Source: Acidimicrobiaceae bacterium
Lineage (GTDB): Bacteria; Actinomycetota; Acidimicrobiia; Acidimicrobiales; RAAP-2
Direction of reading: 5' to 3'
Length of the DNA stretch: 54,875 bases
NCBI GenBank assembly: GCA_027306525.1
Contig: DAHUZM010000105.1
Span: 1 to 54,875 of the forward strand
This document shows positions 1-54,875 of the stretch, one piece after another. Position 1 is the stretch's first letter; each line of letters opens with the position of its first letter. Below the pieces are notes generated by a model, which searched no databases, had not been told where the DNA came from, and was given only the letters and a program-made list of their open reading frames with translations. The position numbers and the translations under genes were made by a program.

Positions 1-1
1 G

Positions 2-883
2 CGCGAACCGAAGACCTGTCACCTTGGGCCTGGATGCTACGACGCCGTTCTCCGCGAGGATCTTCTTTCCGGTCTTCCCGAGCAGGAATTTGACGAAGGC
101 GATCGCAGCGGCCTCGTGCGGGGCCCGGTTGAGAAGGGTGATCGTGAAGTCGGCCGCCGACGAGGTGCCCGTCAACGGGACGGTCTTCAGCTTCGCCGCG
201 GCCGCCTCGACCTTGTAGAAGAAGCCGGCGTCGAGTTGCCCGGCCTGCAACTCACCCACCAAGGCCTCCTCGGGGAACACGTTGGTCTGTTCGCGCGTCA
301 GCGTCTTGAGCCGCGGCAGGTGGTGGCGCGCGGCCACCTGTTCGAGCGCCTTGTCCGCGAGGACGCCCTTCGGGTCGAGCGTGGGGTCGGTCCGACCGAG
401 CCTGAAGCCGGGTTGGTCGACGACCTCGTACCAGGGCTTGGTCCGCAGGTCCGTCGCGAAGCTGCTGTTCGGGTTGTAGCCGAGGACGAGGGGCGAGCTC
501 GCGAACTGCGCGTACCACGAGACCCAGTTGCCGTGCGCGCTGCCCTCCAGGGTCGCGTTCACGGCGGGCGCTGCGCTGATGAACACGTCCGCCTGGATCG
601 TGCCCCCCGAGATGCTGCTCGCGAGCGCGGTCGACCCCATCGAGATGTTGTTGAGCGTGTACCCCGTCGCCCGGTGGAATGCGCCGGCCACCCGGTTCTG
701 CATGAGGTCCTGAAGGGACCCGGCCGAGAGCACCGTCACCGATCCGGTGGCGACGGCGGAGGCCGAGCCCGGAGCGCCGGCGCACACCAACGAGCCGGCG
801 ACGAGGAGGGTCACCCCCAGGGTGCCGAGGCGCACGGTCCTCCGAGCGGGGGCGGGCTGAGGCGGATGTGACCCACGTGGCAT
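2..883 (-). CDS. modA: Molybdate/tungstate ABC transporter substrate-binding protein (partial, 3' end outside window)
   Basis: This reading frame is absent from the ORF track because it runs off the left edge; I translated it by hand. It begins with an N-terminal hydrophobic signal peptide (about residues 18-42, ending in an AxA-like GSASA). After that come the features of extracytoplasmic oxyanion-binding proteins (ModA/WtpA type), such as VTVLSAGSLQ, ISMGSTALA and LDPKGVLADKALEQ. The protein would capture molybdate or tungstate outside the membrane for a ModBC importer, presumably encoded just beyond the window. The ATG at 883 is favoured because a TACACT box lies exactly 6 nt upstream (leaderless). 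The binding specificity (Mo or W) cannot be read. The divergent HTH-TOBE regulator and the neighbouring Moco genes strongly support a molybdate role. Confidence 0.85.
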   Translation of the reverse strand, partial: MPRGSHPPQPAPARRTVRLGTLGVTLLVAGSLVCAGAPGSASAVATGSVTVLSAGSLQDLMQNRVAGAFHRATGYTLNNISMGSTALASSISGGTIQADVFISAAPAVNATLEGSAHGNWVSWYAQFASSPLVLGYNPNSSFATDLRTKPWYEVVDQPGFRLGRTDPTLDPKGVLADKALEQVAARHHLPRLKTLTREQTNVFPEEALVGELQAGQLDAGFFYKVEAAAAKLKTVPLTGTSSAADFTITLLNRAPHEAAAIAFVKFLLGKTGKKILAENGVVASRPKVTGLRFA

Positions 884-889
884 CGGAAA

Positions 890-895
890 AGTGTA
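890..895 (-). promoter_or_regulatory. -10 box of modA (leaderless)
   Basis: TACACT on the minus strand followed by 6 nt (TTTCCG) and the ATG of modA. This spacing places the transcription start at or next to the start codon. No clear -35 hexamer was seen. Confidence 0.5.
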
Positions 896-968
896 CAAGA
901 CGGCATTTGCAAGCAGTTCTCCTGAGAGAGCTGGCATAACGGAGTCAGATCGGCTATCTCGCTTGTAC
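893..968. promoter_or_regulatory. Inverted repeats in the modA / HTH-TOBE divergent intergenic region (candidate molybdate operator)
   Basis: The heptamer GTACAAG (893-899) has an exact inverted partner CTTGTAC (962-968). Between them lies a weaker pair, ATAACG (936-941) and CGGCTAT (951-957). The first repeat overlaps the modA -10 box. These are reasonable operator candidates for the divergently encoded TOBE-domain regulator. The assignment is an inference from position only. Confidence 0.35.
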
Positions 969-1026
969 TTGCGGGGAGTCGTGTCGGAGCCAGCCGGGAA
1001 TCGATGTCCGTCATATGGTCTCCACC

Positions 1027-1431
1027 ATGCCGAACTACGGGATTGGCCAGGCCGCCGAGGTGCTCGGGGTGAGCAGCGACACGATGCGCCGGATGGCCGA
1101 CGCCGGCCAGGTGAAGGTGGTGCGCACGGCTGGAGGCAGACGGTCGGTGGACGGCGAGGACCTGGCCCGCCTGGCGGTCGAGGTGGCGACGAAGGACCAG
1201 GCGGGGCGCGAGCGTGCGCAGTCGGCGCGGAACCGCTTCGCCGGCATCGTGACCCGGGTCGTCCGCGACACCGTCGCGGCACAGGTCGAGGTGCAGTCCG
1301 GTCCGCACCGCTTCGTCTCGTTGATCACCCGCGAGGCCGCCGACGAGCTCGAGCTGGCTCCCGGCGTGCTGGCCGACGTGGTTATCAAGGCGACCAACGT
1401 CGGCATCGAGCTGCCACGACGAAGGGCGTAG
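1027..1431 (+). CDS. HTH (MerR/excisionase-type) - TOBE domain molybdate-responsive regulator
   Basis: The N-terminal ~50 residues are an excisionase/MerR-like winged helix (GIGQAAEVLGVSSDTMRRM ... GGRRSVDGEDLARL). The C-terminal half (about 65-134) matches the TOBE/Mop molybdate-binding fold (NRFAGIVTRV, VSLITREAADELEL, ending DVVIKATNVGIELP). Such proteins bind molybdate or tungstate and are found beside mod genes as regulators or storage proteins. The gene is divergent from modA, so repression of Mo uptake is the likely job. The ORF track starts at 1015, but I prefer ATG 1027 because TATGGT lies 7 nt upstream and the HTH starts right after it. Family calls are confident; the regulatory role is inferred. 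Confidence 0.82.
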   Translation: MPNYGIGQAAEVLGVSSDTMRRMADAGQVKVVRTAGGRRSVDGEDLARLAVEVATKDQAGRERAQSARNRFAGIVTRVVRDTVAAQVEVQSGPHRFVSLITREAADELELAPGVLADVVIKATNVGIELPRRRA

Positions 1432-1479
1432 TCCCTGGACGAGGCGTCATTGCCCCGTGGGCGACCGATGGCCCACCGC

Positions 1480-1485
1480 TAGGGT
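1480..1485 (+). promoter_or_regulatory. -10 box of moaEAD operon (leaderless)
   Basis: TAGGGT, 6 nt, then the GTG of moaE. The same geometry occurs at several other genes of the window. Confidence 0.5.
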
Positions 1486-1491
1486 GGTCTG

Positions 1492-1962
1492 GTGGGTCAC
1501 GACGACTGGATCGAACTCACCTCCGGTGAGATCCCACTGGCCGAGATCGCCGCCTGGGTCGTGCGCCCGGGCTGCGGGGCCGTCGACATCTTCTGCGGCA
1601 CCGCGCGCGAGCAGTCCGACGACCGCAAGGGGGTCGAGAGGCTCGAGTACGAGGCCTACGAGCCCTTCGTCGTCCCGAAGATGAGCGAGATCGCGACCCA
1701 GGCCCGCCGTCGCTGGCCGCAGGTGGGCCGGCTCGCGCTGGTGCACCGCGTGGGCCCGGTCGTCATCGGCGAGGCCTCGGTGCTCATCGCGGCCTCGACC
1801 CCCCATCGCCCCGAGTCCTTCGACGTCGTCCGCTGGTGCATCGACACATTGAAGGCCACGGTCCCGATCTGGAAGCGCGAGATCTGGGAGGGCGGCGCCG
1901 ACTGGGGGCTCCATGCCCAGGTGCTCCCCGAGGTGGCCGAGGTGCCGGGGCCCGACCGATGA
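1492..1962 (+). CDS. moaE: Molybdopterin synthase catalytic (large) subunit MoaE
   Basis: The 156-residue protein has the MoaE hallmarks in order: FCGTARE near residue 34, LEYEAYEPF near 52, HRVGPVVIGEASVLIA near 84, STPHR, and KATVPIWKRE near 125, which carries the active-site lysine region. MoaE transfers sulfur from thiocarboxylated MoaD to precursor Z (cPMP) to make molybdopterin dithiolene. The start is GTG, placed 6 nt after a TAGGGT box. The stop overlaps the moaA start (ATGA), so the two are translationally coupled. moaD follows moaA, giving a compact moaE-moaA-moaD operon. Confidence 0.93.
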   Translation: MGHDDWIELTSGEIPLAEIAAWVVRPGCGAVDIFCGTAREQSDDRKGVERLEYEAYEPFVVPKMSEIATQARRRWPQVGRLALVHRVGPVVIGEASVLIAASTPHRPESFDVVRWCIDTLKATVPIWKREIWEGGADWGLHAQVLPEVAEVPGPDR

Positions 1963-3020
1963 CCGAGCGCGCACCGGTCCCCGTCACGCTCGGACCCCGG
2001 CCGAAGCCGACCGGGTCGGACACCGACGATCCCCGCCTGGTCGACCGCTTCGGGCGGGTGCACCGGGACCTGCGGATCTCGATCACCGACCGCTGCAACC
2101 TCCGTTGCGTCTACTGCATGCCCGAGGAAGGGGTCGTGTTCGCGCCGCGGAGCAAGAACCTCACCTATGAAGAGCTGACCCGGATTGCGCGGGTGGCGCG
2201 GGACCTCGGGGTGAGCCGGGTGCGCATCACCGGTGGTGAGCCGCTCGTGCGCCGTGGCGTGGAGTCGTTCGTGGAGAGCCTGGCCGCGCTCGGCTTCGAC
2301 GACGTGTCGATGACGACCAACGGCATCGGCTTGGAGCGCAGGGCGAAAGGCCTCGCCGACGCGGGCCTCCAGCGCGTGAACATCAGCTGTGACTCGCTCC
2401 GGCCGGAGCGGTTCCCAACCATCCGGCGTCGCGGTCAGCTCGCACCGGTGCTGGCGGCGATGGATGCGGCGGAGCGGGCCGGCCTCGCCCCGCTCAAGGT
2501 GAACGTCGTCGTGGTGGCGGGCATCAACGACGACGAGATCGCCGACTTCGCAGGCTTCGCCCGGTCCACCGGTCGGATCGTCCGCTTCATCGAGTACATG
2601 CCCCTCGACGGCGCCGGTCGCTGGGACCGCGCGAGCGTCGTCTCGGCCGATCACATCGTCGAGACCATCGCCGAGCGCTGGCCGCTCGAGTCGGTCGTCC
2701 CGACGGACGCCGATCCGTCCGCCCCCGCGACCCGCTATCGGTTCACCGACGGGGTGGGTGAGATCGGCGTGATCCCGACGGTCACGAAGCCCTTCTGCGG
2801 CACCTGCGACCGGCTGCGGGTGACGGCGGACGGCGCCATCCGGAACTGCCTGTTCGCCAACGAGGAGACGCCGCTGCGCGAGCTCATCCGCGGCGGGGCG
2901 GGCGACGAGCAGATCGCGCTCGCGCTTCGCAGGGCGGTGAACGCCAAGCTGCCCGGACACGGGATCAACGATCCGGGCTTCCTCCGGCCCGCCCGCTCCA
3001 TGTCCATGATCGGCGGGTAG
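1959..3020 (+). CDS. moaA: GTP 3',8-cyclase MoaA (radical SAM)
   Basis: MoaA and MoaC together convert GTP to cyclic pyranopterin monophosphate. The radical SAM cluster motif CNLRCVYC is present near residues 47-54. The second 4Fe-4S ligand set CGTCDRLR...IRNC lies near residues 290-310, and the family-typical C-terminal Gly-Gly (SMIGG) is intact. The protein has 353 residues from the ATG that overlaps the moaE stop. The ORF track's 394-aa version extends upstream into moaE and is rejected. It is co-transcribed with moaE and moaD. Its partner moaC is encoded nearby on the opposite strand, which completes the first step within this locus. Confidence 0.95.
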   Translation: MTERAPVPVTLGPRPKPTGSDTDDPRLVDRFGRVHRDLRISITDRCNLRCVYCMPEEGVVFAPRSKNLTYEELTRIARVARDLGVSRVRITGGEPLVRRGVESFVESLAALGFDDVSMTTNGIGLERRAKGLADAGLQRVNISCDSLRPERFPTIRRRGQLAPVLAAMDAAERAGLAPLKVNVVVVAGINDDEIADFAGFARSTGRIVRFIEYMPLDGAGRWDRASVVSADHIVETIAERWPLESVVPTDADPSAPATRYRFTDGVGEIGVIPTVTKPFCGTCDRLRVTADGAIRNCLFANEETPLRELIRGGAGDEQIALALRRAVNAKLPGHGINDPGFLRPARSMSMIGG

Positions 3021-3257
3021 TTGCCGAGCGTTCTGTTCTTCGGTCCCGCCCGCGACGCCACCGGCACGCGGGCGACGCTCATCGAAGGCCGCACCCTCGG
3101 CGAGGTGGTCGCATCGACCGTCGAGCGCTACGGCGAGGAGCTCGCCCGGCTCATGCCCACCTGTCGGGTGTGGCTCAACGGCGAGCCGGCGACGCCCGAG
3201 ACCCCGGTCAAAGAGAACGATGAGATCGCGCTGCTCCCGCCCGTGTCGGGGGGCTAG
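3021..3257 (+). CDS. moaD: Molybdopterin synthase sulfur carrier subunit MoaD
   Basis: A 78-residue ubiquitin-fold protein ending PPVSGG. The terminal Gly-Gly is the site of adenylation and thiocarboxylation by a MoeB/MoeZ enzyme, and a MoeZ-like protein is encoded at 15,919. Other family signs are VLFFGPARDATG at the N terminus and NGEPATPETPVKENDEIALLPP. The start is TTG, directly abutting the moaA stop. Its stop TAG overlaps tail-to-tail with the mogA stop: the palindrome CTAG at 3254-3257 supplies stop codons on both strands. Confidence 0.92.
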   Translation: MPSVLFFGPARDATGTRATLIEGRTLGEVVASTVERYGEELARLMPTCRVWLNGEPATPETPVKENDEIALLPPVSGG

Positions 3258-3735
3258 CCCGCCGAGGGGTGCGGATCCTGGTCCCCGCCCAAGAGTGCGC
3301 GCGCAGGGGGGAGCACGTCGAGCACGGCGCCGAGGCACTCGGTCGCCCCGCCCGGCGAACCCGGGACGTTGAGGACGAGCGAGCGTCCGAGGGTCCCGGC
3401 GACCGCCCGGCTCAACCGGCCGAGCGGACTCACGGTCCGCATGGCCTCGGCGAGCCCGGGCGCGCCGCGCTCGATTACGAGGAGCGTCGCTTCGGGCGTG
3501 ACGTCGCGTGGCCCGAATCCGGTCCCGCCGGTCGTGACGACGAGCCCGTCGAACCCCGAGCAGAGGGAGCGCAGCGTCGCCGCGATCGGCTCGAGCTCGT
3601 CGGGGCACACGACGCGATCGACGACCTCGTAGCCCTCGGCGGTCAAGAGCTCGGCCAGGGCCGCGCCCGAGCGATCTTCCCGGGTCCCGGCCACCACCCC
3701 GTCGGACACCGTCAGGACCTTTGCCCGGCGCTGGG

Positions 3736-3739
<4 letters not shown>
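3254..3739 (-). CDS. mogA: Molybdopterin adenylyltransferase (MogA/MoaB family)
   Basis: The 161-residue protein has the MoCF-biosynthesis fold: VLTVSDGVVAG, LVVTTGGTGFGPRDVTPEAT (the conserved TGGTG and DvTPEA motifs) and LNVPGSPGGATE. The family adenylylates molybdopterin before metal insertion by MoeA. The TTG start at 3739 overlaps the moaC stop (sequence TTGA), so I discard the longer 226-aa frame in the track. It is the last gene of the long minus-strand cox/Moco operon. MoaB and MogA cannot be separated with certainty from sequence alone. Confidence 0.9.
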
Positions 3740-4230
<491 letters not shown>

Positions 4231-4239
4231 GGGCCGATG

Positions 4240-5496
4240 CTAGGGAAACGCGGCGCTCGGCGGCGCCCCGAATCCGAGACGGTCGGGGTCGAGGAGGAGG
4301 ACGTCGACCGGTTCGCCGGCCCTGACGCCGGTCCCCTCGGGCAGCACCGCCAGGCCGTTCGCCTGGGCCATGGCCAGCAGCTGGTGCGAGTCCTGGCCGC
4401 CCGACGGGCGGACGTGCAGGTGGCCGGCCGAATCGACCTCGGCGACGACCCTCGTGAAGTGGGTCTTGCCGTCGGGCTCACGGGTGAGGTCGACGTCGGC
4501 GATCGCCGACAGCGCAGGCTGGACCAGCTGGCTGTGCCCGGCCATCTTGCGGAGCGCCGGCCGTGCGAACAGCTGGAACGACACCATCGAGGACACCGGG
4601 TTTCCCGGAAGACCGAAGACCGGGACCCGTCCGTCGACCAGCGCGAAGGCGAGCGGCTTGGCCGGGCGGATGGCGACCTGCATCCAGTGCATCTGCGGCC
4701 CGCACATGTCCTGCAGGACGATCCGGACGATGTCGAGGTCGCCGACGCTCACCCCGCCGCTCGTGACCAGCGCATCGCATCGGTTGGCGGCTCGCTCGAT
4801 CGTCTTGCGCAACGTCGCGGCATCGTCGGGGATGATGCCGTAGTCGACGATCGGGTAGCCGGCGCCCTCGAGCAGGGCTGCCAGCACCGGGCGGTTGCCG
4901 TCGCGTATCGCCCCCCGGGGCAGCGACCCCGAGCCCTCCCGCAGCTCGTCGCCCGTCGAGAGGAGCCCGACGGTCGGCGGTCGATGCACCTCGACGCTCT
5001 CGACGCCGATGCGGGCGAGGACGCCGAGGTACGCCTCGCTGAGGACGGTCCCAGCGGGAACGACCTCGCTGCCGGCGGCGATGTCGCTGCCCGGCAGCCG
5101 GACCGCGGTGCCCAGTCCCACGGCCACCTCGACGAGCACCGCCCGGCCGTCGTCCTCGACGCGCGTGCGCTCGACCATGCAGACGGCGTCGGCCCCGTCG
5201 GGCAGGGGCGCACCGGTCATGATCCGCACCGCCTGGCCCGGGCCCACCTCGACCGCGCGGCCGTCGCCCGCCATGACCGAGTCGACCACCGGGAGGAGGA
5301 CCGGCGCCCGGGCGACGTCGGCCGAACGCAGTGCGAAGCCGTCCATCGACGAGGTGGAGAAGGGCGGGACGTCTTCGCCGGACACGATCGCCGCAGCGCT
5401 CACCCGTCCGAGGGCGGCCCGCAGCGGCCGGCGCTCACCCTCGAGGATGGGGCACGCCGAGACGATCAGCTCGCGTGCCTCTTCGAGCGAGATCAA
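4240..5496 (-). CDS. moeA: Molybdopterin molybdenumtransferase MoeA
   Basis: The 418-residue protein inserts molybdate into adenylylated molybdopterin. It shows the MoeA motif series: PPFSTSSMDGFAL (near 44), GAPLPDGADAV, PGSDIAAGSEV, GLLSTGDEL, TSGGVSVGDLDIV and VFGLPGNPVSS, followed by a C-terminal beta-barrel domain. The start is TTG, about 15 bp downstream of the coxG stop. It lies within the minus-strand series that begins with coxD, which ties cofactor synthesis to expression of the molybdenum hydroxylase accessory genes. Confidence 0.94.
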   Translation of the reverse strand: MISLEEARELIVSACPILEGERRPLRAALGRVSAAAIVSGEDVPPFSTSSMDGFALRSADVARAPVLLPVVDSVMAGDGRAVEVGPGQAVRIMTGAPLPDGADAVCMVERTRVEDDGRAVLVEVAVGLGTAVRLPGSDIAAGSEVVPAGTVLSEAYLGVLARIGVESVEVHRPPTVGLLSTGDELREGSGSLPRGAIRDGNRPVLAALLEGAGYPIVDYGIIPDDAATLRKTIERAANRCDALVTSGGVSVGDLDIVRIVLQDMCGPQMHWMQVAIRPAKPLAFALVDGRVPVFGLPGNPVSSMVSFQLFARPALRKMAGHSQLVQPALSAIADVDLTREPDGKTHFTRVVAEVDSAGHLHVRPSGGQDSHQLLAMAQANGLAVLPEGTGVRAGEPVDVLLLDPDRLGFGAPPSAAFP

Positions 5497-5511
5497 CGGT
5501 GAAGAACGCCT

Positions 5512-6198
5512 TCAGCGGCGACGGCGCCGCAAGAAGCGGAAGGCGCCGAGCAGGGCGAACCCGATGACGAGGGGAAGGATCCTCTTCAGCACCGATCCAC
5601 CGGCGACGTCGAGGAGGTCGACGGGCTTCGCCGGCGCCGAGTCGATGGCCCGGGGCCCAGGATCGGTGCTCACCGTGGTCACCCCCGCGCCACCCCCCGC
5701 CCCTGTGTTGGAGCCACTCGAGGCGTCCTCGAGGGCGCTCGGGGGCCCAGCGGGCTCCGAGAGCACGCTCTCTTCGAGCTCGCGGACGAACTGATCGAGG
5801 ATCTTCGCGCTCACCTCGGCCATCGCGCCGCGCCCGAATTGGGCAACCTTGCCGCTGATCTCGAGGTCGGTTGCGATCCGCACCTGGGTCCCGGCCGCGT
5901 CCTGGACGAGGGTCGCGGTGACCGTTGCGCTGGCTGCGCCCTGGCCCTTGGTGTCGCGGCCCTCGGCCCGCAGCACGGCGCGGTGGCCCTCCTCGTCGAG
6001 CTCGACGATCTTGGCCGCGCCCTTGTACTGGGCGGTGATCGGCCCGACCTTCACCTTCACGACGCCGCGATACTCCTCGCCCTCGACCTCGAGGAGCTGC
6101 GCACCGGGCATGCACGGGGCGATCCGCTCGAGATCGGTCAGCACCGCCCACGCGTGCTCGATCGGCACCGAAACTTGAAAGTCATGGTTCAGCTCCAA
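5512..6198 (-). CDS. coxG: CoxG-type SRPBCC protein with C-terminal membrane anchor
   Basis: Residues 1-145 form a CoxG/START-like (SRPBCC) domain (FQVSVPIEHAWAVLTDLERIAPCMPGA, then YRGVVKVKVGPITAQYKG). CoxG of CO oxidizers is reported to help attach CO dehydrogenase to the inner face of the membrane. Here a low-complexity Gly/Ser/Pro linker (about 150-195) leads to a single hydrophobic segment (ILPLVIGFALLGAFRFL) and an Arg-rich tail, i.e. a tail-anchor arrangement that fits that role. It overlaps the NTP-transferase gene upstream by about 10 bp. Confidence 0.85.
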   Translation of the reverse strand: MELNHDFQVSVPIEHAWAVLTDLERIAPCMPGAQLLEVEGEEYRGVVKVKVGPITAQYKGAAKIVELDEEGHRAVLRAEGRDTKGQGAASATVTATLVQDAAGTQVRIATDLEISGKVAQFGRGAMAEVSAKILDQFVRELEESVLSEPAGPPSALEDASSGSNTGAGGGAGVTTVSTDPGPRAIDSAPAKPVDLLDVAGGSVLKRILPLVIGFALLGAFRFLRRRRR

Positions 6199-6743
6199 CG
6201 CGCCAGGTCCTCCACGGTGTCGATGTCAATTGGCCGCCCGGGACACGGTACTTCTTCGACCAGATCGGGATGCTGCCGCTGGAGGATGCGGGCCCCCTCG
6301 TCGCCGTCGAGGGGTAGCAACGGCCACACCGAGGCGGCGAGGCGCGTCGGCGGTCTGCGCTCGCCCTCGAACGAGGCCACGGCGATCGGGCTCGCCGAGT
6401 CGGCCACGGCCCGCCAGGCCTCCGAGGGGACGAGAGGCTGATCGCCGAGGCCGATGACCACCGCGTCGAATCGCCCGCTGGCCCAGGCCACGGCGGCCTG
6501 GAGCGAGGTCGCCTGGCCGTTTTCGAAACGGGGGTTCTCGATCACCACCACGCCATCGGGCAGGGCCGGCCTGAGGTCGACCGCGCCCATCACGAGCGCG
6601 GTCGCATCGAGACCGGCCCCAAGGGCGCGCTCGACCGCCCACCAGACGAGTGGGCGGCCCCGGAACGGCGCCAGGAGCTTGTGCCCCGCTCCGGTGAACC
6701 GGGTCGCCGAGCCGGCGGCGAGGATCACGGCGGCCGCGCTCAC
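6189..6743 (-). CDS. MocA/MobA-like molybdenum cofactor nucleotidyltransferase
   Basis: The 184-residue NTP transferase has VILAAGSATRFTGAGHKLLAPFRGRPLV at the N terminus (the GxxxRxGxxK-type nucleotide-binding loop) and VVIGLGDQPLV (the DQP metal site). This resembles MocA-type CTP:molybdopterin cytidylyltransferases that make the MCD cofactor used by CO dehydrogenases and xanthine-dehydrogenase-like enzymes. MobA (GTP) is less likely given the cox context. The start is GTG, overlapping the XdhC stop by 4 bp. Confidence 0.82.
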   Translation of the reverse strand: MSAAAVILAAGSATRFTGAGHKLLAPFRGRPLVWWAVERALGAGLDATALVMGAVDLRPALPDGVVVIENPRFENGQATSLQAAVAWASGRFDAVVIGLGDQPLVPSEAWRAVADSASPIAVASFEGERRPPTRLAASVWPLLPLDGDEGARILQRQHPDLVEEVPCPGRPIDIDTVEDLARWS

Positions 6744-7591
6744 AAGGCGCGGTTATGCCGGTGGATGGGTCCCGAGCTTGCGCTGAGCGTCACCGCAGCG
6801 TCGGTGCCACTCTGCGCCGCAATGATCTCGGCGCAGATCGACACCGCGGTCTCCTCGGGCGTCCGTGCGCCGATGTCGAGGCCGATCGGTGCACGGACCC
6901 GCGCCAGCTGCTCCTCGGTCACGCCCGCCTCGCCCAAGCGCAGGTTCCTCTGCTCGGTGGTCCGGCGTGATCCCATCGCACCGATGTAGCCAACGTCGGT
7001 CTCGAGGGCGGCGATGATGCCCGGGACGTCGAACTTGGCGTCGTGGGTGAGCACGCACACCGCGTCGCTCGGACCGAGCTCGGGCGCGACCCGTCGCAGG
7101 TAACGGTCGGGCCATTCGGCCACCACCTCGTCCGCGTCTGGGAACCGCCGTGCCGTCGCGAACACCGGCCGGGCATCGCACACGACGACCCGGTACCCGA
7201 GGACCCTTGCCATCGACGCCAGGGCCGCGCTGAAGTCGACCGCTCCCAGGATGATCATGCGCGGTTGAGGGCTGAAGGCCTGGATGAACACACCCACGGC
7301 CTCCTGTCCGATCTCCCCGTGGACCCCGTAGTGGACGAGTGCGTTCCGACCCATCGCAAGAGCCCCGCGCGCGTCCCGTGCGGCCGACGAGTCGAGGCCC
7401 GGCTCGCCCAACGACCCCACCGGCTCGCCGCCCCGCCCGACGAGCAGCTTGCCCCCGAGCCCGGTCATGCCGGGCGCGGTCACGACCGTCGCCAGGGCGA
7501 CCGGTTCGTCGCGGCGTAGTGCGTCGCGGAGGACCTCGTACACCCCGAGCGCCCGAGCACCCCCCGCCGGCGCGTCGTGCCCCTCTACCAA
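6740..7591 (-). CDS. XdhC/CoxI family maturation factor (full-length, Rossmann C-terminal domain)
   Basis: The 283 residues comprise an N-terminal XdhC_CoxI domain (EPVALATVVTAPGMTGLGGKLLV) and a C-terminal XdhC Rossmann domain (MIILGAVDFSAALASMARVLGYRVVVCDARP ... YIGAMGSRRT). XdhC proteins bind, protect and deliver sulfurated Mo cofactor to molybdenum hydroxylases. The TTG start overlaps the stop of the preceding short XdhC-N protein. Together the two probably form a CoxF/CoxI pair. Confidence 0.86.
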   Translation of the reverse strand: MVEGHDAPAGGARALGVYEVLRDALRRDEPVALATVVTAPGMTGLGGKLLVGRGGEPVGSLGEPGLDSSAARDARGALAMGRNALVHYGVHGEIGQEAVGVFIQAFSPQPRMIILGAVDFSAALASMARVLGYRVVVCDARPVFATARRFPDADEVVAEWPDRYLRRVAPELGPSDAVCVLTHDAKFDVPGIIAALETDVGYIGAMGSRRTTEQRNLRLGEAGVTEEQLARVRAPIGLDIGARTPEETAVSICAEIIAAQSGTDAAVTLSASSGPIHRHNRAL

Positions 7592-7899
7592 TCCAGGGGC
7601 TCCACGAAGATCGTGAGCGTCCCACCACAGGTCAGCCCGACGGCGAAGGCCTCGTCGTCGGAGTAGCCGAAGGTGCGGAGTCGTGGCTCACCGCTCGAGA
7701 GCACCTCGAGCGCCTCGGTCACGACGGCGCCCTCAACGCAGCCTCCCGACACCGAGCCCGCGACCTCTCCGTCCTCGCTGACCGCCATGGTGGCACCCGG
7801 CCCCCGCGGGCCGGATCCGAGCACATCGACGACCGTGGCCACGGCGACCCGTCGGCCACCGGCCCGCCAGCGCTCGATGTCGTCCAAGACGTCCTTCAT
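7585..7899 (-). CDS. coxF: Short XdhC N-terminal-domain protein (CoxF-like)
   Basis: The 104-residue protein has only the XdhC_CoxI N-terminal domain: VAVATVVDVLGSGPRGPGATMAV, SGSVSGGCVEGAVV and GLTCGGTLTIFVEPL. The SGGCVE and CGG motifs are typical. The ORF track's 133-aa version is too long; the ATG at 7899 sits behind a good Shine-Dalgarno (AGGAG, 7-8 nt upstream). It lies between coxE and the full-length xdhC and would act in cofactor maturation. The symbol is by analogy with cox operons. Confidence 0.75.
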   Translation of the reverse strand: MKDVLDDIERWRAGGRRVAVATVVDVLGSGPRGPGATMAVSEDGEVAGSVSGGCVEGAVVTEALEVLSSGEPRLRTFGYSDDEAFAVGLTCGGTLTIFVEPLDW

Positions 7900-7915
7900 C
7901 CTTGGCTCCTTCGAA

Positions 7916-9031
7916 TCAGTCCGCGAGCGCGCCCAGCAGTTGGTCGAGCGAGGCGACGTTGTGACCCGGCAGGAAGCGGTCCACATAGGGAAGGGCTGCC
8001 GCCATGCCCCGGGTCAAGGGCTCATAGCCGGGGCTCGCCTTGAGCGGGTTCACCCAGATCACCTGATGGGCCACCCGGTGCAGCCGTGCCATCTGCGATC
8101 CCAGCTCGTCGGGGTCGCCCCGGTCCCAGCCGTCGGAGAGGATGACCACCTGGGACCCGCGGGCCATGCCGCCGATCCCGAAACGGTCGTTGAACTCGCG
8201 AAGGCCGTCGCCGAGCTTCGTCCCGCCGGACCAGTCCGGCACCACCGCCGACGCGGCCACCATGGCGGCGTCGGGGTCACGCGAGGACAGCTGACGGGTG
8301 ATGCGCGTCAGGCGCGTCCCGAGCGCAAAGGCCTCCACGCGTGTTCGCCCGGCGACGACGACGTGGGCGAACCGCAAGATCGCGCGGGCGTAGGGCTCCA
8401 TCGACCCGCTGACGTCGGCGACGAGGACCACCTTGCGAGCGCGCGGGAGCCGGCGCATCGCTTCGAGGTGGGCGATCTCCCCGCCGCTGCGCATCGATCG
8501 TCGGATCGTCGAAGCGATGTCGGGGCGGGTGCCCGAGCGAGCGGCGCGCCAGCGGTGCGATCTGCGGATGGCCTCGGTGGCCGGCATGTCGCGCATGATC
8601 GCCATCGCCTCGGCCAGCTCCTCGGGGGTGCACTCGGCGAAGTTCTTCTCGCGCAACACCTCGACCCTGCTGTAGCTGAGCGACCCCGCTCGCGCTGAGC
8701 CAGACGCGTCCCTGTCGGCGTCGACGCGGAGCCCTTCGGAGGAGAAGTGCGTTGCTGCGTCCTGCTCGTTGTGCGTGTCGCGCTCGGCGAGGCCCCAGTA
8801 CGAAGCGAACGCGCGGTCATAGACCTCGATGTCCTCGGGCCTTCGGACCAGCGTCGCCCGGCCCGCCCAGTACAGCGAGCCGGTGCGATCGGCTCCGAGG
8901 AGGTCGAGCGCACGGACGAAGGTGAAGACGTCGGCGACCGGGGTGCGCAACCCCTGGGCGCGCAGCACCCGGCAGAACCCGACGACCACGCGGATCGGGG
9001 CGTCCGAATCGAGTAGGTCGAGCTCACCCAC
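7916..9031 (-). CDS. coxE: CoxE-type VWA domain protein
   Basis: The 371-residue protein has an N-terminal helical region and a C-terminal von Willebrand A domain with an intact MIDAS DVSGSM motif (near 220), WSGGTKLGDGLREF and VVILSDGWDRGDP. CoxE partners the AAA+ ATPase CoxD in post-translational activation of the Mo/Cu active site of CO dehydrogenase. The GTG start overlaps the coxD stop by 8 bp, as expected for a MoxR/VWA pair. Confidence 0.88.
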   Translation of the reverse strand: MGELDLLDSDAPIRVVVGFCRVLRAQGLRTPVADVFTFVRALDLLGADRTGSLYWAGRATLVRRPEDIEVYDRAFASYWGLAERDTHNEQDAATHFSSEGLRVDADRDASGSARAGSLSYSRVEVLREKNFAECTPEELAEAMAIMRDMPATEAIRRSHRWRAARSGTRPDIASTIRRSMRSGGEIAHLEAMRRLPRARKVVLVADVSGSMEPYARAILRFAHVVVAGRTRVEAFALGTRLTRITRQLSSRDPDAAMVAASAVVPDWSGGTKLGDGLREFNDRFGIGGMARGSQVVILSDGWDRGDPDELGSQMARLHRVAHQVIWVNPLKASPGYEPLTRGMAAALPYVDRFLPGHNVASLDQLLGALAD

Positions 9032-9944
9032 CGGTCACCGCCGAGGCGATCAGCGCCCCGAGCTCGGGTCGGACCCGCTCGGCGTCCTCGCGGTACTTGA
9101 GCACCGCGCCGAGCGTGCGAGACGCACTCTTGGGGTCGAGGGCGTCTCGGCCAAGCGCGTGCAGCGCTCGCGCCCAGTCGATGGCCTCGGCGACCCCCGG
9201 GGACTTGTAGAGGCCCATCGTGCGAAGTCCCTGGACGGCGGTCGTCACCTGACGAGCCAGTTGCTCGCCGGCCTCGGGGACCCGGGTCAAGACGATGGCG
9301 ACCTCTCGGTCCAAGTCGGGGTGTTCCACCCAGTGGTAGATCGCCCGTCGCTTCAGGGCGTCGTGCACGTCCCGGGTGCGGTTCGAGGTGAGGACCACGA
9401 CCGGCGGGACCGCCGCATGGAAGGTCCCGATCTCGGGAACCGTCACGGTGAAGTTGGCCAGGACCTCCAAGAGAAAGGCCTCGAACTCGTCGTCGGCCCG
9501 GTCGATCTCGTCGATGAGGAGCACCGACGGCGCCTGCCTGGCGTCCGTGCTGCCGGCGATCGCCTGCAGGATCGGCCGGCGGATCAAGAAGCGCTCGGAG
9601 AACAGCTCGTCCTCGCCGACCGGGGTGGCCTCGCCGGGGCGGTCATGGGCCCGGATGTAGAGCAACTGGCGCTGGTAGTCCCACTCGTAGATGGCCTGAT
9701 GAGCGGCGATTCCCTCGTAGCACTGCAATCGAATGAGCTCGGCACCGAGCCATTGGGCGAGCGCGTGCGCGACCTCGGTCTTTCCGACCCCGGGCTCGCC
9801 CTCGAGGAAGAGGGGCCGCCGGAGCTGGATGGCGAGGAAGATCGCCGTCGCCAAGCCCTCGCCGGGCAGATAGCCCCGCCCGCGGAGGGCGGTCTCGATC
9901 TCGTCTGGCGTTGCCGGTGGCGTCCACGCCCCCCGAGGAGTCAC
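9024..9944 (-). CDS. coxD: CoxD-type MoxR AAA+ ATPase
   Basis: The 306-residue MoxR-family ATPase has Walker A EGEPGVGKTEV near 50, Walker B SVLLIDEIDRADDEFEAFLLEVL, sensor 1 VVVLTSNRTRDVHDAL and the downstream RRAIYHWVEHPD. CoxD is needed for maturation of the active site of CO dehydrogenase. I place the start at GTG 9944 (VTPRGAW); the track's extension to 10,295 would overlap coxM and carries no domain. It is the first gene of the minus-strand operon that runs to mogA and is divergent from coxMSL. Confidence 0.88.
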   Translation of the reverse strand: MTPRGAWTPPATPDEIETALRGRGYLPGEGLATAIFLAIQLRRPLFLEGEPGVGKTEVAHALAQWLGAELIRLQCYEGIAAHQAIYEWDYQRQLLYIRAHDRPGEATPVGEDELFSERFLIRRPILQAIAGSTDARQAPSVLLIDEIDRADDEFEAFLLEVLANFTVTVPEIGTFHAAVPPVVVLTSNRTRDVHDALKRRAIYHWVEHPDLDREVAIVLTRVPEAGEQLARQVTTAVQGLRTMGLYKSPGVAEAIDWARALHALGRDALDPKSASRTLGAVLKYREDAERVRPELGALIASAVTGG

Positions 9945-10153
9945 GCTCAGAGCGTAGTGGTGCTCGCGCCGAGCCCATCTGAGCAGGCACGGAGGGCCCC
10001 ATCGGGGGTCGGCGTCCCAGCGGTGCCCCCTCGACGCCGCTGGCCTCACCGCTCGAGGCGTTGAGCGATCGCCCAAATCGCCGAGTCGGCGGCGCGCGGA
10101 GGGCACCACTACGATGCCCGCGGAAGCACCGGCTCGACCCGGGGGGAACCCAA
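9945..10153. promoter_or_regulatory. Divergent promoter region between coxD and coxM
   Basis: A 209-bp intergenic region serving both cox transcription units. On the plus strand TACGAT (10,110-10,115) is a plausible -10 box about 40 bp before the coxM start. No clear operator was recognised. Confidence 0.4.
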
Positions 10154-11029
10154 CTGAAGCCTTCTCCGTTCGCATATTTCGCGCCGGCATCGCTCGACGA
10201 GGCGTTGGCGCTCCTCGCAGAGCACGGCGACGACGCCAAGTTGCTCGCCGGTGGGCAAAGCCTGGTGCCCCTCCTCGCGCTGCGGCTCGCGTCACCCTCG
10301 GTGCTGATCGATCTCGGAAGCGTGCCCGGACTCGACTACATCCGGGGCGACGATGGTCACCTGGCGATCGGGGCGATGACGCGCGAGCGGACCGTCGAGC
10401 GCTCCGACCTCGTCAAGTCCTCGGTCCCGCTGCTCTCCGAGGCGATGCCACTGATCGGACATCTCGCCATTCGCAACCGGGGCACGCTTGGCGGCAGCAC
10501 GGCGCACGCCGACCCCTCCGCCGAGATCCCGGCGGTCGCGGTCGCGCTCGACGCGCAGGTCACGGCGACGAGCAGCAAGCGCGGCGAGCGGACCATCCCC
10601 GCCTCCCAGTTCTTCCAGGGGTTCTTCACTACGGCGCTCGAGCCAGATGAGGCGCTCACGCAGGTGCGCTTCCCGGTGGCGGGCCCTGGGACCGGTGTGG
10701 CCTTCGAAGAGGCCACACGCCGCCACGGCGACTTCGCCATGGTGGCGGCGGCGGCGGCGGTGCGGATCGACGACGGACGCATCGGGGATGCACGGATCGT
10801 CACCATCGGCGTTTCCGATGTGCCCGTCCGGTGCCGGGAGGCCGAGCAGGCGCTGATCGGCGTCGAACCCCTCGCCTCGGCATTCGAGGAGCCGAGCTCC
10901 CTCGCCGCCAGCGCGTGTGATCCACCGTCGGATCTCCATGGAACGAGCGCCTATCGCAAGCACCTGATCCGGGTGCTCGTGCGGCGAGCGTTGGAGAAAT
11001 CAACAAGACGTCCCAAGGAGCAGACTTGA
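10154..11029 (+). CDS. coxM: Molybdenum hydroxylase FAD-binding medium subunit (CoxM-like)
   Basis: The 291-residue FAD subunit begins KPSPFAYFAPASLDEALALL. It shows the two FAD-binding motifs of the family, AGGQSLVPLLALRL (near 33-46) and the NRGTLGGSTAHADPSAEIP type (near 108-127). It passes electrons from the FeS subunit via FAD to an acceptor. Homology puts the first residue at a CTG (10,154) preceded by GGGGGG about 8 nt upstream. No in-frame ATG/GTG fits nearby, so this is an unusual CTG start. It is the first gene of coxM-coxS-coxL and overlaps coxS by 4 bp. Confidence 0.9.
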   Translation: MKPSPFAYFAPASLDEALALLAEHGDDAKLLAGGQSLVPLLALRLASPSVLIDLGSVPGLDYIRGDDGHLAIGAMTRERTVERSDLVKSSVPLLSEAMPLIGHLAIRNRGTLGGSTAHADPSAEIPAVAVALDAQVTATSSKRGERTIPASQFFQGFFTTALEPDEALTQVRFPVAGPGTGVAFEEATRRHGDFAMVAAAAAVRIDDGRIGDARIVTIGVSDVPVRCREAEQALIGVEPLASAFEEPSSLAASACDPPSDLHGTSAYRKHLIRVLVRRALEKSTRRPKEQT

Positions 11030-11514
11030 ACACGATCGATGTCGAGCTGACCGTCAACGGAGAGCGCCGTTCGGCGACCGTCGATCCGCGCAAGACCCTC
11101 GCCGATGTCCTCCGCGACGACCTCGAGCTCACCGGGACCCATGTCGGCTGCGAACACGGTGTCTGTGGGGCCTGCACCGTGCTCATCGACGGCCAGGCGG
11201 CCCGTTCGTGTCTGACGTTCGCAGTACAGGTACGCGGTTCGCAGATCACGACGATCGAAGGTCTCGCCAACGACGGGGAGCTGAACCCGCTGCAACAAGC
11301 GATGGTCGACAGTCACGGGTTCCAGTGTGGCTTTTGCACGCCGGGGTTCTTGATGCAGATCACCGCCCTGCTCGCCGACAACCCGACGCCGAGTGAGCCA
11401 GAGGTGCGCGAAGCGCTGTCAGGGAACGTCTGTCGCTGCACCGGGTATCAAAGCATTGTCGTCGGCGTGTTGCGCGCCGCCGGCGGGTCCTCGATCGCGA
11501 CGAGCGCACACTAA
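11026..11514 (+). CDS. coxS: Molybdenum hydroxylase 2Fe-2S small subunit (CoxS-like)
   Basis: The 162-residue ferredoxin-fold subunit carries both 2Fe-2S cluster motifs. The plant-type N-terminal motif is CEHGVCGACTVLIDG followed by RSC. The C-terminal motif is CGFCTPGF with CRCTGYQ. It shuttles electrons between the Mo site and FAD. The TTG start lies inside the coxM stop (TTGA) behind an AAGGAG Shine-Dalgarno. It is about 10 bp upstream of coxL. Confidence 0.95.
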   Translation: MNTIDVELTVNGERRSATVDPRKTLADVLRDDLELTGTHVGCEHGVCGACTVLIDGQAARSCLTFAVQVRGSQITTIEGLANDGELNPLQQAMVDSHGFQCGFCTPGFLMQITALLADNPTPSEPEVREALSGNVCRCTGYQSIVVGVLRAAGGSSIATSAH

Positions 11515-11524
11515 GGGAGCAACG

Positions 11525-13858
11525 ATGTCCACTGAGGTTGCCCAGCGCTACGTGGGGGCGTCGGTCGCCCGATCCGAGGATCCTCGGATCCTCACCGGCG
11601 GGGGGAAGTACGTCGACGACGTGAAGCTCCCCGGCATGCTGCACGCGGCCTTCCTGCGGAGCCCGTTCCCGCACGCCAAGATCGTGAGCATCGACGCCAG
11701 CGCGGCCCGCGAGGCCGAGGGCGTCGTCCTCGTCTATACGGGCGAGGACCTCGAAGCGATGATCAGGCCTGGTCCCTACGGGATCTCCCTCATGATGAAC
11801 CAGGACAAGCCGGCGTTCTCGTGCCTCGCGACCGACAAGGTGCGCCTGGTCGGCGACCCGGTGGCGTTGGTGGTGGCCGAGAGCCGTTACCTCGCCGAGG
11901 ATGCTATCGAGCTGATCGACGTCGACTACGAGGACCTGGCCCCCATTGCGACCTACGAGCAGGCGCTCGACCCGACCAACCCGCCCATCTTCGAGGACCT
12001 CGGATCCAACGTGCTGGCCGAGTCGGATCTCCACACCCACGGTGATGTCGAGGGCGCGTTCGCGCGTGCCGATCACGTCCTGTCGGTGAGGATCAACCAG
12101 CACCGTCATCAGAACGTGCCGATGGAGACGCGCGGGTTCCTTGCGAGCTACGACCGCGAGGCGGATCACCTCCTCGTCTGGTCGGCGAATCAAGGTGTCC
12201 ACCTCGCGTTGCACATCCTCGCCGGCCGGCTCGGCCTTTCGCCCGAGAAGATCCGAGTCCGAACGGCCGACGTGGGCGGATCGTTCGGCCTGAAGATCGG
12301 CGCGACACGCGAGGAGGTCGCCGTTGCCGCTGCGTCGATGGCGCTCGGACGGCCGGTCAAGTACATCGAAGACCGCTACGAGAACCTCATGGCGTCAGGG
12401 CAGGCACGTGAGGAGTACCTCGACGTCGAGGCCGCCTACAGCGACGACGGGGACATCCTCGGCATGAAGGTGCACATGGTGGTCGATGCGGGGGCCTACC
12501 CCGGCATGGCCGCCGCCCTGCCCACGATGGTCGAGGGGATGCTCCCAAGCGCCTATCGCATCGGCGCGCTCGAGTTCCGCTCGACCGTGCTCGTCACGAA
12601 CAAGGCCACCTACGTCGCCTATCGGGGGCCGTGGGCCGTCGAGACCTTCGTGCGGGAGCGAGTCGTCGACCTGGTCGCCCGGGAGCTCGGGATGGAACCC
12701 TTCGAGATCCGCATGCGCAACGTCGTGACCAGGGGCGAGGAACCGACGAGCATGATCACCGGCCGCAGCCTGGACGGCGTCACGGTGAGAGAGTCGCTCG
12801 AGCGGATGGCCGAGACGGTCGACATCCCCGCCTTCCGCCGGCGCCAGGAGGCCGCCAGGGCCGAGGGCCGTTACCTCGGACTCGGGATCGCGTCCTACAT
12901 CGAGGCCGCTCCCGGTCCGCGGGCGGGGCAGTCGCCGCTCGGCCTGGAGCAGATGCGCATGGAGCTCGACGGGGACGGCAAGCTCCTCGTCTACACCGGG
13001 CAGATGCCCCACGGGCAGAGCCACGAGACCACCCTCGCCCAGATCGCAGCCGACGAGTTCGGGGTGCGCTTCGAGGACGTCCGAGTGGTCGTCGGGGACT
13101 CCGACCTCGTCCCGCCCGGCTTCACCGGCGGCAGTCGCTCGGCGACCATGGCCGGCGGGGCGGCCCTCACCACGGCCCGGGCCTTGCGGGCCAAGGTGCT
13201 CGAGCTCGGTGCGCACCTGCTCGAGGCGAACGTCTCGGACCTACGAATCGAAGACGGAGCGATCTCCGTTGCCGGGGTCCCGTCGAGTGCCATGGGACTC
13301 GCCGAACTGGTGGCGGCGGTGCAAGAGCCGGGGCGGCTCCCAGAGGAGGTCGACACCGAGTTGAAGGTGGCGAATTCCTATGACGGCGGAGCCGGCGGCT
13401 GGTCCGGGGGCACCCATTGCGCCATCGTGGAGGTCGACGTCGAGACCGGGCTCGTCACCTTCGAGCGCTACGTCGTGACCGAGGACTGCGGGAAGCTGAT
13501 CAACCCGGCTGTCGTGGACGGCCAGGTCCGCGGGGGCGTGGCCCAGGGTGTCGGCGCCGTGCTGCTCGAGCGCGCCGCGTACGACGAGCGCGGGAACTTC
13601 CTTGCCGCCACGTTCATGGACTACCTCATGCCGACGACGATGGACGTCCCCAACATCGAGATCTCGCATCTCGAGACCATCCCGCTCGATCCCGACGTCA
13701 ACTTCCGAGGGATCGGTGAGGGCGGGATGATCGTGGCTCCGGCAACGATCGTCAACGCGATCGAGGACGCCCTGGCCCCCCTCGGCGTCCGGATCCACGA
13801 GCAGCACCTCCCCCCGGCCCGCATCTTGGAGCTGGCGGGAGTCGTTGAGCCCGAGTGA
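11525..13858 (+). CDS. coxL: Molybdenum hydroxylase large subunit, CO-dehydrogenase-like, atypical active-site loop
   Basis: The 777-residue Mo-MCD-binding catalytic subunit of the xanthine dehydrogenase/CO dehydrogenase family has RSEDPRILTGGGKYVDD at the N terminus, NVPMETRGF, ADVGGSFGLK, and GIGEGGMIVAPA with the catalytic Glu near residue 731. The active-site loop reads VAYRGPWAVETF (near 363). Form I CoxL has AYRCSFR with the Cu-binding Cys and form II usually has AYRGAGR; this is neither. The M-S-L gene order is that of form I operons. CO oxidation is therefore not assured; another hydroxylation substrate is possible. The ATG at 11,525 has an AAGGGAG Shine-Dalgarno; the track start at 11,393 lies inside coxS. 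Confidence 0.88.
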   Translation: MSTEVAQRYVGASVARSEDPRILTGGGKYVDDVKLPGMLHAAFLRSPFPHAKIVSIDASAAREAEGVVLVYTGEDLEAMIRPGPYGISLMMNQDKPAFSCLATDKVRLVGDPVALVVAESRYLAEDAIELIDVDYEDLAPIATYEQALDPTNPPIFEDLGSNVLAESDLHTHGDVEGAFARADHVLSVRINQHRHQNVPMETRGFLASYDREADHLLVWSANQGVHLALHILAGRLGLSPEKIRVRTADVGGSFGLKIGATREEVAVAAASMALGRPVKYIEDRYENLMASGQAREEYLDVEAAYSDDGDILGMKVHMVVDAGAYPGMAAALPTMVEGMLPSAYRIGALEFRSTVLVTNKATYVAYRGPWAVETFVRERVVDLVARELGMEPFEIRMRNVVTRGEEPTSMITGRSLDGVTVRESLERMAETVDIPAFRRRQEAARAEGRYLGLGIASYIEAAPGPRAGQSPLGLEQMRMELDGDGKLLVYTGQMPHGQSHETTLAQIAADEFGVRFEDVRVVVGDSDLVPPGFTGGSRSATMAGGAALTTARALRAKVLELGAHLLEANVSDLRIEDGAISVAGVPSSAMGLAELVAAVQEPGRLPEEVDTELKVANSYDGGAGGWSGGTHCAIVEVDVETGLVTFERYVVTEDCGKLINPAVVDGQVRGGVAQGVGAVLLERAAYDERGNFLAATFMDYLMPTTMDVPNIEISHLETIPLDPDVNFRGIGEGGMIVAPATIVNAIEDALAPLGVRIHEQHLPPARILELAGVVEPE

Positions 13859-14214
13859 GCGTCAGATCTCCGGCGCCGGTGCGTCACCGGTCGCGAGGAG
13901 ATCGGGTGCGAGCAGCGGCCAGCGCCCTCGCTGACGGCATGCCGACCTGAAGAGGGAGGCGGCCGCGAACGGTGCGAGCGCGCCCATCGCGAGCAGCCAT
14001 GCGGAGGTCGCATCACGGGGTTGGCATGCGCCTCCTGCGCGATCCGGCCGCAGCCGTGCCGCGGCGCGCAGAAGCGATGATCCTCGTGGCGAGCCCCTTC
14101 GGTTCGAGGAGGGCGCTGCTCGCTCGTCGCGCCGCATGGACGGGGCGGGCGCTCGCCTGGGCCGCCCGCCCCCTCTGGCATAGGGTGCGACCCTTGAGGT
14201 GAAGGAGGGGTCCG
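13859..14214. other. Intergenic region without a supported gene (356 bp)
   Basis: It holds small ORFs in both directions (for example 13,862-14,137 minus), none with a recognisable domain, Shine-Dalgarno or family start. Near its right end TAGGGT (14,181-14,186) is a plausible -10 box for the downstream SDR gene. Confidence 0.5.
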
Positions 14215-15192
14215 ATGGAGCGCTTTGAGGGTCGCATCGCCGTCGTCACCGGCGGGGGGACGGGCATGGGGCGGGCACTGGTCCGCCAGCTGGCCAAGGA
14301 GGGATGCCACGTCGCGACCTGCGACGTGTTCGACGAACCGATGGCCGAGACCAAGGATCTCGCCCTCGAAGCGGCGCCCGAGGGCACCCGGGTCACCACC
14401 TTTCGCGCGGACGTCTCGGACGAGGGCCAGGTGCGAGCGTTCCGCGATGCCGTCGAGCGGGAGCACGCCACGGAGCACATCCACCTGTTGTTCAACAACG
14501 CGGGCATCGGCGGTGGGGGATCGATGATCGCCGACGACCGCAGCACCTGGGAGCGAACCTTCGGGGTCGACTGGGGCGGGGTCTACCACTGCACCCGCAC
14601 CTTCCTCCCCATGCTGATCGCGGCCGAAGAGGGGCATCTCGTCAACACGAGCAGCCTGAACGGCCTGTTTGCCTCGATCGGACCGATGACCCCCCACACC
14701 GCCTACAGCGCCGCGAAGTTCGCCGTGCGGGGATTCTCCGAGGCCCTCATCGCCGACTTCCGGGTGAACGCGCCGCACCTGCGCGTCTCGGTGGTCATGC
14801 CCGGGCACATCGGGACCTCCATCGTGCTCAACTCGGCGAAGGCGCACGGGAACTCGGCCGACGACATGACCGAGGAGGACCTCGAGCGCTTCCGCAGGCA
14901 GCTCAACCGCCAGGGACTGCCGGCCGACGGGATCTCCGACGAGGACCTGCGCAAGGGCGTCCAGATGTTGGGGGAGCAATTCCGGGACAACGCGCCGACC
15001 TCGGCGGAGGAGGCGGCCAAGATCATCTTGGACGGGGTGCGGGCGAACCGGTGGCGCATCATCGTCGGCCACGACGCCGAGGTCATCGACGCCGAGGTCC
15101 GCAAGGACCCCGAACACGCCTATGACGTCGACTTCTGGGAGAACATGCGCTCGCGGGGCCTCTTCGGCCTCTTCGGCGCGCCCGCCGAGTAG
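14215..15192 (+). CDS. Short-chain dehydrogenase/reductase (classical SDR)
   Basis: The 325-residue SDR has the cofactor motif VTGGGTGMGRAL (residues 10-21), the structural NNAG, the catalytic Ser region TSSLNG and the YSAAK catalytic Tyr-Lys. The C-terminal extension beyond residue 250 is longer than in minimal SDRs. Substrate unknown. The ATG is preceded by a strong GAAGGAGGGG Shine-Dalgarno. It converges on the nitroreductase, with stop codons directly adjacent. Confidence 0.88.
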   Translation: MERFEGRIAVVTGGGTGMGRALVRQLAKEGCHVATCDVFDEPMAETKDLALEAAPEGTRVTTFRADVSDEGQVRAFRDAVEREHATEHIHLLFNNAGIGGGGSMIADDRSTWERTFGVDWGGVYHCTRTFLPMLIAAEEGHLVNTSSLNGLFASIGPMTPHTAYSAAKFAVRGFSEALIADFRVNAPHLRVSVVMPGHIGTSIVLNSAKAHGNSADDMTEEDLERFRRQLNRQGLPADGISDEDLRKGVQMLGEQFRDNAPTSAEEAAKIILDGVRANRWRIIVGHDAEVIDAEVRKDPEHAYDVDFWENMRSRGLFGLFGAPAE

Positions 15193-15810
15193 CTACCAGC
15201 GGGAGCGGTGCACGGCCCCGGCCCCGGGGCCTGGCCGGCGCCGGAGCGAGCGCGAGGGCCGGTCCGCTCCATCTGGGTGGCCGAGCAGCACCGCGCCGAA
15301 CATCCGCCAGCCTTCTGGGACACCGAGCGCCGCGAGGAGCTCGGTCTCGCCGCGGAAGACCCCGAGGAAGGCGGCGCTGAGACCCTCGGCGGTCGCGCCG
15401 AGAAGGAGCAGCATCGTCGACATCCCGGCGTCGCCCCACCAATAGGGGACGGGCCACGCAGACTCGGGATCGTCGCTCTCGCCTCGCCCGAGGCCCGACC
15501 CGGCCTTGTCGGGCTCCCCGTAGCGCTCGATGTACTCGGCGGGTGAGCACAGCGAGAGGGCCACCACCGGGGCCCGCGCGAGGTGCTGGTACCGGCCCCG
15601 CCCGCTCCGCCAGGACTCGTCGGTGCTGAGCGCCCAGTACGTCTCGGTCTCCTCCCCCTCGAGGACGAGCCATGCCACCCCGCGGGTATTGCCAGCCGAC
15701 GGCGCCCGAAGGGCGGCCTCGAGCAGCCGGTCCACGACCGCCCGATCGATCGGCTGGGCGGCGAAGCTGCGGATCATGCGCCGGCGCCGGATTGCCTCGG
15801 CGAGCTCCAT
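15193..15810 (-). CDS. Nitroreductase family protein (FMN-dependent)
   Basis: The 205-residue protein begins MELAEAIRRRRMIRSF, the characteristic nitroreductase N terminus (RRS/RMIRSF FMN phosphate contact). It continues with APSAGNTRGVAWLVL and GDAGMSTMLLLLGATAEGL, the conserved helix near the isoalloxazine ring. These enzymes reduce quinones, nitro compounds or F420/FMN-type substrates with NAD(P)H; the physiological substrate is unknown. The start ATG at 15,810 has an AGGAGG about 10 nt upstream. The track's 642-aa frame reads through moeZ in antisense and is wrong. Confidence 0.87.
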   Translation of the reverse strand: MELAEAIRRRRMIRSFAAQPIDRAVVDRLLEAALRAPSAGNTRGVAWLVLEGEETETYWALSTDESWRSGRGRYQHLARAPVVALSLCSPAEYIERYGEPDKAGSGLGRGESDDPESAWPVPYWWGDAGMSTMLLLLGATAEGLSAAFLGVFRGETELLAALGVPEGWRMFGAVLLGHPDGADRPSRSLRRRPGPGAGAVHRSRW

Positions 15811-15868
15811 TGTGGTGGTCCTCCTCGCCCCGCCGGGTGGCCCGAGCCGGGAATGTTGAGCGCGCTGG

Positions 15869-15874
15869 TAGGGT
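15869..15874 (+). promoter_or_regulatory. -10 box of moeZ transcript
   Basis: TAGGGT about 14 nt before the upstream ORF ATG and 45 nt before the moeZ ATG, leaving a short leader that contains the uORF. Confidence 0.4.
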
Positions 15875-15887
15875 TTTACTCCGAGCA

Positions 15888-15926
15888 ATGTCGGCGAGCT
15901 GCCCGAGGTGCCTGATCCATGCCTAG
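15888..15926 (+). CDS. Putative 12-residue upstream ORF with two Cys codons in the moeZ leader
   Basis: ATG 15,888 opens MSASCPRCLIHA-stop, whose last codons overlap the moeZ start (CCATGCCTAG carries both). In mycobacteria, Cys-codon uORFs attenuate genes of sulfur metabolism in response to cysteine. The downstream gene here is a rhodanese-MoeB sulfurtransferase, so a similar role is attractive but inferred. It is too short for statistical support. Confidence 0.35.
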   Translation: MSASCPRCLIHA

Positions 15927-17076
15927 CCCGAGAGACCTGCTGAACGCAGCAAAGGCCGCGATCGTCGAGGTCGAGCCAGACGAGGCGGTCACCCGGCTCA
16001 ACTCCTCCATCTTCTTGGACGTCCGGGAGCCAGAGGAGTACGACCAGGGTGCGATTCCTGGCGCCGTCCACCTGCCGCGGGGGAACCTCGAGTTCCAGAT
16101 CGAGGGCCGCGTCCCGACGAAGGACGCGCCGATCGTCGTCTACTGCGCCGGCGGGGTGCGCTCGGCCTTCGCCGCCCAGACGATGCAGGCCCTCGGCTAT
16201 TCCGACGTCTCGTCGCTGATCGGCGGGTTCAACCGCTGGAAGGACGAGGGCCGCCCTTGGTCGACCCCGGCCACGCTCAGCCCCGAGCAGCGCAACCGCT
16301 ACCAGCGCCACCTCCTCCTGCCCGAGGTGGGCGAGGTCGGCCAGCAGAAGCTGCTGGACTCCAAGGTGCTCCTCCTCGGCGCGGGCGGGCTCGGCTCGCC
16401 CGCCGCCCTGTACCTGGCAGCGGCAGGTGTGGGGACCATCGGCATCATCGACATGGACGTCGTCGACGCCTCCAACCTGCAGCGCCAGGTGCTCCACAAC
16501 ATGGATCGGATTGGCGAGCGGAAGGTGGACTCGGCGAAGAAGACGCTCACCGCCATGAACCCCGACGTGAACGTGTCGACCTACGACGTCCGCCTCGGGG
16601 CCGACAACATCTTGGACATCATCGACGGCTACGACGTCATCGTGGACGGCACGGACAACTTCCCGACGCGCTACCTCGTGAACGACGCCTCGCTCTTGAA
16701 GCGGATCCCCGTCGTCCACGGCTCGATCTTCCGCTTCGAGGGCCAGGTGACCGTCTTCGACCCCTACAACGGGCCCTGCTACCGCTGCCTCATCCCCGAG
16801 CCGCCGCCCGCCGAGCTCGCGCCGTCGTGCTCCGAGGCCGGCGTCCTCGGCGTGCTTCCCGGGATCGTCGGCTCGATCCAGGCCCTCGAGGCGCTCAAGA
16901 TGCTGCTTGGCCTGGGCGACCCGCTCGTCGGCCGGTTGCTCGCCTTCGACGCGCTGGAGGAGACCTTCCGGACCTTCAAGGTGCGCCGCGACCCCGAGTG
17001 CCCGGCGTGCGGACCCAACGCGGGCGAGATCGTGATCGCAGAGTACGACGAGCTCTGCATGCCCCACCCCCGCTGA
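15919..17076 (+). CDS. Adenylyltransferase/sulfurtransferase, N-terminal rhodanese fused to MoeB/ThiF domain (MoeZ-like)
   Basis: Residues ~15-115 are a rhodanese domain (FLDVREPEEYDQGAIPGAVHLP) with the persulfide Cys in YCAGGVRS near residue 75. Residues ~120-380 are a ThiF/MoeB E1-like domain: LLLGAGGLGSPAALYL, IDMDVVDASNLQRQ, DGTDNFPTRYLVND, the Zn CxxC pairs CYRC and CPAC, and the APSCSEAGVLG active-site loop. It would adenylate and thiocarboxylate MoaD (and possibly ThiS- or CysO-like carriers). The domain order is reversed relative to mycobacterial MoeZ and eukaryotic MOCS3, where rhodanese is C-terminal. It supplies sulfur for the Moco genes at the left of the window. Confidence 0.9.
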   Translation: MPSPRDLLNAAKAAIVEVEPDEAVTRLNSSIFLDVREPEEYDQGAIPGAVHLPRGNLEFQIEGRVPTKDAPIVVYCAGGVRSAFAAQTMQALGYSDVSSLIGGFNRWKDEGRPWSTPATLSPEQRNRYQRHLLLPEVGEVGQQKLLDSKVLLLGAGGLGSPAALYLAAAGVGTIGIIDMDVVDASNLQRQVLHNMDRIGERKVDSAKKTLTAMNPDVNVSTYDVRLGADNILDIIDGYDVIVDGTDNFPTRYLVNDASLLKRIPVVHGSIFRFEGQVTVFDPYNGPCYRCLIPEPPPAELAPSCSEAGVLGVLPGIVGSIQALEALKMLLGLGDPLVGRLLAFDALEETFRTFKVRRDPECPACGPNAGEIVIAEYDELCMPHPR

Positions 17077-17170
17077 GGCGCAGGAGCACCGAGCGGTCGC
17101 CTGAGGCGCTCGAACGCCCACCGGCGCCCATGCGATGGCCTCACCTCCCCTCGAGGCCGATCGTCCGCCG

Positions 17171-17178
17171 ACGTAACC
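17171..17178 (+). repeat. Left 8-bp target-site duplication ACGTAACC
   Basis: ACGTAACC immediately outside the left inverted repeat; an identical octamer follows the right inverted repeat at 31,233-31,240 in the same orientation. Confidence 0.8.
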
Positions 17179-17201
17179 GGCTCTTCGGATTTGAGCGGGG
17201 T
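17179..17201 (+). repeat. Left terminal inverted repeat (23 bp)
   Basis: It begins GGCTCTTCGGATTTGAGCGG and matches the right end, read on the minus strand, at 22 of 23 positions. Confidence 0.8.
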
Positions 17202-17367
17202 CAGGTGATTCCGACCTCCCGGTGTGCTGGCGAAAATTCCTGCGCCTCGACCGGCACCTTGGGGGCAGGGGTCACGGAACATTCGGCCCGCGGATATGGG
17301 ATACGCAGGCATCGGCGTCACACCGGTCTGCGATCCTTCGTAGACGCATCGATCGAAAGCAGGTCGT

Positions 17368-17571
17368 GTGGAGGAGGAACCAGCATCCGGACCGCCTGGC
17401 GGCATAGCCCTGGGACTCGAGGAAGCGCTCGACCTGTTGGCTGCCCTCGAAGACGCCAGGGACGTCCTCGTCGATACGGACCACCTGTCGGTCCTGGCGC
17501 AGGTGGAGGACCAGATCCAGCGTCTCAGTCGTAAACTTGGCTTCGACCAGGGAGGGCACGATGCCATCTGA
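17368..17571 (+). CDS. Small acidic hypothetical protein
   Basis: A 67-residue acidic, Leu-rich helical protein (LGLEEALDLLAALEDARDVLVDTDHLSVLAQVEDQIQRL) with possible coiled-coil character and no recognised family. The GTG start is followed by an 11-bp overlap with the downstream HTH gene, which suggests a two-gene operon. It is the first gene inside the left end of the island. Function unknown. Confidence 0.5.
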   Translation: MEEEPASGPPGGIALGLEEALDLLAALEDARDVLVDTDHLSVLAQVEDQIQRLSRKLGFDQGGHDAI

Positions 17572-17728
17572 ACTGCTCAGGGCTTCAGAAGCCGCTCGTC
17601 GTCTAGATGTGCCGACCAAGGAGCTGCTGCGACTCATCCAGCAGCGGAAACTGCGCTATGAGATGGTCGACGGGATCGCCCATGTGCCCGTGGACGCGCT
17701 CGAGGAGTATCGAGCAAAAGCCTCCTGA
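17561..17728 (+). CDS. Small excisionase-type HTH DNA-binding protein
   Basis: A 55-residue protein with the helix-turn-helix pattern of the excisionase/HTH_17 family: LLRASEAARRLDVPTKELLRLIQQRKLRYEMVDG, then HVPVDALEEY. The ATG at 17,561 is preceded by GGGAGGG; the track start at 17,537 is upstream of this. Such proteins act as recombination directionality factors or small regulators. Its place near the island end invites the idea of an accessory factor, but no integrase is present. Confidence 0.6.
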   Translation: MPSELLRASEAARRLDVPTKELLRLIQQRKLRYEMVDGIAHVPVDALEEYRAKAS

Positions 17729-17796
17729 GCGATCGGGGCGGCTGCGCACCGGACGCCGGTCGGGAGGCACGGCATGGGGGTGACCTCCGTCACGAT

Positions 17797-18174
17797 TCAG
17801 TCCTCGCCCTCCAGGGCCTGCAGGACGCAGAACTCGTTTCCGTCCGGGTCGACCATCACAACCCAGCTGACGTCGGCCCCTTGACCGACGTCAGCGCGAC
17901 GGGCTCCGAGCGACTCGAGCCGGGCGACCTCCGCGGCCTGTTCCTTGGGCCGCAAGTCGAGATGGAGACGGTTCTTGCCAGCCTTCTCCTCAGGGACGCG
18001 GAGGAACAGGAGATCAGGTGCCACACCGTCTTGGGGACTGCCCATGGGTGGCTCGAGCACGACCTCGTCGTGCTCTTCATGCGTTCTGCGCCATCCGAGT
18101 GCTGCTTGCCAGAAGGTGGCGAGGCGCGAAGGGTCGGTCGTGTCGATGCACATGCACTGGATGCCAAGCGGCAA
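17797..18174 (-). CDS. VOC-superfamily (glyoxalase-like) protein
   Basis: A 125-residue single-domain glyoxalase/bleomycin-resistance-fold protein: DTTDPSRLATFWQAALGWRR at the N terminus, KNRLHLDLRP in the middle (the metal-ligand His strand) and MVDPDGNEFCVLQ at the end (the typical DPdGNeF signature). Members bind or isomerise small molecules with a divalent metal; the substrate is unknown. The TTG at 18,174 gives the family's normal N terminus; ATG 18,153 is an alternative. Confidence 0.8.
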   Translation of the reverse strand: MPLGIQCMCIDTTDPSRLATFWQAALGWRRTHEEHDEVVLEPPMGSPQDGVAPDLLFLRVPEEKAGKNRLHLDLRPKEQAAEVARLESLGARRADVGQGADVSWVVMVDPDGNEFCVLQALEGED

Positions 18175-18257
18175 GTTCTGGCTGTCCCACTATCACGGCC
18201 GTGGCTATGCGCCGCGTGCCCTCTACCGCCGGATCCGGGCGACCGCGAAGTGGGTGC

Positions 18258-18587
18258 TCAGCGGCCGCAGTCAACGGCGACTTCGAGCGCCTCGCAAAGC
18301 TGCCGCATCCTGACGTCGGCGAGGCGCCCGATCCGTTCGGTGAGCACGCCGATGGCGACGCTCTCGATGGAGTCCAAGTTGGCCACGCAGTGCCGTGGCA
18401 CAGGGTCGTCGCCTGGTTCGAGGACGACCTCACTGGGCAGGCCACGGATCGTCGTGGTGCACGGAGCGATGACCGCCCGCCGTAGGCGAGGAATGGCGGC
18501 GTCACGCGACAACACAACCACCGGCCTGCGGCCAATGTCCGGAAGCTCACACCACCAGACGTCGCCCCGCGCGGGCAACGAGCTCAT
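18258..18587 (-). CDS. MazF/PemK-family endoribonuclease toxin
   Basis: A 109-residue PemK/MazF-like toxin: [23 protein letters not shown] (the strand carrying the conserved RGD-W motif), [17 protein letters not shown] (the Thr-rich active-site strand) and [11 protein letters not shown]. MazF toxins cleave mRNA at short motifs. The ATG overlaps the antitoxin stop by 4 bp (ATGA), so it is the second gene of a TA operon. It lies within the transposon-like island. Confidence 0.88.
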
Positions 18588-18820
18588 GACGCGGCTGCCG
18601 CGGCTCGGAACGATGCGAGATCACCCCACTCGTCGTCTTCGTCAAGCGGATGGTCGTCGTACGAGCCGTACGCTGCGTCGACTTCGGCGGCACGGTGTCG
18701 AGCGAGGAAGGCCGCCAAGGCGTCGTCGACAAGTGCTGAATCCGGCACGCCCGCTTTCACCCCCCGCGCCTGCTCGAGAAGTTGCTGGTCCACGGTGGTG
18801 CTGATCCTCACGCGGGGCAT
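18584..18820 (-). CDS. Antitoxin of MazEF-type module
   Basis: The 78-residue protein begins [19 protein letters not shown], a ribbon-helix-helix-like DNA-binding N terminus. It ends with an acidic segment ([21 protein letters not shown]) of the kind that neutralises a MazF dimer. I reject the track's 100-aa start; the ATG at 18,820 lies 6 nt after a TATAGT box and therefore appears leaderless. It is translationally coupled to the toxin. Confidence 0.82.
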
Positions 18821-18838
18821 GCCATAACTATAGCATGC
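18817..18838. promoter_or_regulatory. Promoter/operator of the MazEF-type module
   Basis: Two GCATGC palindromes (18,817-18,822 and 18,833-18,838) flank the -10 box TATAGT (minus strand, 18,832-18,827). The antitoxin ATG lies 6 nt from the box. Palindromes bracketing the -10 suit TA autoregulation (inference). Confidence 0.5.
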
Positions 18839-19126
18839 GTGTGCCACGACTAGCGCGATCCTCCGCGGTTCCCTGACCCCTACCAACGCCGGCGTTGTCG
18901 GCCTGGACTCGCCCGAAACGCCGGCCTTGGGACGCGCTCGGCGCTGCCGGTGTGGGAGCGATCTGTCGCGACCTGGGTGGGACGGTCCGCACTCCGAGCC
19001 GTCGATATGGCCGGCCGAGCGGCCTCAGGGCCGACACTTCTGTGCGGTCAATCTGGGCAGGGATCGGCATTTGAGCAACGCAACGGGTTCGGCCCTACCG
19101 GTCCCTGGCCGTTGGCGAGATCGAGC
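18839..19126. other. Intergenic region without a supported gene
   Basis: About 290 bp between the TA promoter and the end of the ABC permease gene. ORFs such as 18,828-19,070 (minus) show no domain, Shine-Dalgarno or codon pattern that supports them. Confidence 0.4.
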
Positions 19127-20362
19127 TCAGTCGGAACCTCGGTGCGCGAGGATCGCGGCGCGGCCCGTGCTGCTCGAAACGCGGGCCTCCCCGCCGATCA
19201 GACGTGGCGTCTCAGCGCCGCCGCGCGTTTCCGCAACAGAGCTGGCTGCCTCGCCGCGGGAAACATCCGCTCGAGCGGATCGCGCCTTGCGGGACGGGCG
19301 CTGGTCCCGGAGGACGAGCCACCAAATGCAGGCGCCCACGAGGACGAGGGCGAGGGCAACGAAGATTGCCGTCTCATACCACTGGAAGGGCCAGTAGCGG
19401 CTGGCGGGTTGATAGGTGAGGATGTCGCGCAGGTGCAGGTGTCGAGCACACGCGTTGAAGGCCTGGGCGAAGGTTCCCGCCGTGCCCTCCCTGCCACCGG
19501 GAAGGTGGACGCCAGGGCAGCTGCCAACGGCAGGGATCGAGACGGCACCGCCGTTTGAGATATGGAGACCGAGCGCCCCGTTCTGGCCGATCCCGCCGTT
19601 CTCGCCGACGATCCGCCCGTTGCCGGCAATCGTCTGGCTCGAAAGAACCCAGCTGCCCGGAGGTCCGGTCCCCGATCCGCCGCTGTTCGGATTTGCGCCC
19701 GCCATGGTGAGCGGCGTCACGATCCGACGCGGGCTCGAGAGAACGGGCCGAACCCAGTAGGTCGCGGCGAGCCGGGCACCGAGGAAGCCGACGAGGGTGA
19801 GCGCCATCGCGGGGATCGTTCGGCGGATGAGCACTCCGAGCCCCACGCCGAGAGCGAAGCCGAAGGCGGCGTAGCCGACGGGGGTGATCCCGCGGACACC
19901 GAACATCGCCGGGGAAAGGCGGTTGAGGTTGAGCCGGTCGATCGGAGCGAACCACCAGGTGACCAACAAGCTGAGGATCCCGGCGGCAGCCATGGCGACC
20001 AGGCCGACGAGCGCGAGCCTGGTACAAAGCCAGCGCAGGCGACTGACGCTCTGGGTCCACACGAGTCGGAAGGTTCCGGTCTCGATCTCGCGAGCGACGA
20101 GGGGCGCGCCGAAGAAGACGCCGATGAGTGCCGGTGCGACGAGCACCACCGGAGGAAGCGACGCCTGCAGAAAGTGATCGCTTTTGAGGAAGGCGGTCGT
20201 CGCCGTCGAGCAGTCGTGGAGACTCCCACAGGACGCGACCGTCGTCCGGTAGAGGTCGTGCAGTTGCCTTCCGGTGACGAGGACCGTCACGGCCAAGGCT
20301 GCCAGGAGGCCGACGACGATTGCACCTTGCAGGCGGAACTGTCGCAACGCGAGGCGGATCAC
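19127..20362 (-). CDS. ABC-2 type transporter permease
   Basis: The 411-residue membrane protein has hydrophobic segments near residues 12-30, 72-92, 112-135, 160-180, 185-205 and 335-355. The ABC-2 feature FFGAPLVAREIETGTFRLVWTQSVSR lies on the first cytoplasmic loop. A Gly-rich extracytoplasmic loop (about 210-330) is unusually long. It is the third gene of a GntR-ATPase-permease operon and overlaps the ATPase stop. This organisation resembles the YtrA-regulated exporters of Firmicutes and Actinobacteria that respond to cell-wall antibiotics; the substrate is not visible. Confidence 0.82.
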   Translation of the reverse strand: MIRLALRQFRLQGAIVVGLLAALAVTVLVTGRQLHDLYRTTVASCGSLHDCSTATTAFLKSDHFLQASLPPVVLVAPALIGVFFGAPLVAREIETGTFRLVWTQSVSRLRWLCTRLALVGLVAMAAAGILSLLVTWWFAPIDRLNLNRLSPAMFGVRGITPVGYAAFGFALGVGLGVLIRRTIPAMALTLVGFLGARLAATYWVRPVLSSPRRIVTPLTMAGANPNSGGSGTGPPGSWVLSSQTIAGNGRIVGENGGIGQNGALGLHISNGGAVSIPAVGSCPGVHLPGGREGTAGTFAQAFNACARHLHLRDILTYQPASRYWPFQWYETAIFVALALVLVGACIWWLVLRDQRPSRKARSARADVSRGEAASSVAETRGGAETPRLIGGEARVSSSTGRAAILAHRGSD

Positions 20363-21252
20363 GGTCCCACCGCAGTCAGCTCTGGCCGGCTGGCGCGTGC
20401 TTGGGCGCGCGTCATGTAGGCGAGCACGAGGTCCTCGAGATTCAGTTGTTCCACCGCCCAGGACGGATCGAGGATTGCCTCTTCGGTCCTCACCACAAGC
20501 GTGCTCTGTCGGTCGGTGTGGCTCATGGTGACGACCTCCTCGTCTGCCGGAAGCGAACGCGGATCACGTCGTGGCCCGATCAGGCGTCGATGGGTGGCGA
20601 GCAAGGTGTCGATCGGACCTGCAACCTGTATGCGTGAGCCGGCGAGGACCACGACGTAGTCGCACACCCGCTCGAGGTCGGCGACGAGGTGTGACGAGAG
20701 CAGGACGGTGACGCCGGCCTCGGCGACGATCTCCATCAGCCCCTCGAGGAACTCGCGCCGGGCAAGCGGGTCCAGGCTCGCGACGGGCTCGTCGAGGATC
20801 AGCAGTTCCGGCCGCTTGGCGATCGCGAGCGTCAGGGCCAGCTGTGCGCGCTGACCCCCAGAGAGACTCCCCGCGTGCTGGTGAGGTTCGAGACCGAGGC
20901 GTTGGACGCGTTGGTCGGCGAAGGGCCCGTCCCACGTCGGGTTGAGCCATGCACCGAGGCGCAGGTGATCCGCGATCGAGAACGATGCGTAGGTTGGAGC
21001 TTCCTGCGCCACGAATCCGACGCGACGCAGTTGAGCGGGGCTCTCGGCGGGACGGCGGCCGAGCACCTCGATCGTGCCTGCGCTCGGCGCGAGCAGCCCG
21101 GCTGCCAGCTGCAACAGCGTGGACTTGCCAGCACCGTTCGGCCCCACAAGTCCGACGACGTGGCCGGTCGGGATGGCGAGCGTGCACTCCGACAGGGCCC
21201 AGCGCCGGCCAAAGCGCCGGCCGAGCGCGTGGGCCTCAATGGCAGTCGTCAC
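20359..21252 (-). CDS. ABC transporter ATP-binding protein
   Basis: The 297-residue ATPase has Walker A GLVGPNGAGKST near 35, Q-loop VGFVAQEAPTY, signature LSGGQRAQLALTLAI, Walker B LLILDEPVASLDP and the H-loop VLLSSHL. It powers the adjacent ABC-2 permease. GTG 21,252 overlaps the GntR regulator's stop (GTGA); the track's 328-aa start lies inside that gene. Confidence 0.9.
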   Translation of the reverse strand: MTTAIEAHALGRRFGRRWALSECTLAIPTGHVVGLVGPNGAGKSTLLQLAAGLLAPSAGTIEVLGRRPAESPAQLRRVGFVAQEAPTYASFSIADHLRLGAWLNPTWDGPFADQRVQRLGLEPHQHAGSLSGGQRAQLALTLAIAKRPELLILDEPVASLDPLARREFLEGLMEIVAEAGVTVLLSSHLVADLERVCDYVVVLAGSRIQVAGPIDTLLATHRRLIGPRRDPRSLPADEEVVTMSHTDRQSTLVVRTEEAILDPSWAVEQLNLEDLVLAYMTRAQARASRPELTAVGP

Positions 21253-21638
21253 GCGACGCCCTCCGTGGTCGAGCGGAAGGTGTCCCGGTAGAGGGCCTCG
21301 ATGCTTTCGTCGTCGAGCCCGGCCCGCCGCGCCTTCGCGAACCAACGACGCAGGTCCTGGCGCAGGCCGGCATGTGCTGCGAGCGAAGCGTCGCTCAACG
21401 TGGCGGTGATGAAGGTGCCGATGCCTGGGCGCGCCGCCGCAAGGCCACGTAGCTCGAGCTCCTTGTATGCCTTGAGCACCGTGTTGGGATTGATCGCCAA
21501 TGAGCCGACTGCCTCCTTCACCGTCGGGAGCTGGTCTCCCTCGCGCAGCAGGCCCAGTCGGAGCGCATGTCGCACCTGCTGGACGATCTGCAGGTACGGC
21601 GAAACCCCAGAGGTGGAGTCCAGGTGGAACTCGATCAT
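21249..21638 (-). CDS. GntR-family transcriptional regulator (YtrA subfamily)
   Basis: The 129-residue regulator has an N-terminal winged helix (SPYLQIVQQVRHALRLGLLREGDQLPTVKE, then NPNTVLKAYKELELRG) and only a short C-terminal helical dimerisation tail, diagnostic of the YtrA subfamily. It heads the operon with the ABC ATPase and permease and so probably autoregulates exporter expression through the palindrome just upstream. Confidence 0.88.
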   Translation of the reverse strand: MIEFHLDSTSGVSPYLQIVQQVRHALRLGLLREGDQLPTVKEAVGSLAINPNTVLKAYKELELRGLAAARPGIGTFITATLSDASLAAHAGLRQDLRRWFAKARRAGLDDESIEALYRDTFRSTTEGVA

Positions 21639-21658
21639 GAGGACTCGCTTTCTCTATC

Positions 21659-21668
21659 TACCTAGGTA
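21659..21668. promoter_or_regulatory. Palindromic operator candidate upstream of gntR
   Basis: Perfect 10-bp palindrome TACCTAGGTA located 21 bp upstream of the GntR ATG, in the expected promoter region. Autoregulation is inferred. Confidence 0.45.
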
Positions 21669-22043
21669 ACTTTACGGCTAAGTAGCCGCCGGAGCAAGCC
21701 TGGCCATGCGCCGAGCGAAGCGTTGCCAACCTGGCGCGACGGTGACTGGGAGTGCGCTCTCCGGGACCGGTCACACCGAGCGGACGGGCGCTCTATACGG
21801 GGAAGCAGAACTCGCGAGCCGGTGCGCCCGGCAGGTGGACATAGCGCGTCGTCTGGCCCGCCAGGAGGCGCTCGCCGAATCGGCGTTCGGGTCGGGGGTG
21901 TCTGCATGCCGAACAGCGCCCAGAATGCGCGCCCCCTATCCGCGTGCGTCTGACGCCGCGCGGGTGTGGCCTACCGCCGGCTTGGCGCGCGTCGACGGGG
22001 GCTCGACGAAACGGGCGAGGCGGCGGTGCGAGACTGCCCGTCG
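21669..22043. other. Intergenic region without a supported gene (375 bp)
   Basis: It lies between the gntR operator and the NUDIX gene. The overlapping small ORFs (for example 21,706-22,047 plus) have no recognisable domain and compete with each other. Confidence 0.4.
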
Positions 22044-22622
22044 ATGACCGCATCTTGGGAGCTCCTCGGTCAACGCCCGGGCCCGATCGGCTACCTGAGC
22101 GTTGTCACCAACACGTACCGGCTGCCTGACGGCTCGGTCGCCGACTGGGACATCCTGGCGGCACCCGACTCGGTGGCGGTTCTCGCGCTCACCGGAGACG
22201 ACCAGGTGGTGCTCGCACGCCAGTACCGGCCTGGTCCCGATGCCGTGCTGGACGAGCTCCCGGGCGGCATGATCGACGCCGGAGAGTCGCCGCGAGATGC
22301 AGCCGTGCGTGAGCTGCGTGAAGAGACCGGTTACCGGGGCGACGTCTCGATTGTCGGGTACACCTTTGTGGCCGCCAACTCGACGAGACGGAGTTGGGTC
22401 TCGATCGCTACCGGATGCGTGTGGGTGGCCCACCCGGAGACCGAGCCGTCCGAGTTCTGTGAGCCCGTTCTCGTGTCGCTGGCCGAGTTCCGCACGCTCT
22501 TGCGATCAGGACAGATGACCGACGTCGGTCTCGCGTACATGGCCCTCGAGTCGATGGGTCTCTTCGGCCAGGGGCACGAGGCCGAGGATCTCGGTCCGAG
22601 CAGCATCCCCTATCAGCGGTAG
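22044..22622 (+). CDS. NUDIX hydrolase (ADP-ribose pyrophosphatase-like)
   Basis: The 192-residue protein has a complete Nudix box, GGMIDAGESPRDAAVRELREETG (residues about 73-95), with G(x5)E(x7)REUxEExG spacing. It is preceded by the strand VVLARQYRPGPDAVLDELP typical of ADP-sugar pyrophosphatases. It would hydrolyse a nucleoside diphosphate linked to another moiety. I start it at ATG 22,044; the track's extra N terminus is not family-like. Confidence 0.85.
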   Translation: MTASWELLGQRPGPIGYLSVVTNTYRLPDGSVADWDILAAPDSVAVLALTGDDQVVLARQYRPGPDAVLDELPGGMIDAGESPRDAAVRELREETGYRGDVSIVGYTFVAANSTRRSWVSIATGCVWVAHPETEPSEFCEPVLVSLAEFRTLLRSGQMTDVGLAYMALESMGLFGQGHEAEDLGPSSIPYQR

Positions 22623-22714
22623 CCAACTCGAGGGAGGCCCGCGCCTGTCGTCGGCACGTCGGCACGTCGGCTGCAATCAACCTGCCCCCGACGCCGGGGA
22701 TCGCACAGCTCCGG

Positions 22715-23155
22715 TTATGCCGGTGGATGCGCGACGTAGGCCGTCTTTTCGTCCCCAGAGAAGCCGCAAGCGCGATAGAAGACGTGAGTCGCCGGCTTGC
22801 GGGAACCAGCGAGGAGCATGGCCTTGTAACAACCAGCGTCCCATGCCGCCTGGAGGGTTCCGGCCATGATCTGCTTGCCGAGGCCCTTGCCGCGACGGCT
22901 CTCTTCAACGACGACGTTCTCGATGACGGCGTAGGGCGACGCTGACCTGGTCATGTTGGGGATGATGTTCAGGTAGGTCGTGGCGACGACGGCGCCATCT
23001 TCCTCGAGCACGAACAGATGGAGGCCTCTTGCCGCGAGGATCTGTTCGAAAACTTCCGCAACCGAGCCGTTCTGCACCACCGGGTCTGCTGGCTGCAGCT
23101 GACGGTAGAGCGATAGGACGGCGTCGAGATCGCCGCGTCGTGCTTCACGGAACAT
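22715..23155 (-). CDS. GNAT-family N-acetyltransferase
   Basis: A 146-residue single GNAT domain: MFREARRGDLDAVLSLYRQL at the N terminus, IENVVVEESRRGKGLGKQIM with the acetyl-CoA-binding R/Q-x-x-G-x-G/A loop near 85, then CYKAMLLAGSRKPATHVFYRACGF. The substrate is unknown. ATG 23,155 gives the canonical start; an extension to 23,215 is possible but not family-like. Confidence 0.84.
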   Translation of the reverse strand: MFREARRGDLDAVLSLYRQLQPADPVVQNGSVAEVFEQILAARGLHLFVLEEDGAVVATTYLNIIPNMTRSASPYAVIENVVVEESRRGKGLGKQIMAGTLQAAWDAGCYKAMLLAGSRKPATHVFYRACGFSGDEKTAYVAHPPA

Positions 23156-23445
23156 GGCAAACGCTACCAACAGCGGGACGAATGGAGACGATTGTGGACG
23201 ATCACGAATCGGCACAGCCCCCCTCTCGCGGACAGCCGCGTCTCACGGAATGCAGCTCCAGATCGACGTCGCGCGTATCACTGTCCCGTATCCGCACTCG
23301 ACGAATGGGGCGGCACCTGCCCCCGATCGCCGGATCCCGGTCGTCGTCAGTGCTGGCCCTTCTTTCAGGGGATCGGTCCAGCGGGCGTAGCCATGTCGAA
23401 CCGCGCGATCGTCCCGAAGAAACCCGTCACAGCGACGACTGGGCT
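23156..23445. other. Intergenic region without a supported gene (290 bp)
   Basis: It lies between the GNAT gene and the 3' end of hipA. I see no hairpin, box or coding signal I can support. Confidence 0.35.
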
Positions 23446-24666
23446 TCAGCCGGTGAGCTGGCGGCGGCGGTAGCGCAGCTCGGAGACCGTGTCGGCCAGC
23501 ACCTTCCCCTTGAAAGGCAGGCGGCCTTGTTCGAGCTCGGCGCAGAGATTCGCTGTGCCCGACAGCACCTGATCGAGAACCCGTAGCGCCGTCTTCTCGG
23601 GCAGATCGATGGCAACGGCGAAGTCGAGAAGACATTTCCGGGAGATGCCCTGGCGCTTCCCTGCGAGCGGCAACGCCAGAGTCCGGTCGTTGTAGAAGGC
23701 GGTGGACGGTAAGTCGTAGGCGGGCGACACTTTCCATTCTCCGTCGCGACTCCGTAGTACCGAGACGTTCTTGGCGTGAACATCCCCGTTCCCGGTCACC
23801 CAGGCGAACACCAGCTGCCGGTAAACGTCTCGGCGGGCCACAGCGCGCGCTGGGCACAGCTCTGCCACGCGAGTCACGACCTGCTCGGAGCTGATGTTGT
23901 ACTTGTCGGCGGGCCACAGGCCAAGCAGCTGGCAGGCGTCCTCGCACGCCAAAGCCACTGTCGTACCGTCCTCGCCTGAGATCCGGTCGAAACGACGGAC
24001 CAGCAACCCGGGCCGGCCGTCACGGTCGCGGACCAGCTGAGCGTCGGCCACTGGCATCTTCAGTTGCTTCGCCAGGTCCAGGAAGTACGCCTCGTTCTCC
24101 ACCACGTGGGGGTATTCGGGTGGGTCGATCTTCAAGATCCACCGATCCGTCGCCCGGCCAACCGGCACCGAGATCATCCGGGCCGACACCTTGTCCTGCA
24201 CTCCCGGGATAGCCACCGGATCCACCATTCCCGCCTCGGCCAAGAGATCTGAGAACAACACCTCCTCGAAAGAATGCTCTACCGACACCAGCGGCTCTGC
24301 GGGGGATGGCACAAGCCCCTCCGGCACAATCTGTACGTCGCCTACCGGGTCACGCCCGACCGCCAGTAGTAACGAAAGCTCATCGTCGGCCGAAGTCTTG
24401 ACCGCCCGGCGCAGGCTGGACAGGCGGCGGCCTTCGGGCAAAAGCCCGGCGAAAAATGGTGGCACGGCACCGGCCGGGGTGACCAGTCCGTCCACATCGA
24501 ACCCGAGGCTGGTGGCCACCGGCGGCCTGCCCGATGCCACGTATTCCGGCAGATAAGCGAACTCGACGCCGGCATTGGTGCGGCGCAGCCTGGCGGCCAG
24601 GTATCCGGCCTTGTACACGTCCGCGACTACGACCGAGCGGATCGCGGACAGCTCCGGGCCAGTCAC
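23446..24666 (-). CDS. hipA: HipA-family serine/threonine kinase toxin
   Basis: The 406-residue protein has the HipA N-terminal domain (GLLPEGRRLSSLRRAVKTSADDELSLL) and the kinase core. Kinase features are the PGVQDKVSARM nucleotide loop, WILKIDPP (ATP lysine), VENEAYFLDLAKQL, the catalytic loop GNGDVHAKN and the metal motif SPAYDLPST. HipA toxins phosphorylate an aminoacyl-tRNA synthetase or similar target to arrest growth. All kinase motifs look intact. GTG 24,666 overlaps the hipB stop by 4 bp; the track's longer frame runs antisense to hipB. Confidence 0.9.
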   Translation of the reverse strand: MTGPELSAIRSVVVADVYKAGYLAARLRRTNAGVEFAYLPEYVASGRPPVATSLGFDVDGLVTPAGAVPPFFAGLLPEGRRLSSLRRAVKTSADDELSLLLAVGRDPVGDVQIVPEGLVPSPAEPLVSVEHSFEEVLFSDLLAEAGMVDPVAIPGVQDKVSARMISVPVGRATDRWILKIDPPEYPHVVENEAYFLDLAKQLKMPVADAQLVRDRDGRPGLLVRRFDRISGEDGTTVALACEDACQLLGLWPADKYNISSEQVVTRVAELCPARAVARRDVYRQLVFAWVTGNGDVHAKNVSVLRSRDGEWKVSPAYDLPSTAFYNDRTLALPLAGKRQGISRKCLLDFAVAIDLPEKTALRVLDQVLSGTANLCAELEQGRLPFKGKVLADTVSELRYRRRQLTG

Positions 24667-24869
24667 GGCTGGCGGACCTTCACCACCACCTCGAGACCGA
24701 GGGTGTCCAGCACATCGAAGACCTTGTCGAGCCGGGCCGAGACCTTGCCGTGTTCGAGAGCGCGCAGGAAGCGCACCGACACCCCGGCCAGTTCGGCTAG
24801 CTCCTCCTGGCCGAGGCGCAGCGCCTTGCGGCGGTTCTCGATTGTCGTTCCCAACTCCGTGGCGTTCAT
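24663..24869 (-). CDS. hipB: HipB-like XRE-family antitoxin
   Basis: The 68-residue protein has an XRE helix-turn-helix (LGTTIENRRKALRLGQEELAELAGVSVRFLRALEHGK) followed by a short C-terminal strand (LGLEVVVKV) as in HipB. It neutralises HipA and represses the operon. The ATG at 24,869 has a GGGAG Shine-Dalgarno. Just upstream lies an array of four palindromes that are the obvious operator candidates. Confidence 0.88.
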   Translation of the reverse strand: MNATELGTTIENRRKALRLGQEELAELAGVSVRFLRALEHGKVSARLDKVFDVLDTLGLEVVVKVRQP

Positions 24870-24881
24870 TGGTGAACTCCC

Positions 24882-25083
24882 GAAGCGGCACGATCGTGCC
24901 GCTTCATTCAGGATAGCGCAGACCGGCGCCCACACACGGAGTAAATCGGCACGACCGTGCCGCTCTAGCCTTTCCAGTGGTGCTGCAAGGCGTCTTCTCG
25001 CCAAAAAGGGCAAGATCGTGCCGATTTTCGCCGCTCAGCAGTTCGGGGAAGCCCCAGCAACGCGAACCGGCAAGATCGTGCCG
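24882..25083. promoter_or_regulatory. Array of four phased palindromic operators upstream of hipBA
   Basis: Four copies of CGGCAMGATCGTGCCG-like sequence lie at 24,886-24,901 (core of a perfect 24-bp palindrome, 24,882-24,905), 24,947-24,962, 25,008-25,023 and 25,068-25,083. Their centres are 61, 61 and 60 bp apart, i.e. close to six helical turns, so all sites face the same side of the DNA. The first copy lies between the hipB start and a TATCCT box. Cooperative, looping repression by HipB/HipBA is the likely meaning (inference). Confidence 0.8.
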
Positions 25084-25151
25084 AAACTTGAGCAATGCGG
25101 AGAGTTCCACTCCTCAGCGCGTCCCGAAACGAGCGCCCCATATCTCCGCCG

Positions 25152-25572
25152 TCAGCGCCAACTCATACTGCCCCACTCCGCCGGATCGGCAGGAGGGACC
25201 TGGCCTTCAGAAAGGTCTGCAAACCCCAGAAGGAACAGCCCGTAATCGCGGGCAGTCGTGATGAGCGGCCGGTAGCCGTGCAGACCCTCTTCCGGCTCGT
25301 CCAGCCGGGTGTCAGTCATCCCGATCGGGGAGAACACGAGCTCTCGAGCGAGGTCGGTGATGGGCCGGCCAGCCTGGGCCTCGATGGCTTCCTGGAGCAG
25401 GACGAAGCCCTCTCCCGAATATCCCCACTGCTGGCCCGGAGGTCGGATCGGCCTGAGGTCTTCACCTTCCGGGCGCCAGTTGGGCAACCCGGTCGTGTGC
25501 GAGAGGGCGTGGCGGGCGGTGATCCCGCTCCAGAGGGGCTCATCGAGATCGGCCAGCACGGTCAGGGCCAGA
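25152..25572 (-). pseudogene. Serine hydrolase (beta-lactamase class C family) fragment
   Basis: An internal piece of a penicillin-binding/beta-lactamase-like hydrolase: SGITARHALSHTTGLPNW, then WGYSGEGFVLLQEAIE (the Tyr motif region) and VFSPIGMTDTRLDEPEEGLHGY. The N-terminal SxxK part is missing where the IstB frame begins. The C-terminal part is also short, ending at a stop after EWGSMSWR. The exact junction with the IS21 remnant is uncertain (about 25,565-25,585). Confidence 0.7.
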
Positions 25573-25993
25573 TGTCCCACGGCACCGCCTTGCCCTGTTC
25601 GCAGGCTGCCATGCCGAGGCCGATGAGCAGGTGGCTCTTGCCGATCCCACTGTCGCCCAAGAACACGATCGGATCGCCGCTGGCCAGGTAGCTGCCCGAA
25701 GCCAGCATGGCGATGGTGGCCGGGTTCACACTCGGGGCGGCGGCCAGATCGAAGTCAGCCAGTCGTTTGACGCGAGGGAAACGGGCCTCATGGACCCGAC
25801 GCTGGCGACGGCGCTCGGCCCGTTCGTCGACTTCGGCCGAGAGCGTCTCGGCCAAGAACCCCAGATACGTGGTCTGCGAGCGCTGGGCCACCTCGGCCAA
25901 GCGCACGCACTCGGCGCGCACCGTCGGTAGGTGCAGCTCCCTGGTGGAGGCCCCGATGGACGCCTGGGCGGCGGTGTCGGTCATCTTGGCCAT
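25562..25993 (-). pseudogene. istB: IS21-family helper ATPase IstB, truncated
   Basis: The 143 residues include the IstB N-terminal region (ECVRLAEVAQRSQTTYLGFLAETLSAEVDERAERRRQRR) and Walker A FLGDSGIGKSHLLIGLGMAACEQGK. The frame then ends abruptly in unrelated sequence. Full-length IstB is about 250 residues, so Walker B and sensor regions are lost. The ATG overlaps the istA stop, the normal IS21 arrangement. Confidence 0.85.
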
Positions 25994-27523
25994 CAGCCGA
26001 CGTCCAGAAGTCCGTCATAACCGCTCAATGTCGGCGCCGGACGGTCGAAGGCAGCCAACGACTCGCTGATGACGGCCACCGGTTCGGTTCGCCCGAGGGA
26101 ACGCCGGGCTTCGACTGCCACCACGTCGGGGTCGAGCGATCCGACCTCGATGGCTCGTTCGAGACCCGAGACGACAGCGTCGTTGGGCATCGCGCGGTGC
26201 AACAACAGCACGGCGATCATGGCCCTGGTTCCCGCTCCATCGCCGTGGGCCCGACGAGCCAAGTCCCAGAAGCGTTGATGGGCGGAGCTGAAGGCACCGC
26301 TGCGTCGGGCCGCCACCAGCGCGCTGACTCCGGCCAGAGCGCCGGGCTCGAGGGAGAGGACCTCGAGATAGTGGTCGAGGTCGAGGACCTCTGCTCCTTT
26401 GCCCTGGGCCCGTTGGTGGCGGGCCACAACCGTGCTGCTGTCGAGCGCACTGACGTGGTCGGCACCGAGGAGGACGTCGATGCGGCGTCCGGCATAGCGC
26501 ACCGGCACCGAATAGACACACTGCCGCACGCAGATCCTGCTCTTGGTGTCGACCCGACAGTTGAGAGCGAGTGCCACGTCGAAGGGCTCGTCGGGCAACG
26601 AGGACAACAGGGCCTGTTCGGCTGAGAAGTGCTTGGCCACACTCAAACGGCGTCCTTCGATGTGGCGACGGTCGTCACGCTCGTCACCGGCGGCCACGAG
26701 CTCGTTGAGCTCGGCCATCGAAGACACATCGGGCACCGGGACCATATGACGTCGGCGGAACCGTCCCACCTCTCCTTCGACATCGCCCTTCTCGTGGGCA
26801 CCTTTGACGCCAGGCAGGCAGAAGAAGGACTCGAAGCCGTAGTGGCTGCGCATGGCGATGAAGCGCTCGGTCTCGATGCGGCCCCGTCCCTTCATGACCC
26901 GCACCACCGCCGGCTTGAGGTTGTCATAGCGGATGCGTCGAGGCACCCCACCGAAGTGGGAGAAGGCAAGACGTGACCGTCGCGGAAGACCTCTTGGGCC
27001 TGGTTGAAGTAGACCCGGTGGAACCCCTTGCCCGAGGCCGAGAGCCGCATGACGAACATCCAGGCAGGGACCAAGGCACCGTCGAGGGAGAAGTGGACCT
27101 GGCCGAAGTCGACCTCGGCCTCGTCGCCCAACGGGTGGGCCTGGGGCACGCAGACGTCGGGCAATGAGAGCGAACGCTGCTTCTTGCGCGAGCCGATGTA
27201 GCGGCGCACCGTCGACTCGCTGATGTCGGCGTCGTGCTCATCGACCAGGCGTTCGAAAATCCGCCGTGCCGTGTGACGTTGCTTCTTCGGCACCGCCTCG
27301 TCGGCCGCCAGCCAGGTATCGATGGTCGCTTTCCACGGCCCGAGCGACGGAGAGGATCGCTCTTTCAATTCCTCGGCGGAGGCACGGCCGATTCGAGCGC
27401 CTGGCGCACCGTCCTTCGGTGCACTTTGAAGCGGCGGGATCACTCCCGCACGGAGGGATCGTCCCTACCTGCTTGCGCCTTGCGGATCTCCTCGAACAGC
27501 TCCACTTTCGACCTCGTCGCCAT
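25993..27523 (-). pseudogene. istA: IS21-family transposase IstA, multiply disrupted
   Basis: The DDE transposase is split over frames. ATG 27,523 starts MATRSKVELFEEIRKAQAG and reaches an in-frame TGA at 27,442-27,440. The same frame continues as SRRFKVHRRTVRQALES, an HTH. A frameshift near 27,370 leads to PWKATIDTWLAADEAVPKKQRHTA... with EVDFGQVHFSLDG (first catalytic Asp). A second frameshift near 26,970 leads to RYDNLKPAV (second Asp) and GAHEKGDVEGEVGRF (Glu). With one nonsense codon and two frameshifts it is not functional. Confidence 0.88.
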
Positions 27524-27631
27524 AGACCCCAGGTTCCAGCCCACCGCTCTTCAGCTGGTGGATCTCGCCAGTGCTGGACTCCAGGTGGGGCCAGTTTCCA
27601 TGATCACGGCGGGGCCTATTCAGGTGATCAC

Positions 27632-27904
27632 AGCCAGCCCATCGGGCAGTCTGTCCCGTACTGGCCCATTCCCGGGCATCACGACATCACGAACGACCCC
27701 CCTGCGGGGATGTTCGCCGAGGAGGAGGTCTCCATGTCAGGCCCCGCCGGGACCCTGTTCGCCTTCCGGAGCGACGTGCTGCACCGTGGGTCGGCCATGA
27801 CCGGTGAACGGTCAAGCCGGTTCGCGCTCCTCGCCGACTACGACGTGTGGGGACCGCGCTGGACCGGTCGAGTCGCCTGGGCCGACCTGACGCCCTACAG
27901 CTGA
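27632..27904 (+). pseudogene. Phytanoyl-CoA dioxygenase (PhyH)-like C-terminal fragment
   Basis: The last ~85 residues of a PhyH/2-oxoglutarate-dependent dioxygenase: GHHDITNDPPAG, GPAGTLFAFRSDVLHRGSAM (the distal iron-ligand His) and SSRFALLADYDVWGPRW. The N-terminal two thirds, including the HxD motif, are absent at the junction with the IS21 end. The start of the native part is approximate. Confidence 0.65.
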
Positions 27905-28018
27905 GGGGAACCAGCTTGATCGGTGACCCTGCCTCAATAAGTCCGTCGACGAAACAGCGTGAATCCCGCCCCTACCGCGCCGGCGAAGGGAGGGTTGCCA
28001 CTTCAGGCTTGTAGACCG

Positions 28019-28942
28019 TCAGGCATCAAACCCCACCAACCTGGCACTGTGGTTCCACAAGCGTTCACAACGCTGGACGTCCGTGGTGTGGGGTGCAGTC
28101 TCGACCGCCGCCCGGTCGACGAAGAAGCGGCCGGACACCCCCTCGACCTCTTGAGCGGTGGCGAGCCATGCCGGGGTGTCGGCTCCAACGTCGGCGGCCG
28201 GTCGATCGTCGGGCTCGGTCCAGCCCAGGGGGGTACGCCGGCCGGGCTGCGGCCCGGGCGGGGCCAGTGAGCCGCTGCGGAAGGCCTCCCTCACGAGGGC
28301 ACCGAGCCCCGGCAGCTCCCGGCTCAGACCGGTGCCGCTGATGATGCCGGGGTGCACGCCGTTGACGGTGACGCTGGTACCGGCCAACCGGCGGGCCAGT
28401 TCGAAGACGAACATGGCGTTCATGTTCTTGGTCTGGCCATAGGCGAAGAAGGGCCGCAGCTCGACCGGCTCCCCCAGTCGTTCGGGATCGCTGAATAACA
28501 GGTCGTCGAGATCGACGGGCCGGCGCCCCAGGGAGACCGGGTCGGCGCCCACCACGATCAATCGAGCCCGCTCCAGGTGGGGAGCCAGGCTGCGCAGCAA
28601 CAGATAGGGGGCCAGATGGTTGACCGCCAGCACCCGGGGCAGACCGTCCGAGGTCATGCGGTCCAGACCCGTCACGAGAGCGGCATTGCTGATGACGACG
28701 TCGGGCTTGGGCCCGGCCAGTATCCGCCCGGCCAGAGCCCGGACCTCGGCCAGTTCGGCCAGGTCAGCCCGCTCCAGGATGAGCTCCGCTCCCGGCACGG
28801 CAGCGTTGATCCGCTCCTGGGTCGCCTTCAGCCGCTCGTCGCTGCGGCCCACCACGGTCACGGTCAGCCCTTCGCCTGCCAGCCGGCGGGCGATGGCCTC
28901 GCCGATCCCGTTGGTCGCTCCGGTTATGACGGCGTGAGTCAT
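28019..28942 (-). CDS. Short-chain dehydrogenase/reductase (retinol-dehydrogenase-like)
   Basis: The 307-residue SDR has AVITGATNGIGEAIARRL at the N terminus, ISNAALVTG in place of NNAG and YGQTKNMN as the Tyr-Lys catalytic motif. It ends with a C-terminal segment like those in protochlorophyllide-oxidoreductase/retinol-dehydrogenase-type SDRs. The ATG has an excellent AGGAGG Shine-Dalgarno. It is divergent from a TetR gene with two operator palindromes in between, so it is probably repressed by that regulator. Substrate unknown. Confidence 0.87.
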   Translation of the reverse strand: MTHAVITGATNGIGEAIARRLAGEGLTVTVVGRSDERLKATQERINAAVPGAELILERADLAELAEVRALAGRILAGPKPDVVISNAALVTGLDRMTSDGLPRVLAVNHLAPYLLLRSLAPHLERARLIVVGADPVSLGRRPVDLDDLLFSDPERLGEPVELRPFFAYGQTKNMNAMFVFELARRLAGTSVTVNGVHPGIISGTGLSRELPGLGALVREAFRSGSLAPPGPQPGRRTPLGWTEPDDRPAADVGADTPAWLATAQEVEGVSGRFFVDRAAVETAPHTTDVQRCERLWNHSARLVGFDA

Positions 28943-28977
28943 CGGTCCTCCTGTGCAAGAAGTGGTCGCTGTCAGCA

Positions 28978-29026
28978 GTTGACAGCGTCAACCTCACCTT
29001 CGCACCATGGCGTTGACACTGTCAAC
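28978..29026. promoter_or_regulatory. Two TetR-type palindromic operators between SDR and tetR
   Basis: GTTGACAGCGTCAAC (28,978-28,992) and GTTGACACTGTCAAC (29,012-29,026) share perfect 6-bp arms (GTTGAC/GTCAAC) with 3-bp spacers. Their centres are 34 bp apart. The second one sits directly upstream of the TAGCCT -10 box (29,034-29,039), which is 7 nt before the tetR GTG. Confidence 0.75.
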
Positions 29027-29046
29027 CAGTCAGTAGCCTTTGAGGG

Positions 29047-29619
29047 GTGACCTCCACCCGGGACCGGCTCATCGACGTCGCCACCCGCCTCCTGGACGAA
29101 GGGGGACCGGCGGCGGTCACGCTGCGGGAGGTGGGGAGGCTGGCCGGGGTCTCCCACAACGCCCCCTACAAGCACTTCGCCGACAAGGAGGATCTCCTGG
29201 CCGCCGTGGCCGCCCGCCAGTTCGGCCGGCAGGGCCGAACCCGGACCAGCCAGCCGGCCGCCGCTGAGGGGTTGGAGAGACTGCGGGCCATGATGGGCGG
29301 CTACGTGCGGTGGGCCTTGCGCTACCCGGCCCGCTTCAAGCTCACGTACGGGTCATGGTCGACGGACTCCGCCGAGTTGGGCGCGGCGGCCAGTGTTGCC
29401 CGCCAAGCGCTGGTTGACACAGTGCGAGCGGCACAGGCAGCTGGTGACCTGCCCGCCGGGGACTCCGAACGGGTGGCCGCCCTGGTGCACGCCACCGCCC
29501 ACGGAGCAGTGGACTTGGCCCTGAGCGGCCATCTGTCCAAGACCGGCAAGGGCCACGCCAGCCCCGAAGATCTAATCGACGACCTGCTGGAGTACCTGGG
29601 TTCGCGATCGGGCGCCTAA
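29047..29619 (+). CDS. TetR/AcrR-family transcriptional regulator
   Basis: The 190-residue protein has a classical N-terminal TetR HTH (TSTRDRLIDVATRLLDEGGPAAVTLREVGRLAGVS ... PYKHFADKEDLLAAVAARQF) and an alpha-helical ligand-binding C-terminal domain of the WHG type (RYPARFKLTYGSW). It is divergent from an SDR, with paired palindromes between. The GTG start follows a TAGCCT box by 7 nt (leaderless). The ligand is unknown. Confidence 0.88.
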   Translation: MTSTRDRLIDVATRLLDEGGPAAVTLREVGRLAGVSHNAPYKHFADKEDLLAAVAARQFGRQGRTRTSQPAAAEGLERLRAMMGGYVRWALRYPARFKLTYGSWSTDSAELGAAASVARQALVDTVRAAQAAGDLPAGDSERVAALVHATAHGAVDLALSGHLSKTGKGHASPEDLIDDLLEYLGSRSGA

Positions 29620-29805
29620 CGATCGGGCGGAGCGACTTCAGTACTGGGATCAGATCGAGAGCGTTGGCGCTACCGCCCCCATAACCCGTGCGACCGCTCT
29701 CGGCCAACTCGCCCATACCGCCGGCCTGGGGTCACACCACGCGTCCCTGCTCATCAGCGGCGCAGCACAGTGATGACCCTGAGTGGGGCGTATGACATTC
29801 TGCGT

Positions 29806-29811
29806 TACAGT
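29806..29811 (+). promoter_or_regulatory. -10 box of RHH-PemK module (leaderless)
   Basis: TACAGT, 7 nt, then the antitoxin ATG. Confidence 0.4.
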
Positions 29812-29818
29812 GGCGCTC

Positions 29819-30058
29819 ATGGCAAGGGCGATCTCGGTCAGGCTCGACGACGAGGCGGAGCAAGCATTGCGCACGCTGGAAGCGACGGGGCTCAGCCAGT
29901 CTGACGCCATCAGGTCGGCGTTACTTGCGTCGGCTCGTCGGTTGCGCCGTCGACGCGAACTTGCCGCGGAGGTTGCCGCGTTGGAAGCGGACGAGGCGGA
30001 CCGCGCCGAGATGTTGGCAGTGGCCGAGCTGATGGAGGCCATACGTGCTGCGCGGTGA
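29819..30058 (+). CDS. Ribbon-helix-helix (CopG-type) antitoxin
   Basis: A 79-residue RHH protein: MARAISVRLDDEAEQALRTLEATGLSQSDAIRSAL, then a basic and an acidic helical tail (ELAAEVAALEADEADRAEMLAV). The ATG at 29,819 fits the RHH strand start; the track's 29,783 extension is rejected. It overlaps the toxin gene by 14 bp. Confidence 0.84.
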   Translation: MARAISVRLDDEAEQALRTLEATGLSQSDAIRSALLASARRLRRRRELAAEVAALEADEADRAEMLAVAELMEAIRAAR

Positions 30059-30362
30059 CGTCCACCGGTTCCGGTTACCCCGTGGTGCGGGTCACGAACA
30101 GCAAGGCGAACGCTACGGCGTCATTCTTCAGGCAAACGAGCTTCTTCCTCGATCGGTCGTCATCGTTGCCCCGACGTCGAAAAGTGCGCGTCCGGCATCC
30201 TTTCGGCCTGAGGCGCACGTCGGGGGGAGCGTCACGCGAGTGCTGGTGGAGCAGCTGGGTGCGGTCGATGCGCAGCGGCTTGGTGACCTCGTCGGACACC
30301 TCACCCACGAGGAGATGTGGGGCATCGATGAAGCGCTCGTGACCGTCTTTGGTCTGGCATAG
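30045..30362 (+). CDS. MazF/PemK-family toxin
   Basis: The 105-residue toxin has LRGDVHRFRLPRGAGHEQQGERYGVILQANELL (N-terminal strand with the RGD motif), VVIVAPTSKSARPASFRPE (active-site strand) and VLVEQLGAVDAQRLG. It would act as a ribosome-dependent or free mRNA interferase. The GTG start is internal to the antitoxin's end, so translation is coupled. This is the second MazF-type module of the island and differs clearly from the first. Confidence 0.85.
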   Translation: MLRGDVHRFRLPRGAGHEQQGERYGVILQANELLPRSVVIVAPTSKSARPASFRPEAHVGGSVTRVLVEQLGAVDAQRLGDLVGHLTHEEMWGIDEALVTVFGLA

Positions 30363-30482
30363 GAGCGGGCTGCGAACCTGGCCCAATAACCCAGTTGGCG
30401 GTCGGGGTGCTACTGCCCTCTACCGCCGGGTCGGGGGGGCGGTCGATCTGGGTCACTCGGAAGCGGCTGTCGAGGCTGGTGG

Positions 30483-30854
30483 TCACCTGTCGTCGAGTTG
30501 GCTGAGTTTGCGCTCCACGTGCCGCCAGCGACGTCAAGCATCACCCGTTCCGCCTCGTCGACCGACGGGTAGGGCGACCACTCGCGGTCGTTCAGCTCGA
30601 TGAAGATCCGCAGGGCCACCCACGCTGCCCGCTTGTTGCCGTCGGGAAGAGGATGATTCTTCGTGAGGCGGGTCACGAGAACCGCCGCCTTGTCGACGAA
30701 GTCGGGGTAGAGGTCGGTCTCACCCCATCCTGGCTGTGGGGCGTGGAGCGGCAAGGTCGAGGTTCGCGACCCGGATGGCCGTCTCGACGTCGAGGCCGGT
30801 CACCTCCGTCACGATGGCCAGATAGTCGGCGAGATCCAGGTAGTAGACGATCAC
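30483..30854 (-). pseudogene. Doc/Fic-family toxin, frameshifted
   Basis: GTG 30,854 (overlapping the antitoxin stop) begins MIVYYLDLADYLAIVTEVTG, a typical Doc N terminus. The frame then stops early. A second frame supplies GWGETDLYPDFVDKAAVLVTRL and the Fic active-site loop NHPLPDGNKRAAW. After VAGG a third frame would supply HVERKLSQLDDR-stop at 30,483. One frameshift (near 30,755) is well supported; the second (near 30,520) is inferred from the better C terminus. The toxin is probably inactive unless these are sequencing errors. Confidence 0.72.
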
Positions 30855-31060
30855 CGAGCGAGGCGCTCGAGCAGCTCCCGGTCCTCTTTGATGATCCGAC
30901 GGACTCTGGCCTTGAAGGCGGGGTCGCGACGACGGCGTTCGACCGCTTCGGCGAGCGCTCTGCGAACCGTCTCGTTGAGGCTCGTGCCCTCAGCCCGGGC
31001 CAGAGCTTCTGCGTCGGCTGCGTCCTCATCGGAAAGCCGCACCGTGAAGTTCTTAGGCAT
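30851..31060 (-). CDS. RHH antitoxin (Phd-like role) of the Doc module
   Basis: A 69-residue ribbon-helix-helix protein: MPKNFTVRLSDEDAADAEALARAEGTSLNETVRRAL followed by a basic/acidic helical tail (RRIIKEDRELLERLAR). The ATG at 31,060 lies 6 nt after a TATCAT box (leaderless). It is intact while the downstream toxin is frameshifted. It is the last gene before the right end of the island. Confidence 0.82.
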   Translation of the reverse strand: MPKNFTVRLSDEDAADAEALARAEGTSLNETVRRALAEAVERRRRDPAFKARVRRIIKEDRELLERLAR

Positions 31061-31082
31061 GGTGTCATGATACCAGCACACC
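31061..31082. promoter_or_regulatory. Promoter/operator of the RHH-Doc module
   Basis: The minus-strand -10 box TATCAT (31,072-31,067) is embedded in the near-palindrome GGTGTCATGATACC. Outer arms GGTGT/ACACC span 31,061-31,082. This is an autoregulatory operator candidate. Confidence 0.5.
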
Positions 31083-31209
31083 ACGGTACCTCTGGGGCCG
31101 GCGCCCCTATCGGCAGACGAGCTCGCTCGTCGACGCGTCCCAGTCCGCCGGGTTGGCGGGGCATGTTCTGATCTCGGCTCCGTCGATTGCTTGCTCTCGC
31201 GAGCGGTAC

Positions 31210-31232
31210 ACCCCGCTCAGATCCGAAGAGCC
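31210..31232 (-). repeat. Right terminal inverted repeat (23 bp)
   Basis: Read on the minus strand it begins GGCTCTTCGGATCTGAGCGG; it matches the left end at 22 of 23 positions. Confidence 0.8.
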
Positions 31233-31240
31233 ACGTAACC
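31233..31240 (+). repeat. Right 8-bp target-site duplication ACGTAACC
   Basis: Identical to 17,171-17,178. The TAAC of this octamer plus the next T and its neighbours form the TAACCT -10 box (31,236-31,241) that precedes the mutase GTG by 6 nt. Confidence 0.8.
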
Positions 31241-31247
31241 TGGCGCG

Positions 31248-32843
31248 GTGAGCCCAGCGGACGAAGAGCGCGACAAGAGGAGCACCGACTCTGGCATCGA
31301 GGTGCGGTCCGTGTACCGGGCCGCCGACCTTGAGGACTGGGACCCCGATGCCAAGCTCGGAGAGCCCGGCCAGGAGCCCTACACGCGCGGGGTGCACGCC
31401 GAGATGTACCGCAGGCGTCTGTGGACGATGCGCCAGTACGCGGGGTTCGGGACGGCCGAGGCGACCAACGCCCGTTTCCAGTTCCTCCTGGCGGCGGGCC
31501 AGACCGGCCTGTCGTGCGCCTTCGATCTGCCCACCCAGATGGGCTACGACTCGGACCACCCCCGCGCCGAGGGGGAGGTCGGCAAGGTCGGCGTGGCCAT
31601 CGACTCGCTGGCCGACATGCGGCTCCTCCTGGCCGGGTTGCCGCTCGACAAGGTCACCACGTCGATGACGATCAACTCGACGGCCGCCATCCTCCTGCTC
31701 CTCTACCAGTTGGTCGCCGAAGAGCAGGGGGTGCCCGGGGACAAGCTCGGCGGGACGATCCAAAACGACATCTTGAAGGAGTACGTCGCCCGGGGCACCT
31801 ACATCTACCCGCCCCGACCTTCCATGCGGCTCATCACCGACACCTTCAACTACTGCGCCGAGCACCTGCCGAACTGGAATACGATCTCGATCTCGGGATA
31901 CCACATCCGCGAGGCAGGCTCGACAGCGGTCCAAGAGCTCGCGTTCACGCTGGCCAACGGCATCGCGTATGTCGAGGCGGCCATCGCCGCCGGCCTCGCC
32001 GTGGACGCGTTCGCGCCCCGGCTGTCGTTCTTCTGGAACGCGCACAACAACCTCTTCGAAGAGGTGGCGAAGTTCCGGGCCGCACGGCGCATGTGGGCCC
32101 GGATCATGACCGAGCGCTTCGGAGCGAAGGACCCGCGCGCAAAGATGCTCCGCTTCCACACCCAGACCGGCGGCTCGACCCTCACGGCCCAGCAGCCCGA
32201 GGTGAACATCGTGCGCGTGTCCATCCAGGCGCTCGCCGCCGCCTTGGGCGGGACCCAGAGCCTGCACACCAACGGCTTCGACGAGGCCCTTGGGCTCCCG
32301 ACGGAGCGGGCCGCCAAGCTGGCCCTCCGGACCCAGCAGGTGATCGGGTTCGAGTCGGGCGTGTCCGACACCGTCGACCCCCTTGCCGGCTCGTACTACG
32401 TGGAATCGCTCACCGACGAGGTCGAGCGGGCGGCCCTCGAGTACCTGGAGCGCATCGACAAGATGGGCGGCGCGGTGGCGGCGATCGAGGCCCGATTCAT
32501 GCAGGGCGAGATCGAGCAGGCCGCCTACAGCTACGCCAAGGCGGTGGAGGACGGGGAGAAGGTGGTGGTCGGGGTCAACCGCTTCGCCGATGACGCTCAC
32601 GAGCCGGCGGAGGTCTTCCCGATCGACGTCGAGCTCCAACGGGCCCAGATCGACCGCACCGGCCGGGTGCGCGCCGAGCGCGACCAGCGTGCCGTCGACG
32701 CGGCGCTCGAGCGTGTGGCCAAGGCCGCCGCCGGGACCGAGAACCTGCTCGTGCCGATGAAAGAAGCCCTGGCAGCCATGGCCACGCTCGGCGAGGTGTC
32801 CGACGTGCTGCGGGCCGAGTTCGGCGTCTACCAGCCGGTCTAG
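31248..32843 (+). CDS. Methylmalonyl-CoA mutase-type large subunit (catalytic TIM-barrel only)
   Basis: The 531-residue acyl-CoA mutase has [20 protein letters not shown] (its Tyr aligns with Y89 of Propionibacterium MutB), [44 protein letters not shown] and [11 protein letters not shown]-like [12 protein letters not shown]. No C-terminal B12-binding domain follows, so a separate small subunit is needed, as in MeaA/IcmA-like two-gene systems. Tyr at the RQYAGF position favours methylmalonyl-CoA over isobutyryl-CoA. The GTG is leaderless behind TAACCT. The propionyl/acetyl-CoA carboxylase alpha chain nearby could supply methylmalonyl-CoA. Confidence 0.87.
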
Positions 32844-33070
32844 CTCGAGGACACGCTCCCTCGGTCGCCCGATCTCCTCAACGAACGGCGGTCGGCCGGC
32901 CGAGCGCCGCCGGGGTCGGGCTCGACGAGGGCAAGAGCGACGACGAATCGAACATTGGCCTCGCACGCCCGACGGCGCGCGGTGCCCGACGGCGGCCGGG
33001 GTTCACGAGTCCACTCAGCGTGCGTGTCGAAGTCGCACGTGGACGGCGGGGGTCCCGGCCGGGTGGTCGC

Positions 33071-34264
33071 TCAGCGGGCGAGAGCCCGATGTCCTCTTCG
33101 CCCGAGGAGCCTGTCTCGAACGTCGGCGTTCGCGGCGGCGTCGATCGCGGTCCAGGCCAGCGCGAGCGCACCGTCGAAGAGTGCGTTGTCCGCCGAGGGA
33201 GTGACGCACGCTGCGGCAAACTCGTGTTGGTGGTTGACGGCGCCCTTGGCGTCGATCCCGATCATCGGGTGGATGGTCGGCACCCGGAGCGACACGTTCG
33301 CCATGTCGGTCGAGGCGGTGGGGAGCGGCTCGCCGGCGTCGTCGGCGGCGAAGCTCCGCCCGAGCGCCTCGGCGTTCGCCCGGTACGCCGCGAGCAGGTC
33401 GGGGTCGGACTCCATGTGGGTGTAGGGCGGTGAGAGCTCCTCGAAGCGCACCTTGGCCCCGGCCGCGAACGCGCCGGCCTCGAAGCAGTGGCGCACACGG
33501 GGCTCGAGTGCCTCCAGGCCCTCGATCGTGCGCGCCCGGCACATGAACCGCCCCGTCACCTGGGCGGGGATGATATTGGCAGCCTTCCCGCCGTCGAGGA
33601 TCACCCCGTGCGCCTGGTCGCCCGGCCGGAATTGTTGGCGCAGGAGACCGAGCGCCACCTCGGCGACGATCATCGCGTCGGCCGCGTTGATCCCTTCGTA
33701 GGGTGCGGCCGACGCGTGCGCCTCCTTGCCCTCGAAGTGCACGTCGAAATGCGAGACCGCGAGGCACTGCGCCGCGAGGCGGTCGTTCGGCCAGGGGTGC
33801 ACCATCATCGCGAGGTGCGCGTCGTCGAAGGCGCCGCGCTCGAGCATCAGGACCTTGCCGCCGCCGCCCTCCTCGGCCGGGGTCCCGAGCAGCTCCACGC
33901 TGATCCCGACCTCGTCGGCGACCTCGGCCAGGGCCAGGGTGGCCCCGAGTGCGGACGCAGCGATGATGTTGTGCCCGCAAGCGTGCCCCACCCCGGGCAA
34001 TGCGTCGTACTCGGCGCAGATCGCAACCCGGAGCGGCCCGCTCCCGGCGCGCGCCGAGAACGCGGTGGGCAATTCGCAGATCCCCTCTCGGACCTCGATC
34101 CCGTGGGCCCCGAGGGACTCGGCGAGGCGTTCGACGGCGTGATGCTCTTCGAAGGCGGTCTCGGGGTGGTCGTGGATGTCGTGGCTGAGCTCGACGAGCT
34201 GGGAACGCTCGCGCTCGAGGACCGCCCGGGCCCGTTCCTTTGCCTCGCTGACGTGGGTGCTCAC
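33071..34264 (-). CDS. M20-family amidohydrolase/peptidase (AbgB/PM20D2-like)
   Basis: The 397-residue zinc hydrolase has HDHPETAFEEHHAVERLAE near 25, CAEYDALPGVGHACGHNIIAASALG (metal-site CGHN), GTPAEEGGGGK (catalytic Glu pair), MMVHPW and AHASAAPYEGINAADA (dimerisation domain). The CGHN variant and overall pattern resemble p-aminobenzoyl-glutamate hydrolase or PM20D2 dipeptidases. GTG 34,264 is only 11 bp after the carboxylase stop, so the two form an operon. Confidence 0.85.
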   Translation of the reverse strand: MSTHVSEAKERARAVLERERSQLVELSHDIHDHPETAFEEHHAVERLAESLGAHGIEVREGICELPTAFSARAGSGPLRVAICAEYDALPGVGHACGHNIIAASALGATLALAEVADEVGISVELLGTPAEEGGGGKVLMLERGAFDDAHLAMMVHPWPNDRLAAQCLAVSHFDVHFEGKEAHASAAPYEGINAADAMIVAEVALGLLRQQFRPGDQAHGVILDGGKAANIIPAQVTGRFMCRARTIEGLEALEPRVRHCFEAGAFAAGAKVRFEELSPPYTHMESDPDLLAAYRANAEALGRSFAADDAGEPLPTASTDMANVSLRVPTIHPMIGIDAKGAVNHQHEFAAACVTPSADNALFDGALALAWTAIDAAANADVRDRLLGRRGHRALAR

Positions 34265-34274
34265 GTGCTCCGGT

Positions 34275-36038
34275 CTACTCGATGACGACCACGACGTCGC
34301 CGCCGCCGACCGAAGCACCCTCGGCGACCCGCACCTCTTGCACGGTGCCGCTCTTGTCGGCGGCGATCGCGTTCTCCATCTTCATCGCCTCGAGGACGCA
34401 GACCGTCTGGCCGACCTCGACGGCGTCCCCCACCGAGACGAGGACCCGGACGATGGTGCCCTGCATCGGCACGGCCACGTTGCCCGATCCCGTCGTCGCG
34501 GCAGGAGCGTGCGAGCGCGCCCGGCGCGCCGGCTGCCTCCCCGCGCCGCCCGCGCTCGCGCCTCCCTGTTCGGCCGCCGGGACCCACAGCTTCACCCGGT
34601 AGAGGCGGCCGTCGACCTCGGCCGTCACCTCGCGCAGCACCTTCTCGGGGCCGTCGGGCTCGGGATCGCCCGAGGTGGACGAGCTCGAAACCCCAGAGAG
34701 GTCGAGCCGGTCCTCCACCCAGCGGGTCGAGTGCTTGGCCTCGGCGAAGTCGGGGTGGCTCAGGATCGCGACATCGGCCGGGATCGTGCTCGCCACCCCC
34801 TCGATGCGGGTCTCCTCGAGCGCCCGGAGCATGCGTCGACGGGCCCCCTCTCGGTCCTCGGCCCACACCGAGAGCTTCGCCATCAGGTTGTCGTAGTGCT
34901 GGCTCACGGCGTCGCCGGCCTCATAGCCGGTGTCGAAGCGCACGCCGGGCCCGGCCGGCGCGTCGAAGCGCAGGATCGTCCCGGGCGAGGGGAGGAACCG
35001 CCCACCGCTCGGGTCCTCGGCGTTCAGGCGCACCTCGATGGCGTGCCCGAACCGTCGGACCTCCTCTTGCTTGAAGTCGATCGCCTCTCCGCTCGCGATC
35101 TTGAGTTGCCAGGCGACGAGGTCGAGGCCCGTCACGAGCTCCGTGATGGGGTGCTCGACCTGGAGCCGGGTGTTCATCTCCAAGAAGTAGAAGGAACCGT
35201 CTTGGTAGAGGAACTCGACGGTGCCGGCGTTCGTGTAGTCGCACGCCCGAGCGACCTTCACCGCCGCCTCGCCCATGGCCACTCTGATCTCGTCGGGGAA
35301 GTCGGGGGCGGGGCACTCCTCGATCAGCTTCTGGTGGCGCCGTTGGGGCGAGCAGTCGCGCTCGCCGAGCCACAGGGTGTTGCCGTGGCCGTCGGCGAGC
35401 ACCTGCATCTCGATGTGGCGGGGCCACTCGAGGTAGCGCTCGAGGTAGATCTCGCCCCGGCCGAAGGACGCCTGCGCCTCGCGCTGGGCCGATGCCATCG
35501 CGTCGGCGGCGTCGGCGGCGCTCGCGACGACCTTCATCCCCCGCCCGCCGCCCCCATACGCGGCCTTGATCGCGACGGGCCAGCCGAACTCCTCGCCGAA
35601 GGCGACGATCTCGGCCGGGTCGGTGACCGACTCCGAGCGGCCGGGAACCCCGGCGACCTCCGCCCGCTCGGCGGCGAGCCGGGCGCTGATCTTGTCGCCC
35701 ATCGTCTCGATCGCGGCCGGTGGGGGGCCGATGAAGGTGACCCCCTTGTCGATGATGGCTCGGGCGAAGTCGGCGTTCTCCGAGAAGAACCCATAGCCGG
35801 GGTGGACCCCGTCGGCGTCGCTCTGCTCGATGGCGCGCAGGATCGCCTCCACGTTGAGGTAGCTCTCGGTCGCCGTCTGGCCGCCGAGCGCGTAAGCCTC
35901 GTCGGCCATCCGGACATGGAGCGCGTTGCGATCGAGCTCCGAGTAGACGGCGACCGTGCCGACGCCCAGCTCCCGGCACGTGCGCATGATGCGCACGGCG
36001 ATCTCGCCCCGGTTCGCGATGAGTACCTTGTTGAACAC
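34275..36038 (-). CDS. Acetyl-/propionyl-CoA carboxylase alpha chain (biotin carboxylase + BCCP)
   Basis: The 587-residue protein has a biotin carboxylase (KVLIANRGEIAVRIMRTC at the N terminus, HPGYGFFSENADFA, ATP-grasp loop AAYGGGGRGMKVV, ERDCSPQRRHQKLIEE, FLEMNTRLQVEHPITE), a variable linker, and a C-terminal biotinyl domain with VLEAMKMENAI. It carboxylates biotin with ATP and bicarbonate for a separate beta subunit not in this window. The GTG start has a GAGAGGG Shine-Dalgarno. BirA, needed to biotinylate it, is encoded divergently next door. Confidence 0.93.
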   Translation of the reverse strand: MFNKVLIANRGEIAVRIMRTCRELGVGTVAVYSELDRNALHVRMADEAYALGGQTATESYLNVEAILRAIEQSDADGVHPGYGFFSENADFARAIIDKGVTFIGPPPAAIETMGDKISARLAAERAEVAGVPGRSESVTDPAEIVAFGEEFGWPVAIKAAYGGGGRGMKVVASAADAADAMASAQREAQASFGRGEIYLERYLEWPRHIEMQVLADGHGNTLWLGERDCSPQRRHQKLIEECPAPDFPDEIRVAMGEAAVKVARACDYTNAGTVEFLYQDGSFYFLEMNTRLQVEHPITELVTGLDLVAWQLKIASGEAIDFKQEEVRRFGHAIEVRLNAEDPSGGRFLPSPGTILRFDAPAGPGVRFDTGYEAGDAVSQHYDNLMAKLSVWAEDREGARRRMLRALEETRIEGVASTIPADVAILSHPDFAEAKHSTRWVEDRLDLSGVSSSSTSGDPEPDGPEKVLREVTAEVDGRLYRVKLWVPAAEQGGASAGGAGRQPARRARSHAPAATTGSGNVAVPMQGTIVRVLVSVGDAVEVGQTVCVLEAMKMENAIAADKSGTVQEVRVAEGASVGGGDVVVVIE

Positions 36039-36170
36039 CAGTCCCTCTCAGCCGCCCGTCGTCGGACCGCGCGGTGCCGCCACGACCAGGGGCGTCTTCG
36101 GGCAAATACACTGGCACGGCTCCGAGGGTGGTCGCCATGTGGGGAGCCAGCCACGAGGAGGACGTCGATC

Positions 36171-36950
36171 GTGCCTGGGGAAGGCCCGCGGAGGCCCGAG
36201 GGGCGCCGCTCGATGTTCACCGACGTCCGTTGGTTCGCCGAGCTGGGCTCCACCAACACCTGGCTCCTCGAGGCCGCTGCGGCGGGGTGCGCCGAGGGGA
36301 CCGTCGTGGTCGCCGACCGTCAGTTGGCGGGCCGCGGGAGGCTGGGCCGGGTCTGGACCTCGGAACCCGGCTCCGGGCTGCTCACCTCGATCCTGTTCCG
36401 GCCGGCGCTCGGGGCCTCCGAGCTCTTCTCGGTCGCCGCGGCCGTCACCCTCTCGGCACTCGACGCCGTCGAGGCCGTGGCGGGGGTGCGGGCCGGAGCC
36501 AAATGGCCCAACGACCTGGTGGTTGACGACGCGAAGCTCGCCGGCGTGCTCTCCGAGACGAGCGGCGTCGGCTCGGGGCGGCCCGCCGTGGTGGTCGGCA
36601 TCGGCATCAACGTCGGCTGGCCGATGCCCGGTCCCGACGCCGAGGCGCTCGGGGCGACCTGCTTGGAGGGCCTGAGCGGCCGCCATATCGATCGAAGGGA
36701 GCTCCTCGAGCAGATGCTCGATGCGCTCGCGCCCCGCCGGCCGCTCCTCGAGGAGGCCGAGGGTCGGGCGTCGCTCGTCCGCGACCTCGCCGGGCGGACG
36801 GTGACGATCGGCCGCGCCGTGCGTGTGGAGCTCGCCGATGCGTCCTTCAGCGGGATCGCGACGGAGCTCGACGACACCGGCCGGCTCATCGTGGAGGGGG
36901 CGGCGGGCCGAAGGGTCGTCTCGGTGGGGGACGTCGTCCACCTGCGTTGA
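36171..36950 (+). CDS. birA: Biotin-[acetyl-CoA-carboxylase] ligase BirA (no HTH)
   Basis: A 259-residue group I biotin protein ligase: ELGSTNTWLLEAAAAGCAEGTVVVAD, AGRGRLGRVWTS (biotinyl-AMP loop), AKWPNDLVVDDAKLAGVL, GIGINVGWP and a C-terminal SH3-like domain (GRTVTIGRAVRVELAD ... LIVEGAAGRRVVSVGDV). It lacks the N-terminal regulatory HTH of group II BirA. GTG 36,171 has AGGAGG 9 nt upstream; ATG 36,213 is the alternative. The track's 924-aa frame is antisense to the carboxylase and is rejected. Confidence 0.9.
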   Translation: MPGEGPRRPEGRRSMFTDVRWFAELGSTNTWLLEAAAAGCAEGTVVVADRQLAGRGRLGRVWTSEPGSGLLTSILFRPALGASELFSVAAAVTLSALDAVEAVAGVRAGAKWPNDLVVDDAKLAGVLSETSGVGSGRPAVVVGIGINVGWPMPGPDAEALGATCLEGLSGRHIDRRELLEQMLDALAPRRPLLEEAEGRASLVRDLAGRTVTIGRAVRVELADASFSGIATELDDTGRLIVEGAAGRRVVSVGDVVHLR

Positions 36951-36989
36951 GCGCAGGCGGCCCCGGGCGGTGCCGTAGGCTGGCCTCCC

Positions 36990-37994
36990 ATGCGGCTCCT
37001 CGTGACCGGTGGGGCTGGTTTCATCGGCTCCAACTTCGTCCGGCACTGGGTGCACGAGCATCCCGACGACGGCGTGGTGGTACTCGACGCCCTGACCTAC
37101 GCGGGCAACAGGGCGAACCTCTCGGGGCTCGGGGTCGAGCTCGTGCACGCGGACATCGCCGACGGCGCTGCGGTGGGGCGGGCGCTCGAGGACCACGGGA
37201 TCGACACGGTGGTGCACTTCGCCGCCGAGTCCCACAACAGCCGGGGCGCACTCGACCCCGGCATCTTCTTCCGTACCAACGTGGTGGGCACCCAGGTCCT
37301 CCTCGAGGCGGCACGCCGCAACGGCGTGGCGCGCTTCCACCACATCTCGACCTGCGAGGTGTACGGGGAGCTCGCGCTCGATGCGCGGCACGCCTTCAGC
37401 GAGGAGAGCCCGTATCGCCCGCGCACGCCCTACAGCGCGTCGAAGGCCGGAGCCGACCACGCGGTGCGCGCGTACGCCGCGACCTTCGGGCTCCCCGTCA
37501 CCATCACCAACTGCGCCAACAACTACGGCCCGTACCAGTTCCCCGAGAAGCTCGTCGCGCTGTGTGCGACAAGGGCGCTCGACGACCGGTCGCTGCCGCT
37601 CTACGCATCGCTCGCCAACAAGCGTGAGTGGCTGCACGTGGCCGACCACTGCCGGGCGATCGAGGCGGTCCTCGAGCGCGGTCGGGTAGGCGAGACCTAT
37701 CTCGTCGGCAGCGGGGTGGAGGCAAGCATCGAGGAGATCGCAGACCTCGTCCTCGAGGCGGCGGGCAAGCCGCAATCGCTGAAGAAGATCGTCCCGGACC
37801 GACCCGGCCACGACACGAGGTACCTGCTCGACTCGTCCAAGCTGTGTGGCGAGCTCGGCTGGTCGCCGACGATCGAGCTCGGGGAGGGCATCGCGGCGAC
37901 CGTCGACTGGTACGCCCGGCACCGCTCCTGGTGGGAGCCGCTGCTCGCGGGCGCATCGGTGGACGAGCACGCGTGGGCGAGTGCGGGTCGCTGA
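36990..37994 (+). CDS. rmlB: dTDP-glucose 4,6-dehydratase-like extended SDR
   Basis: A 334-residue extended SDR: LLVTGGAGFIGSNFVRH, DALTYAGNRANL (dTDP-sugar dehydratase signature), HFAAESHNSRGALDP, YSASKAGADH and NNYGPYQFPEKL. The catalytic triad that is normally T-D-E in STDEVYG reads T121-C122-E123 here (ISTCEVYG), replacing the general-acid Asp. It may therefore be a divergent dehydratase or a related NDP-sugar enzyme. Upstream TAGGCT lies 8 nt before the ATG. rmlD follows at once; rmlC is not in the window. Confidence 0.82.
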   Translation: MRLLVTGGAGFIGSNFVRHWVHEHPDDGVVVLDALTYAGNRANLSGLGVELVHADIADGAAVGRALEDHGIDTVVHFAAESHNSRGALDPGIFFRTNVVGTQVLLEAARRNGVARFHHISTCEVYGELALDARHAFSEESPYRPRTPYSASKAGADHAVRAYAATFGLPVTITNCANNYGPYQFPEKLVALCATRALDDRSLPLYASLANKREWLHVADHCRAIEAVLERGRVGETYLVGSGVEASIEEIADLVLEAAGKPQSLKKIVPDRPGHDTRYLLDSSKLCGELGWSPTIELGEGIAATVDWYARHRSWWEPLLAGASVDEHAWASAGR

Positions 37995-38015
37995 GCGTCT
38001 CGTCCCGCCGTCTCC

Positions 38016-38864
38016 ATGCGTGTCCTCGTCACGGGAGCCGCCGGCCAGCTCGGTCGGGCGGTCGCCGATCGGTTCGAAGCGGCCGGTGACGACGTCGTGC
38101 GCGCGACGCACTCCTCGATGCCAGTTGAGGACCGCCGGGTGGTCGACGCCACGCTCGACGCGGTGCACCCCGACGTGGTCGTCCACTGCGCCGCGATGAC
38201 CAATGTCGACCGTTGCGAGGAGGAGCCCGACGCCGCCGAGGCGACGAACGCGCTCGGCACCGAGCACGTCGCGGACGCCGCGGCGCGTGTCGGCGCCCAC
38301 CTCCTCTATGTGTCGACCGACTACGTCTTCGATGGGACGGCCGCGTCGCCCTACCGGGTGTCGGACGAATGCAATCCCATCTCGGTCTACGGGGCGACGA
38401 AGCTCGCGGGGGAGCGAGCCTGCCCGACCGGGGCGACGATCGTGCGCACGGCATGGGTCGCCGGTGCCCATGCGCCGAACTTCGTGACGACGGTGCTCGA
38501 ACTGGCCGAGCGTGACGGGGAGCTGCGCTTCGTCGACGACCAGCGCTCGACCCCGACCTTCTGCGCCGATCTCGCTCCGGCGTTGGTGCGCTTGGCCACC
38601 GACCGCCGCGTCGGCTGTTTCCATGTCACCAACGGCGGGCAGGCGAGCCGCTACGAGCTCGCCCGCGAGACCGTCGCGCTCGCAGGCGGCGACCCCCGAC
38701 GAGTCGTGCCGATCGCGACGGCCGATCTCTTTCCCCCGCGACTGGCTCGGCGGCCCGCCTATTCGGTGCTCGACAATTCGGCCTTCGTGGCGGCGGGATA
38801 TGACCCGCTCCCCGCATGGCGCGACGGGTTGGCCCGCCTCGTCTCCCAGCTGAGAGTGGCATGA
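38016..38864 (+). CDS. rmlD: dTDP-4-dehydrorhamnose reductase
   Basis: The 282-residue protein has the RmlD pattern: VLVTGAAGQLGRAVADRF, VVHCAAMTNVDRCEEEPD, YVSTDYVFDGTAASPY, PISVYGATKLAGERAC (YxxxK) and VRTAWVAG. It reduces dTDP-4-keto-L-rhamnose with NAD(P)H to dTDP-L-rhamnose. Its stop overlaps the ATG of the glycosyltransferase (ATGA), which links nucleotide-sugar synthesis to its use. Confidence 0.9.
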   Translation: MRVLVTGAAGQLGRAVADRFEAAGDDVVRATHSSMPVEDRRVVDATLDAVHPDVVVHCAAMTNVDRCEEEPDAAEATNALGTEHVADAAARVGAHLLYVSTDYVFDGTAASPYRVSDECNPISVYGATKLAGERACPTGATIVRTAWVAGAHAPNFVTTVLELAERDGELRFVDDQRSTPTFCADLAPALVRLATDRRVGCFHVTNGGQASRYELARETVALAGGDPRRVVPIATADLFPPRLARRPAYSVLDNSAFVAAGYDPLPAWRDGLARLVSQLRVA

Positions 38865-39778
38865 CCACGACAAGGGCGCGCAGCGCCGCGGTCGTGGTCG
38901 ACTACGACGCCGGTGCGTACCTCGCCGAGTGCGTGCGCTCGCTCGGCACCGAGGGCGTCGCCCAGCTCGTAGTCGTCGAGAACGGCGATGCGGCGGCCGC
39001 TCGTGTCGCCCTCGATCGCGGTGGGCTGCGCGAGACGCCGCTCCTCGTGACGGGCCGCAATCTCGGGTACGGGGCCGGGGTCAACCGGGGCCTCGCTGCG
39101 ATCGAGCGGGGGGAGTACGTGCTCGTCTGCAACCCGGACCTCGTCGTGCACGCCGGTGCGCTGCGCCCGCTCGAGGCCGCCCTGGACGACCACCCGGCCT
39201 GGGCCATCGTGGGGCCGCGGATCATGACGCCCGAGGGCGAGGCATATCCCTCGGCCCGCCTGTTCCCGACCCCGTGGGTCGCGGCCGGCCACGCCTTGCT
39301 CGGGGTGCTGTTCCCGGGCAACGGTTTCACCCGCCGCTACCGCACCCCGGATCTTCAGGACAAGGCGACCGAGGTCGACTGGGTCTCGGGCGCATGCTTC
39401 CTCGCGCGCCGTCGTGCGCTCGAAGAGATCGGGGGGTTCGACGAGAGCTATTTCATGTTCGCGGAGGACATGGATCTGTGCTGGCGGGCTGGGGCCGCCG
39501 GTTGGAGGGTCGGATTCGAGCCCGCCGGCGCGGTGACGCACCACCACGGGATCTCCCGGCGACGCCACCCCTACCGCATGGCGCTCGAGCATCACCGCGG
39601 TGCGCTGCGCTTTGCCTCACGCTCGACGTCGGGGCTGAGGCGCCTCCTGCTGCCGCTTGCCGCGCTCGGTCTCGGCGCTCGCCTGGCCGCGGTGTGGGCG
39701 TCGATGGCGCTCGGCGAGCTGCGCTCGAGGTTCGGCCGCACGCGACCCATTCGCGAAGCGGATCGATCGCCTTTCTAG
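38861..39778 (+). CDS. Family 2 glycosyltransferase (rhamnosyltransferase-like)
   Basis: The 305-residue GT-A enzyme has AVVVDYDAGAYLAECVRSL, GRNLGYGAGVNRGLA, VCNPDLVVHAGAL (in the DxD position), VDWVSGACFLARRRALEEIGGFDESYFMFAEDMDLCWRA and a C-terminal helical/hydrophobic tail. The pattern is that of WbbL-type rhamnosyltransferases that build cell-wall linkers or polysaccharides. Coupling to rmlD supports rhamnose as donor. The ATG at 38,861 corrects the track's 38,816. Confidence 0.85.
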   Translation: MTTTRARSAAVVVDYDAGAYLAECVRSLGTEGVAQLVVVENGDAAAARVALDRGGLRETPLLVTGRNLGYGAGVNRGLAAIERGEYVLVCNPDLVVHAGALRPLEAALDDHPAWAIVGPRIMTPEGEAYPSARLFPTPWVAAGHALLGVLFPGNGFTRRYRTPDLQDKATEVDWVSGACFLARRRALEEIGGFDESYFMFAEDMDLCWRAGAAGWRVGFEPAGAVTHHHGISRRRHPYRMALEHHRGALRFASRSTSGLRRLLLPLAALGLGARLAAVWASMALGELRSRFGRTRPIREADRSPF

Positions 39779-39804
39779 ACTGACCCCTCGCAAAAGAGGA
39801 GGTC

Positions 39805-41112
39805 ATGAGCGTGCGGGTTGGCAACCCCCCGGAGCTGGCGAAGGCGCGAGCACTGCCCTTGCACGCACCGCTGCGCGCGGACGTGCCGGTGCCGAGCGCC
39901 GAGCCGGCTCCCCCCTTGCTCGGCGCACCGGTGCCCCGTCCCGAGCAGGGGCACCCGGCCGTGGCCTTCGTGGACGACGGGGCGCTCACGCCGTTCGTCC
40001 AGCTCGCGGTCGCGCTGCGACGCGCCGGATATCGCACCGTGCGCGTGACCACGGCTCGCCGCTCCATCGGCTCCGCGTTCACGCGGCGCTTCGCCTTCGA
40101 CCGCCTGTGCCACGTGGACGCGTCGGAGATCGAGGCGCTCGACCTGCTGCTCGCCGATGAGGCGCTCGTCGACGTCCACTGCGTGGAAGGGCTCGCCCCC
40201 AGCGCATACCGTGCCCTCGACCGGCTGCCCGGCGCGCCCCGGGCAGGTTGGCGGAACCGAGGGGACCTCGTCGACAAGGCGAACATGGTCCGTCTGTTGC
40301 GCTCGGCTGGGATCGCCCACCCCGACACGCTCCCGGGGACCGCCGACCCCGCCGAAGCGGCGCGCACGCTTGGCCTCCCGGTCGTCGTGAAACCGAGGGT
40401 CGGTGCCTTTGGACGGGGGGTCTTCATGGCGAGAAGCGTCGAGGAGCTCGAGCACCAGCTCGCCTCGGTCCCTCGGCAGGACACGCAGCTCGAGGCCTAT
40501 GTCGAGGGGGTGCCGGTCAACTACTGCGCGGTGGTCGGCGCCGGCGCCGAACGGGATATGACCTATCGGACGCTTCGGCGGGGCGGCGGCCCGTGCTCTC
40601 CTTCGAGCGCGATCGAGTGCTACCGCGACGACGCCCTGTCCGAGATCGGCCGGCGCCTGGCCGCGGTGCTCCCGTGTGAGGGCTTCGTGAACGTCGATGC
40701 GATCAAAGACGCACGCGGCCGGTACTTCGTCCACGACGTCAACCTGCGCGTGTGGGGGGCGCTGTTCGCCGCCTGGAGCGCGGGCTACGACCTGACCGGC
40801 GCCTATCTGCGCTGGCTGTCCGATCAGGTCCGCCGCGGCGTCGGCGACCGCTCCCGCGTCGCTTTCGTCTTCCCAGACAGCGCCACCGCGGCGATCCTGG
40901 CGAACCGGCGCCGGCCCGACCTGCGCACGGTGTGCCGGCAGCTGCGTGCCTATCGCCAGCTGCTCGGTCTCGGCTACGCCGTTCGGGAGCTGGCCGGCCT
41001 GGTGCGGGGGTTCGTCCTCGGTCCCCGGGCGCCCCGCTCCCAGGCACGAGGGGCGTCGACTTCACCCCCGCCACCCGAGCGTTCGGGGGCCCTTGGCACG
41101 GGACCTGCCTAG
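39805..41112 (+). CDS. ATP-grasp domain protein of unknown ligase function
   Basis: The 435-residue protein has a variable N terminus, then an ATP-grasp fold: RGDLVDKANMVRLLRSAGI, LGLPVVVKPRVGAFGRGVFMAR (ATP loop), EAYVEGVPVNYCAVV and FVNVDAIKDARGRYFVHDVNLRVWG (metal site, with D-V-N-L-R instead of E-x-N-x-R). The last ~110 residues are basic and helical. The ATG has a strong GAGGAGG Shine-Dalgarno. It follows the glycosyltransferase closely, so it may modify a glycan or cell-wall precursor by an amide/peptide-type ligation; this is speculative. Confidence 0.75.
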   Translation: MSVRVGNPPELAKARALPLHAPLRADVPVPSAEPAPPLLGAPVPRPEQGHPAVAFVDDGALTPFVQLAVALRRAGYRTVRVTTARRSIGSAFTRRFAFDRLCHVDASEIEALDLLLADEALVDVHCVEGLAPSAYRALDRLPGAPRAGWRNRGDLVDKANMVRLLRSAGIAHPDTLPGTADPAEAARTLGLPVVVKPRVGAFGRGVFMARSVEELEHQLASVPRQDTQLEAYVEGVPVNYCAVVGAGAERDMTYRTLRRGGGPCSPSSAIECYRDDALSEIGRRLAAVLPCEGFVNVDAIKDARGRYFVHDVNLRVWGALFAAWSAGYDLTGAYLRWLSDQVRRGVGDRSRVAFVFPDSATAAILANRRRPDLRTVCRQLRAYRQLLGLGYAVRELAGLVRGFVLGPRAPRSQARGASTSPPPPERSGALGTGPA

Positions 41113-41441
41113 GATTGGCCCCGGGCTGCGTGCGGGTCTGTGGTTGCAAGTCGATGCCAGTCGCAGGCGAAACGACCCACGTAAGGCAACTCGTGGTTGC
41201 TGAGCATGGTGCGATTTAGATGTAAGCCCTGCCCGCCCCTCCCGAGACTCGGGTCGTGGCGGAGACGGGGGGATGCGGACCAGTTCCGGGGTCGAAGGGT
41301 CGAGCACCGCCGACCCCGGGCCCGTCAACCCCGCAGCAGGCGAGTGTGGGGCCAAAGACCAGGTCAGCCGCACGCAGCCCGGCTCCCATGCCCTGGAGTG
41401 GGACCTTTCCTGCGAGAAGAGACCGGTAGGATCGCCGAGAA
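41113..41441. other. Gene-free leader upstream of secA with a strong stem-loop
   Basis: 329 bp without a supported gene. It contains a perfect 9-bp stem CCGGGGTCG/CGACCCCGG (41,286-41,294 with 41,311-41,319, 16-nt loop) and a smaller CCCGA/TCGGG hairpin near 41,230. TAGGAT (41,427-41,432) is a plausible -10 box 9 nt before the secA ATG. The stem-loops would then lie upstream of that promoter, perhaps ending the previous transcript. I recognise no known RNA family. Confidence 0.45.
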
Positions 41442-44205
<2,764 letters not shown>

Positions 44206-44219
<14 letters not shown>

Positions 44220-45354
44220 GGCCACCGGGCCCGAGCACCGAGACTTCGCGACCGAGCTCGAGAACCTGAGCGAACGGATCGACGAGGCACGCGGGTACTT
44301 GGACATCGAGTCGCTCGCGACGCGGCGCCAGGAGCTCGAGGCCGAGTCGGCACGCCCGGACCTGTGGGAGGACCCCGATCGGGGCCGGGCCGTCGCGACC
44401 GAGCTCGGCCGGGTCGCCGACGACCTCGACCGATTCGCCGAGCTCACGAGCGGGCTCGAGGACGCCCGGGTCCTCCATGAGCTCGTGGCCGAGGCCGAGG
44501 CCACGGATGCGGCGGACGAGGGCCTGGCCAAGGAGCTCGGTGACACCCTCGACATGCTCGGGCATCGGCTCGCGCAGCTCGAGCTGCGGTCGTTGCTCTC
44601 GGGGGACTACGACGAGCGCGACGCGGTGGCCGAGGTTCACGCGGGAGCCGGGGGCACCGACGCGCAGGACTGGACCGAGATGCTGCTGCGCATGTACACG
44701 CGCTGGGCAGAACGGCGAGGATTCTCCATCGAGATCGACGAGGTCACCGAGGGCAAGGAGGCGGGCCTCTTGTCGGCGACGTTCATCGTCCGGGGCCGGT
44801 TCGCGTTCGGCCTGCTCTCGGCCGAACGCGGGGTGCATCGCCTCGTGCGCATCTCGCCCTTCGACTCCCAGAGCCGGCGACAGACCAGCTTCGCGTCGCT
44901 CGACGTCATCCCGTTCTTGGAAGACCTCTCCGACGAGGTCGACATCGACGAGAAGGATCTGCGGATCGACACCTACCGCTCCTCGGGGGCGGGTGGCCAG
45001 CACGTCAACAAGACCGACTCGGCGGTCCGGATCACCCATCTCCCGACCGGGATCGTGGTGGCCTGCCAGAACGAGCGCAGCCAGCACCAGAACAAGGCGC
45101 GCGCCATGCAGATCCTGGCGGCCAAGCTCGCACAGCGGAACCGGGAGGAACGTCGGGCCGAGATCGACGCGATCGGTGGCGAGCGCACCGAGACCGCGTG
45201 GGGGAACCAGATCCGCTCCTACACGCTGGCGCCGTTCCAGCTGGTGAAGGACGTCAGGACCAGGTTCGAGACCGGAAACGTCGACGCCGTGCTCGACGGC
45301 GACCTCGACGCCTTCATCGAGGCCGAGCTTCGCCGACGTCGGGCACTCGGCTGA
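44206..45354 (+). CDS. prfB: Peptide chain release factor 2
   Basis: The 382-residue class I release factor has the RF2-specific SPF tripeptide in VRISPFDSQSRRQTSFAS (UGA/UAA recognition) and the catalytic GGQ in SSGAGGQHVNKTDSAVRITH. There is no programmed frameshift near codon 25, unlike E. coli prfB; the frame is continuous. The start ATG 44,206 lies within the secA 3' end. secA-prfB-ftsEX is a usual actinobacterial order. Confidence 0.95.
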
Positions 45355-45660
45355 GCCCTCGGGGCGACTGCCCGAGGCAGACGTCGCCACCTGCGACTGA
45401 TCGCGCCATCGTGCGCTGGCAGTGTGACGGTTCCCCGTATTTGATGACGAATCGTCACCCCGTGCTGCCGCGGAACCCCAGGCCAGCCCGGGTGGAGGCC
45501 GAACGCGTTGGTGTCGCGAAGCGTCCCGTGGCGCGGTTTGCATCACGGAGGCGGATCGCACTCGATAGGCTTGCGCCGGTCCGATGCTTCTTCGAACGTC
45601 CACCGTGCGCGGTGATCACCACCGGCGAGAGACGTTCAGCGGTGTGACGGACGAGGCAGC
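45355..45660. other. Intergenic region between prfB and ftsE: stem-loop and palindrome
   Basis: 306 bp. It opens with a perfect 7-bp stem CCTCGGG/CCCGAGG (45,357-45,377) just after the prfB stop, a likely terminator without a T-tract. Further on lies the 13-bp palindrome TGACGAATCGTCA (45,445-45,457) in the ftsE promoter region. No gene is supported. Confidence 0.5.
45357..45377 (+). terminator. Stem-loop after prfB
   Basis: CCTCGGG-GCGACTG-CCCGAGG, starting 3 bp after the TGA. It has a GC-rich stem with no U-run, so its termination efficiency is uncertain. Confidence 0.4.
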
Positions 45661-46392
45661 ATGATCCGTTTCGACAACGTCACCAAGGTCTACAAGAACG
45701 GCACCGTCGCGGTGCGCAGCGTCTCGCTCGACATCCAGAAGGGCGAGTTCGTCTTCCTCGTGGGCCCGTCGGGATCCGGCAAGACGACCTGCATCCGCAT
45801 GCTCTTGCGCGAGGAGCTCCCCGACCGTGGCCGCATCTGGGTCGCTGGACGCGAGATCATCCACATGCCCAAGTGGCGGGTCCCCTATCTCCGGCGCAAT
45901 GTGGGCTGCGTGTTCCAGGACTTCCGCCTGCTGCCGAACAAGACGGTGTTCCAGAACGTGGCGTTCGCCCTCGAGGTCATCGGCCGCCCGAAGAGCGTGG
46001 TCGAGACCCAGGTGCCGCAGGTCCTCGAGCTCGTCGGCCTGTCCAAGAAGCGCGACAACCTCCCCCACGAGCTCTCCGGTGGCGAGCAACAGCGGGTCGC
46101 TGTGGCGCGCGCGTTCGTCAACCGCCCGCTCATCTTGTTGGCCGATGAGCCGACCGGGAACCTCGACCCGGGGACGAGCCAGGGCATCATGCGTCTCTTG
46201 GACCGCATCAACCGCACCGGCACCACGGTGGTCGTGGCCACCCACGACGCAGCGCTCGTCGACTGGATGCGACGCCGAGTGGTCGAGCTCGACCAGGGGA
46301 CGATCGTGCGCGACCAGGCGCGCGGCGTCTACGGCATCGACGCGACGACCGGATCGGTTCCGAGGACCGAGGTCGGGGCCCGCCGCAGCTGA
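45661..46392 (+). CDS. ftsE: Cell division ATP-binding protein FtsE
   Basis: The 243-residue ABC ATPase has the FtsE pattern: [23 protein letters not shown], Walker [36 protein letters not shown] (highly characteristic), [14 protein letters not shown] and Walker [13 protein letters not shown]. With FtsX it controls peptidoglycan hydrolysis at the septum. ftsX begins 1 bp after its stop. Confidence 0.96.
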
Positions 46393-46393
46393 C

Positions 46394-47278
46394 ATGCCGC
46401 TGTCCGCCGACTACATCGCGCGCGAGACCGCCACCAACCTTTGGCGGAACCGCCTCATGACGATCGCCGCCGTGCTCACCGTCGCGGTCTCGCTCGCCCT
46501 CGTCGGAGCGGCGCTCTTGTTGAAGCAGGGCGCCTCCAACGCCGAGAACTACTGGCAGCGAGGGACCCAGGTCACGGTGTGGATGAAGGCCTCCGCGAAC
46601 GGCTCGGAGAGCCATGCCGTCGGGAGCGAGCTCAAGCAGCTGCCCTATGTCCACGCCTGCAGCTATCACAGCCAGCTCGCCGACTACCACGAGGCCAAGA
46701 CGCTGCTCTCGCCGGGTGAGTTCCAGGCCCTGACGGTCCAGACCACGCCGGCCTCGTACCGCTGCACGCCGAACCAGCCGCAGTACGCGCAGGCGGTGTA
46801 CAACCGCTTCAACGGTCAGCCGGGTGTCCTCAAGGTGTCTGCGCCCTTCTCGCAGATCCACACGATGGAGGAGACGATCACCGTCCTCCAGTGGGTCTTC
46901 TTGTCGGTGGCGCTCGTGCTCCTGCTCTCAGCGGGCGTGCTCATCTTGAACACCATCAGGATGGCGATCTTCGCCCGCCGCCGGGAGGTGTCGGTGATGA
47001 AGCTGGTCGGGGCGACCAACTGGTTCATCCGGCTGCCCTTCATGTCCGAGGGGCTGGTCCAGGGCCTGATCGGCTCGGTCGTTGCCGCGGCGGTCGTCTT
47101 CGGCCTCCACGCGCTGTTGAACAGCTTCGCCAACCCGAACAATCCGGGCACCGTCTTGTACCAGATGCGCCTGTCGGGATGGGAGCTGTTCGGCACCGAC
47201 TTCGTGGTGGTTCTCATCGGCGCCTTGATCGGCTCGGTGGGCTCAGCGATCGCCATCCGCCGCTTTCTCGACGTCTAG
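46394..47278 (+). CDS. ftsX: Cell division protein FtsX
   Basis: The 294-residue membrane protein has TM1 near 22-44 (LMTIAAVLTVAVSLALVGAALLL), an extracytoplasmic loop (about 45-165) with two Cys, and three further TM segments. Its C-terminal core reads LILNTIRMAIFARRREVSVMKLVGATNWFIRLPFMSEG, the FtsX/permease signature. The ATG at 46,394 is correct; the track's 483-aa ORF starts inside ftsE in another frame. In many actinobacteria smpB follows; here a surface protein gene does. Confidence 0.95.
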   Translation: MPLSADYIARETATNLWRNRLMTIAAVLTVAVSLALVGAALLLKQGASNAENYWQRGTQVTVWMKASANGSESHAVGSELKQLPYVHACSYHSQLADYHEAKTLLSPGEFQALTVQTTPASYRCTPNQPQYAQAVYNRFNGQPGVLKVSAPFSQIHTMEETITVLQWVFLSVALVLLLSAGVLILNTIRMAIFARRREVSVMKLVGATNWFIRLPFMSEGLVQGLIGSVVAAAVVFGLHALLNSFANPNNPGTVLYQMRLSGWELFGTDFVVVLIGALIGSVGSAIAIRRFLDV

Positions 47279-47474
47279 ATCGCCACTCTTCGCGGTCACC
47301 GGCGAGCTGGCCTGCGGCGTTCGACCATCCACGAACGAACCACGCTCAGGCCGTAGCGTTTCACCGACGCTGAATACGGGGTACGCGAGGCACCGCGGTC
47401 AGACCCGTGTGTGTCGTGTGCTTCGGTCACGTCGAGCCCGCTCGTCGGTGCGGGCGTAGAAAGCGAGGAACCTG

Positions 47475-49682
47475 GTGAAAACACTGTTGTCGAGCGCTCG
47501 CCGGTGGTTGGCGGTTTGGGCCGCCTTGCTACTCGGAGTCGGGGGCGCTGCAGCCTTGGGGGTTGGCCCGGCAAGCGCTCTCACTAATGGCGCGGGCAAT
47601 TTTGCAATTGCCTCGCCGTCGACTGCGCCGACGATCCTGACCGGGACGAACAACCAGTCGGCCTCGAACATCACCTTCGACGTCGTGAACGACTGGGGGA
47701 CCAGCACCAACACGGTGACCCTTACGGTGTCCCCGAACGGCCAAGCCTCGAACAACTGCACGACCGGCAACGACGTGGTGTTTGCCGGAACCCCCACGGC
47801 CAAGGCCGGGACGGGGTCCGGGAACGAGGCCGCCCCGACGGTGTCGGTCGGCGTGAGCCAGAACTCGGCCGACACGGCTTGCGGCTCCAACAATGACGTC
47901 TTGACCCTCACCTTCACCCCGGCGCCCGCCTCCGGGACGGCTACCGACACCTTCCCGGTCACCGTCTCTGGCATCGCCTACAACGTGGGCTCTGCGGCGA
48001 GCGTCGGCGCGGTCACGCTCAACTACGAGACGACCATCCCGACCGCAGTCTCCTCGCCGACCCCGACGGGGACCTCCAACGCGACGGTGGCGACCAAGGC
48101 CAACGCCGGGGCGACGGGGAACAACCCCCAGACCTACGTCACCGTCGGCGGCACCGGAGTCGTGAGCGACATCGTCGTCACCGAGGCCGCCAAGGCGCAG
48201 GTGGGGGCCGAGCTGTGCATCACACCGATCTCGGGCGTGACCACGTTCAGCTTCAGCGGCACCGCTCCGACCGTGACCGTGACCCCGTCGGGGACCGGCA
48301 TCACGAGCGCGACGGCGTCGATCGTCGGCGGCGTCATCGAGATCGCGGTGGCAGGTGGTCCGTCCACCGCACCGGCCACGTTCACGGTCCACGGCGCGTC
48401 GGTGACCAACGGGACCACCAGCGGGCTCGCACAGGCATCGGTGAGCACCGGGGCCTCGTGTCCGGGATCGAGCGTGATCCAGTCCTCGGTTCCGATCTTC
48501 AACTCCGCTCCGACGCTCAACAGCGCGATCGCCGGCATCGACATCGACGCCACCGCGATCAACGAGCTCGAGACGACCTATCCGGTGAGCGGCGGCTGCC
48601 TGCCGTCGGCTGCGAAGAACTCGGTGATCCTCGCCACCGACCAGAACTTCCCCGACGCGCTGGCCGCGAGCTACCTCGCCGGCTACCTGCACACGGGCAT
48701 CTTGTTGACGCCGACGGCGAACCTCTCCTCTGAGACCCAGGCGGCGCTGCAGGCCGAGGGCATCACCAACGTCTACGTGGTCGGTGGACCGTTGGCGGTC
48801 AGCCAGAACACCATCAGCCAGATCCAGGCGACGCCTGCCTACACCTGCGGCGGGCCGGGTGTCGGCACCAAGACGGGCGGCAACATCCAGGTGACCGGAC
48901 CGATCTACGGCCAGACCCAGTACGACACGGCCGAGCAGATCGCGGCGACCCCGCCGGTGTCCTACGTGGCCTCGCTCGACCTGGCCGGTGCCTACGCGGG
49001 TCAGTACAACGACACCACGGGGAACCAGTCCTCGACGCCCACCGCCGCCGGCGCACTCTCGACGGCGATCATCGCCTCGGGCGCGAACTTCCCCGACGCC
49101 TCGGCGGCGAGCGTGATGGCGTACCACGACCACATCCCGCTGCTCTTGACCGACCCGAGCTCGCTGTCGACGCAGGCTTCGGCTGGCCTGTCGGCACTCG
49201 GGATCAAGCAGGTGATCGTGCTCGGCGGCCCGCTCGCGGTCTCGAATGCCGACGTGACGGCGATCCAGGGAATGGGGATCTCCGTGATCCGGATCGCGGG
49301 CCAGGACCCGACCGACACCGCCCAGATGCTGGCGTCCTTCGAGCTCAACCAGCAGGGCACGACCTACTCGGGCCTCGGCTGGGGAACGTCGTGGGGAGGC
49401 ACCGTCATGGTGGCTCGGGGTGACTTCTACTCCGATGCCCTCGCCGGGAGCGTGCTCGATGCAGTCAACACCCAGCCCCTGGTGCTGACCGCCAATCCCT
49501 CGACGGTCGGCACCTACCTGGCGGCGTTCCTCGGTTCGGGTGGGAGCACCGCCGGGATCGACAACCTCAACAACGTCGTGGGATCCAGCGGCAACATCAA
49601 GGCGATCCAGCCTCTCGGGGGCCCGCTGGCGCTCAACGCGACGACGCTGTCGGCGATGGTGACCGACGTCGCCAACGGCTAG
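47475..49682 (+). CDS. Secreted cell-wall-binding repeat 2 (CWB2) surface protein
   Basis: The 735-residue protein has a signal peptide (KTLLSSARRWLAVWAALLLGVGGAAALG ... ASA, cleavage near 35) and a Ser/Thr/Gly-rich beta-type region (about 36-340). Three C-terminal CWB2 repeats follow: SVILATDQNFPDALAASYLA...YVVGGPLAVS, TAIIASGANFPDASAASVMA...IVLGGPLAVS and TVMVARGDFYSDALAGSVLD...LGGPLALN. CWB2 repeats anchor proteins non-covalently to cell-wall polymers. GTG 47,475 has an AGGAA upstream. It is followed by a very strong terminator. It is probably an abundant surface/S-layer-like protein. Confidence 0.88.
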   Translation: MKTLLSSARRWLAVWAALLLGVGGAAALGVGPASALTNGAGNFAIASPSTAPTILTGTNNQSASNITFDVVNDWGTSTNTVTLTVSPNGQASNNCTTGNDVVFAGTPTAKAGTGSGNEAAPTVSVGVSQNSADTACGSNNDVLTLTFTPAPASGTATDTFPVTVSGIAYNVGSAASVGAVTLNYETTIPTAVSSPTPTGTSNATVATKANAGATGNNPQTYVTVGGTGVVSDIVVTEAAKAQVGAELCITPISGVTTFSFSGTAPTVTVTPSGTGITSATASIVGGVIEIAVAGGPSTAPATFTVHGASVTNGTTSGLAQASVSTGASCPGSSVIQSSVPIFNSAPTLNSAIAGIDIDATAINELETTYPVSGGCLPSAAKNSVILATDQNFPDALAASYLAGYLHTGILLTPTANLSSETQAALQAEGITNVYVVGGPLAVSQNTISQIQATPAYTCGGPGVGTKTGGNIQVTGPIYGQTQYDTAEQIAATPPVSYVASLDLAGAYAGQYNDTTGNQSSTPTAAGALSTAIIASGANFPDASAASVMAYHDHIPLLLTDPSSLSTQASAGLSALGIKQVIVLGGPLAVSNADVTAIQGMGISVIRIAGQDPTDTAQMLASFELNQQGTTYSGLGWGTSWGGTVMVARGDFYSDALAGSVLDAVNTQPLVLTANPSTVGTYLAAFLGSGGSTAGIDNLNNVVGSSGNIKAIQPLGGPLALNATTLSAMVTDVANG

Positions 49683-49698
49683 CGCGAAGCACACCGAA

Positions 49699-49738
49699 GA
49701 CATGAAGAAGGGCCCCTTCGGGGGCCCTTCTTCATGTC
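49699..49738. terminator. Strong bidirectional hairpin terminator
   Basis: A perfect 18-bp stem, GACATGAAGAAGGGCCCC against GGGGCCCTTCTTCATGTC, is closed by the ultra-stable UUCG tetraloop. It starts 16 bp after the CWB2 stop and ends 43 bp before the stop of the convergent hydrolase gene, so it can serve both. It is the strongest hairpin I saw in the window. Confidence 0.85.
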
Positions 49739-49781
49739 CATGGGTCGATTCGTTCAGGGCCCCGCCCCGATGGCGCCGGCC

Positions 49782-50534
49782 TCAGGTGAGTCCCCTTGCC
49801 AACATGGTCAGCGCCTCGCCGTAGGCGCGTGCCGCCGCCTCTTCGTGATAGGCGGCGCCCGGAACGGCAAACCCGTGGTTGGCGCCCGGGAGCACCTCGG
49901 CCAAACCGTGCGGGCCAAGCGCCTGCACGGCGTCGATGAGCGGGCGGTTCAGCGTCGCGGATTGCATCTGGTCCAGCTCGCCGATGCCGACGTAGAGGAA
50001 GCCGGGGAACCCTTCGACCGCCCGGTGCGGTGAGTCCTCGCCCTCGGTCACACAGAACGAGGGATGGAAGAGGATGCCGACATTGAACGCGTCCCGATGG
50101 CGAGCAAGGGTGCTCAGCACCGAACGGGCGCCGATGCAGTACCCCACGCAACCCATGGGACCGCGACGTGCGACGGGGTCGCTCGCCAGGGAGCCGAGGA
50201 CCGCCTCCACGTCGCGCTGCACGAGGTCCTCCGTCGTGTCGAAGAAGACCTCCTGGAGCCGTCGGCGGTCCTCGGGACTCGCGTCGGGGCCCATCATCGT
50301 CCGAAGGTCGAGGACGAGGAGCGTGCCGTGCCTGTGGTAGCGGTCGTGGGCAACGACGTAGTACCCAGCCTCACTGATCCGCGACATTGCCTGGCGCGAC
50401 GCGTCGTCAAGGCCTGGACCGTGGTGGAACGAGAGCACCACCGGAAACGGCCCATCACCTTCTGGGTGCGCGACGGCGATGCGCATGTCGCCATCGTCGG
50501 TCGGGATGGTTCGGATCTCGTGCACCGGCGACAC
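49782..50534 (-). CDS. Dienelactone hydrolase family protein
   Basis: The 250-residue alpha/beta hydrolase has VVLSFHHGPGLDDASRQAMSRISEAGYYVVAHD, the nucleophile elbow GCVGYCIGAR (Cys nucleophile, as in DLH), FVGIGELDQ-like YVGIGELDQM (Asp/Glu region) and PGANHGFAVPG (catalytic His). Members hydrolyse lactones or esters; the substrate is unknown. GTG 50,534 has AGGGAGA just upstream, better than the track's 50,627. Confidence 0.82.
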   Translation of the reverse strand: MSPVHEIRTIPTDDGDMRIAVAHPEGDGPFPVVLSFHHGPGLDDASRQAMSRISEAGYYVVAHDRYHRHGTLLVLDLRTMMGPDASPEDRRRLQEVFFDTTEDLVQRDVEAVLGSLASDPVARRGPMGCVGYCIGARSVLSTLARHRDAFNVGILFHPSFCVTEGEDSPHRAVEGFPGFLYVGIGELDQMQSATLNRPLIDAVQALGPHGLAEVLPGANHGFAVPGAAYHEEAAARAYGEALTMLARGLT

Positions 50535-50670
50535 TCTCCCTGGTCGACAACGGCGGCAGGGTAACACGGTCCTCGCTGGGCAAGGTTGGCGAGGAGGAAG
50601 GCAGCCTTGGCCCGCAATGAGGAGCAACGAACCAGCGAAGCCGTTGCTCCTCGGGCCACGTGGGCCAGGT

Positions 50671-50976
50671 TCAGACCGCCGCTTCCAGGGGGTGGTTCAC
50701 GCCCGAACCGGTCCACGAGAGCGGCACCCCGGCCGCGTGGGCCATGTCTTGGATGCATGTCAACGCCGTCGCGCCGTCGTCATCGATCACGCGCAAGCCA
50801 TCGATGTCGACAGTGAGCCTGGTGGGCGCGTCCTTCAAGAGCTCCTCGACCGCCTCGACGACATGGACGCGGGTCCGAGCATCGAGGCTCCCCGCACAGC
50901 GAAGCGACCTTGGCTCGTTTTCGAGCGTCAGCTCGAGGACGGGTTGGACTGCTGCGATGTCGGGTGGGTATGCCAC
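50671..50976 (-). CDS. STAS-domain protein (anti-sigma-factor antagonist-like)
   Basis: The 101-residue protein has a STAS fold: LELTLENEPRSLRCAGSLDARTRVHVVEAVEELL, PTRLTVDIDGLRVIDDDGATALTCIQDMAHAAGVPLSWTG. In SpoIIAA-like proteins a Ser/Thr follows the DxxxLxxID motif; here the loop reads DGLRVIDDDGATAL, so the usual phospho-Ser position looks acidic or is displaced. It may be a degenerate or constitutively active antagonist. The start is taken at GTG 50,976. Confidence 0.68.
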   Translation of the reverse strand: MAYPPDIAAVQPVLELTLENEPRSLRCAGSLDARTRVHVVEAVEELLKDAPTRLTVDIDGLRVIDDDGATALTCIQDMAHAAGVPLSWTGSGVNHPLEAAV

Positions 50977-51221
50977 GGGCCTGTGTCCTTCTCGGAGGTG
51001 GCGAACGGGGCACCGACAACGTCTCGCCCGCCACATGGCTGACCGGATCGGTCCTCGATCCGAAGACAATCTGCTCCCCAAAGAGGTTCGACAACAGGGG
51101 CTTTGGTCCTGACCACGGCCCGGGTCCCCGTCCGCTCCACCGGGGCCACGAGTGCCGGGTCGGCCGCAGCGATCTCTGAGTCCTCCAGGAGGGTGCGAGC
51201 GAGCGCTCGGGGCGGGGGCAT
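50928..51221 (-). CDS. Hypothetical small protein, weak support
   Basis: The 97-residue ORF (PPPRALARTLLEDSEIAAADPALVAPVERTG at its N terminus) overlaps the STAS gene by 49 bp and reads in the same direction. It has no recognised domain, and the third-codon GC looks only partly typical. It may be real and cotranscribed with the STAS gene, or noise. Confidence 0.3.
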   Translation of the reverse strand: MPPPRALARTLLEDSEIAAADPALVAPVERTGTRAVVRTKAPVVEPLWGADCLRIEDRSGQPCGGRDVVGAPFATSEKDTGPWHTHPTSQQSNPSSS

Positions 51222-51328
51222 GTCGACAGGCTGGGACGGGGTGTGCCAGGTGTCGGTCAGGTCGCGAGCAAGGCGGATGGGCCACCGTGGTGCCCGGCCG
51301 ACGCGCCTATCCGAATCGAGGAGCCCCC
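51222..51328. other. ssb upstream region
   Basis: Short intergenic stretch with no gene. Together with the weak ORF at 50,928-51,221 it fills the roughly 350 bp between the STAS gene and ssb. The Shine-Dalgarno GAGGAG for ssb is at its right end. Confidence 0.35.
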
Positions 51329-51766
51329 ATGACCACGACGATCACCTTGATGGGCAACCTGACCCGAGATCCCGAGATCCGCTACACCGGGGACGGTCAG
51401 GCGACGAGCACGCTCGCCGTCGCCGTCAACCGCCGCTGGCAGGACCGCACGACCAAGGAGTGGGAGGAGTCGACGTCGTTCTTCGACGTCGTCTGTTGGC
51501 GTGAGCTTGCCGAGAACGCCGCGGTCAGCCTCGTGAAGGGGGCGCGCGTCGTGGTCACGGGGCGTCTCGAGCACCGGACGTGGGAGTCGAGCGACGGCGA
51601 GCAGCGAGCCAAGGTGGAGGTCGTGGCGGACGACATCGGCCCGAGCCTGCGCTTCGCCACGGCCGAGGTCCAGCGTAGCGAGCGCCGGACCGCCGAGCCC
51701 GAGCCGCAAGGGGAGGCCGAGCCGGCCCCCGAGCCGCCCGCTGCGGCGCGACGAACGAGGAAGTGA
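51329..51766 (+). CDS. ssb: Single-stranded DNA-binding protein
   Basis: A 145-residue SSB: TTTITLMGNLTRDPEIRYTGDGQATSTLAVAVNRRW, then SFFDVVCWRELAENAAVSLVKGARVVVTGRLEHRTW, an OB-fold. The acidic Pro/Glu tail ends in Arg/Lys (RRTRK) and lacks the usual DDDIPF-like tip. The absent acidic tip suggests an accessory SSB rather than the main replication SSB, which is normally next to rpsF/rpsR. The ATG at 51,329 has GAGGAG; the track's start is too far upstream. Confidence 0.87.
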   Translation: MTTTITLMGNLTRDPEIRYTGDGQATSTLAVAVNRRWQDRTTKEWEESTSFFDVVCWRELAENAAVSLVKGARVVVTGRLEHRTWESSDGEQRAKVEVVADDIGPSLRFATAEVQRSERRTAEPEPQGEAEPAPEPPAAARRTRK

Positions 51767-51782
51767 GGGGCCGGGCCCGGGA

Positions 51783-52181
51783 TCAGCCCTCGGGCTCGAA
51801 CTCCAGGGACAGGGAGTTCACGCAGAAGCGCTGCCCGGTCTCGGTCGGACCGTCGTCGAAGACGTGGCCGAGGTGCCCCCCGCAGCGGGCGCAGACGATC
51901 TCGGTCCTCACCATCCCAAAGGAGCGGTCCGTGTGCTGCTCGATGGTGCCGTCGTCCATCGCCCGGTCGAAGCTCGGCCATCCCGAACCCGACTCGAACT
52001 TGTGCTCAGTCGAGAAGAGCGCCGCCCCACACCCGGCGCAGTGAAAGACGCCGTCCGAGTCGACGTGCAGCAGCTTGCCTGACCATGCCGGTTCCGTGGC
52101 GCTCTTTCGGAGCACCTCGAACTGGTCGGGGCTCAGCCCGTCTCGCCACTCCTTGTCGGTGAGCTCCACCTCACGGGTCAT
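51783..52181 (-). CDS. msrB: Peptide-methionine (R)-S-oxide reductase MsrB
   Basis: The 132-residue MsrB has zinc CxxC pairs CAGC and CARC, GSGWPSFDRAMD, RTEIVCARCGGHLGHVFDDGP and the catalytic Cys in GQRFCVNSLSLEF. It repairs methionine-R-sulfoxide using thioredoxin. The ATG at 52,181 has AGAGGA upstream; the track's 416-aa frame runs antisense to the neighbouring nucleotidyltransferase. It converges on ssb. Confidence 0.95.
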   Translation of the reverse strand: MTREVELTDKEWRDGLSPDQFEVLRKSATEPAWSGKLLHVDSDGVFHCAGCGAALFSTEHKFESGSGWPSFDRAMDDGTIEQHTDRSFGMVRTEIVCARCGGHLGHVFDDGPTETGQRFCVNSLSLEFEPEG

Positions 52182-52294
52182 CGCCGGTCCTCTCAGTTGA
52201 TCTCCAGGTGACGGTAGCGACTCCCACGCCTCCGTCGACCGCACCACATCATGACGCGATTCATGCATCTTGACCAGGTGATTCGCCGCTTCGA

Positions 52295-52300
52295 TAGCAT
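52295..52300 (+). promoter_or_regulatory. -10 box of the RmlA-like gene (leaderless)
   Basis: TAGCAT, 7 nt, then GTG 52,308; TTGACC (52,270-52,275) 19 bp upstream may be the -35. Confidence 0.45.
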
Positions 52301-52307
52301 CGAGGAG

Positions 52308-53051
52308 GTGAGGGGGGTCGTGCTGGCCGGTGGCACCGCCACGAGGCTGTATCCCCTGACCCGCATCACGAACAAGCACCTCCTGCCCATCTACGACCGA
52401 CCCATGATCCAGTGGGCGATCGAGGCCGTCGTCATGACCGGGATCACCGAGGTCATGCTCGTCACCGGGGGCACGCACGCCGGCGAGTTCCTCCGGCTCT
52501 TGGGAGACGGTCACGACTTCGGGCTCGAGCGCCTGACCTACGCCTACCAGGACGGGCCGGGCGGCGTGGCCCAGGCCCTCGGCCTCGCCGAGCGATTCGC
52601 CCGCGACGAGCCGGTGCTGGTGATGCTGGCCGACAACATCATCGAACGCACCGTGACCCCGACGGTCCGAGCCTTTGCCGAGGACCCCCGGGGCGCCCGG
52701 ATCGTGCTGAGCGAAGTCGCCGAGCCCGAGCACCTTCGGCACCTCGGGGTCGCACAGTTCGATCAGGAGGGCCGGGTGGCCAGGATCGTGGAGAAGCCCG
52801 AGGATCCTCCGAGCCGGTTCGCCGTCACCGGGGTCTATTGCTACGACGCCTCGGTCTTCTCGGTCGTTGCTGGGCTCAAGCCATCGAACCGCAACGAGCT
52901 CGAGATCGCCGACGTCAACAACCACTACGCCGAGCGCTGCGAGCTCGCCTTCGACGTGCTCGAGGGATTCTGGGGCGACGCCGGCGAGTCGATCGACGCG
53001 TACTACGCGGTGAACGACTTCGTCCGCGCGCATGGCGCGAACAAGGGTTAG
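52308..53051 (+). CDS. Sugar-phosphate nucleotidyltransferase (RmlA-like)
   Basis: The 247-residue nucleotidyltransferase begins MRGVVLAGGTATRLYPLTRITNKHLLPIYDRPMI, the glucose-1-phosphate thymidylyltransferase signature. The usual GGxGTRL is GGTATRL here. Further features are VTGGTHAGEFLRLLGDGHDFGLERLTYAYQ, VLVMLADNIIE (metal Asp) and VTGVYCYDASVF. It probably makes dTDP-glucose for the rmlB/rmlD-like genes 14 kb away. GTG 52,308 matches the family's N terminus and a leaderless promoter; ATG 52,251 is the longer alternative. Its stop overlaps that of dxs. Confidence 0.85.
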   Translation: MRGVVLAGGTATRLYPLTRITNKHLLPIYDRPMIQWAIEAVVMTGITEVMLVTGGTHAGEFLRLLGDGHDFGLERLTYAYQDGPGGVAQALGLAERFARDEPVLVMLADNIIERTVTPTVRAFAEDPRGARIVLSEVAEPEHLRHLGVAQFDQEGRVARIVEKPEDPPSRFAVTGVYCYDASVFSVVAGLKPSNRNELEIADVNNHYAERCELAFDVLEGFWGDAGESIDAYYAVNDFVRAHGANKG

Positions 53052-54875
53052 GCCTGCTCTCCGGCGTCGTCGGCGACGGTCCGCCGGGCCGCCGTGCGAT
53101 CGACGAGCTGGCGCACCAACGCCGCGACACCCGCCCCGTCGAGACCCAGCTCGGCCAGGAGATCATCTGGCCGGCCCTGGGGGATGTAAGCGCGCGGAAT
53201 GCCGAGGTTGGAGAACCTGGGCGTCGCCACGCCCTCGCCCTCGGCCCAGGCGCTCACGCCGTCGGTGAGGAACATGCCGGCGCCTCCGAAGCGCATGCCG
53301 TCCTCGACGCTCACCACGAGGTCGTGGGCGGCGGCGTCGGCCAAGAGGTCAGGGTCGGTCGGGCTGACCACCCGGACGTCCCACACGGTCGCCCGGATCC
53401 CCTCGCGTGCGAGCTCGGCCGCCGCCTCCTCGCAAGCCTCGAGCATCTTGCCCACGCCCAAGAGGCAGACCGAACCGTCGCCGTCCAGCACCTTCCTGGC
53501 GTGGAGCCCCACGCCGATCTGGTTGGCGGAGCGTCGAGCGGGCGGCGGCGTGGTCGGGAAGCGGATGGTGGCCGGGCCGTCGAGGCTGAGCGCCTCGTTG
53601 AGCATGACCGGTATCTCCTCGGCCGACGAGGGTGCGAACACCGTCATGTTCGGCACCGAGAGGGCCAGCACCATGTCCCAGCTGCCGTGGTGGCTCGGGC
53701 CGTTCTCACCGGTGATCCCCGCGCGGTCGAGCACGAAGACGACCGGGAGCTGGTGCAGGCCGACATCGAGGTTGGCCTGGTCGAACGCCCGCGAGAAGAA
53801 GGTCGAATAGACCGCGACCACCGGCTTTCGGCCACCCATGGCCAGCCCGGCGGCAGCGGTCACCTCGTGCTGTTCGGCGATCCCGACGTCGAAGAAGCGA
53901 TCGGGGAACCGGGCCTGGAAGGCGAGTAGGCCGGTCGGCCCGGGCATGGCCGCGGTCATGGCCACGATGTCGGGATCCTCCTCGGCGGCGGCGATAACCG
54001 CCCGGGTGAAGGCGTCGGTGTAGCTCGCCGGCGGGATGTCAGCGGCAACCGGGTCCAGCGTGGCGTCGGGAGGCGCCGAGCCCTCCGACGCCGCGTCGGG
54101 GACGGCCACGCGGGTCGCCTTCACGTCATGGAGGCGCTGGACCTCGTCCTCCTCGGCCGGCGCATACCCGCGTCCCTTCTGGGTGAGCACGTGCACCACG
54201 ATCGGGCCGTCCCACTCCGCCGCGTTCGCAAACGCCTGTTCCATCTGGGCGATGTCGTGCCCGTCGATCGGGCCGGCGTAACGCACGCCCAGTGCCTCGA
54301 AGAAGACGTGGGGGGCGACGATCTCGCGCAGTGCGCTCGTGAGGCCGAGCACACCCGAAGCGGCCATCTCGCCCACCGCCGGGATGTTGCGGATCCGGCG
54401 GCCGACCCTTTGGCGGGCCTGCACGTAGGTCCGGTTGAGCCGGAGGCTGGTCAGGCTCTGGGAGAGGTGCGAGACGGTGGGCGCGTAGGAGCGGCCGTTG
54501 TCGTTCAAGACGACGACGACCCGCCGGTTTGCGTGCCCGAGGTTGTTGAGGGCCTCGTAGGCCATGCCCCCGGTCAGCGCACCGTCGCCCACGACCGCGA
54601 CCACCCGCCGGGAGCCGCCCGAGCCCACCAGCTCGCCGTTGAGCTCGAATGCGGTCGCGAGGCCGTGTGCGTACGAGAGGGCGGTGGACGCGTGGCTGTT
54701 CTCGATCCAGTCGTGGTCGGACTCGCCGCGATTGGGATACCCCGAGAGGCCACCCTCCTGGCGGAGGTCGGCGAAGCGGTGCCGACGCCCGGTGAGGAGC
54801 TTGTGCACGTAGGCCTGGTGGCCGGTGTCCCAGAGGATGGCGTCGCGCGGCGAGTCGAAGACCCGGTGCACGGCG
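53048..54875 (-). CDS. dxs: 1-deoxy-D-xylulose-5-phosphate synthase (partial, N terminus outside window)
   Basis: Thiamine-diphosphate enzyme of the MEP isoprenoid pathway, condensing pyruvate and glyceraldehyde 3-phosphate. Visible motifs are WDTGHQAYVHKLLTGR, the TPP/Mg motif VGDGALTGGMAYEALNN, NDNGRSYAPTVSHLS, GPIDGHD and DVGIAEQHEVTAAAGLA (catalytic Glu). Others are YSTFFSRAFDQ, DRAGITGENGPSHHG and the C-terminal transketolase domain. About 50 N-terminal residues lie beyond the right edge; the frame remains open at 54,875. Confidence 0.95.
   Translation of the reverse strand, partial: AVHRVFDSPRDAILWDTGHQAYVHKLLTGRRHRFADLRQEGGLSGYPNRGESDHDWIENSHASTALSYAHGLATAFELNGELVGSGGSRRVVAVVGDGALTGGMAYEALNNLGHANRRVVVVLNDNGRSYAPTVSHLSQSLTSLRLNRTYVQARQRVGRRIRNIPAVGEMAASGVLGLTSALREIVAPHVFFEALGVRYAGPIDGHDIAQMEQAFANAAEWDGPIVVHVLTQKGRGYAPAEEDEVQRLHDVKATRVAVPDAASEGSAPPDATLDPVAADIPPASYTDAFTRAVIAAAEEDPDIVAMTAAMPGPTGLLAFQARFPDRFFDVGIAEQHEVTAAAGLAMGGRKPVVAVYSTFFSRAFDQANLDVGLHQLPVVFVLDRAGITGENGPSHHGSWDMVLALSVPNMTVFAPSSAEEIPVMLNEALSLDGPATIRFPTTPPPARRSANQIGVGLHARKVLDGDGSVCLLGVGKMLEACEEAAAELAREGIRATVWDVRVVSPTDPDLLADAAAHDLVVSVEDGMRFGGAGMFLTDGVSAWAEGEGVATPRFSNLGIPRAYIPQGRPDDLLAELGLDGAGVAALVRQLVDRTAARRTVADDAGEQA

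Follow-up and report, generated by a model that had tools for sequence, protein, structure and literature searches.

Several described systems bear on the locus reported here. In the enzymes compared below, an active-site loop lies about 4 Å from the Mo and differs with the substrate, reading AYRAPG in Kdh, AYRGVG in Qor, AFRGFG in XDH and AYRCSF in CO dehydrogenase (CODH), and the loss of Glu748 abolishes the activity of Kdh (PMC8305194). In CoxL, the large subunit of CODH, the Cu ligand is Cys388 (PMC6334162), and the criterion for form I is an identity of >55% to the reference CoxL (PMC6794299). The CoxF protein of O. carboxidovorans has a putative Cu-binding motif, MCPSHGTM, and a phytase motif, RHGXRX (PMC4240915). 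On the nicotine plasmid pAO1, genes for MoxR ATPase, VWA, XdhC and SRPBCC proteins lie beside kdh together with a MobA-like nicotine blue oxidoreductase gene, and because the same set thus stands beside nicotine hydroxylase genes, the combination of CoxD, CoxE, CoxF, CoxG and a MobA-like protein is not specific to CO.

The locus studied here lies in a 54,875-nucleotide stretch from an Acidimicrobiaceae bacterium (contig DAHUZM010000105.1), which we call the window. Its first 14 kb is a molybdenum-enzyme island, since the three subunit genes of a hydroxylase, maturation genes, genes for MoaC, MogA-like, MoaD-like, MoaA and MoaE proteins, a TOBE regulator gene and a probable molybdate-binding protein gene occur together there. 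The subunit genes run in the order medium, small, large (M-S-L) on the forward strand and encode a medium (FAD) subunit (about 10154-11029; Pfam FAD_binding_5 and CO_deh_flav_C), a small subunit with two [2Fe-2S] clusters (11026-11514; Fer2 and Fer2_2) and a large, MCD-binding subunit of 777 aa (11525-13858). The start of the medium subunit is uncertain, with no ATG, GTG or TTG at the homologous start (window 10061-10205), and is probably a CTG at 10154 that follows GGGGGG, the other candidate being an upstream TTG at 10061. Divergent from these genes, at 4240-9953 on the reverse strand, lie homologues of coxD and coxE, xdhC (two ORFs), mocA, coxG and moeA. They encode a CoxD-like MoxR AAA+ ATPase of Mo-centre maturation (9024-9953, start approximate), a CoxE-like VWA protein (7916-9031; VWA_CoxE), a short XdhC/CoxI N-terminal-domain protein (XdhC-N; 7585-7899; XdhC_CoxI), an XdhC family chaperone for Moco sulfuration and insertion (6740-7591; XdhC_C and XdhC_CoxI), a MocA-like molybdenum cofactor cytidylyltransferase that would make MCD (6189-6743; NTP_transf_3, with TIGR03310 as the best NCBIfam match, below its cut-off), a CoxG-like SRPBCC protein (5512-6198; COXG), whose hydrophobic and Arg-rich C-terminal tail is likely a membrane anchor, and MoeA (4240-5496). 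MoaC (3739-4230; Pfam MoaC) and a MogA/MoaB-like protein (3257-3739; MoCF_biosynth) are encoded on the same strand. The forward strand carries genes for a MoaD-like protein of the ThiS family (3021-3257), MoaA (1959-3020; Radical_SAM and Mob_synth_C), MoaE (1492-1962) and an HTH-TOBE protein that is a probable molybdate-responsive regulator (1015-1431; TOBE and MerR), and a periplasmic binding protein gene on the reverse strand, probably modA, runs to the window edge (2-835; SBP_bac_11). With MCD-synthesis and XdhC-type maturation genes (MocA-like, XdhC) adjoining M-S-L, the cofactor itself is predicted. The M-S-L order and the accessory homologues named in a preliminary description of this DNA are thus present, but the accessories diverge from the subunit genes, whereas those of the O. 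carboxidovorans cox cluster lie downstream on the same strand.

The large subunit carries the marks of the xanthine oxidase superfamily, namely the Pfam domains Ald_Xan_dh_C, MoCoBD_1 and MoCoBD_2, partner subunits with FAD and 2x[2Fe-2S], and the active-site Glu, E732. Its reading frame encodes VAYRGPWAVETF at 12614-12649, and the active-site loop AYRGPW within it (residues 365-370; 12617-12634, forward strand) is invariant in the 12-member A1 alignment. G368 occupies the position of Cys388 of CoxL in the alignment, and the Cu-binding Cys is absent. The catalytic Glu is kept, E732 aligning with Glu763 of CoxL and Glu748 of Kdh, and Q223 aligns with Gln240 of CoxL. Together with the fold match given below, this active site supports a mononuclear Mo hydroxylase, whose chemistry would be that of the family. 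One alignment also pairs W370 with F390 of CoxL; we did not adopt this equation, since the shorter AYRGPW loop and the gapped NdhL-type rows make the register ambiguous. The subunit is 32.8% identical to O. carboxidovorans CoxL, below the form I threshold, and has AYRGPW in place of the form I loop AYXCSFR with its Cu-ligand Cys. It reached the cut-off of no NCBIfam model (TIGR02416, 498 bits against 991). By sequence search alone, M. smegmatis CODH (8uem) comes just ahead of quinoline 2-oxidoreductase (1t3q), the two being almost equal, and overall similarity is therefore non-discriminating. The AlphaFold model (mean pLDDT 88.4) has 1t3q as its best fold match (TM 0.91), ahead of 8uem (0.89).

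The motif is not due to chance, since VAYRGPW is kept in five orthologues from related genomes (90, 79, 75, 68 and 64% identity) and [AP]YR[GA]P[WF] is present in 64 of 129 full-length homologues; remoter homologues, at about 40 to 50% identity, keep [AP]YRGPW. Its hosts in the named genome collection are Acidimicrobiia, Streptosporangiaceae, Nocardia, Mycobacterium, Frankia, Novosphingobium, Sphingobium and Acidobacteriota, and the clade as a whole spans Actinomycetota, sphingomonads and Acidobacteriota; one cultured relative with an orthologue is Trebonia kvetii. On the plasmid of Streptomyces sp. NBC_01707 (L031, 9449-12340), an AYRGPW enzyme has its iron-sulfur subunit fused to the large subunit; it lies in a cluster of biosynthetic type that also encodes condensation domains, a P450 and two proteins resembling tRNA synthetases. 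Large subunits exceed the usual 780 residues by 70-130 in two subgroups of the clade, one from Acidimicrobiia and one from sphingomonads (about 850 aa in L050, L051 and L053; about 900 aa in L063, L070, L077, L080, L084, L096, L098 and L117).

Loop length separates the groups as well. Counted from the Gly or Cys of the loop to the conserved Glu in the helix that comes next, the spacing is 9 residues in 64/64 AYRGPW rows, 10 in 44/44 measured rows of form II, NdhL and similar enzymes, and 11 in all 6 form I rows that were measured, a count that leaves out 25 homologues, among them KdhL, which has 10 by eye. The AYRGPW loop is one residue shorter than that of form II and two shorter than that of form I in all 64 rows, and because of these spacings we regard it as a different structural class, beyond a mere difference in spelling. 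The 9/10/11 split holds in all measured rows and could be a simple annotation filter.

In a tree of the 129 homologues with the loop columns masked, a single branch (SH-aLRT 86) separates the 64 motif rows from the rest. A mixture-model tree of 54 rows that includes reference enzymes, likewise built without the loop columns, gives the AYRGPW clade an SH-aLRT of 92, and both values lie below the 95 mark. A branch with a support of 99 in the 54-row tree divides the clade, on the side of the nicotine dehydrogenase NdhL, from form I and form II; the clade is not nested with NdhL, and form I, including the CoxL of O. carboxidovorans and T. roseum, nests with form II. Kdh falls on the form I/II side, and N-heterocycle hydroxylases therefore occur on both sides. 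By its loop motif, its 9-residue spacing and its position in the one clade, the window enzyme belongs to the AYRGPW group. Both trees place it outside the form I clade, and it has neither the AYXGAGR loop of form II nor a place with the AYRGAGRPE sequences. A form II CoxL whose loop had drifted from AYRGAGR would fit an accessory module that is common to form II loci of the window's order, but such an origin is highly improbable, with form II sequences grouping with form I and away from the AYRGPW clade, identities of only 36-39%, and a loop length that differs in every measured row. Since a literature search for AYRGPW or YRGPW gave no relevant paper with the motif, and no NCBIfam cut-off was reached for the large subunit, this distinct, uncharacterised clade appears to be unnamed.

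The preliminary description had stated that the CoxL-like subunit carries an AYRGPW loop, that it fits neither form I nor canonical form II and that a Mo-Cu site is unlikely. The first statement is confirmed by the translation, the orthologues and the 64 of 129 homologues; the second is supported by the loop, the two trees and the spacing, and the third by G368 at the Cys position and a clade outside form I.

We conclude, with a probability of roughly 90%, that the M-S-L genes encode a heterotrimeric, MCD-dependent hydroxylase of the xanthine oxidase superfamily that acts on an organic substrate, belongs to the AYRGPW clade and is not a CODH. The catalytic centre would be a mononuclear Mo(VI)(=O)(=S)(OH), at which E732 acts as the base and a carbon of the substrate is hydroxylated with oxygen derived from water. 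Judging from the chemistry of the family, the most likely substrates are aldehydes and electron-poor rings, N-heteroaromatics among them. The two electrons would pass through the two [2Fe-2S] clusters to FAD and from there, probably aided by the CoxG-like protein, to the respiratory chain. CoxD, CoxE, XdhC and MocA would form a general module for MCD synthesis and for sulfuration and insertion of the Mo centre, and would not be copper loaders. The contrary view, an atypical CODH without the canonical Cys that holds its Cu otherwise or has a Cu-free Mo site, would accommodate the M-S-L order, the coxDEFG-like accessories and 8uem as the top sequence match. We consider it very improbable: the Cys is absent in 64/64 members of the clade, the clade groups with neither form I nor form II, its loop falls two residues short of the form I loop, and form II itself is not recognised as a physiological CODH (PMC6794299). 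In M. smegmatis mc2 155, which has six other Mo hydroxylases, the delta-coxL strain is reported to lose all CO oxidation (PMC6794299); if one of the six carried the AYRGPW loop, this would argue against CO as its substrate. A motif scan found neither the copper nor the phytase motif of CoxF in the window's XdhC proteins, which also speaks against this view; the copper motif was not found in related form I loci either, and its absence is therefore a weak feature by itself.

The accessory set had been thought to resemble a form I CO locus, and the enzyme to reuse the CODH maturation machinery. Neither idea survives comparison with pAO1, whose nicotine hydroxylases have the same set. The window proteins are closer to those of pAO1 than to those of O. 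carboxidovorans for CoxG (50% versus 24% identity), XdhC (47% versus 26%), XdhC-N (58% versus 34%, and 41% to CoxI) and CoxE (39% versus 29%), with CoxD at 52% versus 51%. This closeness could partly reflect the shared phylum, and as a control the accessories were compared with form I loci and one form II locus from the window's own order. The form II locus (CoxG 72%, XdhC-N 77%, CoxE 54% and CoxD 65% identity) also surpassed the form I loci (XdhC 28-29% and CoxE 33-42%). In another locus of this order (L142, 2540-16654), three AYRGAGR large-subunit genes lie around a single maturation module.

The maturation module and the neighbouring enzyme are independent of each other. The block order coxD-coxE-xdhC-mocA-coxG is conserved in 7/7 congeneric genomes (G000 to G006, G000 being that of the window) and continues into moeA/moaC/mogA in six of the seven. 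The AYRGPW M-S-L genes adjoin the module in G000, G002 and G005. G001 has the module between an AYRGPWQ paralogue and a form II enzyme, the orthologue being on another contig; in G003, G004 and G006 the module has no enzyme directly beside it; and in G028, from another genus of the same family, a form II operon takes the enzyme's place. This swapping of enzymes beside a conserved module, together with the pAO1 set, rules out reading the locus as a CODH from its gene order and accessories. In the window's genome (89% complete), no xanthine-oxidase-family hydroxylase other than the AYRGPW enzyme was found, and G002 and G005 likewise gave a single match. The module therefore appears to serve a Cys-less enzyme in these three genomes, which argues that coxD, coxE and xdhC do general Mo-centre work. 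In a sister species, LarB/LarC-type genes (AIRC and Ni_insertion domains; L156, 13663-15671) lie near the molybdenum maturation module, and L154 and L155 have genes similar in size and order to this pair.

The preliminary description had also suggested that the enzyme hydroxylates another small substrate. That the substrate is another one is probable from the tree, the loop spacing and the missing Cys; that it is small was not borne out. No conserved catabolic neighbours were found at the window operon or in the closest relatives in other genera. We discarded as substrate clues an SDR gene at 14215-15192, which is not beside the orthologue in the sister species G002, and the acyl-CoA neighbours, a signal of distant members that is absent from the closest clade loci. 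Two narrower versions of the hydroxylase reading can be put forward tentatively. The enzyme might serve a pathway that degrades alicyclic, aromatic or terpenoid/steroid-like compounds by way of CoA esters, acting by ring hydroxylation or by oxidation of an aldehyde intermediate. Distant members (44-51% identity) lie near genes for acyl-CoA dehydrogenases, enoyl-CoA hydratase, AMP ligase, CaiB and thiolase, two Acidobacteriota loci have ChsH2-type OB-fold and thiolase proteins, and at least two such families occur in 13/46 clade loci against 2/26 other loci, a suggestive count that is biased by the choice of reference families from clade loci; however, such genes occur in 0/6 closest-clade loci of the count and are absent from the window. 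Possible too, and likewise rather doubtful, is a broad-specificity aldehyde oxidase of detoxification or scavenging that works without pathway partners. An isolated M-S-L operon in the closest relatives from other genera, and an enzyme that is the sole hydroxylase of its family found in the genome, would suit this role, but fold and tree are nearer to N-heterocycle hydroxylases, and the large subunit scores 582 bits against the curated cut-off of 790 of the glyceraldehyde dehydrogenase alpha subunit model (NF041018). More speculative, and in our view unlikely, is that the clade is an unrecognised third CoxL-like branch in which the Pro-Trp loop, one residue shorter, gives the Mo pocket a shape suited to a substrate new to the xanthine oxidase family, for instance a terpenoid/steroid-type intermediate or a volatile trace organic, and that some genomes keep the whole MCD module for this branch alone.

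Surveys of CO oxidation count coxL-like genes and take coxDEFG neighbours as support. The AYRGPW clade shows that such neighbours form a maturation module common to different enzymes, and that a large group of widely distributed CoxL homologues fits neither form. With its conserved Pro-Trp loop, the question of the substrate can be put directly to experiment.

Compared with known systems, the window enzyme shares with the form I Mo-Cu CODH of O. carboxidovorans and M. smegmatis (8uem) the fold, the M-S-L trimer and the kinds of accessory genes, but it differs in having no Cys, in its side of the tree, in a loop two residues shorter and in the missing CoxF copper motif. Like form II CoxL, it has no Cys and is found with the same maturation module in related genomes, but it forms a separate clade, and the form II loop AYXGAGR is one residue longer than AYRGPW. 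The pAO1 enzymes are only distantly similar (NdhL 38% and KdhL 34% identity), have loops one residue longer and, unlike the window locus, stand among nicotine pathway genes; NdhL nevertheless shares the clade's side of the tree, the pathway cluster includes the same CoxD/E/F/G and MobA-like genes, and the Kdh loop likewise has a Pro after the small residue. QorL (1t3q) has its own loop, AYRGVG (PMC8305194), and its own substrate pocket, with 38% identity in the fold alignment, but it is the best fold match and has the same Pfam domain order, trimeric plan and catalytic Glu as the window enzyme.
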